Below, piece by piece: positions 1 through 64,000 of a stretch of 64,000 bases of DNA. Origin of the DNA: Pseudanabaena frigida (GTDB taxonomy: Bacteria; Cyanobacteriota; Cyanobacteriia; Pseudanabaenales; Pseudanabaenaceae); NCBI GenBank assembly GCA_003242085.1, contig QBML01000008.1, positions 62,001 to 126,000 on the forward strand, written 5' to 3'. A program made the translations under genes and the position numbers. The notes under the pieces were generated by a model. That model searched no databases. It was not told the origin of the DNA and saw only the letters and a program-made list of their open reading frames with translations. The stretch's first letter is position 1. Every line of letters starts with the position of its first letter.

Positions 1-1172
<1,172 letters not shown>

Positions 1173-1946
1173 CTAACGGGTTTGCTTGGTAAGCCAGTCC
1201 AGCAAGACCAGTTCTAAGCTTTGGTTGTTTTTGTGAATTTCTTGCTTAACCCATTGCGCGATCGCATCAATGGGCGAAAAGCTAGAACCTGCCTGCCATT
1301 TCATGTCAATCCCCATAGAAGTGAGGTGAGTGCCTTCTAGGGTTTGCAAGCTAACAGTTTTTGGAAATTTTTGTTGGAGTAGCCGAGCGAGGGTGGAAAT
1401 TTCGTCAATGCCATCATCAACGAACTTAACTAATAAGTTATTGGCGGTTTGATAATTGGCAGTTACCAGTTGCTCGGTTTCCTTGGGGCTAGGTGTGAAT
1501 TCCATGGAGGACATTTCGGGAATTGTGCCAGCTAATTCTTTAAAAAAAGGAATCGAGCGATCGGCGCTGTAGTTGTTGTAGGCGATGTAAATATTGCCAG
1601 AGCGGGTGGGTTTGTAAAGACTATTGATCAGTAAATGAATTTTGCAGCCCATACTATGACCCATGCCAAACACTGGGAAATAATCGAGAAATAGTTTGCT
1701 ACGTGCCTTGCGAAATGAAGTGTTAACGTCACGAGCGATCTGGCGATGGTCGAAGGTGTTGTTTAGAAATGGCGTTGCCACGATCGCATAGTTATTTTGT
1801 GCAAGCTGCTCTAAAACGCGACCATAGGTAACATGAGGCGCGGCTGCAAAAAATGCACCACCCAAAAAGTGAATTACGCCTTTGGGTTTGGGCGGTGTCA
1901 AGACCCAATTCTCTTCAATTTGCTTCCACTCCATCGTTTTCGCCAC
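1173..1946 (-). CDS. DUF1350 family protein (alpha/beta-hydrolase-like)
   Basis: 257 aa matching the DUF1350 family of cyanobacteria and plastids, whose function is unknown. The N-terminal block GVIHFLGGAFFAAAPHVTYG and the GHSMG motif near residue 95 resemble the oxyanion region and nucleophile elbow (G-x-S-x-G) of alpha/beta hydrolases, so a serine hydrolase or esterase activity is possible but unproven. There is no signal peptide or membrane segment, so it is probably cytosolic. The frame begins at GTG 1946; an ATG four codons in (1934) is the alternative, and neither has a strong ribosome site. It is followed by palindrome P1. The family call is firm, the activity is inferred. Confidence 0.85.
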   Translation of the reverse strand: MAKTMEWKQIEENWVLTPPKPKGVIHFLGGAFFAAAPHVTYGRVLEQLAQNNYAIVATPFLNNTFDHRQIARDVNTSFRKARSKLFLDYFPVFGMGHSMGCKIHLLINSLYKPTRSGNIYIAYNNYSADRSIPFFKELAGTIPEMSSMEFTPSPKETEQLVTANYQTANNLLVKFVDDGIDEISTLARLLQQKFPKTVSLQTLEGTHLTSMGIDMKWQAGSSFSPIDAIAQWVKQEIHKNNQSLELVLLDWLTKQTR

Positions 1947-1981
1947 TATTTACATTTCTTTATATATATTCATTATAGAGA

Positions 1982-2028
1982 CGCGAATAAAAAGAAACCC
2001 GCCTTCGGCGGGTTTCTTTTTATTCGCG
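1982..2028. terminator. Palindrome P2 with UUCG-type loop at the DUF3611 gene end
   Basis: Arms 1982-2003 and 2007-2028 form a 22-bp perfect stem with a C-UUCG-G apex, a very stable tetraloop. The right arm contains the last two sense codons and the TAA stop of the DUF3611 gene. A run of T on the exit side fits an intrinsic terminator on the minus strand. Confidence 0.85.
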
Positions 2029-2625
2029 GTTGGGTTTGTCGGTGGCGCGGTTGAGAAGCCAAAGTGAGGCAACTAGACCGATAAAGTGAGCAAAAATAAT
2101 ATTGAAGCCAGCTTGAATAATTTGAAAGTCAATTGGTTGAATCGGCAAGTTGGGATTATTTATCGAAAATACGCTTTGTTGCGATCGCAGGGTCAGAGCG
2201 CCAACAATTGCGGCGGATCCTAATAACGTGACTAGCATTCCCGCTAAGTTAATGATCAATCCAATCTTGATTTGAAAAACAGTTTGGGTCTTAGTGGGGC
2301 GATCGGGCGATCGCAGCTTTTTTGCCATCTGGGTATAGCGAAAATTCCAGAAAATACTTGCGGCCAAAATAGCCAACCCCACCCAAGCAAGACTCAAGCC
2401 AGGCAGAGTTGCGGGGTTTGTATCGACACCTGCAGCCAATCCAGTCGGATTATTGTTTTTGAAAAGGATAAGTTGCAGTAGCACAATTGTCGAAACTACA
2501 CCCAGTACAACTTGTGCCCAAAAAGCAGTCCAGCCCCATCGCCGAAATGATAAAACAACGCGCAGTACGTTGGGCGATACATCGCCGTTATCTTCTTCTT
2601 TACTGGATTTTAGTTCTCTGGGCAT
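2020..2625 (-). CDS. DUF3611 family membrane protein (TIC21/PIC1-like)
   Basis: 201 aa with four hydrophobic segments, at about residues 34-56, 75-95, 125-150 and 170-192. The sequence around FRRWGWTAFWAQVVLGVVS matches DUF3611, the family that includes plant TIC21/PIC1 and its cyanobacterial homologue, discussed as an inner-envelope import component or metal/iron permease. It is therefore probably a cytoplasmic- or plastid-type inner-membrane protein; transport role and substrate are unsettled. The ATG at 2625 has a weak ribosome site. The stop codon sits inside a terminator-like palindrome. The next gene is divergent, leaving a shared promoter region of about 125 bases. Confidence 0.85.
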   Translation of the reverse strand: MPRELKSSKEEDNGDVSPNVLRVVLSFRRWGWTAFWAQVVLGVVSTIVLLQLILFKNNNPTGLAAGVDTNPATLPGLSLAWVGLAILAASIFWNFRYTQMAKKLRSPDRPTKTQTVFQIKIGLIINLAGMLVTLLGSAAIVGALTLRSQQSVFSINNPNLPIQPIDFQIIQAGFNIIFAHFIGLVASLWLLNRATDKPNRE

Positions 2626-2749
2626 AGCTGGTAATTAAAAACTAGTTGTTTTTCACAATCATGATTGGTGTTGGAAAGACAATGTCAGAATCAAGCGAAG
2701 CATCATATTATCAAAAAAACAGTCGATTTTTCTAAAGAGAGCCGAGTCT

Positions 2750-3748
2750 GTGAAACTTTTTAAACGTCCGATCGTTTTTATAACGCTTCTTTTTTGTTTG
2801 ATTTTCTCCTCAACGATAGTAGCTATGCCTGTTGAAGCAGAAACGGTTCAAGAGACTCCATTAGGAGTCTTTTTGACCCAACTTGGTGATTTTGATGTGC
2901 AGAAGAAATCTTTCTCAGCCACATTTTGGCTGTGGACGCAGATAGGCAATGCAGACAAAAGCATTCTCGATTCGATAGAATTCCCAAATGCAGTTACTGT
3001 GAAAGTTTCTGACAATATCACTAACCAAACTTCGACAGGAAAGTGGATTCAGAGAAAAATTATTGGTACATTTCGTCATAACTGGGATATGCGGAATTTC
3101 CCCTTTGACTACCAGAAACTGATAATTCTAGCGGAAGAATCCGATCGCGATCTGAGCAAACTTCGCTATGTACCAGATCGGAAGAATTCTTCGATTGATG
3201 AAGATATTAAAATTGATGGCTGGGAAATTAAGCGATATAGCATCGAACCTTTAGTAAAAAAATACCGTTCTAATTTTGGCGATCCTAGTCTATCTTCTGG
3301 TTCTCCCAGTGAATATACAAGTATGCAACTGAAAATAGAACTTCAGCGCAATGATTTGAATGGTTTTTTCAAACTAACTGCGGGTGCTTTTGCCGCAGCG
3401 GGTTTAGCATTAGTCTCTTACTTGCTTCATGCGGATAGTTCTGCCACACTTGGCCCCCGATTAGGTCTACTGGCGGGTTCGATGTTTGCTGTCGTAATCA
3501 GTCTCCGCAGCGCTAGCAATGAACTCGGCGCTATGGCGTATCTGACACTTGTTGACTGCGTGCATTTGGGAGTAATGTTTTATATTCTTGCGGCGGCTGC
3601 GACTGAGATTTATATCTTGTACGATCTCCAAAAAAATAACAGCGCGATCGCAAGCAAAAAAATTGGAATACGTGCCGCTATATTCAGTACGTTAGTATTT
3701 TTCTCTTTTATCGGGGTGCTTATTTGGGGTGCAACATATCATTCCTGA
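2750..3748 (+). CDS. Pentameric ligand-gated ion channel homologue (GLIC/ELIC type)
   Basis: 332 aa. A signal peptide (about residues 1-30) is followed by a beta-rich extracellular domain of some 170 residues containing FWLWTQIGN, IEFPNAVTVKV and RNFPFDYQKLII; the FPFDxQ stretch is a hallmark of the Cys-loop receptor superfamily. Four membrane helices follow: M1 near 210-230, M2 near 236-255 (GPRLGLLAGSMFAVVISLRS), M3 near 262-288 and M4 near 308-330. As in other prokaryotic members, no disulphide-forming Cys-loop is visible. It probably forms a homopentameric cation or anion pore in the plasma membrane with a periplasmic sensor domain; the ligand is unknown. Start is GTG 2750 with GAGAG about 10 bases upstream. 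No transporter or regulator gene is adjacent. Confidence 0.85.
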   Translation: MKLFKRPIVFITLLFCLIFSSTIVAMPVEAETVQETPLGVFLTQLGDFDVQKKSFSATFWLWTQIGNADKSILDSIEFPNAVTVKVSDNITNQTSTGKWIQRKIIGTFRHNWDMRNFPFDYQKLIILAEESDRDLSKLRYVPDRKNSSIDEDIKIDGWEIKRYSIEPLVKKYRSNFGDPSLSSGSPSEYTSMQLKIELQRNDLNGFFKLTAGAFAAAGLALVSYLLHADSSATLGPRLGLLAGSMFAVVISLRSASNELGAMAYLTLVDCVHLGVMFYILAAAATEIYILYDLQKNNSAIASKKIGIRAAIFSTLVFFSFIGVLIWGATYHS

Positions 3749-3813
3749 TCGATTTGCTGAACATGAGAAATAACCCTTAAGCTTTTACAGCGCTTTGCGT
3801 TCAAGCCCAAACC

Positions 3814-3862
3814 AAGAAAAGTTTTGAAAACCTTGTGAAGCAAGGTTTTCAAAACTTTTCTT
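3814..3862. repeat. Palindrome P3, 22-bp perfect stem
   Basis: Arms 3814-3835 and 3841-3862 are exact complements with a TGAAG loop. The left flank (3788-3817) is closely similar to 42940-42970 beside palindrome P18; both read CAGCGCTTTGCG followed by CCCAAACCAA. It lies between two convergent genes, so it can act as a terminator for both. Confidence 0.85.
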
Positions 3863-3870
3863 ATGGTTCG

Positions 3871-4518
3871 TTAGCAATACTTGGAGACATCTTCGCCCTT
3901 GTCAGCGAGATAACTTAGCGATCGAAAACGTAAACCTACCAGTTGATCGTATAAAGGATTGATCTCGCACATTGCAGGAATATGCATGATTTTGCGTCCA
4001 AATAAGACCACATCGCGTTCGAAGGGACATTGAGCGGGAATGACTTTGCAAATTAGGTTAGCAAGGCGCAAATCATGGATATCCATGTGGTCGAGCCATT
4101 CTTTGACAGGCTCAAGCACGTTGGGATGATGTTCGTCATGATGAGATGCTGCTTCAAGATTTTTACGTAAATCGTTAATTGCTTTTACTTCTTGATTAAG
4201 TGCTTTGCTAAATTCTTGAATGACCCGATCTTCTGTATCGGTATATTTACCGTCCGCAAGTGCCATCATCACTGCCATTCGCAAAAAGTTCTGTCCCACC
4301 TCGCGATCGCTGCCCAATGAGTCAGCCAGATCTTGAGCGCTAATCGGTTCAAAGTTGCTGATGGTAATATCTTCGCCCCATTCTTCGCTATGGCTAATTT
4401 GATCGAAGAGTGTACGCTCTTGATCGCTGTAATCATTGTCGGCGAGGGCAACGCTCATAAGTCCCCTCAACCAAGCTGAAATCTGTGCTTGTGTATAAGG
4501 TTTACGGTTTGTTTGCAT
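3871..4518 (-). CDS. TerB-like domain fused to Mo-dependent nitrogenase C-terminal-like domain
   Basis: 215 aa from ATG 4518 (an in-frame TTG at 4557 would add 13 residues and is less likely). Residues 1-120 form a TerB-type helical domain with two repeats containing MSVALADNDYSDQER and MALADGKYTDTEDR, the acidic metal-binding-like loops of the TerB fold. Residues 130-215 match the Mo-nitro_C family, with the pattern LICKVIPAQCPFERD, CEINPLYDQLVGLRFR and a terminal Cys. Despite the names there is no evidence for tellurite resistance or nitrogenase here: no nif or ter genes lie nearby, and this fusion also occurs in cyanobacteria that do not fix nitrogen. The role is unknown; it is probably a cytosolic accessory protein. 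Confidence 0.8.
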   Translation of the reverse strand: MQTNRKPYTQAQISAWLRGLMSVALADNDYSDQERTLFDQISHSEEWGEDITISNFEPISAQDLADSLGSDREVGQNFLRMAVMMALADGKYTDTEDRVIQEFSKALNQEVKAINDLRKNLEAASHHDEHHPNVLEPVKEWLDHMDIHDLRLANLICKVIPAQCPFERDVVLFGRKIMHIPAMCEINPLYDQLVGLRFRSLSYLADKGEDVSKYC

Positions 4519-4559
4519 AACACACCAGTCTACAGGTTGACTAAAATCATATATCAATT

Positions 4560-4618
4560 TAAAACCCAGAGAATATAGAGACGTTGCTTTGCAACGTCTC
4601 TATATTCTCTGGGTTTTA
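4560..4618. repeat. Palindrome P4, 28-bp perfect stem, GC-TTT-GC apex
   Basis: Arms 4560-4587 and 4591-4618 pair exactly around TTT. The outer end AAAACCCAGA is shared with P26 (63193). It separates the divergent TerB-fusion and thiD genes and sits within 30 bases of the thiD start, so it could affect thiD expression. Confidence 0.9.
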
Positions 4619-4644
4619 TACTTGTATTTGTTGGTTACTGCTTT

Positions 4645-5469
4645 ATGTCAAATATGACTAGCTTTGATAGTTCGCAAATTCCGATCGCCATGACGATCGC
4701 TGGTTCTGATAGTGGTGGTGGTGCGGGTATACAGGCTGACTTACGCACTTTTGCTTTTCACTGCGTTCATGGAACTAGCGTACTCACCTGTGTTACGGCG
4801 CAAAATACTCAGGGAGTAACGCGAGTAGATGCGATATCTCGTGAAGCAGTAACAGCGCAATTTGAAGCGGTGATGGTTGATATGCGAGTGGGAGCAATCA
4901 AAACGGGGATGTTGCTCAATCAAGAGATTATAAAAACTGTCGCTAAAAAGCTCGTTGCTTTTGGTTTTGGGAATGTGGTGGTAGATCCTGTGATGGTTGC
5001 ACGCACTGGAGCGCAGTTAATTGATGATGATGCAGTAAAAACGATGCGCGATCTATTGATTCCTCTCGCCGCGATCGCTACGCCTAATCGCTATGAAGCG
5101 CAAATTCTTGCCGATATGGATATTTATACTCTCGAAGATATGCAAACGGCGGCTCAAAAAATTTATAAGTTAGGTGCGAGATCGGTGCTGGTAAAAGGTG
5201 GGGGAATGAAAGGCGATCTCAAAGCAATTGATGTTTGGTTTGATGGCGATCGCCTTGAGGTTTTGCGAACTGAGGCGATCGATACACTCCATACGCATGG
5301 AACTGGCTGTACTCTGTCGGCGGCGATCGCTGCCAATCTTGCCTTAGGAAAACCGCGTTTCCAAGCAGTGCAAGATGCTAAAAACTATGTGACGGAAGCT
5401 TTGAAATATGCCTTAGCGATCGGCAAAGGGCAGGGGCCAGTTGGACATTTCTTTCCATTACTTAAGTAA
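4645..5469 (+). CDS. thiD: Hydroxymethylpyrimidine/phosphomethylpyrimidine kinase
   Basis: 274 aa. ThiD phosphorylates HMP and then HMP-P to HMP-PP for thiamine biosynthesis in the cytosol. The sequence shows the ribokinase-like fold signatures: AMTIAGSDSGGGAGIQADLRTF near the start, VVDPVMVARTG in the middle, VLVKGGGMKG, and the ATP/anion-hole motif HTHGTGCTLSAAIAA near residue 215. Length is usual for the family. ATG 4645 is used; ATG 4654 is an in-frame alternative. No TPP riboswitch-like element is visible in the short upstream region, which is instead filled by palindrome P4. Confidence 0.95.
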   Translation: MSNMTSFDSSQIPIAMTIAGSDSGGGAGIQADLRTFAFHCVHGTSVLTCVTAQNTQGVTRVDAISREAVTAQFEAVMVDMRVGAIKTGMLLNQEIIKTVAKKLVAFGFGNVVVDPVMVARTGAQLIDDDAVKTMRDLLIPLAAIATPNRYEAQILADMDIYTLEDMQTAAQKIYKLGARSVLVKGGGMKGDLKAIDVWFDGDRLEVLRTEAIDTLHTHGTGCTLSAAIAANLALGKPRFQAVQDAKNYVTEALKYALAIGKGQGPVGHFFPLLK

Positions 5470-5479
5470 CTTACCAAAA

Positions 5480-5514
5480 TTTTTGATGGCGCGGCGAAGC
5501 CGCGCCATCAAAAA
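5480..5514. repeat. Palindrome P5, 16-bp perfect stem, GC-GAA-GC apex
   Basis: Arms 5480-5495 and 5499-5514 pair exactly around GAA. The right flank (5510-5528) matches the right arm of P1. It lies between the convergent thiD and methyltransferase genes and is a plausible bidirectional terminator. Confidence 0.85.
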
Positions 5515-5547
5515 TCGGTTCTTTATTTTACGGCGAAGCCCTAAGTT

Positions 5548-6315
5548 TTATTGAGAAGATTTTTGGAAGAACATGAGATGTTGCTGCGGTAAATTCTGTT
5601 TGGTTTGTTGCCAAGTTAGACCTACTGCTTCCATTTCTTTTTTGACTTGCTTTTGTGTCATTTTATGTAACTTCTTAATCGCGATAAATGGATCTTCACC
5701 TTTATACTCTGCTAAGACGACTCTGCCATTAGGTTTAAGTGCTTTGACGATGTTCTGCATCATTTCTCTTGGATAATCAAACTCATGATAAGCATCAACC
5801 ATCAATGCTAAGTCAACACTGGACTCTGGCAAATTAGGATTGCTGACACTTCCTAACACTGTTTCAACATTAGATATTTTCTTTTCCTGTTTGAGAAGTT
5901 CTAAAATCTCAATCATTTTAGGCTGAATATCTACTGCTAAGACTTTTCCTGAGGTTAGTAGCGGCGCTATTTTAAAACTGAAGTAGCCTGTTCCTGCTCC
6001 AATATCTGCCACAATGTCTGTTGGCTTGAGTTCTAATTCACTAATTAGTTTGCTGGGGCTTTCTTCAGCTTCGCGGCTAGGACGCTCAAGCCAACCTGCG
6101 CCTTGATGTCCCATAACTTGAGCAATTTCTCGTCCCATATAAAACTTGCCAATTCCATCAGAACTATGTGGTGTTTTATATTGATAGATTGAGTCACTAC
6201 CAAGACTTGCCACAATATTTGCTTTGTCTACATCAGCACTAATTGCAGTCATCGATAGGATGCTAACCAAGAGAATTAGTCCTAAGCAAACGAACAGTTT
6301 AGATATTTTCTTCAT
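5548..6315 (-). CDS. Predicted exported class I SAM-dependent methyltransferase
   Basis: 255 aa. An N-terminal signal peptide (MKKISKLFVCLGLILLVSIL, cleavage probably after the SADV region near 28) precedes the family block FYMGREIAQVMGHQGAGWLE and a Rossmann methyltransferase domain. Motif I is VADIGAGTGYFSF (about 107-119), an acidic motif II lies in VLAVDIQPKM, and a post-motif region reads DLALMVDAYHEFDYPREM. The substrate is unknown. Export is odd because S-adenosylmethionine is not expected in the periplasm; the segment could instead be an inner-membrane anchor with the domain facing the cytosol. ATG 6315. It converges with thiD. Confidence 0.8.
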   Translation of the reverse strand: MKKISKLFVCLGLILLVSILSMTAISADVDKANIVASLGSDSIYQYKTPHSSDGIGKFYMGREIAQVMGHQGAGWLERPSREAEESPSKLISELELKPTDIVADIGAGTGYFSFKIAPLLTSGKVLAVDIQPKMIEILELLKQEKKISNVETVLGSVSNPNLPESSVDLALMVDAYHEFDYPREMMQNIVKALKPNGRVVLAEYKGEDPFIAIKKLHKMTQKQVKKEMEAVGLTWQQTKQNLPQQHLMFFQKSSQ

Positions 6316-6377
6316 CGCTATGATTATAAATAAATTGTGGAAGGTGCAGACTGGGAAGCCGCAACTCTCTTTGGGGT

Positions 6378-6881
6378 TTACTCGCTAACGTTATCAATAT
6401 GTTTGCCGAGAATACTTAAACTTTGTTCTATACCATCTAGTTCAGCGATCTGGGGTAAAAAGCCCCATGACTCAAATCCCAGACTTGTAAATAAACGACA
6501 ACTGGCAGCATTGTGGGCAAATACAAATCCTACTAGTTTTGAAATATTGAGCTTTGGACACATGGCGATCGCATGATTTAGTAACTTTTTGCCGATGCCT
6601 TTGCCTTGATATTCGGGAGCTATGTAAATACTGACCTCAGCAGTTTTGTGATAAGCAGGACGACCGTAAAACATTTGTAAGCTCAGCCAGCCAATTATTT
6701 TTCGATCGCTGTTGGTGACTACCCAGACAGGATAGCGATCGCCATGAGAGCGAAACCAATCGCGGCGACTATTGACGGAAATGGGTTCGAGATCGGCAGT
6801 AGCAAGACGACTGGGAATAGCAGCATTATAAATCTCAATAATTTCCTGTAAATCTGCCTCTACTGCCAATCGAATTTGCAT
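6378..6881 (-). CDS. GNAT N-acetyltransferase (phosphinothricin/MnaT-like)
   Basis: 167 aa, full length for the PAT/Bar/MnaT branch of GNAT enzymes. It begins IRLAVEADLQEIIEIYNAAI, has a central GWLSLQMFYGRPAYHKTAEVSIYI strand pair, the acetyl-CoA pyrophosphate loop QGKGIGKKLL (near 115) and a C-terminal VGFVFAHNAASCRLFTSLGF block. It probably acetylates the amino group of an amino-acid-like compound such as methionine sulfone or phosphinothricin; the natural substrate is not known. ATG 6881 has an AGGAG ribosome site nine bases upstream. Cytosolic, monocistronic. Confidence 0.88.
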   Translation of the reverse strand: MQIRLAVEADLQEIIEIYNAAIPSRLATADLEPISVNSRRDWFRSHGDRYPVWVVTNSDRKIIGWLSLQMFYGRPAYHKTAEVSIYIAPEYQGKGIGKKLLNHAIAMCPKLNISKLVGFVFAHNAASCRLFTSLGFESWGFLPQIAELDGIEQSLSILGKHIDNVSE

Positions 6882-6957
6882 AGCTATTACTCCTAGACTT
6901 TTTGATTATTATGTGATGTTTCTAGGATTCTTGAACCCAATAATTGGGATAAAGCCC

Positions 6958-6998
6958 AAAGGATGAGTGGCGGTGCGAAGCACCGCCACTCATCCTTT
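6958..6998. repeat. Palindrome P6, 19-bp perfect stem, GC-GAA-GC apex
   Basis: Arms 6958-6976 and 6980-6998. The right flank (7009-7022) reads AGCAAAACTTGCAT, also found beside P13 (30957-30970). It lies between the divergent GNAT and DUF2993 genes, so it cannot be a simple 3'-end terminator for either. Confidence 0.88.
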
Positions 6999-7122
6999 TT
7001 ATCTATAGCAAAACTTGCATTGCTACATAGTTGAAATTGCTGGCTTTAACTGAAAAATTCCAGAGAGTGTAAAGCACTCCTGCTACTTGCTATATGATGG
7101 CAAGGATACTCATCTGCTTGTT

Positions 7123-7923
7123 ATGGAATTATTTGCTGGGTTACTAACGACGGTTCTCGGTTTAGCGGGTGCACCAGGAATTGCGATCGATCGGATTGCA
7201 ACAGACTTTCTGCGCGGACAGATCGTGCGGGCAGATACGCTCGAAGTTCGCGTAGATAATGCTCCTAACTATCAGATTTTGTTAGGTAATGTCGATCGCA
7301 TTCGGGTGGCAGGTCGTGGTGTTTATGTTTTAGAGTTTCTGCGAATTGACGAGATCGATCTGGAAACCGATCCCATTAGCATTGACCCCAATTTAGTGCA
7401 ATCTGGCAAGATCGTCTTGCGTCGTCCGTTACAGGCTGCGGTTCGAGTCGTGATGCGTTCTGAAGATATTAATGCGGCTCTGCGATCGCCAAATGTGCAA
7501 CCTTCTTTTAAAAACTTAAGCATTGATATTACTGGCACAAGTAAAGGTAATCCCGAAGTTTTCGATCTGGTTAATCCAGAGGTGACTTTTTTAGAGGGCG
7601 ATCGCCTGCGTCTAGCGGCTACGTTACAATCACAACCGACACCTGCTAAGCCTAAGGTTACCAAGCTAAATGTCTCGGTGAATGCAGAATTAAGAACTAT
7701 CGGCGGAACGAAACTGCAAATCTTCAATCCTAAAATTGAGTTGGAAGGAACGCCAGTGCCCGATCGCATTGCCAAAGCCTTTGCAGAAGGCTTAAATAAA
7801 GTTTTGGATTTACGGCAATTAGAAAGTAAAGGCATTACTGCGAGAGTTCTAAAACTGGAACTAACGGAAGGAAAAATGCAAGTAATTGGCTTTGCCAAAA
7901 TGGATTCTATTCCCAATCAATAG
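7123..7923 (+). CDS. DUF2993 / LmeA-like protein
   Basis: 266 aa from ATG 7123 (a TTG at 7087 would add 12 residues). The sequence matches cyanobacterial DUF2993 proteins, related to mycobacterial LmeA, a periplasmic phospholipid-binding protein. Visible family features are IDRIATDFLRGQI, a repeated beta-hairpin pattern (ADTLEVRVDNAPNYQI, DRIRVAGRGVYV) and a C-terminal RVLKLELTEGKMQVIG strand. The N-terminal MELFAGLLTTVLGLAGAPG could be a short signal or membrane contact but is not a clear signal peptide. Eight bases separate it from the kinase gene, so the two are probably co-transcribed. The lipid-binding role is inferred from the family. Confidence 0.78.
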   Translation: MELFAGLLTTVLGLAGAPGIAIDRIATDFLRGQIVRADTLEVRVDNAPNYQILLGNVDRIRVAGRGVYVLEFLRIDEIDLETDPISIDPNLVQSGKIVLRRPLQAAVRVVMRSEDINAALRSPNVQPSFKNLSIDITGTSKGNPEVFDLVNPEVTFLEGDRLRLAATLQSQPTPAKPKVTKLNVSVNAELRTIGGTKLQIFNPKIELEGTPVPDRIAKAFAEGLNKVLDLRQLESKGITARVLKLELTEGKMQVIGFAKMDSIPNQ

Positions 7924-7931
7924 CTGCGAAT

Positions 7932-9818
7932 ATGAGCCAATGTCTCAACCCTAACTGCAATTATCAAAATCCAGAGCGATCGCTGAAGTTTTGTCAGCAA
8001 TGTGGCTCGATCTTAAAAATTGGCGATCGCTATCGGGCGATTAAAATTCTCGGTCAAGGTGGCTTTGGCAGAACGTTTATTGGCATTGATGAAGCTCTTC
8101 CCTCCTGTCCTGCTTGTGTAATTAAGCAGTTTTTCCCAGCCGATCTAGGTAGTGCTGCGAAAGCTGCAGAACTGTTTCAGCAAGAAGCGATTCGTCTCGA
8201 CGATCTGGGTAAATATCCGCAAATACCAACTTTATTTGCCCATCTCGAACAGGATGGGCGGCAATATCTGATCCAAGAATTTATTGATGGACAGGATTTG
8301 TTAAAAGAACTGCAAGAACAAGGTGCTTTTAGCGAGGCAAAAATTCGGATGCTGTTGGCAGATTTACTGCCGATTCTGCAATTTATTCACGATCGCAATG
8401 TCATCCATCGCGATATCAAGCCCGAAAATATTATTCGTCGGCGATTGCCAAGTACTTCTGGAGCGGTGGCGGCGGGTAGCCATGTGTTAGTGGATTTTGG
8501 TGCTGCGAAATATGTTTCGACATCGGCACTGATGCAAACGGGTACTAGCATCGGTAGTGCGGTCTATATTGCGCCAGAGCAAGTACGAGGAAAAGCAATA
8601 TTTGCCAGCGATCTCTACAGCTTGGGGGTGACTTGTATCCATTTGCTTACTAATGTTTCGCCATTTGAGCTGATGGATATGGATGGGATGTGGGTATGGC
8701 GCAATTTTTTAGGCAATAATTCCGTTAGTTCGACTCTCAGTCAGATTCTCGATCGCTTAATTATCGCGGCTCCGAGTCAGCGCTATCAGACTGCTCAAGC
8801 AGTTTTAAACGATCTTAAAAATTTGTCTTCGTCCAGTCATCAGGCTTATGTCCCACGATTTGCTAGACCGAGAAATCAAAAAGCGATCGCCAAAACTAAT
8901 ATCACGCCGATCTCTAATAAGACTCCATCACCCTCAATTCCAGCGATCGCGCCTTCACTATCGCAATTCTCTTTTGAGATGGCAACGGTGGCGGTTAATC
9001 GGATTGGTATTGGTAAGTTTGCTAAATTTCAATTGCAAGTTAATACCAAACAAAGGATCGGGCATTTTTATATCGAAACTTTAGGTAATTTCCAAGGTAA
9101 ACCGATTAGCTTAGAAATGGTACATATCCCAGCAGGTAAGTTCTATATTGGTTCGCCAACTAACGAAATGGAACATAGCGACGAAGAAACTCCTCGCCAT
9201 GCGATCGATATTCCACCCTTCTTTATTTCGCGGTTTCCTATTACGCAAAGACAATGGAAAGTATTGATGGATAATAATCCTGCGATTTTTATTGGGAATG
9301 GCGATCGCCCTGTCGAATCGGTGTCATGGGAAGATGTCCAAAGCTTTTGTCAGAAACTCATCGAGCGATCTGGCAAGCCCTATCGCTTACCGAGTGAGTC
9401 AGAATGGGAATATGCCTGTCGTGCGGGAACGCTGACTGCTTTTAGCTTTGGCGAAACGATTGCCGCTAATCTTGCTACTTACAATGCATCGGAACCTTAC
9501 AAATACGCTCCAAAAGGTATTGCTAGTGCTTCCACCACCGAAGTTGGAAGTTACCCCTCTAATGCCTTTGGGTTGCATGATATGCATGGCAATGTGTGGG
9601 AATGGTGCGAAGATAATTGGCATGATGACTATGACCTGTTACCTAAGGATGGCTCTGCATGGACTAAAGGTGGCGATCGCAGTTGTCGAATAGTACGCGG
9701 CGGATCTTGGCGAGATCCTGCCCATTATTGCCGTTCGGCGAAGCGGTCTAAAAATCCTGCTAATCAAGGCGATCGCTGCACGGGATTTAGGATTGCTGTT
9801 ACTTTGGCAATGCCATAA
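7932..9818 (+). CDS. Zinc-ribbon Ser/Thr kinase fused to FGE/SUMF-like domain
   Basis: 628 aa in three parts. Residues 4-24 form a CxxxxC...CxxC zinc ribbon. Residues 33-300 form a Hanks-type kinase with GQGGFG, catalytic Lys in VIKQFF (about 65), HRDIKPENII, DFGAAK and the APE-equivalent APEQV, so it looks active. A Pro/Ser-rich linker follows, then residues 385-625 match the formylglycine-generating-enzyme (sulfatase-modifying factor) fold: IPAGKFYIGS, RLPSESEWEYACRAG, HDMHGNVWEWCEDNW and GGSWRD. The paired catalytic cysteines of true FGEs (as in CxxxxCAAR) are replaced: the corresponding site reads HYCRSAKR, so this is probably a C-type-lectin-like binding domain. Kinase-FGE fusions are known in cyanobacteria. 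Substrates unknown; the DUF2993 protein is a neighbour candidate. Confidence 0.9.
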   Translation: MSQCLNPNCNYQNPERSLKFCQQCGSILKIGDRYRAIKILGQGGFGRTFIGIDEALPSCPACVIKQFFPADLGSAAKAAELFQQEAIRLDDLGKYPQIPTLFAHLEQDGRQYLIQEFIDGQDLLKELQEQGAFSEAKIRMLLADLLPILQFIHDRNVIHRDIKPENIIRRRLPSTSGAVAAGSHVLVDFGAAKYVSTSALMQTGTSIGSAVYIAPEQVRGKAIFASDLYSLGVTCIHLLTNVSPFELMDMDGMWVWRNFLGNNSVSSTLSQILDRLIIAAPSQRYQTAQAVLNDLKNLSSSSHQAYVPRFARPRNQKAIAKTNITPISNKTPSPSIPAIAPSLSQFSFEMATVAVNRIGIGKFAKFQLQVNTKQRIGHFYIETLGNFQGKPISLEMVHIPAGKFYIGSPTNEMEHSDEETPRHAIDIPPFFISRFPITQRQWKVLMDNNPAIFIGNGDRPVESVSWEDVQSFCQKLIERSGKPYRLPSESEWEYACRAGTLTAFSFGETIAANLATYNASEPYKYAPKGIASASTTEVGSYPSNAFGLHDMHGNVWEWCEDNWHDDYDLLPKDGSAWTKGGDRSCRIVRGGSWRDPAHYCRSAKRSKNPANQGDRCTGFRIAVTLAMP

Positions 9819-9823
9819 AACAT

Positions 9824-9852
9824 GAAAGAGAGTTGCGGTGCAACTCTCTTTC
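9824..9852. terminator. Palindrome P7, 13-bp perfect stem, GC-GGT-GC apex
   Basis: Arms 9824-9836 and 9840-9852, starting five bases after the kinase-FGE stop. It is followed closely by P8; GGGTAGT at 9853-9859 and ACTACCC at 9929-9935 bracket P8 as a further outer inverted pair, so the 110-base stretch can fold as a composite structure. Confidence 0.8.
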
Positions 9853-9881
9853 GGGTAGTCCTAAAAAGAAAGGATTTATAT

Positions 9882-9920
9882 GGTAAGGATGGGCGGCGCG
9901 AAGCGCCGCCCATCCTTACC
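9882..9920. repeat. Palindrome P8, 18-bp perfect stem, GC-GAA-GC apex
   Basis: Arms 9882-9899 and 9903-9920 pair exactly around GAA. It lies between two convergent genes, beside P7. Confidence 0.88.
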
Positions 9921-9967
9921 TACTTGGCACTACCCTCTTTCGTTCTTTTGCATAAGTCCTAATATGT

Positions 9968-12900
9968 TTATGAGATTTTGGACGGAACCTGCGATAATGC
10001 CTGCTCTAATTGATTAAAATCAATGGGCTTGCCGATATAAGCATTCATCCCTGCGGCTAGATAGCTTGCCTGCGCTTCATCAGTCATATTTGCGGTTACG
10101 GCGATGATGTAAGGGCGTGATTCTTCATCCCACTCTTCTAAAATTCTTTTTGTTACTTCCATGCCATCCATTTCAGGCATTTGGATATCTAACAAAATTA
10201 CGTCATAGTGCTTCTCTTGAAGTTTAGCTAGCACTTCTAAGCCATTGCTTGCCATGTCAGGCTCATAGCCTAGGGTTTGGAGGAATTTTTGCATCATGAT
10301 CTGATTAAATTCAAAGTCTTCGGCGATGAGAATGCTGAGGGGCAGTGCTGCTGACAGCATGAGCTGATTTGAGATTGACGATTGAGCTAGCAAGCGATCG
10401 CTTTGAGGTGGTGAGAAGAGAGTCTCAGTATTTGCTTTGCGATCCATTAAGTCCAATTCAAAACTAAAGGTGCTACCTCTGCCAAGCTCGCTGTTCACAG
10501 CGATCGTCCCGCCCATCTTTTTCACTAGACTTTGACTAATCGCTAAGCCTAAACCTGTACCTTGAGATTTCACATTTTCCTTGCCGACCTGCTCAAAGGG
10601 CAAAAATATTTGTTCAAGTTCCTTGTCGGCTATACCTACGCCCGTATCGGCGATCGCAAATTTGATTAGCTCACTAATACTTCCTGCTTGGTCAACTGAC
10701 CGAATCTTGCTAACTGCGAAGGTGATTCCGCCAGTAGTTGTAAATTTGATGGCATTGGCAAGCAAATTTAATAGAACCTGTCTTAATCTTTTTTCGTCGG
10801 CGTAGATGTTTGCAGGTAGATCGGCTGCGAACTGAGTTGTAAAGGTAATATTCTTTTCGCTAGCCTTCATCTTTATCATATCTACGGTGATTTGTAAGAA
10901 ATTAGGTAGAGCTAAAAGATTTGGCTCGATCGTCATTTGCTCAGCTTCGATTCTGGAGATATCGAGAAGATCTTGAATCAGATAGAGAAGGTGCTCACCC
11001 GATTGATAAATAATTCTTAGATACTCCTGTGCATCAGCCTCTAAGCTAGGCATGGATTGCAGCATTTGCGAAAAGCCCATAATTGCATTGAGGGGAGTCC
11101 GCAATTCATGACTCATACTACCCAGAAATTTACTTTTAGCCCGATTTGCCGCTTCGGAAGCAATTATGGCTTCGGATAATGCTTCATTTTGGGTAATGAG
11201 TTGTTGCTTTTGTAATTTGCGTTCGGTGATGTCTTCGATCGCGATCAAAACCATCTTGCCAACATTTGCTTGATAGATTTCACAGGCGTTTAACAAGATG
11301 GAGCGAGTACCAAGCTGAGCAAAGTTTTGCGTGATTTCATAATCTTGAACCGAAATATCATGACTGAGAATGTCATTGAGCAGCGATCGCAGTTTGGCAA
11401 TATTCCAATCACCCTGTCCCAGATCGAAGATTGATTGATTTTCGGTCTGGGTAGGAAGCATCTGAAAAACCTGATAAAAGGCGAGATTTGCTGTAACCAC
11501 TTTCAGCTCAGCATCGAGTACCAGTAAAGGCTGGCGTAGAGTCTCAACGATCGCTTTGGAATAGTTGCGTGAAGACTCCAACTGCATCGCATTCTTTTTG
11601 ATTAAATCGATATCAATCAAGCTAATGACGACACCATCAATTTGATTTTCGATGGTTCGATAGGGTCTGATCCTGAGGCTATACCAATGCTCTGAGTTAT
11701 CTTGGACATCTTGCTCATAAGGAATGAGCGTATTGATGACAGTTGTAATCATATCTCTGAGATTAGAAATATTGATATTGGACTGAATATCGCTAAAGGG
11801 TCGCCCTATATCACTAGGGATTAAGTTAAATATTTCCTCGGCTATGGGTGTAAATCGTCGGATTCGCAAATCTCCAGACAGCATCAAAATGGGCATATTC
11901 ATGCTACTTAGCAGATTTTGCATATCATTACTGACCTGCTGTAACTGCACATTGCGGTTGCGGAGTTCGTCGTTAATCGTGCTTAGTTCTTCATTGGTTG
12001 CATGGATTTCTTCCTTAGCAGTTTCTAGTTCTTCATTAGCACTTTGCAATTCCTCATTGCTAGACAAAATCTCTTCGCTCGAAACCTTGAGATCTTGATT
12101 GGCTGCTTCTTGCGACTCAATGATCGATCGCAAATATCTTTTTGTGCTCTCTAGTTCATGGGTGAGGCGAATTACTTCGAGTTCAGCTTCAGTCTGACGA
12201 ACTTTACGGGACTTGATTCTGGGAAATGAGTCTAGAGGCGCTGTTGTGACTGGCTTCTTGCGGCTTTCAAATAGTACTAAAAAGAAGCGATCGCTATTGA
12301 TCTTTAAGGGAATCACATCCAGCTTGACCAAAGTATCGGGTAATATCTCAATTCCATCTTTGGAGATCGGTATATCATGCTGCTTTGCCTCATGAAGTGT
12401 CGATCTTAAATCCAGCCTTAACTCGGTTCGCGCCATCTTCAGCAAATTTAGGCTTGCCTTGCCTGGAGATGGTTCTAGGTAGAGGCTAGTTTGTCCCCGA
12501 AATTGCAAGATATCTAGCTCTTCATTAACCATCACCCCCACAGGCGCATATTTGCTCAATACCACCTGATCGGCTAATTGTTCTAAATTAATCTCTGCCG
12601 CCGATTCACCTCGTTTGGACACATTTGTAGGTGCAGACTCATAGCTACTTTTGACAAAGTTAAAATTCATCCGTGCTGGCGTGATTTTGCGCTTGAAAAT
12701 GCGTTGTTTTTTGTCAATGTTTGTAAATAGCTCCGTAGCATTGCCGATGCCTTCGGAACTGCCTAACATCAAAAATCCTTCAGGATTGAGTGCATAGTGA
12801 AAAATTGGCATGATCTTTTTCTGAAGCACTGGCTCTAGATAGATCAGCATATTGCGACAACTGATCAGATCCAGTCGCGAGAATGGTGGATCGCTAGTCA

Positions 12901-14215
12901 AGTTTTGCCTTGCAAATACGCATGATTCTCTAACCAACTTCCCAATCTGGTAGCCATTATCTACGGGGATAAAAAAGCGACTCAATCGCTCTGGAGAAAT
13001 GCCCTCCACCAAATTTTGCTCGTAAAATCCTATTCTTGCCTTACCGATCACGAGTTCGCTAATATCAGTCGCAAAAATCTGAATCGTATGTTTAATTGGG
13101 CGATCGTCCAAAAATTCCAGTAAACTGATGGCGATCGAATAAACTTCCTCACCTGTAGAACAGCCCGCCACCCAGATCCTAATTGGTAAATCGGGAGATT
13201 TATTCTGACAAATTGCAGGGAAAACTATTTGCTTTAAAGCAATGAAAGATTCTGGATCGCGAAAGAAGCTAGTTACATTAATTAAAATATCGTGATAGAG
13301 CTTTTCGACTTCATCGGGATGTTCTTGTAAATAAATTACATATTCGTCTAACTGATTCAAGTTGATCAGTCCCATGCGCCGAGCAATCCTGCGCTTGATC
13401 GTGCCTTGCTTGTAATAACTGAAGTCTATGCCCATCGCATTGTGCAACATGGCAAAGATCGAAGGCAAGGATTCTAAATTTTCTGAAAAAATTGGTACGG
13501 TATCTAGATCGTCCGTCTCGTCTGCTGCTTCAATATCGAGTTCGGCATTACTCTGTCTATTGCCTTGGCTGATATTCACTAATTCCGCCGCAATCTCCGC
13601 AGGTGACAGCACAAAATCTACATAACCCGAAGCGATCGCAATCATCGGCATTGTCGGAAATTCGGCGGAGGCGAGATCTTGGGCAAAGGTAATCCCGCCT
13701 ACGGACTTGATGACACCTAAGCCTGCTGTGCCATCTTCATTACTACCTGACAAGACTATGGCGATCGCCTGACTACCGCGATCGGCAGCTAGTGAGCTAA
13801 AGAATCCATCAATGACCATATACTTTCCCCTCACCCGCCGACGTGGTTCGAGCTTTAAAACGCCTTGATCCAGTGTCATCAGAGTGTTGGGAGGGATGAT
13901 ATACACTGGATTTGGAACGATCTTCATGCCATCTTGAGCTTGATTGACAGGCATCTTGGTCGATCTTTGGAGGATCTCGCTTAACTGACTTACATGATCG
14001 GGAGCCAAATGCTGGATGAGGACAAAGCCCATCCCGATATCGGACGGTAATTTTTTTAGCAGTTGTGTAAATGCTTCTAGTCCACCTGCTGACGCACCAA
14101 TTGCCGCGATCGCAAATGGTGCTTGTGGATCTAAGACAAGATTCTTCGAGGTATCTAAACCAGATTCTTCTATGTTTGATGGGAGTTCAGAATTTGAATC
14201 TGGCTGAGAACTCAT
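9968..14215 (-). CDS. CheB-CheR-PAS hybrid histidine kinase with receiver
   Basis: 1415 aa multidomain signalling protein. Order: CheB-type methylesterase (about 33-220; Ser in IGASAGGLEAF, His in LIQHLAPDH, Asp in SGSNEDGTAG), CheR-type methyltransferase (about 250-510; TSFFRDPESF, WVAGCSTGEEVYS), a PAS-like region, a long coiled coil (about 690-790, repeated EEL/NEEL units), two PAS domains (about 795-1010), HisKA with SHELRTPLNAIMGF, HATPase with ANAIKFTTTGG, DTGVGI and GTGLGLAIS, and a C-terminal receiver with DIQMPEMDG. Such CheB/CheR fusions are common in multi-input bacterial kinases and normally do not serve chemoreceptors directly. No che or pil cluster is adjacent. The ATG at 14215 is well placed at the domain start. 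Cytosolic, no membrane segment. Input signal unknown. Confidence 0.93.
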   Translation of the reverse strand: MSSQPDSNSELPSNIEESGLDTSKNLVLDPQAPFAIAAIGASAGGLEAFTQLLKKLPSDIGMGFVLIQHLAPDHVSQLSEILQRSTKMPVNQAQDGMKIVPNPVYIIPPNTLMTLDQGVLKLEPRRRVRGKYMVIDGFFSSLAADRGSQAIAIVLSGSNEDGTAGLGVIKSVGGITFAQDLASAEFPTMPMIAIASGYVDFVLSPAEIAAELVNISQGNRQSNAELDIEAADETDDLDTVPIFSENLESLPSIFAMLHNAMGIDFSYYKQGTIKRRIARRMGLINLNQLDEYVIYLQEHPDEVEKLYHDILINVTSFFRDPESFIALKQIVFPAICQNKSPDLPIRIWVAGCSTGEEVYSIAISLLEFLDDRPIKHTIQIFATDISELVIGKARIGFYEQNLVEGISPERLSRFFIPVDNGYQIGKLVRESCVFARQNLTSDPPFSRLDLISCRNMLIYLEPVLQKKIMPIFHYALNPEGFLMLGSSEGIGNATELFTNIDKKQRIFKRKITPARMNFNFVKSSYESAPTNVSKRGESAAEINLEQLADQVVLSKYAPVGVMVNEELDILQFRGQTSLYLEPSPGKASLNLLKMARTELRLDLRSTLHEAKQHDIPISKDGIEILPDTLVKLDVIPLKINSDRFFLVLFESRKKPVTTAPLDSFPRIKSRKVRQTEAELEVIRLTHELESTKRYLRSIIESQEAANQDLKVSSEEILSSNEELQSANEELETAKEEIHATNEELSTINDELRNRNVQLQQVSNDMQNLLSSMNMPILMLSGDLRIRRFTPIAEEIFNLIPSDIGRPFSDIQSNINISNLRDMITTVINTLIPYEQDVQDNSEHWYSLRIRPYRTIENQIDGVVISLIDIDLIKKNAMQLESSRNYSKAIVETLRQPLLVLDAELKVVTANLAFYQVFQMLPTQTENQSIFDLGQGDWNIAKLRSLLNDILSHDISVQDYEITQNFAQLGTRSILLNACEIYQANVGKMVLIAIEDITERKLQKQQLITQNEALSEAIIASEAANRAKSKFLGSMSHELRTPLNAIMGFSQMLQSMPSLEADAQEYLRIIYQSGEHLLYLIQDLLDISRIEAEQMTIEPNLLALPNFLQITVDMIKMKASEKNITFTTQFAADLPANIYADEKRLRQVLLNLLANAIKFTTTGGITFAVSKIRSVDQAGSISELIKFAIADTGVGIADKELEQIFLPFEQVGKENVKSQGTGLGLAISQSLVKKMGGTIAVNSELGRGSTFSFELDLMDRKANTETLFSPPQSDRLLAQSSISNQLMLSAALPLSILIAEDFEFNQIMMQKFLQTLGYEPDMASNGLEVLAKLQEKHYDVILLDIQMPEMDGMEVTKRILEEWDEESRPYIIAVTANMTDEAQASYLAAGMNAYIGKPIDFNQLEQALSQVPSKIS

Positions 14216-14649
14216 AATTTATCGTTTTGTATTTATTTGGGTATTTGTTAAAGAACCTAACATCCAATTCTTAAAATAAATATTATGGAAATATTACGAA
14301 ATCCTAAAAACTTCTCGAAAGATTGTTTTCAAATCAGATTTATCCTTACCCAGTCATGATCCCCAAGGATATGTACCATCGTGCCTGTTTTTTTTTGTTA
14401 AGAATTGTATCGATTATTTAAGGGATACTAAATATGTGTAATTGCCTCACGGATAAGCCCCTGATATCGTAATCCGAAATCATTTGTAAATTTAGATAGG
14501 GCTTCGACTTCGCTCAGACAACGATCAACTTACGTTGGCTGAGCGAAGTCGAAGCCCTATAACTTGGTGGGACAGGTTTTCTCAGCAAGTGCCTTACTAG
14601 ATTTCTAGTCTGCATTTTTTGCGATCGGCAATGGACGGTAGAATTGACT
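14216..14649. other. Intergenic region upstream of hisG
   Basis: A 434-base divergent region between the hybrid kinase and hisG. It is AT-rich next to the kinase start and contains the palindrome at 14496-14560. No ORF or RNA gene is apparent; promoters for both genes must lie here. Confidence 0.5.
14496..14560. repeat. Palindrome P9, 22-bp perfect stem plus inner stem
   Basis: Arms 14496-14517 and 14539-14560 pair exactly; an inner 5-bp stem (14519-14523 with 14533-14537) continues after a single mismatch. The arm carries GGCTTCGACTTCGCTCAG, a motif that I recall as a frequent dispersed repeat in cyanobacterial genomes. It lies about 90 bases upstream of hisG. Confidence 0.85.
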
Positions 14650-15309
14650 ATGACCAACGCTGTAGCAAACCATTCCATGTTCACCTTCGCACTGCCCAAA
14701 GGCTCACTATTAAAAGATTCCATTAGATTGCTTCAAGAAGTTGGACTCGACTTTAGTGCATTCCTCGATGCATCTAATCGCCAGCTTCAAATCACCGATC
14801 CCACAGGAACTGCTAAAGCACTGCTAGTAAGAGCGCAGGATGTCCCTGTATATGTGGAATATGGACAGGCTCAAGCTGGCATCGTTGGTGAAGATGTACT
14901 CCGCGAAAAGATGCCCAAAGTTGCGAGGTTGCTCGATCTCGGTTTTGGTGGATGTCGGATGTCGATCGCCGTTTCAGGAGAGAGCCGTTATCGATCGCCT
15001 TTAGACCTACCACCCCACAGCCGCATTGCTTCAAAATATGTAGGTTGCGCTCGTACTTATTTTGACAGCATCGATCTACCCGTCGAAATCATTCCCCTCT
15101 ATGGCTCTGTAGAGCTTGGCCCCATTACAGGTATGGCTGAGGCGATCGTAGACTTAGTTTCAACTGGCAAGACCCTTAAGGATAACGGACTAATTGAAAT
15201 TGAAGTTTTATATCAAAGCACAGCCAGATTGATTGCCCATCCGCTTAGCTATCGGTTGTATAGCGATCGCTTCAGCGAACTGATGAGTAAGATGCAAGTT
15301 ACCGCCTAG
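14650..15309 (+). CDS. hisG: ATP phosphoribosyltransferase, short form
   Basis: 219 aa. HisG condenses ATP with PRPP in the first step of histidine biosynthesis. The sequence shows [42 protein letters not shown] in altered form (residues about 55-80), the [13 protein letters not shown] strand and the PRPP-binding block [23 protein letters not shown] (about 155-178). The roughly 75-residue C-terminal regulatory domain of long HisG is absent, so this is the HisG-S type, which depends on a HisZ partner encoded elsewhere. ATG 14650 is preferred over TTG 14644. Confidence 0.95.
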
Positions 15310-15325
15310 CATTCTCTAAAATCGC

Positions 15326-15360
15326 TAAATAAAAGGGACGCAAAGCGTCCCTTTTATTTA
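15326..15360. terminator. Palindrome P10, 16-bp perfect stem, GC-AAA-GC apex
   Basis: Arms 15326-15341 and 15345-15360. The right arm contains the TAA stop of the phosphoribulokinase gene. It separates convergent hisG and the kinase gene and ends in T-rich runs on both strands: a likely bidirectional terminator. Confidence 0.88.
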
Positions 15361-16263
15361 TGCCTGTAACTTTTTCGATTCAACTAATAGAGAATCAATA
15401 AGAGGCTGGAGAATTAACTCCATTGCGAATCCCATCTTGCCACCAGGAACAACCAAAGTAGTATGGCGAGACATGAAGGAATCATGGATCATGTCTAGCA
15501 AATAACGGAAGTCAATTTGGAACTTCTCACGGAAGCAGCGATTAGTGTGGATGATTACAAAGCTCTCATCAAGGGTAGGGATATCGCGAGTAATGAAAGG
15601 ATTGGAGGTGTCAACGGTAGGAACGCGCTGGAAGTTAATGTGAGTATTAGAGAACTGAGGCGCAATGTAATTTACATAGTCGGGCATACGACGCAAAATT
15701 GTATCGACGATCGCTTCAGCACTGTAACCACGTTCGGCATTATCACGATGGATTTTTTGAATCCATTCTAAGTTCACAATCGGAACTACACCTACCAATA
15801 AATCGACATACTGGGCAAGGTTAATATCTTCCGCAACAACTCCACCATGTAAGCCTTCATAAAAAAGCACATCTGTACCAGTTTCAATGCTTTCCCAAGG
15901 TGTGAATTCGCCTGGCTTATTATCTGTTCCCAAGCGACCATTGTGATATTCAGCTTCTTCAGTACTATGTAGATAGTAACGTCTTTGACCGTTACCAGTT
16001 TCGCCATATTCACAAAACAGAGCTTCCAGCTTATCTAGTAAGTTGGCGTTCAGACCAAAATGGCTGATACTACGACCTTCATTCGTAGCTTGTTTCATGG
16101 CTTCGCGCATTTCTAAGCGATTAAACTTGTGGTAACTATCACCTTCAATAACTGCCGCTTTGATATTTTCTAAACGAAAAATATGTTCAAAAGCTCGTTT
16201 GACGGTACTAGTACCAGCCCCAGATGAACCTGTTACCGCAATAACTGGATGTTTTTTAGACAA
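15358..16263 (-). CDS. Phosphoribulokinase, class I (proteobacterial) type
   Basis: 301 aa. The P-loop is VTGSSGAGTSTVKRAF, followed by IEGDSYHKF, ISHFGLNANLLDKLE, FTPWESIETGTDVLFYEGLHGG, GVVPIVNLEWIQKIHRD, RRMPDYVNYI, INFQRVPTVDTSNPFI and SFMSRHTTLVVPGGKMGFAME. This is the class I pattern known from Rhodobacter and other proteobacteria, not the usual cyanobacterial class II enzyme (about 330 aa), which carries a redox-active Cys pair near the P-loop and binds CP12. No Cys is present near the P-loop here. The expected activity is ATP-dependent phosphorylation of ribulose-5-phosphate, but a second PRK-like role is possible if the genome also holds class II prk. Start is TTG 16263 with AAGGAG ideally spaced upstream; no better start exists. 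Confidence 0.88.
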   Translation of the reverse strand: MSKKHPVIAVTGSSGAGTSTVKRAFEHIFRLENIKAAVIEGDSYHKFNRLEMREAMKQATNEGRSISHFGLNANLLDKLEALFCEYGETGNGQRRYYLHSTEEAEYHNGRLGTDNKPGEFTPWESIETGTDVLFYEGLHGGVVAEDINLAQYVDLLVGVVPIVNLEWIQKIHRDNAERGYSAEAIVDTILRRMPDYVNYIAPQFSNTHINFQRVPTVDTSNPFITRDIPTLDESFVIIHTNRCFREKFQIDFRYLLDMIHDSFMSRHTTLVVPGGKMGFAMELILQPLIDSLLVESKKLQA

Positions 16264-16289
16264 ATTTTTTCTCCTTAAATTTGTAGTGA

Positions 16290-16324
16290 AGATGATAGAC
16301 GTTGCTTTGCTTCGTTCATCATCT
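16290..16324. repeat. Decayed palindrome with intact GC-TTT-GC apex
   Basis: The outer arms AGATGAT (16290-16296) and ATCATCT (16318-16324) pair, the middle is mismatched, and the apex GC-TTT-GC is intact. The sequence GACGTTGCTTTGC also occurs in P4, so this looks like an eroded relative. It lies just upstream of the phosphoribulokinase start. Confidence 0.5.
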
Positions 16325-16447
16325 CTAGTAATGATTTATAGATGTTTGATGCTCAAGCGAGGTTGACTCTTTGGGTGCGCCTCGCTTAACTCGTTTAGAA
16401 TTACTATACCTTTGTATATAGCGCCAAAGAAAGCAAAATTTTAGAAC

Positions 16448-17521
16448 ATGGTTTCTGCCCCATCTAAATTACAGCAAAAATTCGCCGAACCTTTAACTAT
16501 TGGCAATGTCACCCTCAAAAGTCGGGTGCTGCAATCGCCATTGTCAGGGGTGACGGATCTAGTATTTCGGCGGTTAGTGCGACGCTATGCACCAGATTCG
16601 ATGCTGTATACCGAGATGATTAGCGCCACTGATTTACATCACAGGTCAGCTTTGCCGAAGTTGATGGAGATCGATCGCTATGAAACACCGATTAGCATTC
16701 AGCTTTTTGATTGTCGTCCTGATTTTCTTGCCGAAGCAGCGCAAAAGGCAGTGGCTGAGGGCGCAGATACAGTGGACATCAATATGGGTTGTCCCGTAAA
16801 TAAAATCACCAAAAAGGGTGGCGGTTCGTCTTTGCTGCGTCAACCTGAACTTGCTGCCCAAATCGTGCGATCGGTCGTTGAGGCGGTGGATATTCCCGTG
16901 ACAGTGAAAACTCGCATCGGCTGGGATGATGCCGAGATTACGATTTTGGACTTTGCAAAGCGGATGGAGGATGCAGGCGCAAAGATGATTACTGTCCATG
17001 CCAGAACGCGATCGCAGGGCTATACGGGTACTGCTAAGTGGGAATGGATTCGTAAGGTCAAAGAGGTGCTGACGATTCCTGTAATTGCCAATGGTGATAT
17101 TTTTTCGGTAGATGCCGCGATCGCTTGTTTAGAGCAAACGGGTGCGGATGGGGTGATGTGTTCGCGTGGAACACTGGGCTATCCGTTTTTGGTAGGCGAG
17201 GTCGATCGTTTTTTAAAGACTGGTGAATATTTGCCCAAGCCAACGGCAATTGAATGCTTGCAGGTTGCTAAGGAGCACCTACAGGGTTTGTGGGATTACA
17301 AGGGCATCCGAGGCATCAGACAATCGCGTAAACATATGACTTGGTATGCCAAGGGTTTTGTCGGAGCGGCAGCTCTGCGCGATCGCCTCTGTCGGATTGA
17401 GTCGGTGCAAGATGGCTTTGATTGTTTGGATGAGGCGATTGAGAAACTTGCCAGCGATCGGGGTGATTTTGCCGCGATTAGTCCTGAAGATATGGCGGAA
17501 ATGATAGCAATGCAGCAATAA
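16448..17521 (+). CDS. dus: tRNA-dihydrouridine synthase (DusB-like)
   Basis: 357 aa. Dus enzymes use FMN and NADPH to reduce specific uridines in tRNA to dihydrouridine. Visible motifs: SRVLQSPLSGVTDLVFRRL at the FMN site, YTEMISATDL, VDINMGCPVNKITKKGGG holding the catalytic Cys (about residue 118), VTVKTRIGW, MITVHARTRSQGYTG and VIANGDIFS with GVMCSRGTLGYPFL. Length and motif set fit the DusB branch better than DusA or DusC, though the exact uridine target cannot be read from sequence. ATG 16448. The next gene on the strand is lptC after a 110-base gap. Confidence 0.92.
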   Translation: MVSAPSKLQQKFAEPLTIGNVTLKSRVLQSPLSGVTDLVFRRLVRRYAPDSMLYTEMISATDLHHRSALPKLMEIDRYETPISIQLFDCRPDFLAEAAQKAVAEGADTVDINMGCPVNKITKKGGGSSLLRQPELAAQIVRSVVEAVDIPVTVKTRIGWDDAEITILDFAKRMEDAGAKMITVHARTRSQGYTGTAKWEWIRKVKEVLTIPVIANGDIFSVDAAIACLEQTGADGVMCSRGTLGYPFLVGEVDRFLKTGEYLPKPTAIECLQVAKEHLQGLWDYKGIRGIRQSRKHMTWYAKGFVGAAALRDRLCRIESVQDGFDCLDEAIEKLASDRGDFAAISPEDMAEMIAMQQ

Positions 17522-17631
17522 TATTTGTAATCATGGTTTGCTCATTGTCTATAGCATTTCCCAGTCTCGTACCTCGGCTGCTTGAAAAGCGCTATAGCAT
17601 AGGACAAATCAAAACTCGAACAAAAACCATC

Positions 17632-18768
17632 ATGGGCATCATGCAAACATTTAGCCGCCGTAACTTGCGTCTGTTTATCATCGTCTTTGTTATAACTGTG
17701 TTGATTTTTGCGCTCGGATGGTTTATATTTTTGCGCCCCACAATCACTAGTTTAAATAAATCACCGCAAACGGCTGGCTCTAGTCTCCAAAACATCACTC
17801 TCACCGAATTTGATGCCAATGGAAAACTACTTTGGGAAATTACTTCTAAACGTGCCGACTATCGTCAAGACAGTAAAATCGCTGATGTCGAAGATGTGAA
17901 AGGTAAGTTTTATCGTGATGGCGAACCTTTGATGGAGGCAACGGGCGATAAAGGAACTATCGATCAAAGTACTAAAGAAATTGCACTAGATGGCAATATT
18001 AAGGCGATCGCCGTTCAAGAAAAAATTAATATGAAAGCTGATCGCATGGTCTGGAAGTCTGAAGAGGACGTTCTCAAAGCCTCAGGTAATATTCAGATTG
18101 ACAAGCCCGAAGATAAACTAACGATGACAGGTAAAGAATTAACCGCCAAGCCAAGTACTAATGTCTATAGTTTAGAAAAGCAGGTAATCGTCACAGCCGT
18201 TAAACCTCCATTGGAAATGAAGAGCGAAAAAGTTACTTGGGATGCGAAGCGCGATCGCGTCTTTACTGAAGTTCCGCTTTCGGTAATCCAAGTAAAGGAT
18301 AAAATGCAACTTTCGGCAAAAAAAGGTAACTGGGATATCAAGAAAAATGAAGTTACATTTACTGGTGAGATTAAAGCTAAAGATCCTAAATTAGATGTTG
18401 AACTTGAAGCATCGGAAGCAGTTTGGAATCTCGATAAAAAACTAGTAACGTTACCCGTAGAATTTACAGCCACAAGTAAAAGTCGCGGCATTGTTGTCAA
18501 AGCTCAAAAGGGAGAAGCACAAATCGAAAAGGAACAGATTAATCTTACGGGACAAGTCTTGGCAAGTTTTAGCTCTACGCAAGGAGTTGTGAATGCTGAC
18601 AAGGTGGAGTGGTTGATTCCGACAAAGACAATTACTGCCGATGGCAATATTGTCTATCAGCAGCCAGATAAAAATCTCAACGTCAAAGGCGATCGCGCAG
18701 TGGCTAATCTCGAATTGCAAACTGTCACAGTAACAGGTACAAATGTTCTTTCAACTCTCAATCCTTAA
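17632..18768 (+). CDS. lptC: LPS export protein LptC, long cyanobacterial form
   Basis: 378 aa from ATG 17632; the open frame extends 33 codons upstream but that part is not family-like. A cytoplasmic N-terminus is followed by one membrane helix (about 13-35, LFIIVFVITVLIFALGWFIF), then the LptC core starting ITLTEFDANGKLLWEITSKRADY, and a C-terminal half made of repeated OstA/LptA-like beta units (GKELTAKPS, KGNWDIKKNEVTFTGEIKA, DKVEWLIPTKTITADGNI). LptC relays lipopolysaccharide from the LptB2FG pump to LptA in the periplasm. It is twice the proteobacterial length, which is normal for cyanobacteria. No other lpt gene is in the window. Confidence 0.88.
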   Translation: MGIMQTFSRRNLRLFIIVFVITVLIFALGWFIFLRPTITSLNKSPQTAGSSLQNITLTEFDANGKLLWEITSKRADYRQDSKIADVEDVKGKFYRDGEPLMEATGDKGTIDQSTKEIALDGNIKAIAVQEKINMKADRMVWKSEEDVLKASGNIQIDKPEDKLTMTGKELTAKPSTNVYSLEKQVIVTAVKPPLEMKSEKVTWDAKRDRVFTEVPLSVIQVKDKMQLSAKKGNWDIKKNEVTFTGEIKAKDPKLDVELEASEAVWNLDKKLVTLPVEFTATSKSRGIVVKAQKGEAQIEKEQINLTGQVLASFSSTQGVVNADKVEWLIPTKTITADGNIVYQQPDKNLNVKGDRAVANLELQTVTVTGTNVLSTLNP

Positions 18769-18823
18769 GATAGGTTTTGTGTTTGCGGAGTTTTTAATAT
18801 GGTGATGGTGTTGCAAATACTGC

Positions 18824-21709
18824 CTACAGCCCATTACCGATCGCAAAAAAAGCTGACCAATACTTAGGATGCTTATATTGTGATGATTTGATTAGAGTAA
18901 CTTGTGCTCTGCGTAATGCTTCCGCCGCCGTAATATCGCCTTTTTGGAGTTCGCTGTAAAATGCAGTCATAAGTAAACTTGTACCCACATCATCAACTTT
19001 CCAAAGCGAAGCGATCGCATTTTTTGCACCAGCTTTTTGAATTTGATAGCCAAAACCTAAAACCTCCACCCCATCACCGAGCTTGCCTGTCCCCGTCTGA
19101 CAAGCACTAAGAATGATTAGATCTATATTCGGGATTTGCCAATCGCTGATTTCATTCAAACGGATTTTGTCACCATTACCAAAAATGATGAAGGAGTTAT
19201 CGGGTACACCACTATTAAACTCGGCATGGGTAGCTAGGTGGAGAATATTATGATCTTTGAATTTAGACTCAATCGCTTGGCGGCTAAATTTATCTTCGAT
19301 TAGTGTGACTGAGTTTTGAAATGAATTGGCGATCGCCTGTACTTCTTTAATCGTGGCGGGTAACCCATCTTGTCCAAACTTTTTCTCTCCCGCTTTACCA
19401 CCAAATGCTCCTGCGAGGATGTTAGGTTGAGATTTGGGCTTAGTTGAGAAATCAGTGAGAGTGTAGGCAATGAGATTACTAATTCGATATTTTTCTACTA
19501 ACCATTGTTTGCCATCATGGAGTGCTGCTAGAGGTGCATAGCGTAATACTCCATCAGGAGCATAGAGGATTGCTTCAGCTTTGGCAGCAACAAGTTCAGT
19601 TTCAATGGGTTTGATCAAAACTTCATAGATTGCTTTAGAAGCTTCTTTAATATCTTCCAAACTAGCACTACGGAGTCCTACTCTGTATTCAAAAATTAAT
19701 TCTTCTAGTTTCTCTTTGGAGATTTTGACGGTGCGGTTAATGGGGATGGTGTTAGGCGAGAAGAGGATAATTTCGAGTCTGTCGCCTAAAATCAAGGGAT
19801 AAAGTAAAACTGTTCCTTGAGGGATTTTTTGGAGATAGTCGGGTACTTTGTTGATTTCTGATTTGGGAAGTTGTTGGATTTTGTTAGCAAGTTGGCTGTT
19901 AATTTCAGGGCTATTCTCAAAGCTAATTGCTAACAGCTTATCGCTCATCGCTTTCTCTGGTTCTAAAAGTCGGACACCTTGCGCCGATCTGTCGCTGCCT
20001 TTGATGTTTTTGAAATAGTCTTCGAGTTCTTGGACTTTGAGAAGATCGAGGACTTGGAGAGCTTCCATGATGCGATCTTGTTGAATCAGTATGTCGGCGA
20101 GGCGTTTATAGCTGCTAGAGACAGTTTCTAAATAAGATTTTTGGGTATCTTTATCGAGTTTACGGATGTCTTTGCGGATTGCTTCTCGGACGTTGATCGA
20201 TTGTTTGTAAAAGAGAATTGCGAGATCGGGGCATTTTTTTATGGATAATACATTTCCTAAATTTGCGAGAGCATAACCTTCGACATTTCTATCGCCGATC
20301 TCTCTAGCAATGGTCAATGCTTGCTGATAAGAAATCATTGCTTCTCGATATCGATTTAGTTTTTCGTGGGCAACGGCTAAATTATTCAGTCCAATCATTT
20401 CGCCGCTTCGGTCTTTGATTTCCCACGCGATCGCTAATCTTTGCAGTTGGTAATCGATCGCTTTGTCATATTTGCCGAGGGCTTGGTAAGCGACACCCAG
20501 ATTTCCCAGCGCAGTTCCCTCACCACTGCGGTCTTTGATTTCCCGCGCGATCGCTAATACTTGCAGATAGAACTCAATCACTTTGTCATATTTGCCGAGG
20601 GCAGAGTAAGCGTTTCCCAGATTTCCCAGCGACTGTTCCTCACCGAGACGGTCTTTGATTTCCCGCGCGATCGCTAAGCTTTGCAGCTGGTAATCGATCG
20701 CTTTGTCATATTTGCCGAGGGAATCGTAAGCGTTTCCCAGATTTCCCAGTGACCGTCCCTCACCGAGACGGTCTTTGATTTCCCGCGAGATCGCTAATAC
20801 TTGCTGTAGGTAATCGATCACTTTTTCATATTTGCCGAGGGCTTGGTATGCGATTCCCAGATTTCCCAGCACACTCCCCTCCCCTTGACGATCCTTGATT
20901 TCCCGTAGGATTGCTAAAGCTTGCAGTTGGTATTCTATTACTTTTTCATATTTGCCGAGGGCTTGGTATGCGATTCCCAGATTTCCCAGCGCCTTTCCCT
21001 CACCGCTACGGTCTTTGATTTCCCGCGCGATCACTAATACTTGCAGTTGGTATTCTATTGCTTTTTCATATTTGCTGAGGGCTTGGTATGCGATTCCCAG
21101 ATTTCCCAACGACTGTCCCTCACCAAGACGGTCTTTGAGTTCCCGATCGATCTCTAAGCTTTGCAGATGATTCTCAATCGCTTTGTCATATTTGCCGAGA
21201 TAATAGTAAGCGAGTCCCAGATTTCCCAGCGACTGTCCCTCACCAAGACGGTCTTTGATTTCCCGCGCGATCGCTAAGCTTTGCAGTTGGTACTCGATCA
21301 TTTTGTCATATTTGCCGAGTTTTAGGTAAGCGATTCCCAGATTTCCCAGCGCCTTTCCCTCACCGCTACGGTCTTTGATTTCCCGCGCGATCGCTAAGCT
21401 TTGCAGTTGGTACTCGATCATTTTGTCATATTTGCCGAGTTTTAGGTAAGCGACACCCAGATTTCCCAGCGCCTTTCCCTCCCAGAGACGGTCTTTGATT
21501 TCTCTATAAATTGTCAATGACTGCTGCCATGAATGAAATGCTGCCTCAAACTGACTAATTTGATATTGCTGCTTCCCTTGATTAAACAGTCGATCTGCTT
21601 CAGCTTTACGGTCTTGATTTGTTTGGGCTTGGACACTTTCACTCATCACTATCTGCACTTGCCCACAAGCCAAAAAAGCCAACATCGCAATACCAACAAA
21701 CTTATTCAT
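18824..21709 (-). CDS. Exported TPR-CHAT protein A (caspase-like)
   Basis: 961 aa from ATG 21709; a TTG at 21736 is the alternative, but the signal peptide MNKFVGIAMLAFLACGQVQI fits the ATG. After the leader come about 12 TPR units of exactly 40 residues of kinesin-light-chain type (GEGKALGNLGIAYLKLGKYD... AIAREIKDRS); units 2-10 are almost copies of one another. A helical linker (RKDIRKLDKDTQKSYLETVSS) leads to the C-terminal CHAT domain (about 690-961) with catalytic His in LHLATHAEF and Cys in IILSACQTGTG. CHAT proteases belong to the caspase/separase clan; most act on unknown substrates. Export is supported by the signal peptide. Closest in-window relatives are genes B and C and the fragment at 28150. 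Confidence 0.9.
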   Translation of the reverse strand: MNKFVGIAMLAFLACGQVQIVMSESVQAQTNQDRKAEADRLFNQGKQQYQISQFEAAFHSWQQSLTIYREIKDRLWEGKALGNLGVAYLKLGKYDKMIEYQLQSLAIAREIKDRSGEGKALGNLGIAYLKLGKYDKMIEYQLQSLAIAREIKDRLGEGQSLGNLGLAYYYLGKYDKAIENHLQSLEIDRELKDRLGEGQSLGNLGIAYQALSKYEKAIEYQLQVLVIAREIKDRSGEGKALGNLGIAYQALGKYEKVIEYQLQALAILREIKDRQGEGSVLGNLGIAYQALGKYEKVIDYLQQVLAISREIKDRLGEGRSLGNLGNAYDSLGKYDKAIDYQLQSLAIAREIKDRLGEEQSLGNLGNAYSALGKYDKVIEFYLQVLAIAREIKDRSGEGTALGNLGVAYQALGKYDKAIDYQLQRLAIAWEIKDRSGEMIGLNNLAVAHEKLNRYREAMISYQQALTIAREIGDRNVEGYALANLGNVLSIKKCPDLAILFYKQSINVREAIRKDIRKLDKDTQKSYLETVSSSYKRLADILIQQDRIMEALQVLDLLKVQELEDYFKNIKGSDRSAQGVRLLEPEKAMSDKLLAISFENSPEINSQLANKIQQLPKSEINKVPDYLQKIPQGTVLLYPLILGDRLEIILFSPNTIPINRTVKISKEKLEELIFEYRVGLRSASLEDIKEASKAIYEVLIKPIETELVAAKAEAILYAPDGVLRYAPLAALHDGKQWLVEKYRISNLIAYTLTDFSTKPKSQPNILAGAFGGKAGEKKFGQDGLPATIKEVQAIANSFQNSVTLIEDKFSRQAIESKFKDHNILHLATHAEFNSGVPDNSFIIFGNGDKIRLNEISDWQIPNIDLIILSACQTGTGKLGDGVEVLGFGYQIQKAGAKNAIASLWKVDDVGTSLLMTAFYSELQKGDITAAEALRRAQVTLIKSSQYKHPKYWSAFFAIGNGL
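20400..21510 (-). repeat. Nine near-identical 120-bp tandem repeats inside TPR-CHAT A
   Basis: The DNA for TPR units 2-10 repeats with a 120-base period; each unit carries variants of GGTCTTTGATTTCCCGCGCGATCGCTAA (shown here only by its ends GGTCTTTGATTTCCC and GCGATCGCTAA) and TTTGTCATATTTGCCGAG on the plus strand. All units keep the frame. The high similarity points to recent unequal crossing-over or gene conversion, so the repeat number may vary between strains. Confidence 0.85.
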
Positions 21710-21868
21710 CGCCAAAACCCTCGCAGTTACATCCAAACCCTCGGTTGACCAACAGTCAGCATAAAGCGATATTCCCCAAAATAGGCGATCATTACAAAAA
21801 ACATAACCAACCCAAAATCGAAACCATCTACGAGGTGATATATTCTTTGGAAATGATCACCCCCCGCA

Positions 21869-22696
21869 ATGATCGATAACGTTTGTAAATTCCTCGCAGA
21901 AAGCTACTCCACCGACTTTGCCAGTTGGCTACTAGGCAAACCCATCACCCTAACCAAAATCGAACAATCCGAACTCGCAGTCGAACCAATTCGTGCCGAC
22001 TCAGTAATATTTCTCGAATCAGCCGAAATCATCCTGCACATAGAATTTCAGACCGAACCAAATCAAAATATCCCCTTCCGCATGACCGACTACCGACTGC
22101 GGCTATATCGTAAATATCCCCAAAGAAAAGTCCATCAAGTCGTCATCTATCTCAGCCCCAGTCAATCATCCCTAGTCCATGAAACCACATTTAACCTTGG
22201 AGAATTAATTCATAACTTCAACGTGATCAGACTATGGGAACAACCAACCGCAATATTTCAGCAATATCAAGGATTATTACCCTTTGCCACCCTATCTCAA
22301 ACCATTGCCCCCGAAGAAACCTTAAGACAAGTGGCGAGACAAATCGAAAATATTACCGATAAGCAACTCCAAAGTAACGTCGTCGCCTCGACCGCTATAA
22401 TATCTGGTATAGCCCTAAGCAAAGAAATCATCAAAAGATTACTCAGGAGCGACATCATGAAAGAATCAGTAATTTATCAAGAAATATTGCACGAAGGCTT
22501 AGCTGAAGGTGAAGCTAGAGGTTTAGCCAAAGGTAAAGCTGAAGGCAAAGCTGAAGAAAGAAATCAAATTGCTCTCAATATGCTGCGTTCTAACATTTCT
22601 GTAGATGTCGTGGCACAACTGACTGGACTAACCGCCAAGCAAGTGCAGAAACTGCAAAAGCTATCTAATAAAAAGTCTCAGAAGCCAAAAAAGTAA
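21869..22696 (+). CDS. Rpn family nuclease / PD-(D/E)XK putative transposase
   Basis: 275 aa. The N-terminal half carries a PD-(D/E)XK-like core: ELAVEPIRADSVIFL followed by EIILHIEFQTEPN, matching the D...(E)xQ arrangement of the Rpn/YhgA-like family of recombination-promoting nucleases (large and common in cyanobacteria, often called DUF4351 or transposase family). The C-terminus has a repetitive acidic/Lys-rich stretch (GLAEGEARGLAKGKAEGKAEE, about 212-232) and the small tail domain ISVDVVAQLTGLTAKQVQKL. It is transcribed opposite to the CHAT genes that flank it. Its codon use is richer in CCC/ACC than theirs, hinting at separate origin. Whether it cuts DNA is not established. Confidence 0.85.
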   Translation: MIDNVCKFLAESYSTDFASWLLGKPITLTKIEQSELAVEPIRADSVIFLESAEIILHIEFQTEPNQNIPFRMTDYRLRLYRKYPQRKVHQVVIYLSPSQSSLVHETTFNLGELIHNFNVIRLWEQPTAIFQQYQGLLPFATLSQTIAPEETLRQVARQIENITDKQLQSNVVASTAIISGIALSKEIIKRLLRSDIMKESVIYQEILHEGLAEGEARGLAKGKAEGKAEERNQIALNMLRSNISVDVVAQLTGLTAKQVQKLQKLSNKKSQKPKK

Positions 22697-22704
22697 TCGC
22701 GATC

Positions 22705-22748
22705 GCAAAAGAGTAGAAGCAATTCATGAATTGCCTCTACTCTTTTGC
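22705..22748. terminator. Palindrome P11, 20 of 21 bp paired
   Basis: Arms 22705-22725 and 22728-22748 with one mismatch and a two-base gap at the tip, between the convergent Rpn and TPR-CHAT B genes. Likely bidirectional terminator. Confidence 0.8.
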
Positions 22749-22792
22749 CAAGGAACCATTTTTTTGTGGCGTGATGATGGTGCAAATGCTCC

Positions 22793-25330
22793 CTACAATC
22801 CATTACCGATCGCAAAGAACGCCGACCAGTAATTAGGATGCTTGTACTTTGGCGATTTGATCAGAGCAATTTGCGCTCTATGTAAAGCCTCGGTGGATGT
22901 GACATCGCCTTTTTTGAGTTCATCATAAAAAACTGCCATGAGTGCTTGAGTTCCCTCATCATTTACATTCCAAAGCGAGGCGATCGCATTTTTAGCTCCT
23001 GCTTTTTGAACTTGATAACCAAATCCTAAAATTTCTACACCATTTCCGAGTGCTCCAGTACCTGTCTCACAAGCACTAAGCACGATCAAATCTATATTTG
23101 GAATTTGCCAATCACTGATTTCATTCAAACGGATTTTATCGCCGTTACCAAAAATGATGAAGGAGTTGTCTGGCACACCAGTATTAAACTCGGCATGGGT
23201 AGCAAGGTGGAGGATATTACGATCTTTAAATTTAGACTCGATCGCTTGGCGGCTAAAAGCTTCTTCGGTGAGAGTGACTGAGTTTTGAAATGCATTGGCG
23301 ATCGCTTGAACTTCTGTAAGTGTGGCAGGCAAACCAAATTGTCCAAACTTTTTCTCTCCAGCTTTACCGCCAAATGCTCCTGCGAGGATATTGGGCTTAG
23401 ATCTGGGCTTAGCTGAGAAGTCAAAAAGGTTATAGGAAATTAGATTGCTAATCCGATATTTCTCGATTAGCCATGTTTTGCTATTATAGAGAGCGGCAAG
23501 GGGAACATAGCGTAATAATCCATCAGGGGCATAGAGGATTGCATCAGCTTTGGCAGCGACAAGTTCAGCTTCAATGGGTTTGATCAGAACATCATAAAGT
23601 GCTTTAGAGGATGCTTTAATATCTTCTGAGGTAGCATCACGTAGTTCCACTCTGTATTCAACAATTAAGGACTCGAGTTTATCTTTGGAGATTTTGACGG
23701 TGCGGCTGATGGGGAGCGTGTTGGGTGAGAAGAGAATGATTTCGATGCGATCGCTTAAAATTAATGGATAAATAAGAACGCTTCCCTGCGGTAGTTTTTG
23801 CAGATATTGAGGAACTTTGTTGATTTCCGATTTGGGGATTTGCTGGATTTGGCTTGCTAATTTGCGATTGAGTTCGGCGATCTGTTCTAAGCTAAAAGCT
23901 GAAAGCTGAGAACTAATCGCTTTTTCTGGTTCCAAAATTCTCACCCACTGCGATGCGCGATCGCTGCCTTTAATATTTTTGAGGTAGTCTTCGAGTTCTT
24001 GAATTTTGAGAAGATCGATAATTTGTAGTGCCTCAATGACCCTATTCTCTTGGAGTAATAGATCCGCTAAGTAGCGATAACGATCTGATACCGTGCCGAC
24101 ATAGGACTGTCGATCCTCTTTGCTGAGGCTGCGAATGTCTTTACGAATTTCTTCTGTGATGCTGATTGAACTTTTTAAGACAGCGATCGCGATGTCAGTT
24201 CGTTCTAGTTTTGATAGGGCATAACCGATTTGAGCAAAGGCACTTGCTTCTGCACGCCGTTCGCCGAGTTCTTTGGCTATAAGCATCTGCTGCTGGGAGA
24301 AATCTATCGCTTTCTCATATTGTTTGAGCAAATTGTAAGTGATGCCTAGATTGCCTAAAGTTGCGGCTTCTCCTTGCCGATCTTTGATGCTGCGGGCGAT
24401 CGCTAAAGTCTGCTCGAGATATGCAACTGCTTGTGGATACTGACCGAGATCGTTAAAAGCTTTGCCGAGATTTCCCAAGGCGGTGGCTTCTCCATTGCGA
24501 TCGCCAATCTGTTTGTAAATCGCCAAAGCTTCTTGATAGGCTGCTATTGCTTGTTGGAACTTTCCTAAATAGGCATAGGTATTACCTAGATTTTCTATGG
24601 CTTTACCTTCTCCACGCCGATCTCCGATCGCTTTCACTAGCGTTAAGCTCTGTTGTAGCCATTCAATCGCTTTTTGATACTGCCCGAGATAAGCATAAGT
24701 GTTACCAATATTTCCTAAAGCATAGGCTTCTCCACCCCGATCGCCAATACTTTTTGCTGCCGTAAGATACTGTTGATAGAATTCAAGCGCCTTTTGGTAT
24801 TTTCCCAACGCAACGTAGCTATTTCCTAGAAGACCGAGTGTAATGCTTTCCATTTGACGATCTCCACTTGACTTTGCGATCGCCAAGCTTTTTTGGTTGA
24901 ACTCAAGCGCTTTTTGATATTGTCCTAACGCAAAGTAAGTTGCTCCTAAATTATTTAGTGCTTTGCTTTCTAGAGCAGCATTATTAATGGCTCTGGCAAT
25001 TTCTAAGGTTTGTAAAAAAGAACTAGTTGCATTCTCATATTGCCCCAAAAGGAGATAGATATTACCAATCAATAGATGGGCGCTTGCTTGGTTGGGATCG
25101 TTGAGTTCTCGATAAATTTGTAATGCTTGCTGAGATGACTGTAATGCTTGCTGATATTGGCTAGCTTGTACTTGCTGAAGCCCTTGATTAAAGAGCCGAG
25201 CTGCTTCGGCACTACGATTTTGTTGAATAGACTGGGCTTGAGCAGTAGTCAATGGATGGTTTGGCGGTAATCCTAAACTCAAAACACTGATTGTCAATAC
25301 GCATGCGATCGATCTGAGCCAAGAAGTCAT
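22793..25330 (-). CDS. Exported TPR-CHAT protein B (caspase-like)
   Basis: 845 aa from ATG 25330, which has AGGTG upstream and opens directly on the signal peptide MTSWLRSIACVLTISVLSLG; the open frame extends 50 codons further but that part is intergenic palindrome. About nine 40-residue TPR units follow (GEAYALGNIGNTYAYLGQYQ, GEGKAIENLGNTYAYLGKF), more diverged from each other than in protein A. The CHAT domain has His in LHLATHAEF and Cys in IVLSACETGTG. Over the last 270 residues it is very similar to A, e.g. both contain FNTGVPDNSF or FNSGVPDNSF and IRLNEISDWQIPNIDLI. It is separated from gene C by about 175 bases containing palindrome P12, so the two may have separate promoters. Confidence 0.9.
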   Translation of the reverse strand: MTSWLRSIACVLTISVLSLGLPPNHPLTTAQAQSIQQNRSAEAARLFNQGLQQVQASQYQQALQSSQQALQIYRELNDPNQASAHLLIGNIYLLLGQYENATSSFLQTLEIARAINNAALESKALNNLGATYFALGQYQKALEFNQKSLAIAKSSGDRQMESITLGLLGNSYVALGKYQKALEFYQQYLTAAKSIGDRGGEAYALGNIGNTYAYLGQYQKAIEWLQQSLTLVKAIGDRRGEGKAIENLGNTYAYLGKFQQAIAAYQEALAIYKQIGDRNGEATALGNLGKAFNDLGQYPQAVAYLEQTLAIARSIKDRQGEAATLGNLGITYNLLKQYEKAIDFSQQQMLIAKELGERRAEASAFAQIGYALSKLERTDIAIAVLKSSISITEEIRKDIRSLSKEDRQSYVGTVSDRYRYLADLLLQENRVIEALQIIDLLKIQELEDYLKNIKGSDRASQWVRILEPEKAISSQLSAFSLEQIAELNRKLASQIQQIPKSEINKVPQYLQKLPQGSVLIYPLILSDRIEIILFSPNTLPISRTVKISKDKLESLIVEYRVELRDATSEDIKASSKALYDVLIKPIEAELVAAKADAILYAPDGLLRYVPLAALYNSKTWLIEKYRISNLISYNLFDFSAKPRSKPNILAGAFGGKAGEKKFGQFGLPATLTEVQAIANAFQNSVTLTEEAFSRQAIESKFKDRNILHLATHAEFNTGVPDNSFIIFGNGDKIRLNEISDWQIPNIDLIVLSACETGTGALGNGVEILGFGYQVQKAGAKNAIASLWNVNDEGTQALMAVFYDELKKGDVTSTEALHRAQIALIKSPKYKHPNYWSAFFAIGNGL

Positions 25331-25414
25331 AACATCACCTTTGAGGTTACGACATGATTTTATCGCTAATTTAACCACTACGATTTGTGTTTCTATGAAA
25401 GACAGACCTAGGAC

Positions 25415-25473
25415 ATAAAACCCAAATAAATAGAGGCGGCGCTTCGCGCCGTCTCTATTTATTTGGGTTTTAT
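25415..25473. repeat. Palindrome P12, 27 of 28 bp paired, GC-TTC-GC apex
   Basis: Arms 25415-25442 and 25446-25473 around TTC, with one G/T mismatch. Almost the same sequence as P13 at 30886, including the left flank TAGGACATAAAACCCAAATA. These two copies must share recent ancestry. Confidence 0.92.
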
Positions 25474-25504
25474 TAAGCAAAAATTACATTAAATCAGTTA
25501 TTAA

Positions 25505-28039
25505 TTACAATCCATTCCCGATCGCAAAGAACGCCGACCAAAAATAAGGATGTTGATAATTTGGTGATTTGATGAGAGAAACTTGCGCTCTGCGTAATGC
25601 TTCGGAAATTGTGACATCTCCTTTTTGAATTTCACCATAAAATGCTTCCATGAGTTTTTGCGTGCCCACGTCATTAACTTGCCAAAGCGAAGCGATCGCG
25701 ACTCTCGCTCCTGCGGCTTGCATCTGATATCCTAATCCTAGAATTTCGACTCCACTTCCTAGTTTGCCTCCTAGTCCTGATTGACAGGCACTCAAAACAA
25801 CGAGATCGACATTATTGAGTGACCAATTACGAACATCGCTAATCGTGGCTTTGTCACCATTACCAAAAAGGATAAACGACTCTTCGGGTTTACCAAGCGA
25901 TAGTTGTCCGTGAGTGGCTAAATGGATAATTGTATAAGAATTGGCTTTTGTTTCTGTAACCGTTTTTGTGAAGGCAGACTCGATAAAGGTAGTCGTATTG
26001 GCAAAGCGATCGGCAATCTTTTTTACTTCGATCTCAGTTGCAGGCAATCCACTAAATCCCGCGATCTTGCTATCGTTTTTACCGCCAAATGCTCCTGCAA
26101 AGATGCGAGGCTGAGTGATCGGCTTTGTATTAAATTTGGTAAGTGATTGAGCAGTGATGTTATTGATCCGATATTTCTCAACTAGCCATTGTTTGCCGTC
26201 ATAGAGTGCAGACAATGGAATGTAGCGTAGCTTGGCATCGGGAGCATAGACGATCGTATCAATTTTGAGTTGCTCTAAATCAGCCTCAATTGGCTTAATT
26301 AGCCATGTATAGAACTTCTGAGAAGATACTTTAACATCGTCTGAAGTTACATCTTGTAGGTCAGTGCGAAATTCAACGATTCCCTTGTTAAATTCTTCAC
26401 GGTTGACTTTTATTGTTCGACGAATAATCGGGGTCTTGGCGGTAATCAGAATCAGTTCGAGGCGATCTTTGAGAACGAGAGGATAGAGAATGGCTGCGTT
26501 AGGCATCTTGCCGAAAATATCTTTTCCTAAACTGCGAAAACTATTAGGTTCGAGAGTTTGCTGCTTTTCAGTACGGTGCAATTCTTCAAATTGTTTTTGA
26601 ACTTCGGGACTATTGAGAAAGGCGTTGAATTGATTATTTTGATTTTGTTCTGCTTGGACGAGTTGCCTCAGGCGTTGCTGTTCTGATTCAGTGAGTTTAC
26701 CTTCTTTTTGCTGAAGGTTAATAAATTCGCTAGTAAGGGCGATAATATTTTGTTCGGATGTCTGGAGGGGAAGTCCTTTTTCAGTTTCTTCATTACCGCG
26801 CACTGTGTGGAGATAGTCGCTGAGTTCTTGGACTTTCAGCAAATCTAAAACCTGTTGAGCTTCAATAATACGGTCTTTTTTGAGTAGGAGATCGGCAAGA
26901 TTGCGATAGCTCTCTTCGACAGTAGATAGATAGGATTTTTGAACTTCTTTTGGTAATTTGCGTATATCTTTACGAATGGATTCATGGACGTTAACAGATT
27001 GCTTATAAAAGAGAATTGCCAGATCGGTCTGGTTAAGATTTGAAAAAGCAAGCCCTAGATTTTCGAGTGAATATCCTTCACTATAGCGATCGCCAATTTG
27101 TTTAGAGCCTGACAGCGCTTGCTGTAAAAAAACTATTGCTTGTTGGTACTGTTCTAAATTGCCATAGGCAGTTCCTAAACCATTGAGAGCATATACCTCT
27201 CCATTGTGATCGCCAATTTGTTTTTTGATTGCTAGACCTTGCTGATAAAAATCAACCGCTTTCTGGTATTGTCCTAAACTGTTATAGGTGCTGCCTAGTG
27301 TGTAGAGAGAATTTGCTTCTCCATAGCGATCGCCGATCGCTTTTCTAATCACTAACGATTGTTGGTGCAGATCGATCGCTTTTTGATACTGCCCTAAAGT
27401 GTCATAAATGTCGCCCATCCCGTTGAGACAATAGGCTTCCCCATTGCGATCGCCGATCTCTTTTCTGATCGCTAAGGATTGCTGATATAAATCAATCGCT
27501 TTTTGGTATTGACCTAAACTTTCATAGACATCGGCAAGCCCATTGATGGCATTCCCTTCACCATCGCGATCGCCAATTTGTTTGGCAATTTCTAAAGCTT
27601 GCTGATGGAGTTCTATCGCTTTTGGATACTGACCGAGGTTATCGTATGCTTCTCCTAGTCCGTGAAGTGCGTTACCTTCTCCTTCGCGATCGCTGATTTG
27701 TTTTTTGATTGTTAAGGACTGTTGGAATAAATCAATTGCTTTTTGGTACTGCCCTAGACTGTTATAAGTATTGCCTAGTCCGATCGATGCATTACTTTCG
27801 CCTTCGCGATTGTTAGTAGATCGATAGAGCTGTAATGCTGATTGAAATGACTGTAAGGCTTCTCGATACTGGCTTTTGTCAAACTGTTGCGTCCCTATCT
27901 CAATGGCTCGATCTGCGTCTGACTTAGGCTCTTTTGCAGTCTGCGCTTGGACATTTGTTTGAGGAAAATTAGGCGTTAATCCTAAACCTAAAAGTCCAGA
28001 GGATAAAACAAAGGCGATCGAGTAGATTCTTGAAGACAT
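25505..28039 (-). CDS. Exported TPR-CHAT protein C (caspase-like)
   Basis: 844 aa. Signal peptide MSSRIYSIAFVLSSGLLGLG from ATG 28039, then about eight TPR units of the GEGNALHGLGEAYDNLGQYPK type, a helical linker longer than in A and B with a charged coiled-coil insertion (LQQKEGKLTESEQQRLRQLV), and the CHAT domain with His in IHLATHGQL and Cys in VVLSACQSGLG. It is the most diverged of the three paralogues. The end of the protein ([14 protein letters not shown]) is conserved in all copies, including the fragment at 28150. Substrate unknown; predicted periplasmic or secreted. Confidence 0.9.
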   Translation of the reverse strand: MSSRIYSIAFVLSSGLLGLGLTPNFPQTNVQAQTAKEPKSDADRAIEIGTQQFDKSQYREALQSFQSALQLYRSTNNREGESNASIGLGNTYNSLGQYQKAIDLFQQSLTIKKQISDREGEGNALHGLGEAYDNLGQYPKAIELHQQALEIAKQIGDRDGEGNAINGLADVYESLGQYQKAIDLYQQSLAIRKEIGDRNGEAYCLNGMGDIYDTLGQYQKAIDLHQQSLVIRKAIGDRYGEANSLYTLGSTYNSLGQYQKAVDFYQQGLAIKKQIGDHNGEVYALNGLGTAYGNLEQYQQAIVFLQQALSGSKQIGDRYSEGYSLENLGLAFSNLNQTDLAILFYKQSVNVHESIRKDIRKLPKEVQKSYLSTVEESYRNLADLLLKKDRIIEAQQVLDLLKVQELSDYLHTVRGNEETEKGLPLQTSEQNIIALTSEFINLQQKEGKLTESEQQRLRQLVQAEQNQNNQFNAFLNSPEVQKQFEELHRTEKQQTLEPNSFRSLGKDIFGKMPNAAILYPLVLKDRLELILITAKTPIIRRTIKVNREEFNKGIVEFRTDLQDVTSDDVKVSSQKFYTWLIKPIEADLEQLKIDTIVYAPDAKLRYIPLSALYDGKQWLVEKYRINNITAQSLTKFNTKPITQPRIFAGAFGGKNDSKIAGFSGLPATEIEVKKIADRFANTTTFIESAFTKTVTETKANSYTIIHLATHGQLSLGKPEESFILFGNGDKATISDVRNWSLNNVDLVVLSACQSGLGGKLGSGVEILGLGYQMQAAGARVAIASLWQVNDVGTQKLMEAFYGEIQKGDVTISEALRRAQVSLIKSPNYQHPYFWSAFFAIGNGL

Positions 28040-28149
28040 AACTTTTCTTGAAGCTTTGTCATGATTGTACAGTTCTTATCACCTAAATAGAGCGCACTAA
28101 TATTTCATTAAAGCCTCTAGAAGTTTATTTAGTACAAATGACTTAGTCG

Positions 28150-28455
28150 TTAAAGTCCATTGCCGATCGCAAAGAACACTGACCAATAGAAAGGATGGTT
28201 ATATTTCTGCGATTTAATTAGGGAAACTTGCGCTCTATGTAATGCTTCAGTACCATTAACATCGCCTTTTTGGAGTTCACCATAAAAAGCTGTCATTAAC
28301 GCATATGTGCCAGCATCATCGACTTTCCAGAGAGAGGCGATCGCATTTTTAGCACCAGCTTTCTGAACTTGATAACCAAAACCCAAAACCTCTACCCCAT
28401 CATCGAGCTTGCCCGTCCCTGTCTGACAAGTACTAAGAATGATCCGAATACTCAA
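28150..28455 (-). pseudogene. C-terminal fragment of a TPR-CHAT gene
   Basis: About 100 codons equal to the extreme C-terminus of the CHAT domain: IILSTCQTGTGKLDDGVEVL through the terminal FFAIGNGL. It is closest to protein A. The catalytic Cys region is present, but the catalytic His, the rest of CHAT, all TPRs and the signal peptide are missing. It begins with TTG immediately after the stop of the PAS-pentapeptide gene and has no ribosome site of its own, so it is a remnant left by a deletion or recombination. Translational reinitiation cannot be excluded but the product could not be an active protease. Confidence 0.88.
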
Positions 28456-30678
28456 CTAACTGATTACAAGTGCACCTAGCAAGTTACTATCATCAAGTAT
28501 CGCATCTGTAATATTAGCGTCCCTCAAATCAGCACCACGCAAATCAGCACCACGTAAATCCGACCATCTCAAATCAGCATATTGGAGGTTTGCACCGCGT
28601 AAATCCGCGCCACGCAAATTTGCATATTGGAGATTGGCATAACTACAATTGCTGCCATTTAGAGCAACACCGCTAAAATCTACTTGCTGTAATTCAGCTT
28701 CGGCAAAATAGGCTCCACGTAAGTTTAAGCCTGCAAAATTTCGCTGTCCACTTTTATATTGGTTGATTAATGCATTGGCACTAGATCCAAATTTGTTGAG
28801 AGATTCTGTCTCAGAAGATATTAGAGAGGAGACACGCGATCGAACAAGATTCAATCGATTGTCACCGTCATTAGTGCTGCGATCGCCTAACTCATCAATA
28901 ATTCGGAGTACACCAATTATTTTTCCATTCGGATCGTGAACTAGTACTGTTGACATACATACATTCTTTAAATTGCCATCATGAAGCTGGAATGACATCT
29001 GCACACCATCAAGAGGTCTACCTGCTAAAGTACTGAGAACCGCATCTTGTAATTCCATTGCTTGAGGTTCTGGAATACTTGCAACAGGATAGCCAATGAT
29101 TTCCGAATTATTCCAAGAGAATAGTTTCTCTGCGGCTGAGTTCCACAACAAAACTTTGCCTTCAGGACTGATGATATCGATCGCTACAGGTACGGACTTA
29201 ATTACTGCGCGTAATAGTTCATTGGTTCGTTGTAATTCCGATTCCGCTTCACCCCTTTCACTGATATCGATACAAACTCCATCAGCAAGTACTGTTCCTG
29301 AGTCTATAGAATAATAACGAGTGATATTTTGCACCCACTTCACTTCACCAGTGATTGTAATCACCCGAAATTCATGGCGGAAGGTGGCGAGCTTATCAAA
29401 GCCAGCTTTGATCAGTGCCTTAAATTGATCGAGATCTTCAGGATGAATGAGATCGAGCAATTGTAAAGGTGAGGAGATGGCGTATCTAGGTGAAATACCA
29501 ACTAACCCAATTAAACCATCGCTGATAAATGGGATCGAAATTACCCCTTCAGGACTCCTTGCCAAGCGATAGAGGGTAGCAGGCATACTAGAGGCGATCG
29601 TGGCTAATCGGAGTTCGCTCTCTTGCAAAGCTGTTTCTGTCTGTTTGCGTTCAGTAATATCGCGGGAGTTAATCACTAATCCCTGCACATTAGGGTCTTG
29701 TAAGAGATTGCAACAAACTGACTCTAAATAAATCCAATCACCATTAATATGCTGATGGCGCATGACAATTGGCTTTGATACTGAAAGAGTATCTACAGAT
29801 TGAGCTAGAAAATTTTGAAAAATTGGTAAGTCTTCTGGATGAATAAACCTAATAAATTTTTTATCCATTACATCTTCAGGCATGTATCCCAACGTTTTAA
29901 ATAATGCGGGACTGCAATAGTGAATCGTCGTATCGATATCGAGAATATTCACGATATCTGAGGAATGCTGCATCATTGCCCGAAGTTTGGCTTCGTTACG
30001 ATTGAGATTGCGAGAAATGCGGCGTTGCTCTTCTCTCTCTACCCGAATTTGGCGATCCATGAGGTTGAGTTTGGCATTCATTTCTGCCACTCGAATCTCT
30101 AAGCGCTGATGGGACTGTTGTAGCTTTTCCCCTTCTTGTTTGCGTTGGGTAATATCTTGAATCCACCAGCGCATACCGATGACTTTTCCATCTGTTGGTG
30201 TGCGAAGGCTGATAATTGTGAAGCTTGCATCAAAAGGTTGCCCTGTCGGGAATTGCATCCGAAAGTCTAAACTTTTAATGTTTTGTCCTCTTTGAAGCTG
30301 TCCGATGAGTTTTTGAAATTGGTCTTTGTAGGAAGGAAAGACAAAGTTTTCGAGATTTGTCCCAATTGGATGCGAACCAAACATTAGCGTAGCCGCCCGA
30401 TTCGCTTCTGTAATATCACCATTAGCTTCAGTGACAAAATAGCCATCTGGAGCAAAATCAAAAAGTTCTCGATAGCGTTCTAATTCATCGGTTAGCGATC
30501 GCTGGCAAGTTTCTAGTTCTTTCAGGCTAGATTGCAGGCTATTAACTGCATCTTCTAGATTAAGATTTCTGGTCTCAATTTCTACAGAAGACGATATGGA
30601 TGTCGCTGCAATATGTTCTAGTTCTTGCAGTTGCTGAATCGAGGTTGCAATCAACTCGTGACAAAGGTGCATTCCCAT
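28456..30678 (-). CDS. Multi-PAS protein with pentapeptide-repeat tail
   Basis: 740 aa. Three or four PAS/PAC modules (about 65-180, 225-345, 350-470, 480-595; e.g. RYRELFDFAPDGYFVTEANGDI and GVLRIIDELGDR) with a coiled coil near 180-225, then a C-terminal pentapeptide-repeat region (about 650-735) made of A(D/N)LRG units such as ADLRGANLQYADLR. There is no histidine kinase, GGDEF, EAL or other output domain; the tail would form a right-handed quadrilateral beta helix, perhaps for protein binding. The stop TAG is directly abutted by the CHAT fragment. Cytosolic. Signal and partner unknown. Confidence 0.85.
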   Translation of the reverse strand: MGMHLCHELIATSIQQLQELEHIAATSISSSVEIETRNLNLEDAVNSLQSSLKELETCQRSLTDELERYRELFDFAPDGYFVTEANGDITEANRAATLMFGSHPIGTNLENFVFPSYKDQFQKLIGQLQRGQNIKSLDFRMQFPTGQPFDASFTIISLRTPTDGKVIGMRWWIQDITQRKQEGEKLQQSHQRLEIRVAEMNAKLNLMDRQIRVEREEQRRISRNLNRNEAKLRAMMQHSSDIVNILDIDTTIHYCSPALFKTLGYMPEDVMDKKFIRFIHPEDLPIFQNFLAQSVDTLSVSKPIVMRHQHINGDWIYLESVCCNLLQDPNVQGLVINSRDITERKQTETALQESELRLATIASSMPATLYRLARSPEGVISIPFISDGLIGLVGISPRYAISSPLQLLDLIHPEDLDQFKALIKAGFDKLATFRHEFRVITITGEVKWVQNITRYYSIDSGTVLADGVCIDISERGEAESELQRTNELLRAVIKSVPVAIDIISPEGKVLLWNSAAEKLFSWNNSEIIGYPVASIPEPQAMELQDAVLSTLAGRPLDGVQMSFQLHDGNLKNVCMSTVLVHDPNGKIIGVLRIIDELGDRSTNDGDNRLNLVRSRVSSLISSETESLNKFGSSANALINQYKSGQRNFAGLNLRGAYFAEAELQQVDFSGVALNGSNCSYANLQYANLRGADLRGANLQYADLRWSDLRGADLRGADLRDANITDAILDDSNLLGALVIS

Positions 30679-31013
30679 ATACGATCCATATTTTAATCAG
30701 TCTTCATAAGATATACAGTATAGCCCTAATACATAAGCCCCAAAATGCTAGGTAACATAAAGTATAGCATCATGCTTTTGGGTGTTGATTTTCCTAAGAT
30801 CTATAGCTTTAAGCATAACAATGAAATTCAGTCAAAGTTATTGCTTGATATATCTATAGCCACGTATAGCAATTAAAGAGATATCTAGGACATAAAACCC
30901 AAATAAATAGAGACGGCGCTTCGCGCCGTCTCTATTTATTTGGGTTTTATGTCCTAAGCAAAACTTGCATTATGAGCATTAACAATATGCCAACAAAATT
31001 TCGGTGGATAGGA
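30679..31013. other. Intergenic region between helicase 3' end and PAS gene
   Basis: 335 bases that contain the promoter side of the PAS-pentapeptide gene and palindrome P13. CTATAGC and TATAGC words at 30854-30869 resemble sequences flanking other palindromes. No ORF seen. Confidence 0.5.
30886..30956. repeat. Palindrome P13, 34-bp perfect stem, GC-TTC-GC apex
   Basis: Arms 30886-30919 and 30923-30956 pair without a mismatch around TTC. The outer end TAGGACATAAAACCCA recurs at P12 and, altered, at P26 and 42484. The right flank AGCAAAACTTGCAT recurs at P6. It is the clearest full-length copy of the family. Confidence 0.95.
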
Positions 31014-32471
31014 CTAGCGATTGCGATTGTGATGAGAGTCCGATCTTTCAGGTTTAGGGGGCTGAGTAGGTGATTTCGCAGTACTTCTGCCAACTAGTTT
31101 CTTTTGTGGTTGATTTGATGACTTGCTGGGGACTTGAGACGATGGCTTCGCGATAGGATTATTATCCCTTTGTCCGTGTCTGGGTTGATGCTTCGATTGC
31201 CGTCCCACTTGAATTGGCTCAGCCTTAGCGCGAGGATCGGGATCGAATCCAGCAATGATTTCCTGAGGTAGTGATCGCTTAATCAACTTCTCGATATCTG
31301 AAAGAAACTTGCGTTCATCCACACATACTAGCGAAATCGCTTCACCAGACGAGCCAGCCCGTCCCGTGCGTCCGATGCGATGCACGTAGTCCTCAGGTAC
31401 ATTCGGTAATTCGTAGTTAACTACATGGGGAAGTTCGCTAATATCCAGTCCACGCGCAGCAATATCTGTGGCTACTAATACCTGCAAACTACCATCTTTA
31501 AATTTGCCGAGGGCGCGAGTACGGGCGGCTTGACTCTTGTTCCCATGAATTGCCATCGCGACAATGTCATCTTGATGCAATTGCTTAACAAGGCGATCGG
31601 CTCCATGCTTGGTGCGCGTAAATACTAAGACCTGATACCAGTTGTGAGTCTTGATCAAATGCGTAAGTAACTCCCGCTTGCGATCGCGATCGACAGGAAA
31701 TACCCGCTGAGTGACTAAGTCAGCAGTCGCATTCTGAGCGGCAACTTCGACCATTACAGGCTGATTGAGTAAAGTACTTGCAAAGGATTTAATCTCATTC
31801 GAGAAAGTTGCTGAAAATAGGAGATTTTGGCGCTGTTTGGGGAGTAGTGCCAGAATTCGCTTGATGTCGCGGATAAAGCCCATGTCCAACATGCGATCGG
31901 CTTCATCCAATACCAAGATTTCAACTTGCGATAAATCTAAGCGTCCCTGTTGCACGTGATCTAATAGTCGCCCTGGGGTTGCTACTAAGATTTCTACACC
32001 ACCTCTGAGGCGATTAATTTGGGGATTAATATTCACGCCACCATAGATCACCATTGAGGTTAGAGGTAGATGCCGACCATAGGTCTGTACGCTTTCTTCG
32101 ACTTGGGCGGCAAGTTCACGGGTGGGAGTGAGGATCAAGGCGCGGATCGGAATTTTCCCAGTAGCCGATCGCTTGACGACCTTGTTAGACAGTAAATGTA
32201 AAATCGGCAGCGTAAAGCCTGCGGTTTTGCCAGTACCAGTTTGAGCACCAGCCAATAAATCTTGACCTGAGAGGACAACGGGGATCGCCTGTGATTGAAT
32301 GGGGGTGGGTTTGGTATAGCCACGAGCTGCGACGGCACGAACAATTTGCTCGGACAAACCTAATGCTGAGAAACCCTGTGCTGATGCGATCGGAGCCGAA
32401 GATTTGGTAGATATGGATTTGTTAGGTACAGAAGATTTAGTTACAGGAAAGATAATTGCAGAAGAAGACAT
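31014..32471 (-). CDS. DEAD-box RNA helicase (RhlE/CrhR-like)
   Basis: 485 aa. All helicase motifs are present: Q motif in [14 protein letters not shown], motif [14 protein letters not shown], Ia [18 protein letters not shown], motif [12 protein letters not shown], motif III FSATFS, then IV, V ([11 protein letters not shown]) and VI ([12 protein letters not shown]). A basic, Gln/Ser/Pro-rich tail (about 400-485) replaces a folded RNA-binding domain. Such enzymes unwind RNA duplexes; in cyanobacteria CrhR-type helicases respond to cold and redox state, and the 308-base upstream gap would leave room for a regulated leader. Start ATG 32471. Whether it is CrhR itself or a second RhlE-like paralogue cannot be told from the window. 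Confidence 0.93.
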
Positions 32472-32779
32472 AGAACTCCAATTTTTTTATCGGTCTGTCG
32501 CTGTTAGCGAGGCAATTTTGTAGTCGTACCAATTCTCAGGACTTTGTGACATTCCTAAGAATCTAAAACCTTACCCAGAGGGATTTTAAAGCTTCAAAGA
32601 TGGATTTGCCATTTTTGAAATTGGTGTCAGACGGAGCAGAGACAGAATTGTATAACGTGTCAACAGTATCAATGACTGGGAGCAGACACTGTAGGCTAAC
32701 ATCTTAGCAGAGGTTCGCGATTTATAGTTACAGTGAGTTACAAGTAAATTTTACTGATGTCGCGATCGCTTAGATAATA
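32472..32779. other. Divergent promoter region, helicase/phosphorelay operon
   Basis: 308 bases without an ORF. On the minus strand TTGACA occurs at 32658-32663, but no good -10 box follows at the proper distance. No palindrome of the dispersed family is present, which is unusual for this window. Confidence 0.4.
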
Positions 32780-35590
32780 ATGCAGAAACCTGAAATCCCA
32801 ATCAATGAAAGCGATCGCCAAGCCGCACTAGATCGCTATGAGATTCTCGATACCTTGCCAGAACAGGTATATGACGACCTGACCCAACTAGCGGCGGATA
32901 TTTGTGGAACGCCGATCGCCTTAATCTCGTTAATCGATCGCGATCGGCAATGGTTTAAATCTCGTGTCGGACTTGATGCAACGGAAACATCTCGCGAAAT
33001 TTCCTTTTGCGGTCATGCGGTTTTCGATAATACGATCTTGAATGTTCCCGATGCCACTCAAGATCCGCGTTTTGCTGATAATCCATTAGTCGTCAACGAT
33101 CCGAGTATTCGTTTTTATGCGGGAATCCCCTTAACAACTAGCGATCAATATACTTTGGGGACTTTATGCGTCATCGATCGCCAGCCTAGAGATCTGACAC
33201 CACAGCAAATTAACCAACTAGAATCCCTCAGTCGTCTGGTCATTAGTCAATTAGAACTAAGAAAAAATGAGGCAACATCTCGCCTATTAACCTCCGTCGT
33301 TGAGTCCTCTAATGATGCGATCATCACTAAAAATTTAGATGGCATCATCACCAGTTGGAACCCCGCTGCGACTGAGTTATTTGGCTATTCCGCCGATGAA
33401 ATGGTGGGAAAATCAATTTTTACACTGATTCCGCCCGATCGCCTCACAGAAGAAAAATTGATTGTCGAACGTCTCAAGCTACAAGAAAAAGTAGAACATT
33501 TTGAAACAGTTCGCTTGCATAAAGATGGTAGTCGTCTTGAAGTCTCTGTGACGATTTCTCCCTTAATTAGCAAAACTGGAGAAGTCGTAGGCGCGTCTAA
33601 AATTGTGCGTGACATTACCAACCGCAAAGCCGCAGAAGAGAAGTTAAGCAACCTTTTGATGTTGCAAAAAGCAATTCTCGATAATCCCAACTTTGCGATT
33701 ATCTCCACTGACTTAGACGGCACAATCCAATCCTTTAATGCCGCCGCCGAAAACATGCTGGGATATACGTCTTCAGAAATAGTGGGGAAAACAAGCCCTG
33801 CGCTCTTTCATGTGGGTGAAGAAATCGTCACTCGCGCCCAAATATTATCTGAAGAACTCCAACGCCCGATTGAAACTAGCTTTGAAGTGTTTATTGCCAA
33901 AACCAAATTTCGACAGGTGGATGAAGCGGAATGGACTTATATCCGTAAAGATGGCTCTCAATTCCCAGTGCTGTTAACGATTACCGCCATTCGCACTGAG
34001 AACGATGAGATTAGAGGATTTATGGGGATTGCCAAGGATATTACGGCTCAAAAGCAAGCTGAGAAACAATCTCTCGATATTACCGATGCCTTAAACAAAA
34101 CTGCCATTGTCGCAATTACGGATATTCAAGGCACGATTATCTTTGCGAATGATAAATTCTGCGAAATTTCTAAATATAGCCGCGAAGAGTTGATCGGACA
34201 AAATCATCGGATTCTCAATTCTGGACATCATCCGCGTCAGTTTTTTACTGGGATGTGGAAGGCGATCGCTAGCGGACAAACATGGAGGGCAGAGATTAAA
34301 AATCTGGCTAAGGATGGTTCATTCTATTGGGTCGATACAACGATCGTGCCATTTCTCAATGAACATGGTAAACCCTATAAATATCTTACGATTCGGAAGG
34401 ATATCACCGATCGCAAAGCCGCCGAGATTGAGTTGCAAAAGCTATCCTTGATTGCTAGCAAAACTGATAATGTGGCGATCGTTACTAATCCACAAGGAAA
34501 AATTGAATGGGTTAATGAAAGTTTCTATCGGGTCACAGGTTACACCTTAGCGGAGGTAGTCGGAAAGAAACCAAGGGATATTTTGCAAGGGGTGAAAACT
34601 TCTAAGGAAACGGTTGCCGAAATTCGCTATGCCTTAGCAAGACAAGAACCCTTCAGTGGCGAAATTTTGAATTATCACAAAAATGGGAAACCTTATTGGT
34701 TATTGTTACAGATTAATCCTGTGTTTGATGATGATGGAAATCTCCAGCATTTCATCGCGATCGAGAATGAAATCACGACTCGCAAAGAGATGGAATGCGA
34801 TCTGAAATTGGAGAGCGAAGAGCGCCGCATCACGTCTCAAAAATTGAGTGTTTTAACGGAACGTTTAGAGATTAGCAATCGCGAATTACTTGATTTTGCC
34901 TATGTTGCTTCCCATGACTTACAGGAGCCTCTACGAAAAATTCAGGCTTTTGGCGATCGCCTCAAATCAACTTGCAATGATGGACTGAACGAAAAAGGAC
35001 AGGACTATCTGGAAAGAATGCTGAATGCGGCGGGACGCGCTCAGGTCTTAATTAACGATCTGTTGTCTTTTTCGCGAGTCACCACCCAAGCCAAACCCTT
35101 TGCGCCAGTTAATTTATCGGAGATTTTAGATGGTGTTCTCTCGGATTTAGAGATTCGGATCGAGCAAACTGGGGCTGCGGTAGAAATCGATCGCCTACCA
35201 GTGATTGATGCTGATGCGATGCAAATGCGACAAATTTTACAGAATCTGATCGGTAATGCGCTCAAGTTCCGTCAAGAAGGGCTTGCGCCGCTTGTACAGG
35301 TGCGATCTCGGATGCTTACGAATCACGGCGAAGAATGTTGTGAAATCCATGTCATCGATAATGGCATTGGCTTTGAGCAGAAATATACTGATCGCATTTT
35401 TCAGATTTTCCAACGTCTGCATGGACGAGGTACTTATGAGGGTACAGGTATTGGGTTAGCAATCTGTCGTAAAATAGCAGAACGTCACGGCGGTTCATTA
35501 GTTGCTGAAAGCAAACCAAATCAAGGCGCGACCTTTATTTTTACCACGCCCATTCATCAAGCTAAAGGAAATATTAACTATGACCATTAA
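32780..35590 (+). CDS. GAF-multi-PAS sensor histidine kinase
   Basis: 936 aa. GAF (about 20-165; IALISLIDRDRQWFKSRVG, FYAGIPLTTSDQYTLGTLCV), four PAS/PAC modules (about 172-290, 300-430, 435-555, 560-680), HisKA with His in ASHDLQEPLRKIQAFG (about 712) and HATPase (NLIGNALKFRQEG, DNGIGFEQKY, GTGIGLAICRKIAERHGG). The fourth PAS resembles LOV domains (VTNPQGKIEWVNESFYRVTGY ... NYHKNGKPYW), but where LOV has GRNCRFLQG it has GKKPRDILQG, so the flavin-reactive Cys is missing. The GAF shows no obvious bilin Cys. The HDLQEP subtype is common in phytochrome-linked kinases. It overlaps the next gene by 11 bases and heads a five-gene operon. Confidence 0.92.
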   Translation: MQKPEIPINESDRQAALDRYEILDTLPEQVYDDLTQLAADICGTPIALISLIDRDRQWFKSRVGLDATETSREISFCGHAVFDNTILNVPDATQDPRFADNPLVVNDPSIRFYAGIPLTTSDQYTLGTLCVIDRQPRDLTPQQINQLESLSRLVISQLELRKNEATSRLLTSVVESSNDAIITKNLDGIITSWNPAATELFGYSADEMVGKSIFTLIPPDRLTEEKLIVERLKLQEKVEHFETVRLHKDGSRLEVSVTISPLISKTGEVVGASKIVRDITNRKAAEEKLSNLLMLQKAILDNPNFAIISTDLDGTIQSFNAAAENMLGYTSSEIVGKTSPALFHVGEEIVTRAQILSEELQRPIETSFEVFIAKTKFRQVDEAEWTYIRKDGSQFPVLLTITAIRTENDEIRGFMGIAKDITAQKQAEKQSLDITDALNKTAIVAITDIQGTIIFANDKFCEISKYSREELIGQNHRILNSGHHPRQFFTGMWKAIASGQTWRAEIKNLAKDGSFYWVDTTIVPFLNEHGKPYKYLTIRKDITDRKAAEIELQKLSLIASKTDNVAIVTNPQGKIEWVNESFYRVTGYTLAEVVGKKPRDILQGVKTSKETVAEIRYALARQEPFSGEILNYHKNGKPYWLLLQINPVFDDDGNLQHFIAIENEITTRKEMECDLKLESEERRITSQKLSVLTERLEISNRELLDFAYVASHDLQEPLRKIQAFGDRLKSTCNDGLNEKGQDYLERMLNAAGRAQVLINDLLSFSRVTTQAKPFAPVNLSEILDGVLSDLEIRIEQTGAAVEIDRLPVIDADAMQMRQILQNLIGNALKFRQEGLAPLVQVRSRMLTNHGEECCEIHVIDNGIGFEQKYTDRIFQIFQRLHGRGTYEGTGIGLAICRKIAERHGGSLVAESKPNQGATFIFTTPIHQAKGNINYDH

Positions 35591-36041
35591 AGGAAAAAGT
35601 ATTACGATTTTGGTGGCGGAGGATGATGAAGACGATCGCTTACTGATGCAAGAAGCTTTAGAAGAAAATCGCCTTGCCAACGATCTACATTTTGTTGAAG
35701 ATGGCGAAGAATTGATGGATTATCTCCAGCATCGCGGCAAATACAGCGATCCTAAAAGTGCGCCTCATCCCAGTTTAATTTTGCTGGACTTAAATATGCC
35801 GCGTAAAGATGGACGCGAAGCTCTTAAGGAAATCAAAGCCGATCCTAACCTTCGCAAAATCCCGATTGTAGTACTTACGACTTCTAAGGCTGAAGAAGAT
35901 ATTCTCCGCACCTACGATCTTGGTGTGAGTTCATTTATTGCTAAGCCCGTCGTCTTTGATTCGATGGTGCAAATCATGAAAATGATTGGTACTTACTGGT
36001 TTGAAATTGTGGAATTACCCGATCGCGCTTCAAGAGAATAA
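35580..36041 (+). CDS. Rcp1-like single-domain response regulator
   Basis: 153 aa from ATG 35580, overlapping the kinase gene by 11 bases, which implies translational coupling. A lone receiver domain: acidic pocket in LVAEDDEDDRLLMQEAL, phospho-Asp in LILLDLNMPRKDG (about 69), Thr/Ser switch in VVLTTSKAEED and Lys in FIAKPV. It has no DNA-binding output. The family partners with phytochrome-type kinases; here it probably receives phosphate from the preceding kinase. Confidence 0.92.
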   Translation: MTIKGKSITILVAEDDEDDRLLMQEALEENRLANDLHFVEDGEELMDYLQHRGKYSDPKSAPHPSLILLDLNMPRKDGREALKEIKADPNLRKIPIVVLTTSKAEEDILRTYDLGVSSFIAKPVVFDSMVQIMKMIGTYWFEIVELPDRASRE

Positions 36042-36045
36042 CCGA

Positions 36046-37158
36046 ATGACTGCAAATATTTGTAAAGTTCTACTCATTGATGATGACGAAGACGACTATA
36101 TCGTGGCTCGTGATTTTTTGGACGAAGCCGAGCAGTTATCTTTTAAGTTAAATTGGGTCGATAACTACGATGATGGATTAGTAGAGATTGGCAGAAATCA
36201 TCATGATGTATATCTTTTAGACTTTCGACTTGGCAAGGGCAACGGCTTAGAACTTTTAGAAGAAGCGATCTCTATGGGTTGCAAGCAACCGATTATTTTA
36301 TTAACAGGGCTAGGTGATAGTGAAATCGATCAAAGAGCCATGAAATCTGGTGCATCAGACTATTTGGTTAAGGGAAAATTTTTAAGTGCAACGTTATTAG
36401 AGCGCTCAATTATCCATGCGATCGAGCGCAAACGCTCCGAAAATCAACAATTGCAATTAGTTTCCGAACTCGCAGCCGTTAATCAAGAACTCAAAGACTT
36501 TGCCTATATTATTTCTCACGATCTTAAAGCGCCCTTACGGGGAATTGCTTCCCTCGCTGAGTGGGTGCTAAACGACTATGGCGATCGCCTAGATAATGAA
36601 GGCAAAGAGATGCTGCATCTAATGGGTGGAAGGGTGCGGCGGATGAGCGATCTGATCGATGGGGTGTTGCAATATTCCCGTGTCGGTCGGGTTAAGGAGG
36701 AGAAAACGCTGGTCGATCTGCAAGCATTAGTCCATGATGTGATTGACGCGATCGCGCCGCCCAAAGGTATTAAGATCGCGATCGATACTGAATTGCCAAA
36801 GTTAATTGCCGAAAAAACGCGAATGCACCAGTTATTTCAAAATTTGATTAGCAATGCGATTAAATATATCGATAAGCCAGATGGAGAGATTCACGTCGGA
36901 CATAGTGAATTTTGGGAATTTTATGTCAGTGATACGGGCGTTGGGATAGAAGAGCGACATTTTGATAAAATCTTTCAGGTTTTCCAAACCCTCGTACCTC
37001 GCGATCAATCCGAAAGTACAGGGGTGGGATTAGCGATCGCTAAGAAGATTGTTGAAATGTATGGTGGTAAAATCTGGGTAAAATCAGAAATCAATAAGGG
37101 TAGTACTTTTTACTTTACGTTACCTATAACCGCAGATATGACTGAGGTTCAATCATGA
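36046..37158 (+). CDS. Receiver-histidine kinase hybrid
   Basis: 370 aa from ATG 36046, four bases after the preceding stop. Receiver at about 5-125 (VLLIDDDEDDYIVARDFL, YLLDFRLGKGNGLE with phospho-Asp, DYLVKGKF with Lys), a short coiled coil, HisKA with ISHDLKAPLRGIASLAEW (His about 165), HATPase with NLISNAIKYIDK, DTGVGIEERHF and GVGLAIAKKIVEMYGG. An N-terminal receiver followed by a kinase suggests a relay intermediate that accepts a signal and passes it to the downstream regulators. Cytosolic. Confidence 0.92.
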   Translation: MTANICKVLLIDDDEDDYIVARDFLDEAEQLSFKLNWVDNYDDGLVEIGRNHHDVYLLDFRLGKGNGLELLEEAISMGCKQPIILLTGLGDSEIDQRAMKSGASDYLVKGKFLSATLLERSIIHAIERKRSENQQLQLVSELAAVNQELKDFAYIISHDLKAPLRGIASLAEWVLNDYGDRLDNEGKEMLHLMGGRVRRMSDLIDGVLQYSRVGRVKEEKTLVDLQALVHDVIDAIAPPKGIKIAIDTELPKLIAEKTRMHQLFQNLISNAIKYIDKPDGEIHVGHSEFWEFYVSDTGVGIEERHFDKIFQVFQTLVPRDQSESTGVGLAIAKKIVEMYGGKIWVKSEINKGSTFYFTLPITADMTEVQS

Positions 37159-37577
37159 GGAGCTTTGACCCAATTCTACTCGTAGAAGATGATCAATTAG
37201 ATGTGATGACTCTCAAACGGGCTTTAAAAGAGATTAAGGCGACTAATCCTCTTCATATTAGAAATAATGGAGAAGCAGCCCTAGAATTTTTACGCGATCC
37301 AGCCAATCCTAAACCATTGCTAATTCTGTTAGATTTAAATATGCCCCGCATGAACGGGTTAGAGTTTCTGGAAATTATTAAAGCCGATGTCGATTTGTGC
37401 AAAATTCCTGTCGTGGTATTGACCACATCGCAAGAGGAACAGGATCGGCTTGCCAGTTTCCAACTAAGTGTTGCGGGTTATATTATCAAGCCCCTAACTT
37501 ATCCTGATTTTGTGGAAAAATTACTGATTGTTTATCAATATTGGTGTTTAAGTGAGATTCCCGATCTAATGAATTGA
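37155..37577 (+). CDS. Second Rcp1-like single-domain response regulator
   Basis: 140 aa; its ATG overlaps the stop of the previous gene by four bases (ATGA). Receiver residues: acidic pocket in LLVEDDQLDVMTL, phospho-Asp in LLILLDLNMPRMNGLE (about 62), VVLTTSQEEQD and IIKPLTY with Lys. Related to but clearly distinct from the regulator at 35580. No output domain. Confidence 0.92.
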   Translation: MRSFDPILLVEDDQLDVMTLKRALKEIKATNPLHIRNNGEAALEFLRDPANPKPLLILLDLNMPRMNGLEFLEIIKADVDLCKIPVVVLTTSQEEQDRLASFQLSVAGYIIKPLTYPDFVEKLLIVYQYWCLSEIPDLMN

Positions 37578-37617
37578 TTTGCTCCCTAAGTTACAATTGG
37601 TAATTACCCAGACGGCT

Positions 37618-39348
37618 ATGACAACGACAAGTAATCCTGACAATCCTGAACCTCGGTTACCCACGATTAAGATTTTGTTTGTGGAAGACGATCAAATCGA
37701 TTGCCTTGCCTTTAATCGCACCGTCAAAAAGTTAGACTTACCCTACAACTACGCGATCGCCAGCTCACTCACCGAAGCAAAAAAAATTCTCAGTGACCAA
37801 ACTTTTGAAATTGCAATTCTCGATTACAACCTCGGTGATGGAGTCTCTAGCGAGTTATTTGCTATTCTAAAATCTCAAAATTGTCCCTTCATTATCTCTA
37901 CAGGCAGTGGTGATGAAGGAACCGCCGCGAGGCTAATGAGCGAAGGAGCCTATGACTATTTAATTAAAGATCCCGATCGCAACTATCTCACAGTTTTACC
38001 CGCTACCGTTGACAAAGCACTCTCTCGTAAGCAAGCCGAAGATGAGCTTGAATTACTAACCCGTGCCATCCAGAATGTCAAAGATAGCATTTATATTTCA
38101 GAAATGGATGGAAAATTACTATTTATCAATGATTCTCTACGAGAACTCTTTGGTATTGGGGTAAAAAATGTTACCGCTTGCGCGATTGATATTTTAGGAA
38201 TCCCGCAACTAACGGAAAGAATGAAGCTTGATCCTTGCAAAGGAACAACTTGTGACGCAGAAATTGAAATAACTGTAGAACTTCCTTATTATCAAACTTT
38301 CTATGGAATGTTAACAGAGTCGATTATAAAAAACAGGAATAAACGAGTCCGAGTTGGCATAATTCGGAATGTCACGACCTTAAAACGAATAGAACTAGAA
38401 CTTCAATCTAGTGAAGAGCGTAACCGTTCCGTAATTGCTAGTCTCGCAGAAGGTGTGGTTTTCCATCAAGCCGACGGCAAAATTATTTCCTGTAATCAGA
38501 GTGCCGAAAAGATTTTAGGATTAACTGCCGATCAAATCATGGGAAAGACTGCAATTGATTTTGATTGGCAAACAATTCATGAAGATGGCTCGCTTTTTCC
38601 TGCGGAAACCCATCCTGCCTTAATCACACTTAAAACTGGAGAGCGTCAGTCCAATGTAATCATGGGTATTTGCCGCAAAGATTTGCTAACCACTTGGATC
38701 TCGATTAATTCTCAACCCTTGTTCCATCCTAATCAAGAGTATCCCTATGCAGCCGTAGCTTCTTTTGGTGATATGACTGAACAATACCAAGCGCAACAGA
38801 TCCTCAAACAGCAAGCAGAATATCAACGAGCGATCACCTTGACCGATGGCTTAACCCAAGTCGCAAACCGCCGCAGGTTTGACGAAAAGATCCAAATGGA
38901 ATGGCAAAGGTTACTGCGAGAAAAAGCATATTTATCGCTAATTCTTTTAGATATCGATTATTTTAAATATTACAACGACTGTTATGGTCATCAATCTGGC
39001 GATACCTGCTTGATTCAAGTCGCTCAGACTGCGGCAAAACAGTTGAAACGTCCAGCAGATCTTTTTGCGCGTTATGGCGGCGAGGAGTTTGTTGTGGTTA
39101 TGCCAAACACCAATTTAGATGGCGCAATTATGGTGGCTGAATCAATTCAAAAAGCGATCCGCGACTTGTGCATTCCTCATCAAGATTCAAAAGTTAGTGA
39201 TGTTGTCACTGTCAGCATGGGAATTACTTGCCTAATTCCTACAGCCGATCTATTCGTTGATGGCTTAATTAAGATGACCGATGATGCTCTCTATCAAGCC
39301 AAGCAGCAAGGGCGCGATCGCTACTCAATCGCAGTTCCCCAAAGATGA
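37618..39348 (+). CDS. Receiver-PAS-PAS diguanylate cyclase
   Basis: 576 aa from ATG 37618 (a TTG at 37579 is less likely). Receiver (about 15-135; LFVEDDQIDCLAF, EIAILDYNLGDGV), two PAS domains (about 145-270 and 275-395) and GGDEF (about 405-576). The active-site loop reads RYGGEEF and the inhibitory I-site RxxD is RPAD, five residues before it, so the enzyme should make c-di-GMP and be product-inhibited. It closes the phosphorelay operon and provides its only recognisable output. The stop codon lies in a terminator stem. Confidence 0.93.
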   Translation: MTTTSNPDNPEPRLPTIKILFVEDDQIDCLAFNRTVKKLDLPYNYAIASSLTEAKKILSDQTFEIAILDYNLGDGVSSELFAILKSQNCPFIISTGSGDEGTAARLMSEGAYDYLIKDPDRNYLTVLPATVDKALSRKQAEDELELLTRAIQNVKDSIYISEMDGKLLFINDSLRELFGIGVKNVTACAIDILGIPQLTERMKLDPCKGTTCDAEIEITVELPYYQTFYGMLTESIIKNRNKRVRVGIIRNVTTLKRIELELQSSEERNRSVIASLAEGVVFHQADGKIISCNQSAEKILGLTADQIMGKTAIDFDWQTIHEDGSLFPAETHPALITLKTGERQSNVIMGICRKDLLTTWISINSQPLFHPNQEYPYAAVASFGDMTEQYQAQQILKQQAEYQRAITLTDGLTQVANRRRFDEKIQMEWQRLLREKAYLSLILLDIDYFKYYNDCYGHQSGDTCLIQVAQTAAKQLKRPADLFARYGGEEFVVVMPNTNLDGAIMVAESIQKAIRDLCIPHQDSKVSDVVTVSMGITCLIPTADLFVDGLIKMTDDALYQAKQQGRDRYSIAVPQR

Positions 39349-39375
39349 GAGATGTACCACCTCTCTCATCTTTGG
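39339..39375. terminator. Terminator of the phosphorelay operon (13-bp stem)
   Basis: Arms 39339-39351 (containing the TGA stop) and 39363-39375 pair exactly with an 11-base loop. It lies between convergent genes. Confidence 0.75.
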
Positions 39376-39395
39376 CGTCTTTAGACCGCTGGAAG

Positions 39396-40286
39396 CTATA
39401 AAATTTCAGTAGTCTCATGAAAATGCCTGTAGTCAAGATAGCGATGCCCATCATTTCCCATATGAATGACATCGACAAAACGGCGATCGAACATGAGATT
39501 TCTGGCTGCGTACATATGTCGAGCATGGAGCGTGCCTTCTATCGTTTCATCGACACCTGTGAGAGATACAAGAATCTGAGCATGTAATCGCTCCATTGTT
39601 TCTACTGTCAAACCATATAGTGGACTACTTTCATTGATAGTATGCATTACTGTCCATGATAATAAAAAGACGGGAGAGTGATCGCGAACTAATTTTAGTT
39701 CGTGTAAGCGACGCATCATATGCCCTTCAGCCGTTACTTCGTCGATCATCAAATAGACGCTTAATTTCGCTTCGAGAATGTTGTTTCTTCTCTCATTAGC
39801 TGTTCTAAACATGAGCGTAGGAATACCGTTATAGTCATGAATAGTTGCTGCTCGGCTGAACATTACGCGGGCAGAAGATTTTGCAAATCTGGCAAAGGCA
39901 ATTCCTGTAATTACAGCAAATAGCATTAAGCTTGCGATCGATTCTAGAGTAACAAGCAGATTTGCATAGAGTGTATCTGGATGCATCACTCCATAACCAA
40001 TGGAAGCGAGAGTCTGCACGCTAAAGAAAAAGGATTCTAAAAAACCGATGTTATCCAACCCACCGATCGCTTTAGTATCTAGTAGATAGAGAGATGCAAA
40101 GACAGCATTGAGGAATATATTGACAATTGCCACAATCGCCGCAAATCCAGGCCAAGGAATGGTCAGCATGAGATGATAGGGATCGCGGAAATATGAATGC
40201 CAAGAATTTCCACCGACAACCTGAAGTACTCCATCACGCTGTTCTAGTTTGATTATAGAACGCTCAAGTTTACGTTTAATTCTCAT
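39396..40286 (-). CDS. Inward-rectifier potassium channel, KirBac type
   Basis: 296 aa. Amphipathic slide helix region (NSWHSYFRDPYHLMLTIPW), first membrane helix (about 48-70), pore helix and selectivity filter in TLASIGYGVM (GYG intact), second helix (about 110-135), then a 150-residue C-terminal beta domain (ATIHDYNGIPTLMFRTANERRNNI, SPVFLLSWTVMHTINESSPLYG, GTLHARHMY) typical of prokaryotic Kir channels. It forms a homotetrameric K+ pore in the plasma membrane. Length is normal. ATG 40286. It is convergent with the diguanylate cyclase gene and divergent from sfsA. Confidence 0.93.
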   Translation of the reverse strand: MRIKRKLERSIIKLEQRDGVLQVVGGNSWHSYFRDPYHLMLTIPWPGFAAIVAIVNIFLNAVFASLYLLDTKAIGGLDNIGFLESFFFSVQTLASIGYGVMHPDTLYANLLVTLESIASLMLFAVITGIAFARFAKSSARVMFSRAATIHDYNGIPTLMFRTANERRNNILEAKLSVYLMIDEVTAEGHMMRRLHELKLVRDHSPVFLLSWTVMHTINESSPLYGLTVETMERLHAQILVSLTGVDETIEGTLHARHMYAARNLMFDRRFVDVIHMGNDGHRYLDYRHFHETTEIL

Positions 40287-40334
40287 ATTGCGGCTTGCCT
40301 TGTTAATGTATTGTCTAGCGGCTTTCCATTCATG

Positions 40335-40369
40335 TTAATATGGGCGGCGCTTCGCGCAGTTCATATTAA
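40335..40369. repeat. Decayed palindrome with GCGC-TTC-GCGC apex
   Basis: Outer arms TTAATATG (40335-40342) and CATATTAA (40362-40369) and the apex GCGC-TTC-GCGC pair, while the middle has lost complementarity. It sits eight bases ahead of the sfsA start. Confidence 0.6.
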
Positions 40370-40376
40370 ACTTAAA

Positions 40377-41087
40377 ATGCTCCAAGTCCATACGTATTCC
40401 GATCTAATTACAGGTCGCCTCATCAGTCGCTACAAACGCTTCTTTGCGGATATAGAACTAGAGAATGGTGAATTGATTACTGCCCATTGCGCCAATACGG
40501 GACCGATGACTGGTGTATGTAAGATTGGAAGTCCTGTTCTAGTTTCTTATCATCCCAGCCCGAAACGCAAATTAGCCTATAGTTGGGAGGCAATTTATTT
40601 GGACGAGCAATGGATTGGAGTAAATACTAGTCTTCCCAATCGCGTAATTGGACATATGCTCGATCGCCATTTATTGCCAGAACTAGAGCCATACACCATA
40701 GTTAAGGGTGAAGTTGCCTACGGTAATGAGAAGAGCCGCATCGATTTTCTGTTGACTGATGCTGATAGCGGAAAAAGAACCTATGTAGAAGTTAAAAATA
40801 CAACTTGGTGTATTGAAAATTTAGCTCTATTCCCTGATACGGTGACCACGAGAGGTCAAAAACATTTACGCGAGCTTACATCGGTAATTCGAGAAGATAT
40901 TGATGCTGCTTTAATCTTTTTTATCAATCGTGGAGATTGCGATCGCTTTGCTGCGGGAGCACAAGCCGATCCTGAATATGCCAAATTGCTACAAGAAGCG
41001 ATCGCTAAAGGCGTAAAAGTAATCCCTTGTAGATTTCAGATCGAACCAACAAAAATCACATATCTGGGATTAGCTAGCCTAGACTAA
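40377..41087 (+). CDS. sfsA: SfsA family protein
   Basis: 236 aa from ATG 40377; the frame is open upstream through the decayed palindrome but that part is not family-like. Motifs: GRLISRYKRFFADIELENGE, ITAHCANTGPMTG, RKLAYSWEA, and the nuclease-like core SRIDFLLTD ... YVEVKNTTW followed by FPDTVTTRGQKHLREL. SfsA was named for stimulating maltose metabolism in E. coli; the fold combines an OB-type N-terminus with a PD-(D/E)XK-like domain and its biochemical role is unclear. Normal length. Cytosolic. Confidence 0.93.
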   Translation: MLQVHTYSDLITGRLISRYKRFFADIELENGELITAHCANTGPMTGVCKIGSPVLVSYHPSPKRKLAYSWEAIYLDEQWIGVNTSLPNRVIGHMLDRHLLPELEPYTIVKGEVAYGNEKSRIDFLLTDADSGKRTYVEVKNTTWCIENLALFPDTVTTRGQKHLRELTSVIREDIDAALIFFINRGDCDRFAAGAQADPEYAKLLQEAIAKGVKVIPCRFQIEPTKITYLGLASLD

Positions 41088-41746
41088 TAATCTGAAGAGA
41101 GACAATGCTAAAGATGTTACGGGTTTGGAACTAGGAAGATTAGCGCGAAGTGCTGCCCTTCCTAGCTTCTTGCTTACTATTTGAAGAAATATAGCAATTT
41201 TTAAAAAATATAAAATGTATCTTTTCTTTTGGAATTGTTATAAAACCAAGAGATTGGATAAAGGAGGCTAGACATACCTCACTTTATTTATCAAGATAAT
41301 TAGACATTATGTAAAGGGTCTTACGATTTTCCAGAATGTGTAGGGAACTCCAAGACTCAAAACAAAATAAACTGCTAATTCTGCCATAGGTCAACTTACA
41401 TGTTCTATGTAAAAAATACCTGTCTGTAATAGGTATTACAAGACATCAAGCTAATATACAACACTGTCAATTTTTTGGCTATCTACGGTCGGGCGATATT
41501 CATAGGATTTCCCTGTGCGAGACGTTTCTTGCCTCTTTAAATTATTAAACCCAAAAGCGAAAGTCTTTACTTTGTAAAGATTTTCGCTTTTGATTTATCC
41601 GAGTAACTACGATGGCGATCGCTAGTACTAAATCCATAGATAAAAATTTTTTCGCCAAACTCTCCAACTTATGATAGGCTTTCTGGCTGACGGGGTTACT
41701 CCAAAACAAGTAAATCAATCGTTTCACAAGCAAGGAAGTGGTATCT
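41088..41746. other. 659-base gene-free region with decayed and intact palindromes
   Basis: No plausible ORF. A decayed palindrome lies at 41131-41165 (CTAGGAAG/CTTCCTAG arms, GC-GAA-GT apex) and a good one at 41553-41591. The stretch 41270-41530 shows no repeat or recognisable RNA family and could hold the promoter and leader of the next gene or an unrecognised small RNA; I cannot decide. Confidence 0.45.
41553..41591. repeat. Palindrome P16, 17 of 18 bp paired, AC-TTT-GT apex
   Basis: Arms 41553-41570 and 41574-41591 around TTT with one G/T mismatch. The left flank TTAAACCCA recalls the common outer sequence AAAACCCA of the family. Confidence 0.8.
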
Positions 41747-42262
41747 GTGAAAAAACTAACTAAATTTTTGATTGGCTTAACTGCCTTGAGCTGCATATCC
41801 GCAATCGCTACTCCCTCGGCAAATGCTCAGCCAGCCTATGGTAGCTATATAGGTGCAGGTGCTAGTTTTGGCTTTACTAGTGGTAATTCTAGCGCTGGTG
41901 AGTCTTCTCGAACATCTGGTCTATTAGCTGCTCGTTACAAATTTCTGGAATTTCCAGTTTCTATACGAACTCAAATTTTAATCGGTAACAGTACTGCTGT
42001 AGTGCCAACTGTTTCTTTTGATGTTCCCCTAAACTTTGACGCTGATGTTTATATCGGCGCAGGTGTGTCATTGTCCAACACTGTCGATACTACTCCAGTC
42101 GGCAATAAAAACAGCTTTGTCATTCAACCTGGTATTGACTACACTCTACCAAATAGTAATCTTGTCCTATTTGGCAATGTGATCTTCGCCTTTGATGCTT
42201 ACCGTAACTCTTCTGGGACATCAGCAACTTCTTTACAAACGGGTTTGGGTTTACGATTCTAG
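41747..42262 (+). CDS. Small outer-membrane beta-barrel-like protein
   Basis: 171 aa from GTG 41747, with AAGGAAG eight bases upstream; GTG 41738 in the same frame overlaps that ribosome site and is rejected. Signal peptide to about residue 28 (cleavage at ANA-QP). The mature part alternates polar and hydrophobic residues in beta-strand-length blocks (YGSYIGAGASFGFTSG, PVSIRTQILIGNS, DADVYIGAGVSLS, LVLFGNVIFAFDAY) and ends in Phe (TGLGLRF), the C-terminal signature used for outer-membrane barrel insertion. Eight-stranded barrel size. Specific function unknown. Confidence 0.75.
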   Translation: MKKLTKFLIGLTALSCISAIATPSANAQPAYGSYIGAGASFGFTSGNSSAGESSRTSGLLAARYKFLEFPVSIRTQILIGNSTAVVPTVSFDVPLNFDADVYIGAGVSLSNTVDTTPVGNKNSFVIQPGIDYTLPNSNLVLFGNVIFAFDAYRNSSGTSATSLQTGLGLRF

Positions 42263-42660
42263 TAAATAATCTTTTCATAATCACTTCCCTGCTTGTAAAT
42301 GGCGGTGTGCATCTTAGGTACATGCCGCCATTTTAAGTAAAGCTTTATTTAGATAATTAGATAACTACCGAGATTAAGTTAGCTCATCGGTTTATCAAAC
42401 CTTCTCCGCTGCTTCAGCACCGTTTCAAAAATTGCTGTTAGTTTTTTGGCTCATATCAGTTATAGCTCTAGCCATTAATGTGTTAGACATAAACCCAAAA
42501 AACTGTGGCGCACGCGCACAGGTTTTGACTCTGGTTTTTAATTATGCCTAGCTACTTATTAGCGCTAGCAACACTTAAATGCTTTAGTTAATTTAATTTC
42601 TGAGAAAGCTTTATCTCAAATTAAAATGATAATATTCGTAAAACTGCCACAGGTAAGACG
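42263..42660. other. Intergenic region upstream of hfq with a decayed palindrome
   Basis: 398 bases without an ORF. The segment 42484-42540 begins AGACATAAACCCAAAAAACTG, matching the left end of the P12/P13 type, and has an imperfect stem CTGT(G)GCG/CGCACAG at 42503-42521; it appears to be an eroded copy. The hfq promoter must lie in the last 100 bases. Confidence 0.5.
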
Positions 42661-42885
42661 ATGAGCGCACCAACAGCAACAAAAATCGGACTCAATACTG
42701 CTCTGCCAAGTATCCGCCGTATTCATGGCATCATTCGCGATAAAAACGAAGTCGAAATTAAACTAACTACAGGCGATCAGTTACGAGGCAAAATTGTCTG
42801 GATTGACGATCAGTGCATTTGCATGGATGCATCTGGACATAAGGTTTTGATCTGGCAACATGCGATCGCCTTTATCAAGGGTTGA
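42661..42885 (+). CDS. hfq: Hfq, cyanobacterial type
   Basis: 74 aa with the Sm fold: an N-terminal helix region (LPSIRRIHGIIRDKNEVEIKL), Sm1 (TTGDQLRGKIVWIDDQCICMDAS) and a short Sm2 (KVLIWQHAIAFIKG). It matches the short, diverged cyanobacterial Hfq proteins, which lack a long C-terminal tail and the usual YKH motif of enterobacterial Hfq. In Synechocystis, Hfq associates with the type IV pilus base protein PilB1 and is needed for phototaxis. The ATG at 42661 starts right after AGACG. It is monocistronic and followed by a cluster of palindromes. Confidence 0.85.
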   Translation: MSAPTATKIGLNTALPSIRRIHGIIRDKNEVEIKLTTGDQLRGKIVWIDDQCICMDASGHKVLIWQHAIAFIKG

Positions 42886-42954
42886 TTTTTTGAAATTAGC
42901 ATTTTGCTATCAAATAGACCATAAGCCTATAGCAGTCCCACAGCGCTTTGCGCT

Positions 42955-43027
42955 CAAACCCAAACCAATAAAAGGGTTGAAAGCTTTGCGAAGCAAAGCT
43001 TTCAACCCTTTTATTGGTTTGGGTTTG
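42955..43027. repeat. Palindrome P18, 35-bp perfect stem, GC-GAA-GC apex
   Basis: Arms 42955-42989 and 42993-43027 pair without a mismatch around GAA, the longest perfect stem in the window. The left flank CAGCGCTTTGCGCTCAAACC parallels the flank of P3. Confidence 0.95.
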
Positions 43028-43066
43028 TTCGATTGGTAATTGCTGTAAATAATCGGTAGATTTTTT

Positions 43067-43107
43067 GTTTGTGGAAGTGTATCCATTTTGGACTTGCTTC
43101 CACAAAC
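43067..43107. repeat. Inverted repeat with 11-bp arms
   Basis: GTTTGTGGAAG (43067-43077) and CTTCCACAAAC (43097-43107) with a 19-base loop, between P18 and P19. Confidence 0.6.
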
Positions 43108-43121
43108 CATTTAGGATTGCT

Positions 43122-43168
43122 ATATTTAGGTTAAAAGTTTTGCTGTGCAAAACTTTTAACCTAAATAT
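43122..43168. repeat. Palindrome P19, 22-bp perfect stem, GC-TGT-GC apex
   Basis: Arms 43122-43143 and 43147-43168 pair exactly around TGT, ending 17 bases before the HEPN-like gene start; folding in the mRNA leader would affect its translation. Confidence 0.9.
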
Positions 43169-43185
43169 TTCCCTAACAATTATGT

Positions 43186-44292
43186 ATGAAAGCGGAATTC
43201 TACTACAGTCAGCGCAAATACGAATGTTCGGTTGTTTCTCTGACTCTGGATCGGTGCAATGTCAAGGAATTACGAATCCGTAATCATGAAGGTGAAATCT
43301 TAGCAGTACAGCAAGGTAAAAAGACTGCTTTGCGTGGTAAGAGCCGCGCTACATCTCAAGAAGTTGATATTTTAACAAACAATTATTACAACTTAATCAA
43401 AGCGGCAGTCAATGCACTGGATTTAGAAGAAAAGATTCAGCAAATTAAAGATAAAGAAGAGCAGATTCGATTGCTTAATGCTGAAATTTCTATTTTTAAA
43501 GAAAAAGCAAATCTGTCAGAATCAGAACGAGTTGAAATAATTCAACTTCGCGACCAAATTAAGACCCTTTCGGATCGGCAAAATATTTCTCTGTTTAGCT
43601 ATGACGAAGAACAAGTGAAGTCTAAACTGATTAAAAGATTGGGGGATTTAGCTTGGCAAAATATAGAGGTATCAAGTAGAAACGATCTTCTAAATGCTTA
43701 CAAGCATAAATATTTAGTTGAATCTGATATATTCACCGAAAGCTTCTCAGACTACAAACCATCTTGCTTGTACATTTCTAGTGTTATTGAAAGAGAAATA
43801 GTTTATGCTTTCTTTAAAAATTTCTATCATTTTCTCTGTCAACAGAACCCCAAACAAAGAGATTTTTCTGTCGCAGGAGTGACACTCAAAAAAAGGGGGA
43901 AGTATACAATTGGGAGCTTGCCCTATTTAATTGGGAGGGAATGGGATACATTTAGTGAAGAAGTTCTAAATCAGGAGTATTTATCTAGTGACGATCGCGA
44001 AAGACTTTACTACCATAAACTCAACGATCAGAAAATATCTGCTAGCGAGCGTGATTTAGTAAGTCAATTTTTAGATCAGTGGAAGCATCCACTTTCGAGT
44101 TGGTTATTACAGAGTAATAAAGCAGCTAGTAAAATTGACCAAATCGCGAAACTGCGTAATCTTACAGCACATCCTATGCCAATATACAAATGGCAATTTA
44201 TAGAGCTATGGCTACTTGTAATTGGTGGTAAAACTAAAAGCGGACGCACTCAAAAAGGCTTACTAAAAGAAGTGTATGAGAGGATAAATTAA
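43186..44292 (+). CDS. Coiled-coil protein with C-terminal HEPN-like RNase motif
   Basis: 368 aa, not a family I can name. Residues 1-55 form a small beta-rich unit (AEFYYSQRKYECSVVSLTL). Residues 70-140 are a coiled coil (EEKIQQIKDKEEQIRLLNAEI). Residues 150-360 are mostly helical and end with KLRNLTAHPMPIYKWQFIELW; RNLTAH is an R-N-x-x-x-H (Rx4H) motif, the catalytic signature of HEPN RNases, in the usual position between two helices. HEPN proteins often act as toxins, in RNA processing or in defence. No antitoxin-sized gene is adjacent. AT-rich relative to neighbours. ATG 43186; the stop TAA lies in a hairpin arm. Function inferred only from the motif. Confidence 0.7.
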   Translation: MKAEFYYSQRKYECSVVSLTLDRCNVKELRIRNHEGEILAVQQGKKTALRGKSRATSQEVDILTNNYYNLIKAAVNALDLEEKIQQIKDKEEQIRLLNAEISIFKEKANLSESERVEIIQLRDQIKTLSDRQNISLFSYDEEQVKSKLIKRLGDLAWQNIEVSSRNDLLNAYKHKYLVESDIFTESFSDYKPSCLYISSVIEREIVYAFFKNFYHFLCQQNPKQRDFSVAGVTLKKRGKYTIGSLPYLIGREWDTFSEEVLNQEYLSSDDRERLYYHKLNDQKISASERDLVSQFLDQWKHPLSSWLLQSNKAASKIDQIAKLRNLTAHPMPIYKWQFIELWLLVIGGKTKSGRTQKGLLKEVYERIN

Positions 44293-44328
44293 GAATTAAA
44301 TATGTTCGACAATTAAATTCTTAATTTA
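44285..44328. terminator. Terminator after the HEPN-like gene
   Basis: Arms TAAATTAAGAA (44285-44295, containing the stop) and TTCTTAATTTA (44318-44328), AT-rich stem with a 22-base loop that can pair further. Confidence 0.6.
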
Positions 44329-44396
44329 ATACTTATTTTTAACTGCAAGTTCTAGTAATAAAAAATAATAAAACATCAGTAAAATTCTTACTTTTT

Positions 44397-46274
44397 ATGG
44401 TTAAACCCTTCGATCCTTCGCAAGCCAACAGTCTTTGGCAGCTATGGCAACAAGTTTCACAACTCCATCCTGATGCGATCGCCCTCTACGATCCCCACGC
44501 CAAGCCCCCAGTAAGTCTGTCCTATAGTGATACTTTTGCTCAAATTAATGCATTTGGGGCAGGACTGCGATCGCTGGGCATCCAATTTGGAGAAAAGGTA
44601 GCTCTGATTGCCGATAACTCACCACGATGGTTAATTGCTGACCAAGGAATTTTAGCGATCGGGGCGGCTGATGCTACGCGAAGTTCTCAAGCTGAACGTA
44701 GTGAATTGTTATATATCATTGAGCATAGTGATAGCGTAGCGATCGTCGTCGAAAATCTTGCCACGCTCAAAAAACTAGAGCCCGAACTGCATACATTGCC
44801 CGTCAAGCAAATTATCTTGCTATCGGATGAGACACCTCCCGAAGGAGCTTATAACTTTCAGCAATTACTCGAAAAAGGCAACCGCAAAGATTTAGGCAAT
44901 CCACTAATTCAGCGTGATACCCTTGCCACATTGATCTATACATCAGGTACGACGGCTCGTCCCAAAGGCGTAATGCTCACTCATGGGAATTTCTTGTATG
45001 AGGTAGAAGGGGCGCAGTCAGTCTTGAAACTAAAGGTAAACGAAAAAGTATTAAGTATTTTACCGACATGGCATTCCTACGAACGTACCTTTGAATATTT
45101 CATCTTTTCTCAAGGCTGCACCCAGATTTACACTAATCTCCGCACGATCAAAAAAGATCTCAAAGAACATAAGCCTGACTACATGGTTGCTGTGCCGCGC
45201 CTGTGGGAATCAATCTATGAAGGTGTACAGAAAAACTTTCGGGAGCAACCTGCGAGCAAACAACGTTTAGTAAATTTCTTTTTAAACACCAGCCAGAAAT
45301 ACATCACTGCCAAACGAGTTGTTCAAGGCTTAAATGTCGAAAATCTCTATCCTTCTCTAGGCGACAAGTTAAAAGCATCGCTGGTAGTTTTAGGACTATG
45401 GGCAACTCATAAGCTTGGTCATAAGTTGGTCTATCAAAAAGTGCGCGAAGCAACGGGTGGTAATTTTAAATATATTGTTAGTGGCGGCGGCTCGATCGCT
45501 GAACATCTCGAAGATTTCTATGAAATTGTTGGTATCGAAATTTTGGGTGGTTACGGCTTGACCGAAACCTCGCCAATTACCCATGTGCGTCGTCCGCATC
45601 GCAATATTCGCGGTGGCGACGGACAGCCTTTACCGCAGACAGAAACTCGCATTGTCGATATGTCTACAAGAGCTGATCTGCCAGTTGGGCAGCAAGGCTT
45701 AGTGCTAATTCGCGGACCACAAGTGATGCAGGGCTATTATAAAAATCCTGAAGCTACGGCTAAAGCGATCGATCCGCAGGGTTGGTTTGACACAGGCGAT
45801 CTTGGCTATGTCAGCAAATGGGATGATTTAATCATTACAGGTCGAGCTAAAGATACGATTGTCTTAAGTAATGGTGAGAATATTGAGCCTCAACCTATTG
45901 AAGATGCTTGTATTCGTAGTGCCTATATCGATCAGGTGGTACTAGTGGGGCAAGACCAAAAACAATTAGGTGTTCTGATCGTTCCTAATCTATCTGCTCT
46001 TGAAGCTGCAGGATTGATTGCACCAGACTCAAGCCTTACAACCATTTTGCCAGAACTTAACGACCAAAAAATTCGTAATCTTTATCGCGAAGAACTCAAT
46101 CGGGAAGTCAAAAATCGCCCAGGATATAGCATTAACGATCGCATCGGGGTTTTCGAGTTCTTGCCTGAAGCGTTTACAATCGATAATGGTTGCTTAACGC
46201 AAACATTCAAAATCCGACGTAACATCGTATTTGAGCGTTATCAAGATATTATTGTCAAAATGTTTGCTTCATAA
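44397..46274 (+). CDS. aas: Acyl-ACP synthetase / long-chain fatty acid CoA ligase
   Basis: 625 aa AMP-forming acyl-activating enzyme. Motifs: ATP/AMP loop LIYTSGTTARPKGVMLTHGN (about 180-200), LSILPTWHSYERTFEY, IVSGGGSIAEHLEDFYEIVGIEILGGYGLTET, GWFDTGDLGYVSKWDDLIITGRAKD and a C-terminal KNRPGYSINDRIGVFEFLPEAFTIDNG with the terminal-domain Lys region QTFKIRRN. This is the cyanobacterial Aas type (as Synechocystis slr1609), which ligates free fatty acids, mainly to ACP, to recycle membrane lipids. Length is typical. ATG 44397. Followed by ylqD. Confidence 0.92.
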   Translation: MVKPFDPSQANSLWQLWQQVSQLHPDAIALYDPHAKPPVSLSYSDTFAQINAFGAGLRSLGIQFGEKVALIADNSPRWLIADQGILAIGAADATRSSQAERSELLYIIEHSDSVAIVVENLATLKKLEPELHTLPVKQIILLSDETPPEGAYNFQQLLEKGNRKDLGNPLIQRDTLATLIYTSGTTARPKGVMLTHGNFLYEVEGAQSVLKLKVNEKVLSILPTWHSYERTFEYFIFSQGCTQIYTNLRTIKKDLKEHKPDYMVAVPRLWESIYEGVQKNFREQPASKQRLVNFFLNTSQKYITAKRVVQGLNVENLYPSLGDKLKASLVVLGLWATHKLGHKLVYQKVREATGGNFKYIVSGGGSIAEHLEDFYEIVGIEILGGYGLTETSPITHVRRPHRNIRGGDGQPLPQTETRIVDMSTRADLPVGQQGLVLIRGPQVMQGYYKNPEATAKAIDPQGWFDTGDLGYVSKWDDLIITGRAKDTIVLSNGENIEPQPIEDACIRSAYIDQVVLVGQDQKQLGVLIVPNLSALEAAGLIAPDSSLTTILPELNDQKIRNLYREELNREVKNRPGYSINDRIGVFEFLPEAFTIDNGCLTQTFKIRRNIVFERYQDIIVKMFAS

Positions 46275-46333
46275 TGTGAAAGAAGCGTAGCCTCTCTCAT
46301 ATTCAATAAAACCTTACAAAACTGGAGATAAGT

Positions 46334-46798
46334 GTGAATTCGATTGATTTTTCTAATCAGCTTTTATTGCGTCGTACCGCCAATATCCAAGTAATTGTGA
46401 CGCAACGCTGGAAAGAGGAAATGCAGCAACAACTGCAACAACAAATTGCTCAACTTGATGCCCAAGTGCAGCAAGTTGATGCTCAAGGCTCACGTCAAAT
46501 TAATGAAATTGAGCGCCAAAGTATCAAACCATTCTCGGCGGAAGTCTCCAATGCGATCGAAGGTATTCGCTCTGAGATGAATCGGGTCAAAGCAGAACTA
46601 CTAGAACAAAAGAATCAATTGTTAACTCAGTTGACCCAAGTCCAAAATCTCGAATTAGAGCAAGAAGTTTCTCAAGGACAACTCGACAGCTATTTCCCTG
46701 CTGGTAAAGGCGATAACTTGATCGCTCAGATGCGTGTAGAAATTGTTTTGCGCGACGGCATTATTGAAGATATTCGTACAGGCTTTCCTGCTGTCTAA
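46334..46798 (+). CDS. YlqD family protein
   Basis: 154 aa from GTG 46334, with GGAGA upstream. Matches the YlqD family of cyanobacteria and Bacillus: LLLRRTANIQVIVTQRWKEEMQQQLQQQIAQLD, a long coiled coil (about 25-115), and a small beta ending with IAQMRVEIVLRDGIIEDIRTG. The function is unknown. It probably oligomerises through the coiled coil. It lies 60 bases after aas, so co-transcription is possible, and is followed by a hairpin terminator. Confidence 0.85.
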   Translation: MNSIDFSNQLLLRRTANIQVIVTQRWKEEMQQQLQQQIAQLDAQVQQVDAQGSRQINEIERQSIKPFSAEVSNAIEGIRSEMNRVKAELLEQKNQLLTQLTQVQNLELEQEVSQGQLDSYFPAGKGDNLIAQMRVEIVLRDGIIEDIRTGFPAV

Positions 46799-46800
46799 CC

Positions 46801-46830
46801 AAAAGGATTGCTGAACGTGGCAATCCTTTT
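46801..46830. terminator. Terminator after ylqD
   Basis: Arms 46801-46811 and 46820-46830 (AAAAGGATTGC/GCAATCCTTTT) pair exactly with an 8-base loop and end in a T run on the plus strand. Confidence 0.8.
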
Positions 46831-46861
46831 AATGTATCCGCCCACTTAACCCCAAAAAGGA

Positions 46862-48448
46862 ATGAACGTTCTACTGGTTTACCCACTTTTTCCAAAAACA
46901 TTTTGGTCTTACGAAAAAATCCTAGAGCTAGTAAATCGTAAAGTGCTACTACCACCTCTAGGCTTGATTACTGTCGCTGCAATTTTGCCCCAAGAATGGA
47001 ACTTTAAACTAGTCGATCGCAATGTGCGCTCGATTACAGAGGCTGAGTGGCAATGGGCGGATATGGTCATCCTGTCGGCAATGATCGTCCAGAAAGATGA
47101 TTTGTTGTCATTGATTAAAGAATCAAAACGTCGGGGTAAAAAAGTTGCTTGCGGCGGACCTTATCCCACTTCGATGCCTGAAGATCCTCAAGCCGCAGGT
47201 GTAGATTACCTGATTTTGGATGAAGGTGAAATTACTTTACCAATGTTTGTCGAGGCGATCGCTAAGGGTGAAACCAGTGGCATTTTCAGAACCACCGAAA
47301 AGCCTGATGTCACTAGCACTCCCGTACCACGCTTTGATTTATTAGACTTTGATGCCTACGACTCCATGTCGGTGCAGTTCTCTCGTGGTTGTCCTTTCCA
47401 ATGTGAATTCTGCGACATTATCGTTTTGTACGGACGCAAACCTCGCACTAAGACCCCTGCTCAGTTACTCGCCGAACTAGATTATTTATATAGCCTCGGC
47501 TGGCGACGTGGCGTGTTTATGGTGGATGACAACTTCATCGGCAACAAGCGCAATGTCCGCTTGCTCTTGCTCGAACTGAAGGAATGGCAAAAAGAGCATG
47601 GCTATCCCTTCCGCTTTAATACTGAAGCTTCCATCGATTTAGCCGCCGATCAAGAACTAATGGATCTGATGGTGGAATGCTATTTCGATGCGGTATTCCT
47701 TGGTATCGAAACTCCCGATGAAGATAGTTTACAGATGACTAAGAAGTTTCAAAATACTAGGTCATCGTTGCTGGATTCTGTAGAAGCGATTACTAAAACG
47801 GGGATTCGCGTTATGGCAGGATTCATCATCGGCTTTGATGGTGAGAAAAAAGGAGCAGGCGATCGCATTGTGAGATTTGCCGAACTGACAGGCATTCCCA
47901 CGACAACATTCGCGATGTTGCAGGCATTGCCCCATACAGCTCTCTGGCATCGTCTCGAAAAAGAAGGAAGGTTAAGAACTCAAAATGGGAACTTAAATCA
48001 AACTACCTTGATGAATTTCGAGCCAACCCGCCCAGTTGAAGAGATTGCTCGCGAATATGTGGAAGCCTTCTGTGCGTTGTATGAGCCGCACGCCTACCTC
48101 GATCGTGTTTACAGCTACTTCCTAAAACTAGGTGCACCTAGAATCAAAGCCGAAGCCAAACTGCCCACACTCACCGATCTCAAGGCTCTAGCGATTATCG
48201 TCTGGCGGCAAGGCATCAAGCGTAATACTCGCTGGAAGTTCTGGCATCATCTATTTAGCATGATCAAGAAAAATCCTGCGGTTTGGGAACATTACCTGAT
48301 TGTCTGCGCTCACAATGAACACTTCATGGAGTATCGCGACATTGTGCGCCGCGAGATTGAAGCTCAGTTAACTGAGTATTGGGCAGAGGAAGAGCGCTTA
48401 AAGCTTCTAAAACCTGTTCCTGAAAGAGAACTAGATCTAGCAAGCTAG
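46862..48448 (+). CDS. B12-binding-domain radical SAM protein 1 (DUF4070)
   Basis: 528 aa. The N-terminal 150 residues form a cobalamin-binding-like Rossmann domain (LLVYPLFPKTFWSYEKILEL, GGPYPTSMPEDP, DEGEITLPMFVEAI). The radical SAM core follows with the CxxxCxxC cluster motif RGCPFQCEFCDIIVLYGR (about 180), FMVDDNFIGNKRNVR and FNTEASIDLA. The C-terminus matches DUF4070. The hopanoid C-2 methylase HpnP belongs to the same broad family, but distinctive assignment is not possible from sequence alone. It probably performs a radical methylation or similar reaction on a lipid or small molecule. A close paralogue follows 154 bases downstream. Confidence 0.87.
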   Translation: MNVLLVYPLFPKTFWSYEKILELVNRKVLLPPLGLITVAAILPQEWNFKLVDRNVRSITEAEWQWADMVILSAMIVQKDDLLSLIKESKRRGKKVACGGPYPTSMPEDPQAAGVDYLILDEGEITLPMFVEAIAKGETSGIFRTTEKPDVTSTPVPRFDLLDFDAYDSMSVQFSRGCPFQCEFCDIIVLYGRKPRTKTPAQLLAELDYLYSLGWRRGVFMVDDNFIGNKRNVRLLLLELKEWQKEHGYPFRFNTEASIDLAADQELMDLMVECYFDAVFLGIETPDEDSLQMTKKFQNTRSSLLDSVEAITKTGIRVMAGFIIGFDGEKKGAGDRIVRFAELTGIPTTTFAMLQALPHTALWHRLEKEGRLRTQNGNLNQTTLMNFEPTRPVEEIAREYVEAFCALYEPHAYLDRVYSYFLKLGAPRIKAEAKLPTLTDLKALAIIVWRQGIKRNTRWKFWHHLFSMIKKNPAVWEHYLIVCAHNEHFMEYRDIVRREIEAQLTEYWAEEERLKLLKPVPERELDLAS

Positions 48449-48454
48449 TCTATA

Positions 48455-48489
48455 AATCAAAATATTTTGCTAAGCAAAATATTTTGATT
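48455..48489. terminator. Palindrome P20, 16-bp perfect stem, GC-TAA-GC apex
   Basis: Arms 48455-48470 and 48474-48489 pair exactly, seven bases after the stop of radical SAM gene 1. AT-rich stem; it separates the two paralogues. Confidence 0.8.
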
Positions 48490-48602
48490 GTTTACAATAA
48501 CCCTTTTTAATTCTTGTTGATGGGCAAGACTTATCAGAAGGAACTAGAAAGGGTTTTTCTATGCCAATGTTTGAGAATTTCAATTAAATTACAAAAAATA
48601 TA

Positions 48603-50231
48603 ATGCGTGTTTTACTCGTCTACCCGTTATTTCCGAAAAGCTTTTGGTCATTTGAGAAAACACTAGAATTAGTTGGTTATAAAGCTCAGCTTCCACCTCT
48701 TGGTATGGTCACGGTTGCTGCGATCTTGCCACAGACTTGGGAATTTAAATTAGTCGATCGCAATGTGCGAGATATCACCGAAGCTGAATGGGAATGGGCG
48801 GAAGTGGTAATCCTCTCCGCGATGATCGTTCAGAAAAATGACTTTCTCGCCCAAATTCAAGAAGCGAAAAAACGCGGTAAATTAGTGGCTGTGGGTGGGC
48901 CATACCCCACAGCATTACCTGAAGAGGCGAAAGTTTCAGGTGCAGATTTCTTAATCCTTGATGAAGGCGAAATTACTTTACCAATGTTTGTCGAAGCCAT
49001 TGAAAGAGGCGATCGCACAGGCATTCTCAGATCCAATGGCGAAAAGCCTGCGGTTACCGATACGCCGATCCCGCGCTTCGATCTCCTAGAAATGAACCGC
49101 TACGCCGAAATGTCGGTACAGTTCTCGCGTGGTTGCCCCTTCCAATGCGAATTTTGCGACATCATCGTTCTCTATGGACGTAAGCCACGCACCAAGACTC
49201 CTGCTCAAATCCTTGCTGAGTTGCAATGCCTCTACGATCTCGGTTGGAGACGCAGTATTTTCATGGTTGATGATAACTTCATTGGCAACAAGCGCAATGT
49301 GAAGGTGATGCTACAAGAGCTAAAGCCTTGGATGAAAGAGCGTAACTATCCTTTCTCCTTTGCCACGGAAGCATCGGTCGATCTTGCACAAGACGCTGAA
49401 ATGATGCAGATGATGGTGGAATGTAACTTTGGATCGGTATTCCTTGGTATCGAAACCCCCGACACTGATAGTCTAGCGCTTACTAAAAAGTTCCAAAATA
49501 ATCGAGATCCTCTCTCGGAATCAGTGATTAATATCGCCAGAGCAGGGATTCGGGTCATGGCAGGATTTATCATTGGCTTCGATGGCGAGAAAAAAGGAGC
49601 AGGCGATCGCATTGTCCAATTTGTGGAACTGACTGCGGTTCCCACGGCGCTATTCAGTATGCTGCAAGCTTTGCCTGATACTGGCTTATGGCATCGCTTG
49701 AATAAAGAAGGTCGGATGATTACCCAGAATAGCAATGGACATCAAGCCACTTTGATGAACTTCATGCCTACTCGTCCATTGGAAGATATTGCGACAGAAT
49801 ATGTCCATGCCTTCTGGACTCTTTACGATCCACTAGTCTTTCTCAATCGTACCTATCGCCATTTCTTGATTTTGGGAGAATCTCAGTACAAGCGCATCAA
49901 GCGAGAGAAGACTGATACCAAGAAGAAAACTGATTGGACTGCGATCAAAGCCCTGCTAATTCTCTGCTGGCGACAAGGTTTTGTTCGCAAAACCCGTTTC
50001 CAATTCTGGATTAATCTCTTTGACTTGATGAAGCGTTATCCGAATGTAGTTACCAGCTATCTTTCAGTCTGCGCTCAAGGCGAGCATTTCCTCGAATATC
50101 GCTCGATTGTCCGCGAACAGATTGAAGCACAACTGGCGGATTATCTCGCTAATCCTCCTGTACTTCAGCCCAAGGTTTTACCAAAGATTCAACCATTAGA
50201 GAAACAGCAAGATTTGCAAGAAGTGAAGTAG
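48603..50231 (+). CDS. B12-binding-domain radical SAM protein 2 (DUF4070)
   Basis: 542 aa, alignable end to end with the preceding gene: VLLVYPLFPKSFWSFEKTLEL, GGPYPTALPEEA, RGCPFQCEFCDIIVLYGR with the CxxxCxxC cluster site, FMVDDNFIGNKRNV, VMAGFIIGFDGEKKGAGDR. Differences concentrate in the C-terminal quarter, where it has an extra Lys-rich stretch (KRIKREKTDTKKKTDW). The pair is a tandem duplication with probable divergence in substrate. ATG 48603. The second copy has its own upstream spacer rather than being tightly coupled. Confidence 0.87.
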   Translation: MRVLLVYPLFPKSFWSFEKTLELVGYKAQLPPLGMVTVAAILPQTWEFKLVDRNVRDITEAEWEWAEVVILSAMIVQKNDFLAQIQEAKKRGKLVAVGGPYPTALPEEAKVSGADFLILDEGEITLPMFVEAIERGDRTGILRSNGEKPAVTDTPIPRFDLLEMNRYAEMSVQFSRGCPFQCEFCDIIVLYGRKPRTKTPAQILAELQCLYDLGWRRSIFMVDDNFIGNKRNVKVMLQELKPWMKERNYPFSFATEASVDLAQDAEMMQMMVECNFGSVFLGIETPDTDSLALTKKFQNNRDPLSESVINIARAGIRVMAGFIIGFDGEKKGAGDRIVQFVELTAVPTALFSMLQALPDTGLWHRLNKEGRMITQNSNGHQATLMNFMPTRPLEDIATEYVHAFWTLYDPLVFLNRTYRHFLILGESQYKRIKREKTDTKKKTDWTAIKALLILCWRQGFVRKTRFQFWINLFDLMKRYPNVVTSYLSVCAQGEHFLEYRSIVREQIEAQLADYLANPPVLQPKVLPKIQPLEKQQDLQEVK

Positions 50232-50248
50232 CGATCGCACTCTAAATA

Positions 50249-50285
50249 AATAAAAAAGGCGGCGCATTGCGTCGCCTTTTTTATT
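50249..50285. terminator. Palindrome P21, 16 of 17 bp paired, GC-ATT-GC apex
   Basis: Arms 50249-50265 and 50269-50285 with one mismatch. The right arm holds the TAA stop of the Uma2 gene. Convergent genes, T-runs on both sides: bidirectional terminator. Confidence 0.85.
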
Positions 50286-50877
50286 CAAAAATCTGAGATA
50301 GGGGACAAGAGAACTCTGGTAATAATGGGGAAGTGAGTGTATCACTCACAAATAGAGTCATGTCTAACTTAAGAATGCCATTTTCGCGGCGATAGATTTG
50401 GAGTTTATTTTCTCTCCAATCAGCGATCCAATATTCTAATGCGCCCTGTGATGAATAGAGCTTTAACTTAACTTCGCGATCGCGCTTTTCATTATCAGTT
50501 CCTGCCGATAGCACCTCGATCGCAATGTCAGGCGTACCAAGTAAATGTCCAGCATCATCAATCAAAGCTTCATATTTTTCTTTGCTGACCCACACCACAT
50601 CAGGAATCACATCATCCTTATTGCCAAAGATTATACCTGCACCCACTGCGGCATAGCCCAAGCCTGTTATTTTTGACCAAGCTTTTAGCTCGAAGTAAAA
50701 ATTGCCGCATGTGGTTTGATGTTTCCAGTGGGGCGCTCTCGTCACGTAAAGTTCTCCATCAATAATTTCATAACGGTTGCCGTTGTCGGGTAGTAGTTCG
50801 AGGTCGGCGCTTGTCCAGAGTAGTTTGTCCTCTGGGGCATTATTGGAGAGGTTAGGAGGTGCGATCGCTTGAGTCAT
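50281..50877 (-). CDS. Uma2 family endonuclease-like protein (DUF820)
   Basis: 198 aa. Belongs to the large cyanobacterial Uma2/DUF820 family with a PD-(D/E)XK fold: WTSADLELLPDNGNRYEIIDGELY near the start, VIPDVVWVSKEKYE, and the core PDIAIEVLSAGTDNEKRDREVKLKLYSSQGALEYWIADWREN. The Asp, Glu and Lys of the core are present. These genes are highly multiplied in cyanobacteria; nuclease activity and biological role are not established. ATG 50877. Alone between two convergent/divergent neighbours. Confidence 0.88.
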   Translation of the reverse strand: MTQAIAPPNLSNNAPEDKLLWTSADLELLPDNGNRYEIIDGELYVTRAPHWKHQTTCGNFYFELKAWSKITGLGYAAVGAGIIFGNKDDVIPDVVWVSKEKYEALIDDAGHLLGTPDIAIEVLSAGTDNEKRDREVKLKLYSSQGALEYWIADWRENKLQIYRRENGILKLDMTLFVSDTLTSPLLPEFSCPLSQIFE

Positions 50878-51094
50878 GATGGTTTCCTAATCGGAGCGAT
50901 ATGGTGATTATAGCAAGTTGTCAGAATCACAGATTTAGATGGATTTGCGATCAATTCTTTTAACTCATCGAGATTACGATCCTCTTAGAATAAATGCAAA
51001 AAATATGGCGATCTCGTCAAATCTAAGAAAACCACAGAGATCTTGCTAGAATGGTTTGCTAGATTAGCTTTGTTAGCTTAGGGTATAGAATCAA

Positions 51095-54000
51095 ATGACC
51101 AGTCTGTTTCTGGAGCGTCTTCACAGCAGCGATCGCCCCGTCATTGTATTTGATGGTGCGATGGGTACAAACTTGCAGGTGCAAAACCTCACCGCCGAGG
51201 ACTTTGGCGGCGCAGAGTATGAGGGTTGCAACGAGTATCTAGTGATGACTAAACCTGAAGCAGTCGCCAAAGTACATCGAGACTTCTTGGCAGCAGGGGC
51301 GGATGTAATCGAGACGGATACCTTTGGCGGGACATCGATTGTACTGAATGAGTATAGTCTGGGGCACATGGCATACGAACTCAGCAAAAAAGCAACTGAG
51401 TTAGCCAAATCCGTCGCCGCCGAGTTTTCTACCTCTGAAAAGCCGCGTTTTGTCGCTGGTTCAATTGGTCCAACTACCAAGTTGCCAACCTTGCTGCATA
51501 TCGATTTCGATACGATGAAGCAGTCCTTTATCGAACAGATCGAAGGCTTGTATGATGGTGGTGCGGACTTACTGCTAGTCGAGACTTGTCAGGATGTGCT
51601 GCAAATTAAAGTCACCTTGAGTGCGATCGAAGAATTTTTTACTAAGCGCGGAGTTAGGCTACCTGTCATGGTTTCGGTAACAATGGAAACCACAGGTACA
51701 ATGCTCGTGGGCTCTGATATTTCCGCAGTAGTCACGATTCTGGAACCCTACAACATTGATGTATTAGGGCTAAACTGTGCAACGGGTCCCGATCAAATGA
51801 CCGAGCATATGCGTTATTTGAGCGCCCATTCTCCCTTTGTGGTGTCTTGTGTCCCCAATGCTGGCTTGCCTGAAAATGTTGGTGGTCATGCATTCTATCG
51901 TCTTACTCCTGAAGATCTGAGCGACCATCTCAAACATTTTGTCGAAGATTTAGGAATTCAAATTATTGGTGGATGTTGTGGTACGACTCCTGCTCATATT
52001 AAGGCTCTAGCGGATGCAGCAAAGACTCTTAAACCAAAGCAAAGAGATCCTCTCGTAGTTCCTTCGGCGGCTTCCATTTACAGCTCTCAGCCTTATATTC
52101 AAGATAATTCTTTCCTCATTGTCGGTGAACGGCTTAATGCTAGTGGCTCTAAGAAAACTCGCGATTTACTCAATGCTGAGGATTGGGATGGATTGGTGGC
52201 GATCGCAAGGTCACAAGTCAAGGAAGGTGCACATATTCTCGATGTGAACGTGGATTATGTGGGACGTGATGGCGTGCGCGATATGCATGAACTGGTATCG
52301 CGGCTAGTTACCAATGTGACTTTGCCTTTGATGCTGGACTCCACCGAATGGGAAAAGATGGAAGCAGGGTTAAAAGTGGCGGGTGGTAAATGTATTCTTA
52401 ATTCCACTAACTACGAAGATGGAGAGGATCGCTTCTGTAAAGTCGTTGGTCTTGCGAAACAATATGGTGCTGGCATCGTGATCGGTACAATCGATGAAGA
52501 TGGCATGGCAAGAACTGCGGATAAGAAGTTTGAAATTGCTACCCGTGCTTACAAACAAGCTACTGAAGAACTGGGTATGCCAGCTAGCGAAATCTTCTTT
52601 GATACTCTAGCTCTGCCCATTTCCACAGGTATTGCTGAAGATCGTCAGAATGCCGCCGCCACGATTGAATCAATTCGTCGCATTAAGGAAGCAATGCCTG
52701 AAACCCATGTTTTACTTGGTGTTTCCAATGTTTCTTTTGGACTAAATCCTGCTTCGCGAGTAGTTCTTAACTCAGTATTCCTCCATGAAGCGATGAAAGT
52801 GGGAATGGATTCATCCATCGTGAATGCTAGCAAGATCGTACCGCTCAATCGAATTGGCGATCGCGAAAAAGAAGTAGCGCGGCAACTGATCTATGATGAG
52901 CGCCAGTTTGATGGTGATATTTGTACCTACGATCCGCTTGGTGAATTTACCAAACTATTTGAAGGTGTTTCCGCGAAGCGCGTCAAGGTTGATAAAGCTG
53001 ATACTCCCATCGAAGAGCAACTTAAGAATCATATTATCGATGGCGATCGCATTGGTTTAGATGATGCTCTTACTGAAGCCCTGAAGCAATATGAACCGCT
53101 TGTAATCATTAATCAATTTCTGCTTGATGGGATGAAAGTGGTCGGCGAGTTGTTTGGCTCAGGACAGATGCAACTTCCCTTTGTGCTGCAATCCGCCGAA
53201 ACCATGAAGTCCGCCGTGGCTTTCCTAGAGAAGTTCATGGAGAAAGCCGAAGGCTCGAATAAAGGCGTATTCTTGATTGCGACCGTTAAAGGCGATGTGC
53301 ATGATATTGGCAAAAATCTTGTTGATATTATTCTTTCCAATAACGGCTACAAAGTTGTTAATATCGGCATCAAGCAACCTGTTGACAATATCATCAAAGC
53401 CTACGAAGAACACAAGGCTGATTGTATTGCCATGAGTGGATTGCTGGTAAAATCCACTGCTTTTATGAAAGATAATCTGCAAGAATTCAATAATCGCGGT
53501 ATTTCGGTTCCTGTAATTCTCGGTGGTGCGGCGCTGACTCCTAAGTTTGTGTATACTGATTGTCAAAATGTCTATAAAGGCAAGGTAATCTATGGCAAAG
53601 ATGCTTTCTCTGACCTCAACTTTATGGACAAATATATGCCTGCTAAGGTTGATGGTAAATGGGAAGATGCCAAAGGTTTTCTGGATGAAGATTTAGTGGT
53701 TGGAGATTTGTCAGCAGATGCTATTGATAACATTTCTAGTGAAGAGGAAAAAGCTAAGAAAGAGGCGGCTTTAGCAGAACGCTATTTAGATATTGTACGA
53801 TCGCCAGCCATTGACACCAATATCCCTCGTCCAACACCGCCATTCTGGGGAACCAAGATTTTCCAAAGCGATGACATTCCCTTTGAGGAGCTATTCTGGA
53901 ATCTTGATTTGCAAGCTCTCTTTGCTGGTCAATGGCAATTCCGCAAACCTCAAGGACAATCTCGCGAGGAGTATGACCTATTCTTGCAAGAAACCGTTTA

Positions 54001-54646
54001 TCCAATTCTGCACATATGGAAAGAACGCATCATCAATGAGAAGTTACTCACTCCAACTTCAATCTATGGCTATTTCCCTGTCCTAGCGGAAGGAAATACG
54101 GTCTATGTATACAATCCCCAAGATATCGACAATATCCAGACTGCCGAGCCAATCAACTCTTTTGTGTTCCCCCGTCAGAAATCCCAACGCCGTCTCTGTA
54201 TAGCCGATTTCTTCTCACCAAAGGAGTCAGGAATCATTGATGTCTTGCCCTTGCAAGCTGTCACCGTTGGTCATATTGCTACTGAATTTGCTCAAGGGCT
54301 ATTTAAAGCTAATCAATACACTGACTATCTCTATTTTCATGGACTAGCCGTACAGATGGCAGAAGCAGTGGCGGAATGGACACATACTCGTATTCGGAGC
54401 GAGTTAGGTTTTGCAGCGGAAGATCCTGATAATATTCGCGATATTCTCGCTCAGCGCTATCACGGCTCTCGCTATAGCTTCGGCTATCCTGCCTGTCCAA
54501 ATATGCAGGATCAATACAAGCTTTTAGATTTGCTTGATGCGAAGCGCGTTGATCTAGTCATGGATGAGAGCGAACAACTCTATCCCGAACAGTCAACTAC
54601 GGCGTTAATTGTGCATCATGCGATCGCTAAGTATTTCAGTGCTTAA
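51095..54646 (+). CDS. metH: Cobalamin-dependent methionine synthase
   Basis: 1183 aa. Transfers methyl from methyltetrahydrofolate via methylcobalamin to homocysteine. Four modules: homocysteine domain (about 1-320; [11 protein letters not shown], zinc ligands in GLNCATGP and [11 protein letters not shown]), folate domain (about 345-610; [13 protein letters not shown]), cobalamin domain (about 640-870; DVHDIGKN with the lower axial His near 732, and the [18 protein letters not shown] cap) and the C-terminal AdoMet reactivation domain (about 930-1183; [36 protein letters not shown]). Complete and intact. No cobalamin riboswitch is recognisable in the 217 bases upstream. The ATPase gene starts 17 bases after its stop. 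Confidence 0.97.
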
Positions 54647-54663
54647 TAAACTGGTATTCAATT

Positions 54664-55767
54664 ATGCTTAAATCCCTCAAAATCGAAAACTTCCGTTGCT
54701 TCCCATCCTTTGAGATGGGACAACTAGGAAGGTTAAATCTCATTGTTGGTACTAACAACAGTGGTAAAACATCGATTTTAGAAGCACTTCAATTGCTTCT
54801 AAGCAAATCTCCTAATTTTGAAGTATTGAGTGATGTTGTAATTAATCGAAGTGAGTATCTTGACAAAGAAGATGATCGAGATAAAGACTTAGTAATTCGC
54901 CATCTTTTTTGCGGACATGAAATTGAGATCGGTAGTAACCTTCTAATTACTGGGAAAGATGATATTGATGATGTAAGAAAAGAAATCAGTATTTCTATAG
55001 AAAACAAGAAAATCAGCGAAGATTCTTATTTGCCAATGTTATACGTCAGAAGAACTAATCATACTAAGGATCTGCCAAATCCAGATTGGCTTTTGGAAAA
55101 AAAATTTGAAATAACACTTTTACTGTCTGAAGATGGAAATGTATCGTTTAAATCATTTCAAAATGCAAAAAAATTTTTTGCAGAGCAATCTTCATACGTT
55201 CAGTTTGTAAACTCATCATCGTTAAGTACTGAAAAAGCGATCAATTTATTTGAAATGATAGTACTGACATCAGAAGAAGACCTTGTTACGCAAGCTATGC
55301 AAATTATTGAACCTCGAATAAAGAGAATTGCAACGCTTACTTCTGGGAAGCATAAATATAAAGGCACACGTAGCGGCTTTGTTATGCAACTTGCTAATGA
55401 AAATCAACGTATCCCAATTGGTAGCATGGGCGATGGAATGTGGCGAATGTTAGGGCTTGCTTTAGCGATTGTAAATGCGAAAGATGGAGTTTTGTTGGTG
55501 GATGAAATTGATACTGGTCTGCATTTTACAGTCATGTCTGATATGTGGAAAATGCTCTGGGAAACTGCAAAGCGTCTTAATGTACAGATTTTTGCGACGA
55601 CCCATAGCAATGATTGCTGGCAGAGTTTAGCGGATATTGCCAATGCTGAAAATCCTAGCGAAGATGGGATTACAATTCATCGAATTGAGAAAGGAAAGCC
55701 ACACAGCATTGTCTTTACTGAGCGGCAAATTGCGATCGCTGCTGAGCGTAATATTGAGGTGCGGTAG
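54664..55767 (+). CDS. AAA/ABC-type ATPase (OLD/AriA-like)
   Basis: 367 aa. Walker A GTNNSGKTSILEAL (about 29-42) after the opening LKIENFRCFPSFEMG, a signature-like IPIGSMGDGMWRMLGLALAI (about 255-275), Walker B GVLLVDEIDTGLHF and a switch His in IFATTHSND. This is the SMC/RecF-like ATPase class used by OLD nucleases and by AriA of PARIS. Length is short because the TOPRIM part is a separate gene, two bases downstream. The coding sequence is more AT-rich than metH, which precedes it by 17 bases. It probably forms a complex with the next product; a phage-defence or DNA/RNA-surveillance role is an inference from the family. Confidence 0.85.
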   Translation: MLKSLKIENFRCFPSFEMGQLGRLNLIVGTNNSGKTSILEALQLLLSKSPNFEVLSDVVINRSEYLDKEDDRDKDLVIRHLFCGHEIEIGSNLLITGKDDIDDVRKEISISIENKKISEDSYLPMLYVRRTNHTKDLPNPDWLLEKKFEITLLLSEDGNVSFKSFQNAKKFFAEQSSYVQFVNSSSLSTEKAINLFEMIVLTSEEDLVTQAMQIIEPRIKRIATLTSGKHKYKGTRSGFVMQLANENQRIPIGSMGDGMWRMLGLALAIVNAKDGVLLVDEIDTGLHFTVMSDMWKMLWETAKRLNVQIFATTHSNDCWQSLADIANAENPSEDGITIHRIEKGKPHSIVFTERQIAIAAERNIEVR

Positions 55768-55769
55768 AA

Positions 55770-56417
55770 ATGGCTTTAATTCATAAGAATGTTCTACTGG
55801 TAGAAGGTGTCCAAGAAGTTCGAGTCATTCCAGAACTAATCGAGGCAAATGGTATAGATTGGGGAACAAAAAAGAATCCTATTGTCTATATTCGCGATAA
55901 CGTTGGTTACTCAAATTTAAGCGATCCCGATCTGATTGCAACTGAGTTACAAGAGTCGGGACGTTCTGCTCTTGGCGTTTTAATTGATGCAGATGATAAA
56001 CCATCAGATCGGTGGCAAAGTATCAGAAATGCCTGTCATAAGAGCGTTCCTGATTTACCAGCAGATCTACCCGAAAACGGCTTGATTTGTGATGCGCCAA
56101 ATGGAATTAAGTTTGGTATTTGGATGATGCCAGATAATAAACAGAGCGGTATGCTCGAAACATTTTTAGCCTGTATGATTCCTAATGAAACCGAGATGCT
56201 ATGGCAATTTGCTCAATCATCTGTCGAATCAGCGACTAAGCAAGGGGCAAATTTTACAGAATTCCAACGCGATAAAGCCAACATATACACTTGGCTGGCT
56301 TGGCGAAATCCTCCAGGGCGACAGTTGCACCAAGCAGTCATGGAGAAAATACTCGATCCCAAGCATCCACGCGCTCAGCAATTTGTAAAATGGTTTAAAG
56401 ATTTGTATGGATTGTAA
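55770..56417 (+). CDS. DUF3226 TOPRIM-like protein, partner of the ATPase
   Basis: 215 aa, starting two bases after the ATPase stop. TOPRIM-like features: N-terminal strand with Glu in VLLVEGVQEVRVI (about 8-20) and the acidic pair in LGVLIDADDKPSDRW (about 70-84), followed by a helical region with KFGIWMMPDNKQSGMLETFL. DUF3226 proteins recur next to AAA ATPases; the similar DUF4435 TOPRIM protein AriB is the effector nuclease of PARIS. The natural expectation is a metal-dependent nuclease gated by the ATPase. Direct evidence for cleavage in this subfamily is not known to me. Confidence 0.82.
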   Translation: MALIHKNVLLVEGVQEVRVIPELIEANGIDWGTKKNPIVYIRDNVGYSNLSDPDLIATELQESGRSALGVLIDADDKPSDRWQSIRNACHKSVPDLPADLPENGLICDAPNGIKFGIWMMPDNKQSGMLETFLACMIPNETEMLWQFAQSSVESATKQGANFTEFQRDKANIYTWLAWRNPPGRQLHQAVMEKILDPKHPRAQQFVKWFKDLYGL

Positions 56418-56433
56418 GCAATCGCTTACAACA

Positions 56434-57069
56434 TCAAGGATGCACCTGTCCTAAGATTGCACCAAGGCGATCGTAATCATCCTTTAGCAAAATGCTGAGC
56501 TTACGTCCTGCTTGGACTAGCCAATTGCGATCGCACTTTCTCACTTGATAGACATTGCGTAATACCGCCGCAATCAACTCATCGACGGGTGCATTTGTCA
56601 TCTGCACTAAAGTTCTTAAAAAATTTAACTCTTCCGTAAAGTTCTCAATTTCTGATTCTTCACAGGCATATACAGCTTGATGGATTTGAGGTGGTTGGGA
56701 AGGTAAATGTTGATAGATATTGCCAACAGAACTAAAACCAAGCAGTACGACTTTGATTTCGGAACGGAGCATGGCAAAAATTTGCGGTTGCTGTTCGCGG
56801 AGTTCTTGTAGGCTTAGTCCGAGAGCAACAGCACGATGGACTGAATCAATAGGGGCTGTGGTCGCATGATAGACCACACCATAGGCAACAATATCGCTAT
56901 TTTCATCCTGCTGTGACTTGACCCAACTGCCAAATGCTGGCATCAATGGAAAATCTAAATTATCGGGTTCTAGACATTGTGCGAGGAACTCAGTCGTAGA
57001 AGTAGCGACAACTTCAGCAAGATGCTTGGGATGGCGATCGCGTTTAGATTGTGACAAAGGTAAAAACAT
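56434..57069 (-). CDS. HAS-barrel domain protein, cyanobacterial
   Basis: 211 aa matching a conserved cyanobacterial family: FLPLSQSKRDRHPKHLAEVVATSTTEFLAQCLEPDNLDFP, FGSWVKSQQDE, VAYGVVYHATTAPIDSVHRA, LGLSLQELREQQPQIFAMLR. The N-terminal part is the HAS barrel shared by HerA helicases and F-type ATPase subunits; no ATPase domain follows. Function unknown, conserved across the phylum and therefore probably housekeeping. ATG 57069. It converges with the TOPRIM gene and lies 11 bases after the YbjN-like gene on the same strand, suggesting an operon. Confidence 0.85.
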   Translation of the reverse strand: MFLPLSQSKRDRHPKHLAEVVATSTTEFLAQCLEPDNLDFPLMPAFGSWVKSQQDENSDIVAYGVVYHATTAPIDSVHRAVALGLSLQELREQQPQIFAMLRSEIKVVLLGFSSVGNIYQHLPSQPPQIHQAVYACEESEIENFTEELNFLRTLVQMTNAPVDELIAAVLRNVYQVRKCDRNWLVQAGRKLSILLKDDYDRLGAILGQVHP

Positions 57070-57080
57070 TATCTACATCG

Positions 57081-57524
57081 CTAAAACAAATCATCTGCTG
57101 CCCTTCGACCGCCCCAACGTTCCACAATTTCATCATCATAGCGATCGGCGCTCTCTAAAACTTCGGTCACAGCCAATTTAAATTCATTTTGTTGGCATGA
57201 AGAACCAAGTAAAGTCACATGAAACCGAATATCCCCATCATCAGCCATACTAAAGCCACCAAAACGAAAAACATCATTTTGTTTAAGCAGAAAGCGTAAT
57301 AAATCGTCGTTAACTTCTACTTCTGTTGCAACATATGCCCAGATATAAATAACAGTTTCTACTTGCCTAAAAATACGAATCTCCACAAGGACAGTTGCAG
57401 AGCCAAACTGTAAACTAAAAATTGGACTATCAGTGAAAGGATTGGATATCCGATCGCAAATTTCGGGTAGCCAATCAGCTACTTTTTGATAACAGTCTTT
57501 TTGCGCTTCTGTTTGAAAATTCAC
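57081..57524 (-). CDS. YbjN-like protein 1 (T3S-chaperone-like fold)
   Basis: 147 aa from GTG 57524. Resembles cyanobacterial YbjN-domain proteins, which have a fold like type III secretion chaperones: FSLQFGSATVLVEIRIF, VYIWAYVATEVEVNDDLLRFLLKQND, DDGDIRFHVTLLGSSCQQNEFKLAV, ending ESADRYDDEIVERWGG. Proposed to bind peptides; precise role unknown. It probably shares a transcript with the HAS-barrel gene downstream. Confidence 0.78.
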   Translation of the reverse strand: MNFQTEAQKDCYQKVADWLPEICDRISNPFTDSPIFSLQFGSATVLVEIRIFRQVETVIYIWAYVATEVEVNDDLLRFLLKQNDVFRFGGFSMADDGDIRFHVTLLGSSCQQNEFKLAVTEVLESADRYDDEIVERWGGRRAADDLF

Positions 57525-57697
57525 GACAGCGATTTACCGTTTACTAAAACCTCTAAAAGTGTACCGTAATCTTCATAATTCAAACTATAGTCTTAAAATA
57601 AAAACGCACTCTAAGCTAGATGCTGTTTATAGCAACTGTCATCAACTTAAAACAAATTGAAACCCATATTAGAATGTGGCAAGAATGTAACTTTGGC

Positions 57698-58141
57698 TTA
57701 TAGACTGCGATCTAATGCCCTTTCCCCACCCCAAGACTCGACGATCGCATCATCATACTTATCAGCAGTTTGGAGTACTGAAGACACTGAAGTCTGTAAT
57801 TCATCGCGATCGCAAGTTGAGCCAACTAAGGTTGTATGAAAGCGAATATCGCCATCATCGTCAATACTAAAAACTCCAAATTGAAGTTCAGAATTTTGTT
57901 TGAGTAAAAAACGCATTAGATCTTGAGTGATTTCTGCGCCCGTAACCACATAAGACCAAGTAGAGATTATTGCTTCTGTATTTCCCCAAGGTAAAACCTC
58001 AACTGTTGCTGTTGCTGAGCCTAGCGGTAAAACGAACACAGGCATATCGTAGGGAGGAGAATAGACATTTTCATATAAATCATTCAACCAAGGCTGAATC
58101 TTTTCGTAACAAGCCTGTTGTATGGGTGTCTCAAATTTCAT
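57698..58141 (-). CDS. YbjN-like protein 2
   Basis: 147 aa, the same length as the neighbouring paralogue and clearly homologous: FVLPLGSATATVEVLPWG, IISTWSYVVTGAEITQDLMRFLLKQN, DDGDIRFHTTLVGSTCDRDELQTSV, ending TADKYDDAIVESWGGERA. Tandem duplication separated by about 170 bases. ATG 58141. Function unknown. Confidence 0.78.
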   Translation of the reverse strand: MKFETPIQQACYEKIQPWLNDLYENVYSPPYDMPVFVLPLGSATATVEVLPWGNTEAIISTWSYVVTGAEITQDLMRFLLKQNSELQFGVFSIDDDGDIRFHTTLVGSTCDRDELQTSVSSVLQTADKYDDAIVESWGGERALDRSL

Positions 58142-58361
58142 TTACTTACCTACGATCTTATTCTTGCTTCCAACTTAGTAAAGACATTAGTACTAGAGAC
58201 AGGAGAAGCTTAGTGTTAAGATAGGCAATTCTTGGTTCTGCCCTAAGCCTTCATAGTCCTACTTGACGTTTGTATTCGCTATTTTGGAACTTATGTAATG
58301 ATTGTGTTGCTAAAGAATAACTTTTTCGGTATTCTGCGCTACGCGATCGTGAATTGCACAG

Positions 58362-58414
58362 CTAGTACACAATTAAAAAACAAAAGACTCTTTTGTTTTT
58401 TAATTGTGTACTAG
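58362..58414. terminator. Palindrome P22, 25-bp perfect stem at a gene end
   Basis: Arms 58362-58386 and 58390-58414 pair exactly around ACT. The right arm contains the TAG stop of the binding-protein gene. The T-rich run on the minus strand fits an intrinsic terminator. Confidence 0.88.
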
Positions 58415-59799
58415 AGAGACAAGGAGCTTAAGCCCCTTGTTGTAGTCTTTTTAAGACTGTTAACTTTTTGAGATAAATATTTTTCGGGATTATTGGGATC
58501 GAAATTAGAACCGTCAAAAAAAGTTTCGATACCGCGTGAAGTTGAGACTGGAATATTTGTATCTGGTATCCCGATCTCTTTAGCTGCACTTTTCCAAAGA
58601 TCTTCGCGATTTACTGCATCGATAGTTTCTTTGACCTCAAAGGAAGGTGGTAATAATCCCCATCTTTGATACTCAGTCAAAAACCAGAGATCGTGACTCT
58701 TGTAGGGATAAGAAACGGAGATACCATCATTTGACCAATATTTAATTGTGGAACTATTAGAACTTTCAGATTTCGGAAGAATATTTTTCTGATTGGGACT
58801 ATTTTTAAAAAGTTGGGAAAATATCTTTACTGGTTCAGAAACAAAATTGCTGCTATCGGTGAAACTGAAGGCGATAAGGTTATTTAATTCTCTAGCATTA
58901 GCAGGATCGTCACACCACATTTGCGCTTCCATAATGCCTTTGAGCAAAGACTGGGTAGCAATAGGATATTTATCCACCCAATCTGCTCGCATAGCCACGA
59001 TTTCACCAGGATAGTTACGCCAAATTTCGTTAGTACCGATCGCAGGATCGGCAAGATTAGCTTCGATTAATTTCAGCGTATGCCAGCTATCTAAACAGAT
59101 TAAATCGGCTTGATTTTGTTTGACCTGAGTGACAATTTCATCTAATGGAATTTCGAGAATATTGATATTTTGTTTGGGAATAATATTCATCGATGCTAGC
59201 CAATAACGTAGCCATAGATCGTAATTACTTCCTGTTTGCGCGATCGCGCAATTCATTGAGTTACCAAATAGCTTGGCGACATCCTGAAAAGGAGAGAAGG
59301 TGGCTCGTTTGAGTTGAATTCCAAAGGGTTTTAGTCGTTTAGAAACAACGATATATCCGCCATTCGTATGCAAACGCATCAGTGTATACATTGCAGTTTT
59401 GCGCGAATATGGATCGAGTGCTCCCTCATTCAGTAGTTCGGGCAAAGGGCTATAGAAATGTCCGCCGTCAATGCCATCATTATTTGTGCCTAATTGTGTT
59501 CCTACTTTTGTGCGATCGCAGATATCTTGCCATGACTTGAATGGAACCAACTCAACATCGGTCATGCCATACTTAGTAAAGAATTTTTTGTTTTTAGCAA
59601 CTAAAAGTGGCGCAAATTCTAGAGATGGAATAATGCCTAAACGAGCAGATTGAACTTCCGGGATATCAGAAATTAATACACGAGTTGTAACCCTAAATGA
59701 ATCGCTGGACAATGGCGATGACGTGCAGTTATTTAGCAATATGGAACTTGCTGTTATGCCAACTGTTGAAATAAATTTTCGCCTAGAAATCTGATTCAT
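58411..59799 (-). CDS. CmpA/NrtA-like ABC substrate-binding protein
   Basis: 462 aa. N-terminus QISRRKFISTVGITASSILLNNC combines a twin-arginine motif (SRRKF) with a hydrophobic stretch and a Cys near 25 that is a poor lipobox, so Tat export is likely and lipidation uncertain. The mature protein follows the bicarbonate/nitrate binding family: RLGIIPSLEFAPLLVAKNKKFFTKYGM, ELVPFKSWQDI, GIDGGHFYSPLPELLNEG, LAVGVWRYWLASMNIIP in altered form, and YPGEIVAMRADWVDKYP. No permease or ATPase gene is adjacent, so it is an orphan receptor; the ligand (nitrate, bicarbonate, taurine or other) is not determined. ATG 59799. Confidence 0.82.
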   Translation of the reverse strand: MNQISRRKFISTVGITASSILLNNCTSSPLSSDSFRVTTRVLISDIPEVQSARLGIIPSLEFAPLLVAKNKKFFTKYGMTDVELVPFKSWQDICDRTKVGTQLGTNNDGIDGGHFYSPLPELLNEGALDPYSRKTAMYTLMRLHTNGGYIVVSKRLKPFGIQLKRATFSPFQDVAKLFGNSMNCAIAQTGSNYDLWLRYWLASMNIIPKQNINILEIPLDEIVTQVKQNQADLICLDSWHTLKLIEANLADPAIGTNEIWRNYPGEIVAMRADWVDKYPIATQSLLKGIMEAQMWCDDPANARELNNLIAFSFTDSSNFVSEPVKIFSQLFKNSPNQKNILPKSESSNSSTIKYWSNDGISVSYPYKSHDLWFLTEYQRWGLLPPSFEVKETIDAVNREDLWKSAAKEIGIPDTNIPVSTSRGIETFFDGSNFDPNNPEKYLSQKVNSLKKTTTRGLSSLSL

Positions 59800-59827
59800 G
59801 ATCTAGCGCCTTGCGCTGTGGTTAAAA

Positions 59828-59871
59828 CCCAACAGTTTTTCCAAATGTAAAGCTTTGGAAAAACTGTTGGG
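59828..59871. repeat. Palindrome P23, 18-bp perfect stem
   Basis: Arms 59828-59845 and 59854-59871 with an 8-base loop containing GTAAAGC. The left flank AAAACCCA matches the family outer sequence. Lies just upstream of the binding-protein start. Confidence 0.82.
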
Positions 59872-59897
59872 ACTTATCGCTTATTTTATCGCAGAAC

Positions 59898-59940
59898 CCC
59901 CAAGGGAGAGGCAGCGCAAAGCGCCGCCTCTCCCTTGGGG
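59898..59940. terminator. Palindrome P24, 19 of 20 bp paired, GC-AAA-GC apex
   Basis: Arms 59898-59917 and 59921-59940 with one mismatch, four bases past the wecB stop (minus strand). The left flank TTATTTTATCGCAGAA resembles the P1 right flank (ATTAAATCGCAGAA at 1157-1170). Confidence 0.88.
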
Positions 59941-59944
59941 TGGA

Positions 59945-61057
59945 CTAATTGGCTAAAAATTCATGAACTATATCGAGAATACGCTGGCTAGATTTACCAT
60001 CACCAAAGGGATTTGCGACGTTAGCCATTTGCTCATAGGCTCCGCGATCACTTAACAACTTAGAAGCCTCAGCCACGATATCATCGGTTTCAATACCGAT
60101 AAGTTTGCTAGTGCCAGCAATAACTGCTTCTGGACGTTCAGTTGTAGATCTCAATACCAAGACTGGTTTTCCAAGACTAGGTGCTTCCTCTTGTAATCCG
60201 CCAGAATCGCTCATGATTAGATAGCATCTTTGCATCGCGCCAACCAATTGCTCGTAATCAAGCGGCTCTACTAAGAAGATGCGTGGATGTTTACCAAGCT
60301 TTGCCATTAATGGCTCTCTTACAACAGGATTGAGGTGCATGGGGAGTACTAGAGCCACATCGGGAAAATCTGTCAAAATCTGCAACCATGCTTGGATAAT
60401 TTGCTCTAGTGGTTGTCCCCAATTTTCGCGGCGATGCACTGTTGCTAAGATGACTCGATGGGCTGACCAGTCTAAATTTGGGATGTTACACTTAGGCGAT
60501 CGCCCAGAAACATATAACAGCGCATCAATTACTGTATTGCCTGTATGGTGAATCCCTTCTTTTATGCCAGAAACGTGGAGATTGTCAACTGAAGCAAGAG
60601 TCGGAGCAAAATGAAGCTGCGCGATTTGCGAAACTAAGCGACGATTTGCTTCTTCTGGAAATGGGTTAAAGAGATTGTCGGTGCGAAGCCCTGCTTCTAC
60701 ATGACCAACAGGAATTTGCTGATAAAAAGCCGCCAGAGCAGCAGCAAAAGCTGTTGTGGTGTCGCCTTGGACTAACACAATATCTGGTTGTATTTCTTTA
60801 TATAACTTTTCTAAGCCGACTAAACTGTTACAAGTAATCTGCGTCAGAGTTTGCTTTGGTTGCATGATATTCAAGTCGTAGTCTGCCTTGAGATCGAACA
60901 ACTGCATTACCTGAGCTACCATTTCACGATGCTGTCCAGTCAGAACTACTGAAGTTTGAAAATTAGAACTAGTTCTTAATAGATGGATAACAGGTGCAAG
61001 TTTAATCGCCTCAGGACGAGTGCCTAGTGTGACGCAGACATGAAAAGTAGTTTTCAA
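59945..61057 (-). CDS. wecB: UDP-N-acetylglucosamine 2-epimerase (non-hydrolysing)
   Basis: 370 aa. Interconverts UDP-GlcNAc and UDP-ManNAc for surface polysaccharide synthesis. Motifs: VTLGTRPEAIKLAPVIH at the N-terminus, LVQGDTTTAFAAALAAFYQ, VGHVEAGLRTDN, FPEEANRRLVSQIAQLHFAPT, VHRRENWG, and SDSGGLQEEAPSLGKPVLVLRSTTERPE (about 275-303). All are conserved and length is typical. ATG 61057. No other polysaccharide genes are in view. Confidence 0.95.
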   Translation of the reverse strand: MKTTFHVCVTLGTRPEAIKLAPVIHLLRTSSNFQTSVVLTGQHREMVAQVMQLFDLKADYDLNIMQPKQTLTQITCNSLVGLEKLYKEIQPDIVLVQGDTTTAFAAALAAFYQQIPVGHVEAGLRTDNLFNPFPEEANRRLVSQIAQLHFAPTLASVDNLHVSGIKEGIHHTGNTVIDALLYVSGRSPKCNIPNLDWSAHRVILATVHRRENWGQPLEQIIQAWLQILTDFPDVALVLPMHLNPVVREPLMAKLGKHPRIFLVEPLDYEQLVGAMQRCYLIMSDSGGLQEEAPSLGKPVLVLRSTTERPEAVIAGTSKLIGIETDDIVAEASKLLSDRGAYEQMANVANPFGDGKSSQRILDIVHEFLAN

Positions 61058-61124
61058 AATAATTTTCTTAAATAATTAACAGACTTTTATAACTATCAGG
61101 ATCTATACCAAGAAGTACTAACCC

Positions 61125-61961
61125 TTATAACAAAATATTGTGTATTGAGATCGACGTAGCTTTTGGCGCTTTGCTACTACCAAATACTGAATGGATTCCG
61201 CGCAGTCCAGCAATAATAATGACGCAAAGGACGCAATAATGAACGAATTGCATAGTAAGACTTGGAGTCTTAAGTAAAATTTGCCAGTAGGGCTGACTTG
61301 GGAGAGATTCTGTCTCAGTCTGAAAATTAGTGATGTCTTCGCTGTCAGGGATAGAAGGTACATCAGATAGGAATAGAAGTTCGGCTTCTTTAGAAGATCT
61401 AGAATTTACCGAAGTATCATCTAGATTTGTCGTTGGTATAAAGTTTGGTAAGGACTCAGGAGAATTTGCTTCTCCGAACATTGTATCCAAGTCAGGAGAG
61501 GAGTTTTCAGGATTATTCTCATTGGTGCGATCGCCTGATAGATTATTACGCTCAAGCATAGGTAATACTGGTAAAGGAGGTATTCTAGGACGTTGTGGTT
61601 CCATAGAGATTCCGCCATTTTGACTAATATCTAGATCCTCAGGCTCGGTCAAAAATACTTCCTCTGTCCATGCGGGTTCATCGGAGCCAGTTTGCTGCCA
61701 AGATATGCTGATGCTCGATATGGTTTGTACTTCAAGGGTGACGAACCATTTTTTGAGCATTCCTACGAGTACTTGTCGCTTAGGAATCCGCATTTCGTCA
61801 TCGAGCGATCGCAGATCGGACTCGATTAAAATTTCTAGGCGATCGCCTTCGCGTTCGACATTTGCTAACATTCCTTGGGACTTGAGCAATCGGTTCATGA
61901 GTGAAGCGATCGCACTCACATTGCCCTGTTTAGCTTGTTCGATTAGCGGATTTTGTGCCAT
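61125..61961 (-). CDS. Cyanobacterial hypothetical protein with C-terminal membrane helix
   Basis: 278 aa, family not named. Residues 1-105 look folded (IEQAKQGNVSAIASLMNRLLKSQGMLANVEREGDRLEILIESD, VLVGMLKKWFVTLEVQTISSISISWQQTG) and resemble a domain seen at the N-terminus of several cyanobacterial proteins of unknown function. Residues 110-225 are Pro/Ser/Asn-rich and probably disordered. A single membrane helix lies near 243-262 (VHYCVLCVIIIAGLRGI) close to the C-terminus, so it may be tail-anchored. ATG 61961. Confidence 0.7.
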   Translation of the reverse strand: MAQNPLIEQAKQGNVSAIASLMNRLLKSQGMLANVEREGDRLEILIESDLRSLDDEMRIPKRQVLVGMLKKWFVTLEVQTISSISISWQQTGSDEPAWTEEVFLTEPEDLDISQNGGISMEPQRPRIPPLPVLPMLERNNLSGDRTNENNPENSSPDLDTMFGEANSPESLPNFIPTTNLDDTSVNSRSSKEAELLFLSDVPSIPDSEDITNFQTETESLPSQPYWQILLKTPSLTMQFVHYCVLCVIIIAGLRGIHSVFGSSKAPKATSISIHNILL

Positions 61962-62055
61962 AACAGCAACCTCAGATGCTTTTCCTAAAGTACCTTTTAA
62001 GCTAAGCCAAATGTATCAGATTTCTGTAGCTTTACGAAAATAAATGCTCTATCAG

Positions 62056-62180
62056 CAATTCTCATTATAAAAGTCATTTTTCCGAAAGCCAGACTAAAGC
62101 TAGCTTTCAAAAAACCGAGTTTGTTATTTTCAGAGCCTATGGCTCTGAAAATAACAAACTCGGTTTGATAATGAGAATTG
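62056..62180. repeat. Nested palindromes P25, 26-bp perfect core
   Basis: The core arms 62112-62137 and 62141-62166 pair exactly around TAT. Outer arms CAATTCTCATTA (62056-62067) and TAATGAGAATTG (62169-62180) pair too, and inside the left spacer AAAGCTAGCTTT (62096-62107) is a perfect palindrome within GAAAGC...GCTTTC. It occupies the gap between two same-strand genes. Confidence 0.88.
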
Positions 62181-62231
62181 TTGCAACGCTGTAACTTTCC
62201 GCAATCAAACTATTAAGCAGAATTCGCAATT

Positions 62232-63080
62232 CTATTTGCTCTTATTCTTGGCTTTTCTATGCCATTTTTTTATCGCCACAACAGTACCTACTGCAATCAA
62301 GCCATAGGTCGGGGTGAACTCAAATGGTACAGGTGTTGTATTCAAAGTCACAGAACCGAGCGTAAAAGTTCCTGATTCTTGTCCCGTATTATCACCAAAA
62401 AATACAAAACTATCTGTAGTGTATGGGTTGAACGTACCCAAAGGAGGATTGCTTGTCGATGGATCGAAAATATAGTTTTGTAAAGAACCCGCAATAATCG
62501 AATTGCCGCCACTAGTTAATGAATAGTTGTTATTAAAAACTGTTAGCGTGTAAGTACTTGTGGAAGTAGTTGTAAATGCTGCTGTCTGTGCTTCAGAAGT
62601 AAAGTTAGCTGATTGAGCAAAAATCTCTGCTGCCCTAAATCCGATTTCAATGCCCTTATTCCCGTTACCACTTATAGCCATTACGCTAAAGGCTGCTCGT
62701 GGATTAGAACTAGACGTGTTAGTAGTTGCGGAGTTCAGACTGACTGTAAAGGTAATTGTATAGCCAGTAGTTTGATTGAGTGTTGAACTGCTAAAAGTGC
62801 CAGTATCGAAATAACTACTAGTCACTGGATTGTAATTACTATATCCAGAATATTCTGCGGAATTCGCGGCAGTATCTAAAATTACTCCGCCACCCGTAAC
62901 TTGGGTTTCGCTAACTGTTGTTGGTAGACCAGAACTTCTAATAGCACCAGGTTTCAGCGTGCCTTGAGAAGCAGGTGTTGAACCGTTAGCGTTATAGAGT
63001 GTGAAAATGGCTGCATTTGCGCCAGTAGTCCCAGCAAAAAAAATAGTACTAGCTACGGCGAATTTCCACAATATTTTCAT
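62232..63080 (-). CDS. Secreted protein with PFE-CTERM-type sorting tail
   Basis: 282 aa. Signal peptide MKILWKFAVASTIFFAGTTGANA, a Ser/Thr/Asn-rich beta region (TVSETQVTGGGVILDTAANS, TTGYTITFTVSLNSATTNTS, YTLTVFNNNYSL) and a C-terminal tripartite tail: PVPFEFTPTYG, a hydrophobic helix LIAVGTVVAIKKW and a basic end HRKAKNKSK. This is the PFE variant of the PEP-CTERM sorting signal recognised by exosortases, so the protein should be processed and sent to the cell surface. No exosortase gene is in view. The fold resembles other extracellular cyanobacterial lectin-like proteins, but no ligand is known. Confidence 0.82.
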   Translation of the reverse strand: MKILWKFAVASTIFFAGTTGANAAIFTLYNANGSTPASQGTLKPGAIRSSGLPTTVSETQVTGGGVILDTAANSAEYSGYSNYNPVTSSYFDTGTFSSSTLNQTTGYTITFTVSLNSATTNTSSSNPRAAFSVMAISGNGNKGIEIGFRAAEIFAQSANFTSEAQTAAFTTTSTSTYTLTVFNNNYSLTSGGNSIIAGSLQNYIFDPSTSNPPLGTFNPYTTDSFVFFGDNTGQESGTFTLGSVTLNTTPVPFEFTPTYGLIAVGTVVAIKKWHRKAKNKSK

Positions 63081-63154
63081 GTTTGCTAGCGCCTAGTTAC
63101 ATTGATGGAGTACATACAAAATAACCGAGACCACTCAATAATGCAATGATTACG

Positions 63155-63279
63155 AAAATTATAGCTATAGCCAGTTATGTTAGGACAAAACCAAAACCCA
63201 GAAGAGAGTTGCGGCGCTTCGCGCCGCAACTCTCTTCTGGGTTTTATGTCTTAATTTACTTGGCTATAGCTATAATTTT
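63155..63279. repeat. Composite palindrome P26, nested 20-bp and 25-bp arms
   Basis: Inner arms 63193-63217 and 63221-63245 pair exactly (GC-TTC-GC apex). Outer arms 63155-63174 and 63260-63279 pair at 19 of 20 positions (AAAATTATAGCTATAGCCA). Between them lie TAGGACA and TGTCTTA words that match the ends of P12/P13. This looks like a full-length element with its terminal inverted repeats. Confidence 0.92.
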
Positions 63280-63284
63280 GGGTC

Positions 63285-64000
<716 letters not shown>

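What the first reader, a model, noticed from the sequence alone, without database searches (positions are those of the whole stretch)
18824..28455. Cluster of three exported TPR-CHAT proteases plus a remnant, with an Rpn gene inside
Three full paralogues each have a signal peptide, 8-12 TPRs and an intact His-Cys CHAT dyad (ATHAEF or ATHGQL; SACQTG, SACETG or SACQSG). CHAT proteins belong to the caspase clan and several known ones act in defence or cell death (for example TPR-CHAT of the Craspase system), but those are cytosolic. Predicted export of a whole family points to a surface or periplasmic proteolytic system with no named role.
Basis: partly seen in the sequence, partly recalled or inferred. 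Interest (0 to 1): 0.6.

Follow-up and report, generated by a model that had tools for sequence, protein, structure and literature searches.

The report
Exported caspase-like proteases in cyanobacteria
A cyanobacterium carries a cluster of caspase-like proteases that appear to be sent out of the cell's interior, part of a large, fast-changing family whose relatives often sit beside the gene for a second exported protease, so they may form a protease relay in the cell envelope.

Summary
Three TPR-CHAT genes (18824-21709, 22793-25330, 25505-28039, all minus strand), a CHAT-tail remnant (28150-28455) and an Rpn gene (21869-22696) are present. Each full protein has a signal peptide, 8, 9 or about 12 TPRs and an intact His-Cys dyad.

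Export is supported by several lines. Signal peptides meet a simple rule in 21 of 23 C-terminal-CHAT proteins of this genome and 0 of 9 other CHAT proteins. The mature chains are nearly cysteine-free apart from the catalytic residue. One paralogue is fused to a two-partner-secretion domain. The dyad is kept in 119 of 119 domains. The AlphaFold model matches separase and Craspase TPR-CHAT.

The genus is Pseudanabaena. The family is cyanobacterial, recombining and variable in copy number, and CHAT proteins as such are well known.

It sits at this window's chromosomal site in three congeners, but is absent from this genome. I propose ligand-gated envelope proteases that can activate partner zymogens. 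Activity, substrate and true location are untested.

The parts
18824..21709 (-). T1, exported TPR-CHAT protein, 961 aa, about 12 TPRs
   Evidence: CHAT 208.3 bits
21626..21709 (-). T1 signal peptide, 28 aa, predicted cut after VQA
   Evidence: simple rule
20409..21502 (-). T1 TPR array: 9.1 copies of 120 bp, 83% matches (360-bp super-period)
18833..19645 (-). T1 CHAT domain (ATHAEF ... SACQTG)
22793..25330 (-). T2, exported TPR-CHAT protein, 845 aa, 9 TPRs; CHAT and linker have different nearest paralogues
25241..25330 (-). T2 signal peptide, 30 aa
   Evidence: simple rule
22802..23614 (-). T2 CHAT domain (ATHAEF ... SACETG)
25505..28039 (-). T3, exported TPR-CHAT protein, 844 aa, 8 TPRs; 83% ortholog in G009/L058 also beside the PAS-pentapeptide gene
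27944..28039 (-). T3 signal peptide, 32 aa
   Evidence: simple rule
26957..27928 (-). T3 TPR superhelix, residues 38-361 of the model
   Evidence: LGN-type TPR matches
25514..26326 (-). T3 CHAT domain; catalytic His710 at 25910-25912 and Cys752 at 25784-25786
28150..28455 (-). CHAT-tail remnant, 101 aa, fossil of a further copy; abuts the stop of the PAS gene
   Evidence: (one TAG inside the extended match)
21869..22696 (+). Rpn-family nuclease gene inside the cluster, divergent from T1 and convergent with T2; candidate internal antitoxin start at 22457
25421..25467 (.). 47-base palindrome between T3 and T2, member of a dispersed family (187 genome matches to its core)

Best explanation
T1-T3 are Sec-exported, most likely periplasmic, TPR-gated cysteine proteases of the separase/CHAT kind. 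Step 1 (well supported): the signal peptide takes the protein across the plasma membrane. Step 2 (inferred from fold): the LGN-like TPR superhelix binds an extended peptide or protein ligand, and binding moves the linker and exposes the His-Cys dyad, as target RNA does in Craspase. Step 3 (inferred): the CHAT domain makes one or a few specific cuts in an envelope protein. Step 4 (inferred, from relatives only): in many relatives the cut protein is an exported glutamyl-endopeptidase-like zymogen encoded next door, activated at an invariant Arg, which gives a two-protease relay. This genome lacks that partner, so T1-T3 must act on something encoded elsewhere. The copies multiply, exchange TPR, linker and CHAT segments and decay, so the set probably works as a changing recognition repertoire, for conflict or self/non-self recognition, rather than as housekeeping.
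For: Export: signal peptide by rule in 21 of 23 own C-terminal-CHAT proteins, 0 of 9 other CHAT proteins, 42 of 237 background ORFs (Fisher p = 2e-6 and 1e-12), and in 77 of 89 relatives. Cysteines after residue 70: 1-4 in the 23, 3-17 in the 9; 73 of 89 relatives have exactly one Cys after residue 100. TPS secretion domain fused to CHAT, 105.5 bits, with ShlB beside it. Activity: H and C kept in 119 of 119 domains; T3 model pLDDT 80.3 matches separase 5fby Z 26.7, 3.0 A over 311 residues, and Craspase 7y84 Z 26.6 over 559; H710/C752 align with H585/C627. Ligand groove: LGN 3ro2 Z 29.7. Partner: S1-like gene adjoining CHAT, same strand, 14 of 14 in genus and 18 of 40 loci fetched outside it; best solved relative is glutamyl endopeptidase 1p3c, whose mature chain starts where the invariant Arg ends. 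Turnover.
Against: No activity, localisation or substrate data. The signal-peptide rule is home-made, and 42 of 237 background ORFs pass it. No exoproteome paper that I could read names such a protein (main texts only). This genome has no copy of the S1-like partner, so the relay cannot be the mechanism of T1-T3 as such. The invariant Arg is also kept in the S1-like proteins not next to CHAT (L215, L216), so it need not be the CHAT cut site; P1 specificity was not tested. 22 of 40 fetched outside-genus S1-like loci have no same-strand CHAT within 400 bp. The T3 ortholog in G009 is no more diverged (83%) than the neighbouring PAS gene (82%), so hyper-evolution is not seen there. Trees of TPR segments are weak.
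Confidence: 0.6

Rival explanations
1. Secreted effector of the polymorphic-toxin type: the TPR part delivers or positions a C-terminal protease that damages competing cells.
For: Signal peptide, repeats and a C-terminal caspase-like peptidase is an architecture described for Sec-exported polymorphic toxins, where C-terminal caspase domains are thought to be toxins (PMC3482391, passages). A TPS-CHAT fusion exists. Lone CHAT tails occur: 28150-28455 and L044:17545-18168.
Against: No room for immunity genes: gaps between cluster genes are 55-174 bp. The lone tails look like decay: about 80% identity to several copies, and the window one lacks the catalytic His. The TPR part is the largest and often the more variable part.
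Confidence: 0.2
2. Housekeeping envelope protease for cell division or wall remodelling, a periplasmic counterpart of HetF.
For: HetF is a CHAT membrane protein of the Anabaena divisome (PMC8406250, passages). Nearly all cyanobacteria searched have some CHAT protein (56 of 58 genomes).
Against: CHAT count varies from 2 to 41 within the genus. The two conserved sites examined carry a copy in 7 of 20 and 3 of 20 fetched loci. HetF has an N-terminal CHAT (aa 1-555) and one TM segment.
Confidence: 0.15
3. Catalytically silent scaffold or peptide-binding adhesin in the envelope.
For: No activity shown; TPRs dominate the protein.
Against: His and Cys kept in 119 of 119 domains, and Asp790 and Thr793 as well. 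Almost every other Cys has been lost while the catalytic one stays.
Confidence: 0.07
4. Cytosolic defence proteases: the N-terminal hydrophobic stretch is an uncleaved anchor or not used.
For: Several CHAT proteins act in cytosolic defence (Craspase: PMC9729208, passages); T2 matches the PADLOC BovA model weakly, 24.2 bits; Rpn genes, which encode anti-phage toxins (PMC10327210, passages), are enriched within 5 kb, 11 of 55 against 2.1 expected.
Against: Cleavage-site pattern, cysteine depletion, TPS fusion and exported neighbours. The random-placement null does not allow for accessory-gene islands.
Confidence: 0.08

Closest known systems
Craspase TPR-CHAT (Csx29) of type III-E CRISPR
   Same: TPR array, linker, C-terminal CHAT; His-Cys dyad 42 residues apart and aligned (H585/C627 with H710/C752); overall fold Z 26.6
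   Different: No signal peptide is described for it (recalled); here no Cas7-11/gRAMP beside the genes, LGN-type TPRs, and about 11-12% identity
Eukaryotic separase
   Same: Protease domain fold, 3.0 A over 311 residues
   Different: Nuclear/cytosolic, very long helical arm, inhibited by securin (from PMC9729208 passages and general knowledge)
HetF of Anabaena
   Same: Cyanobacterial CHAT protein of the envelope region (PMC8406250, passages)
   Different: N-terminal CHAT and one TM segment; no 'signal peptide' or 'periplasm' in the main text
DdvA, transmembrane anti-sigma factor with a CHAT domain (PDB 8rot, 8rw5)
   Same: Appears among Foldseek matches (E 1.2e-12) and as a weak profile match to the CHAT domain (E 0.12); recalled to hold its TPR-CHAT part in the periplasm and to regulate a defence island
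   Different: Membrane anti-sigma factor; the paper is not held, and its dyad was not checked
Borvo BovA (CHAT defence protein)
   Same: Weak PADLOC match of the T2 CHAT region, 24.2 bits
   Different: Match for one of three proteins only; recalled as a one-gene cytosolic system
Glutamyl endopeptidase (S1B), for the partner protein in relatives
   Same: 1p3c 47.8 bits; His-Asp-Ser triad aligned; mature start follows the invariant Arg
   Different: Cyanobacterial, encoded beside an exported TPR-CHAT; not present in this genome

Membership tests
CHAT peptidase family (PF12770) | Profile match over the curated cut-off | tested here: met
   208.3, 203.0, 207.6 bits, cut-off 24
CHAT peptidase family (PF12770) | His-Cys catalytic dyad | tested here: met
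   119 of 119 domains keep both; aligned with H585/C627
CHAT peptidase family (PF12770) | Proteolytic activity | not testable with these tools
   needs purified protein
Craspase TPR-CHAT (Csx29) | TPR-linker-CHAT order and fold | tested here: met
Craspase TPR-CHAT (Csx29) | Encoded beside Cas7-11/gRAMP | tested here: not met
   immediate neighbours are LptC, DusB, Rpn, PAS-pentapeptide and DEAD-helicase genes; the rest of the genome was not searched for cas genes
HetF | N-terminal CHAT followed by TPR and a TM segment | tested here: not met
   CHAT is C-terminal; HetF layout from PMC8406250
Polymorphic toxin systems | Signal peptide, repeats, C-terminal peptidase domain | tested here: met
   definition from PMC3482391 passages
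Polymorphic toxin systems | Adjacent immunity gene | tested here: not met
   gaps of 55-174 bp between cluster genes, the only other gene being Rpn
Borvo BovA | Match to the PADLOC BovA model | tested here: inconclusive
   24.2 bits for T2, none at E 1e-5 for T1 and T3
Two-partner secretion exoproteins | TPS domain | tested here: not met
   T1-T3 have none; a paralogue, L049:9442-13746, has one
Rpn toxin-antitoxin (for 21869-22696) | Four-residue repeats 8-20 residues after an internal Met | tested here: met
   internal Met at aa 197, repeats about 14 residues on, 79-aa short form (rule from PMC10327210)

The most novel reading that the evidence does not exclude
Cyanobacteria run a proteolytic relay outside the plasma membrane, built from a caspase-clan sensor protease (exported TPR-CHAT) and an adjoining glutamyl-endopeptidase-like zymogen that it switches on. 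The sensor repertoire is renewed by duplication and segment exchange, and serves recognition of phage, predator or non-kin at the envelope of filaments. The window shows the sensor genes at a chromosomal site where congeners carry the complete pair.
Probability: 0.2. Interest if true: 0.85.

Novelty: new variant of a known kind. Interest (0 to 1): 0.58.

Why it matters
CHAT and caspase-like proteases in bacteria are usually discussed as cytosolic death or defence enzymes. A large exported branch, with tens of copies in a genome and often genetically coupled to an exported zymogen, would mean that caspase-clan signalling also works in the bacterial envelope, and it gives a concrete enzyme-substrate pair to test. 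It would also give a possible role to one of the most expanded uncharacterised families of filamentous cyanobacteria.

Tried and rejected
Rpn as a functional partner: only 1 of 5 Rpn genes of this genome lies near a CHAT gene. In five congeners 11 of 55 lie within 5 kb against 2.1 expected, but only 2 within 1 kb against 0.8, and the null ignores accessory islands. Treated as a co-resident, perhaps defence, gene.

Uma2 and LRR neighbours: Uma2 genes near CHAT in two clusters (11 and 7 loci), and a cluster of 9 LRR genes in 8 of 90 loci, most of them with signal peptides. Uma2 was not followed. The LRR family is itself multi-copy, so it was not used for the mechanism.

Segment exchange: T2's CHAT groups with the C4 copy (88% identity, support 0.91), but its linker with C7/C8/C49 (support 0.92; 73% to C8 against 62% to T1). 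Alignments of TPR parts are uncertain because of repeat register. No formal topology test was run.

A single-sequence model of the S1-like protein (L104) failed, pLDDT 33, and was not used. Phages: no match to the T3 CHAT at 1e-5. Rfam: nothing in 17000-32000. Two attempts to see an alignment with DdvA gave no such hit. DdvA is not among the 50 VIA rows shown.
Full report
What is there. Window 18824-28455 holds T1, T2 and T3 (minus strand), an Rpn gene on the plus strand between T1 and T2, and a CHAT tail between T3 and a PAS-pentapeptide gene. Flanks are LptC and DusB on one side, PAS-pentapeptide and a DEAD helicase on the other. Named relatives place the genome in or near Pseudanabaena. The gaps are: LptC to T1 55 bp, T1 to Rpn 159, Rpn to T2 96, T2 to T3 174, T3 to remnant 110. 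T3 and T2 could share a transcript, but a 20-bp-stem palindrome lies between them; its core has 187 genome matches (99 forward, 88 reverse) against 0 for the reversed control.

Two kinds of CHAT protein in one genome. A search of the genome found 34 matches. I read every open frame. Rows 1-23 have CHAT at the C-terminus and the motif S[AG]CxTG/SG or a close variant. Row 24 is a 207-residue fragment and row 25 is the window remnant. Rows 26-34 have other layouts, mostly an early CHAT. A simple signal-peptide rule (positive n-region, hydrophobic 10-residue core, [AVGST]-x-A site) was met by 21 of the 23 and by 0 of the 9 others. Among other ORFs it was met by 2 of 34 in the window and 40 of 203 in the other loci. 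The two misses look like signal peptides to the eye: one lacks a basic residue, one lacks an ATG. In related species 77 of 89 full-length-looking proteins met the rule. Of the 12 that did not, several look signal-like and others look truncated.

Cysteine test. If these proteins work outside the cytosol, stray cysteines should be rare. After residue 70 the 23 have 1-4 (11 have exactly one), the 9 others 3-17 (Mann-Whitney p = 2.3e-5). Among 89 relatives of at least 600 residues with a complete CHAT domain, 73 have exactly one Cys after residue 100. This independent test agrees with export.

Export hardware. L049:9442-13746 fuses a TPS secretion domain (105.5 bits) to CHAT (182.2 bits) and lies beside a ShlB/POTRA transporter gene; TPS and DUF928 genes lie beside other members. 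So at least one member is probably passed across the outer membrane. T1-T3 lack a TPS domain, and periplasm is the simplest reading for them.

Active site and fold. Aligning 119 complete domains from this genome and relatives, His and Cys are kept in 119 of 119, as are Asp790 and Thr793. The T3 model, built from 39 sequences, has pLDDT 80.3 and pTM 0.75; residues 1-36 and 462-507 are unreliable. VIA-align gives LGN TPR 3ro2 Z 29.7 (6.1 A, 312 residues), separase 5fby Z 26.7 (3.0 A, 311) and Craspase TPR-CHAT 7y84 Z 26.6 (6.1 A, 559). A weak sequence match (E 0.9-1.1) places H710 and C752 on H585 and C627, named as catalytic in PMC9729208 (passages read). That paper reports that target binding moves the linker and brings the dyad from about 7 to about 3 A; I borrow this as the model for ligand gating. 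The geometry in my model was not measured.

A family in motion. CHAT matches per genome in the genus run from 2 to 41 (one search scores at most 33-34 per genome). The site behind the PAS gene carries a CHAT gene of this class in 7 of 20 fetched loci, and the site behind LptC within 5 kb in 3 of 20; several fetched stretches are cut by contig ends. 44 of 105 members in five congeners lie in arrays. T1's TPR array is nine 120-bp repeats at 83% match. T2 joins a CHAT close to one group of paralogues to a linker close to another. The remnant is about 80% identical to several CHAT 3' ends, and G009 has only a short gap at the same place. Similar proteins are found on 76 plasmid records, 20 of them classed conjugative, and on no phage record.

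The partner in relatives. Clustering 862 neighbour ORFs of 90 loci gave, among others, an exported trypsin-like protein in five loci, 0-145 bp from a CHAT gene (four of the five are Pfam-confirmed and the fifth, L116, is a fragment without a Pfam match). Searching 25 genus genomes with it found 14 copies in 12 genomes and none in this genome. All 14 lie beside a CHAT open frame on the same strand, with gaps of -13 to +131 bp; in four of them that frame is short or cut (L173, L180, L181, L183). Of 291 genomes of the class, 50 have a match; of 49 outside-genus matches I fetched the loci of the best 41 (40 loci). 18 of the 40 loci have a same-strand CHAT within 400 bp, 4 have one further off or on the other strand, and 18 have none in the stretch. 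In four contiguous genomes the chance of landing that close to a CHAT domain is 1.8-2.7% each; these are not independent lineages. On a tree of 158 CHAT domains the pairing state changes at least 16 times (27 paired, 96 unpaired, 35 not scorable), so the pair reforms with different CHAT genes; the sample was enriched for pairs. In G002 and G021 the pair lies directly behind the PAS gene, and in G020 the order is PAS, CHAT, S1-like, CHAT, PRK, DusB: the same chromosomal site as T1-T3.

What the partner looks like. 22 aligned proteins share a His-Asp-Ser triad and an invariant Arg before the domain. The best solved match is glutamyl endopeptidase 1p3c (E 1e-11), whose mature chain begins at the residue after that Arg. 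By homology it is a zymogen cut there. That CHAT makes the cut is my inference. The Arg is also present where no CHAT gene adjoins.

Literature. Passages or searches only. HetF: PMC8406250. Cytosolic or DGR-linked CHAT: PMC10907252, PMC7517822. Metacaspases with N-terminal helices that may be signal peptides, and an extracellular role suggested: PMC3501461. Caspase domains in Sec-exported polymorphic toxins: PMC3482391. PMC9895726 lists a CHAT protein in a whole water extract, which says nothing on location. No 'CHAT' in PMC8195603. Exoproteome papers PMC4390845 and PMC10957091 hold neither 'CHAT' nor 'TPR', and PMC10936207 only author names. Searches found no paper describing an exported TPR-CHAT family or its pairing with an S1 protease. 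The library holds only open-licence papers, so this is weak evidence of absence.

Verdict. Confirmed observation; interpretation sharpened. Export and an intact active site: about 0.85. Ligand-gated protease: about 0.6. Relay with the S1-like zymogen in relatives: about 0.35. A conflict or recognition role: about 0.4.

Noticed in passing
window 21869-22696 (+), internal start 22457: The Rpn gene carries four-residue repeats about 14 residues after an internal Met, the hallmark of the intragenic antitoxin RpnS; a 79-aa short form is possible.
   Followed up: partly
window 25421-25467; core also at 9892, 30912 and elsewhere: Palindromic element GGCGGCGCTTCGCGCCGYC with 187 matches in the genome at up to 2 mismatches, many of them at contig ends.
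   Followed up: partly
L043:652-2079; L106, L107, L117, L119, L121, L122: LRR proteins, most with signal peptides, encoded 0-400 bp from an exported TPR-CHAT gene in several cyanobacterial families and in varied orientation; a possible second partner.
   Followed up: partly
L044:17545-18168: A 207-aa free-standing CHAT fragment with both His and Cys intact but no TPR or signal peptide.
   Followed up: no
G021:C2:100919-158249: About a dozen CHAT genes of this class within 57 kb of one contig, the densest array seen.
   Followed up: no
L032, L033, L039, L040, L041, L049: Members whose C-terminus ends in GNWL or a variant tend to lie beside TPS exoprotein, ShlB or DUF928 genes; possibly a sub-branch served by two-partner secretion.
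   Followed up: partly
Uma2 genes in L061-L071, L095, L096 and others: Uma2 putative nuclease genes often lie 58-500 bp from a CHAT gene of this class.
   Followed up: no
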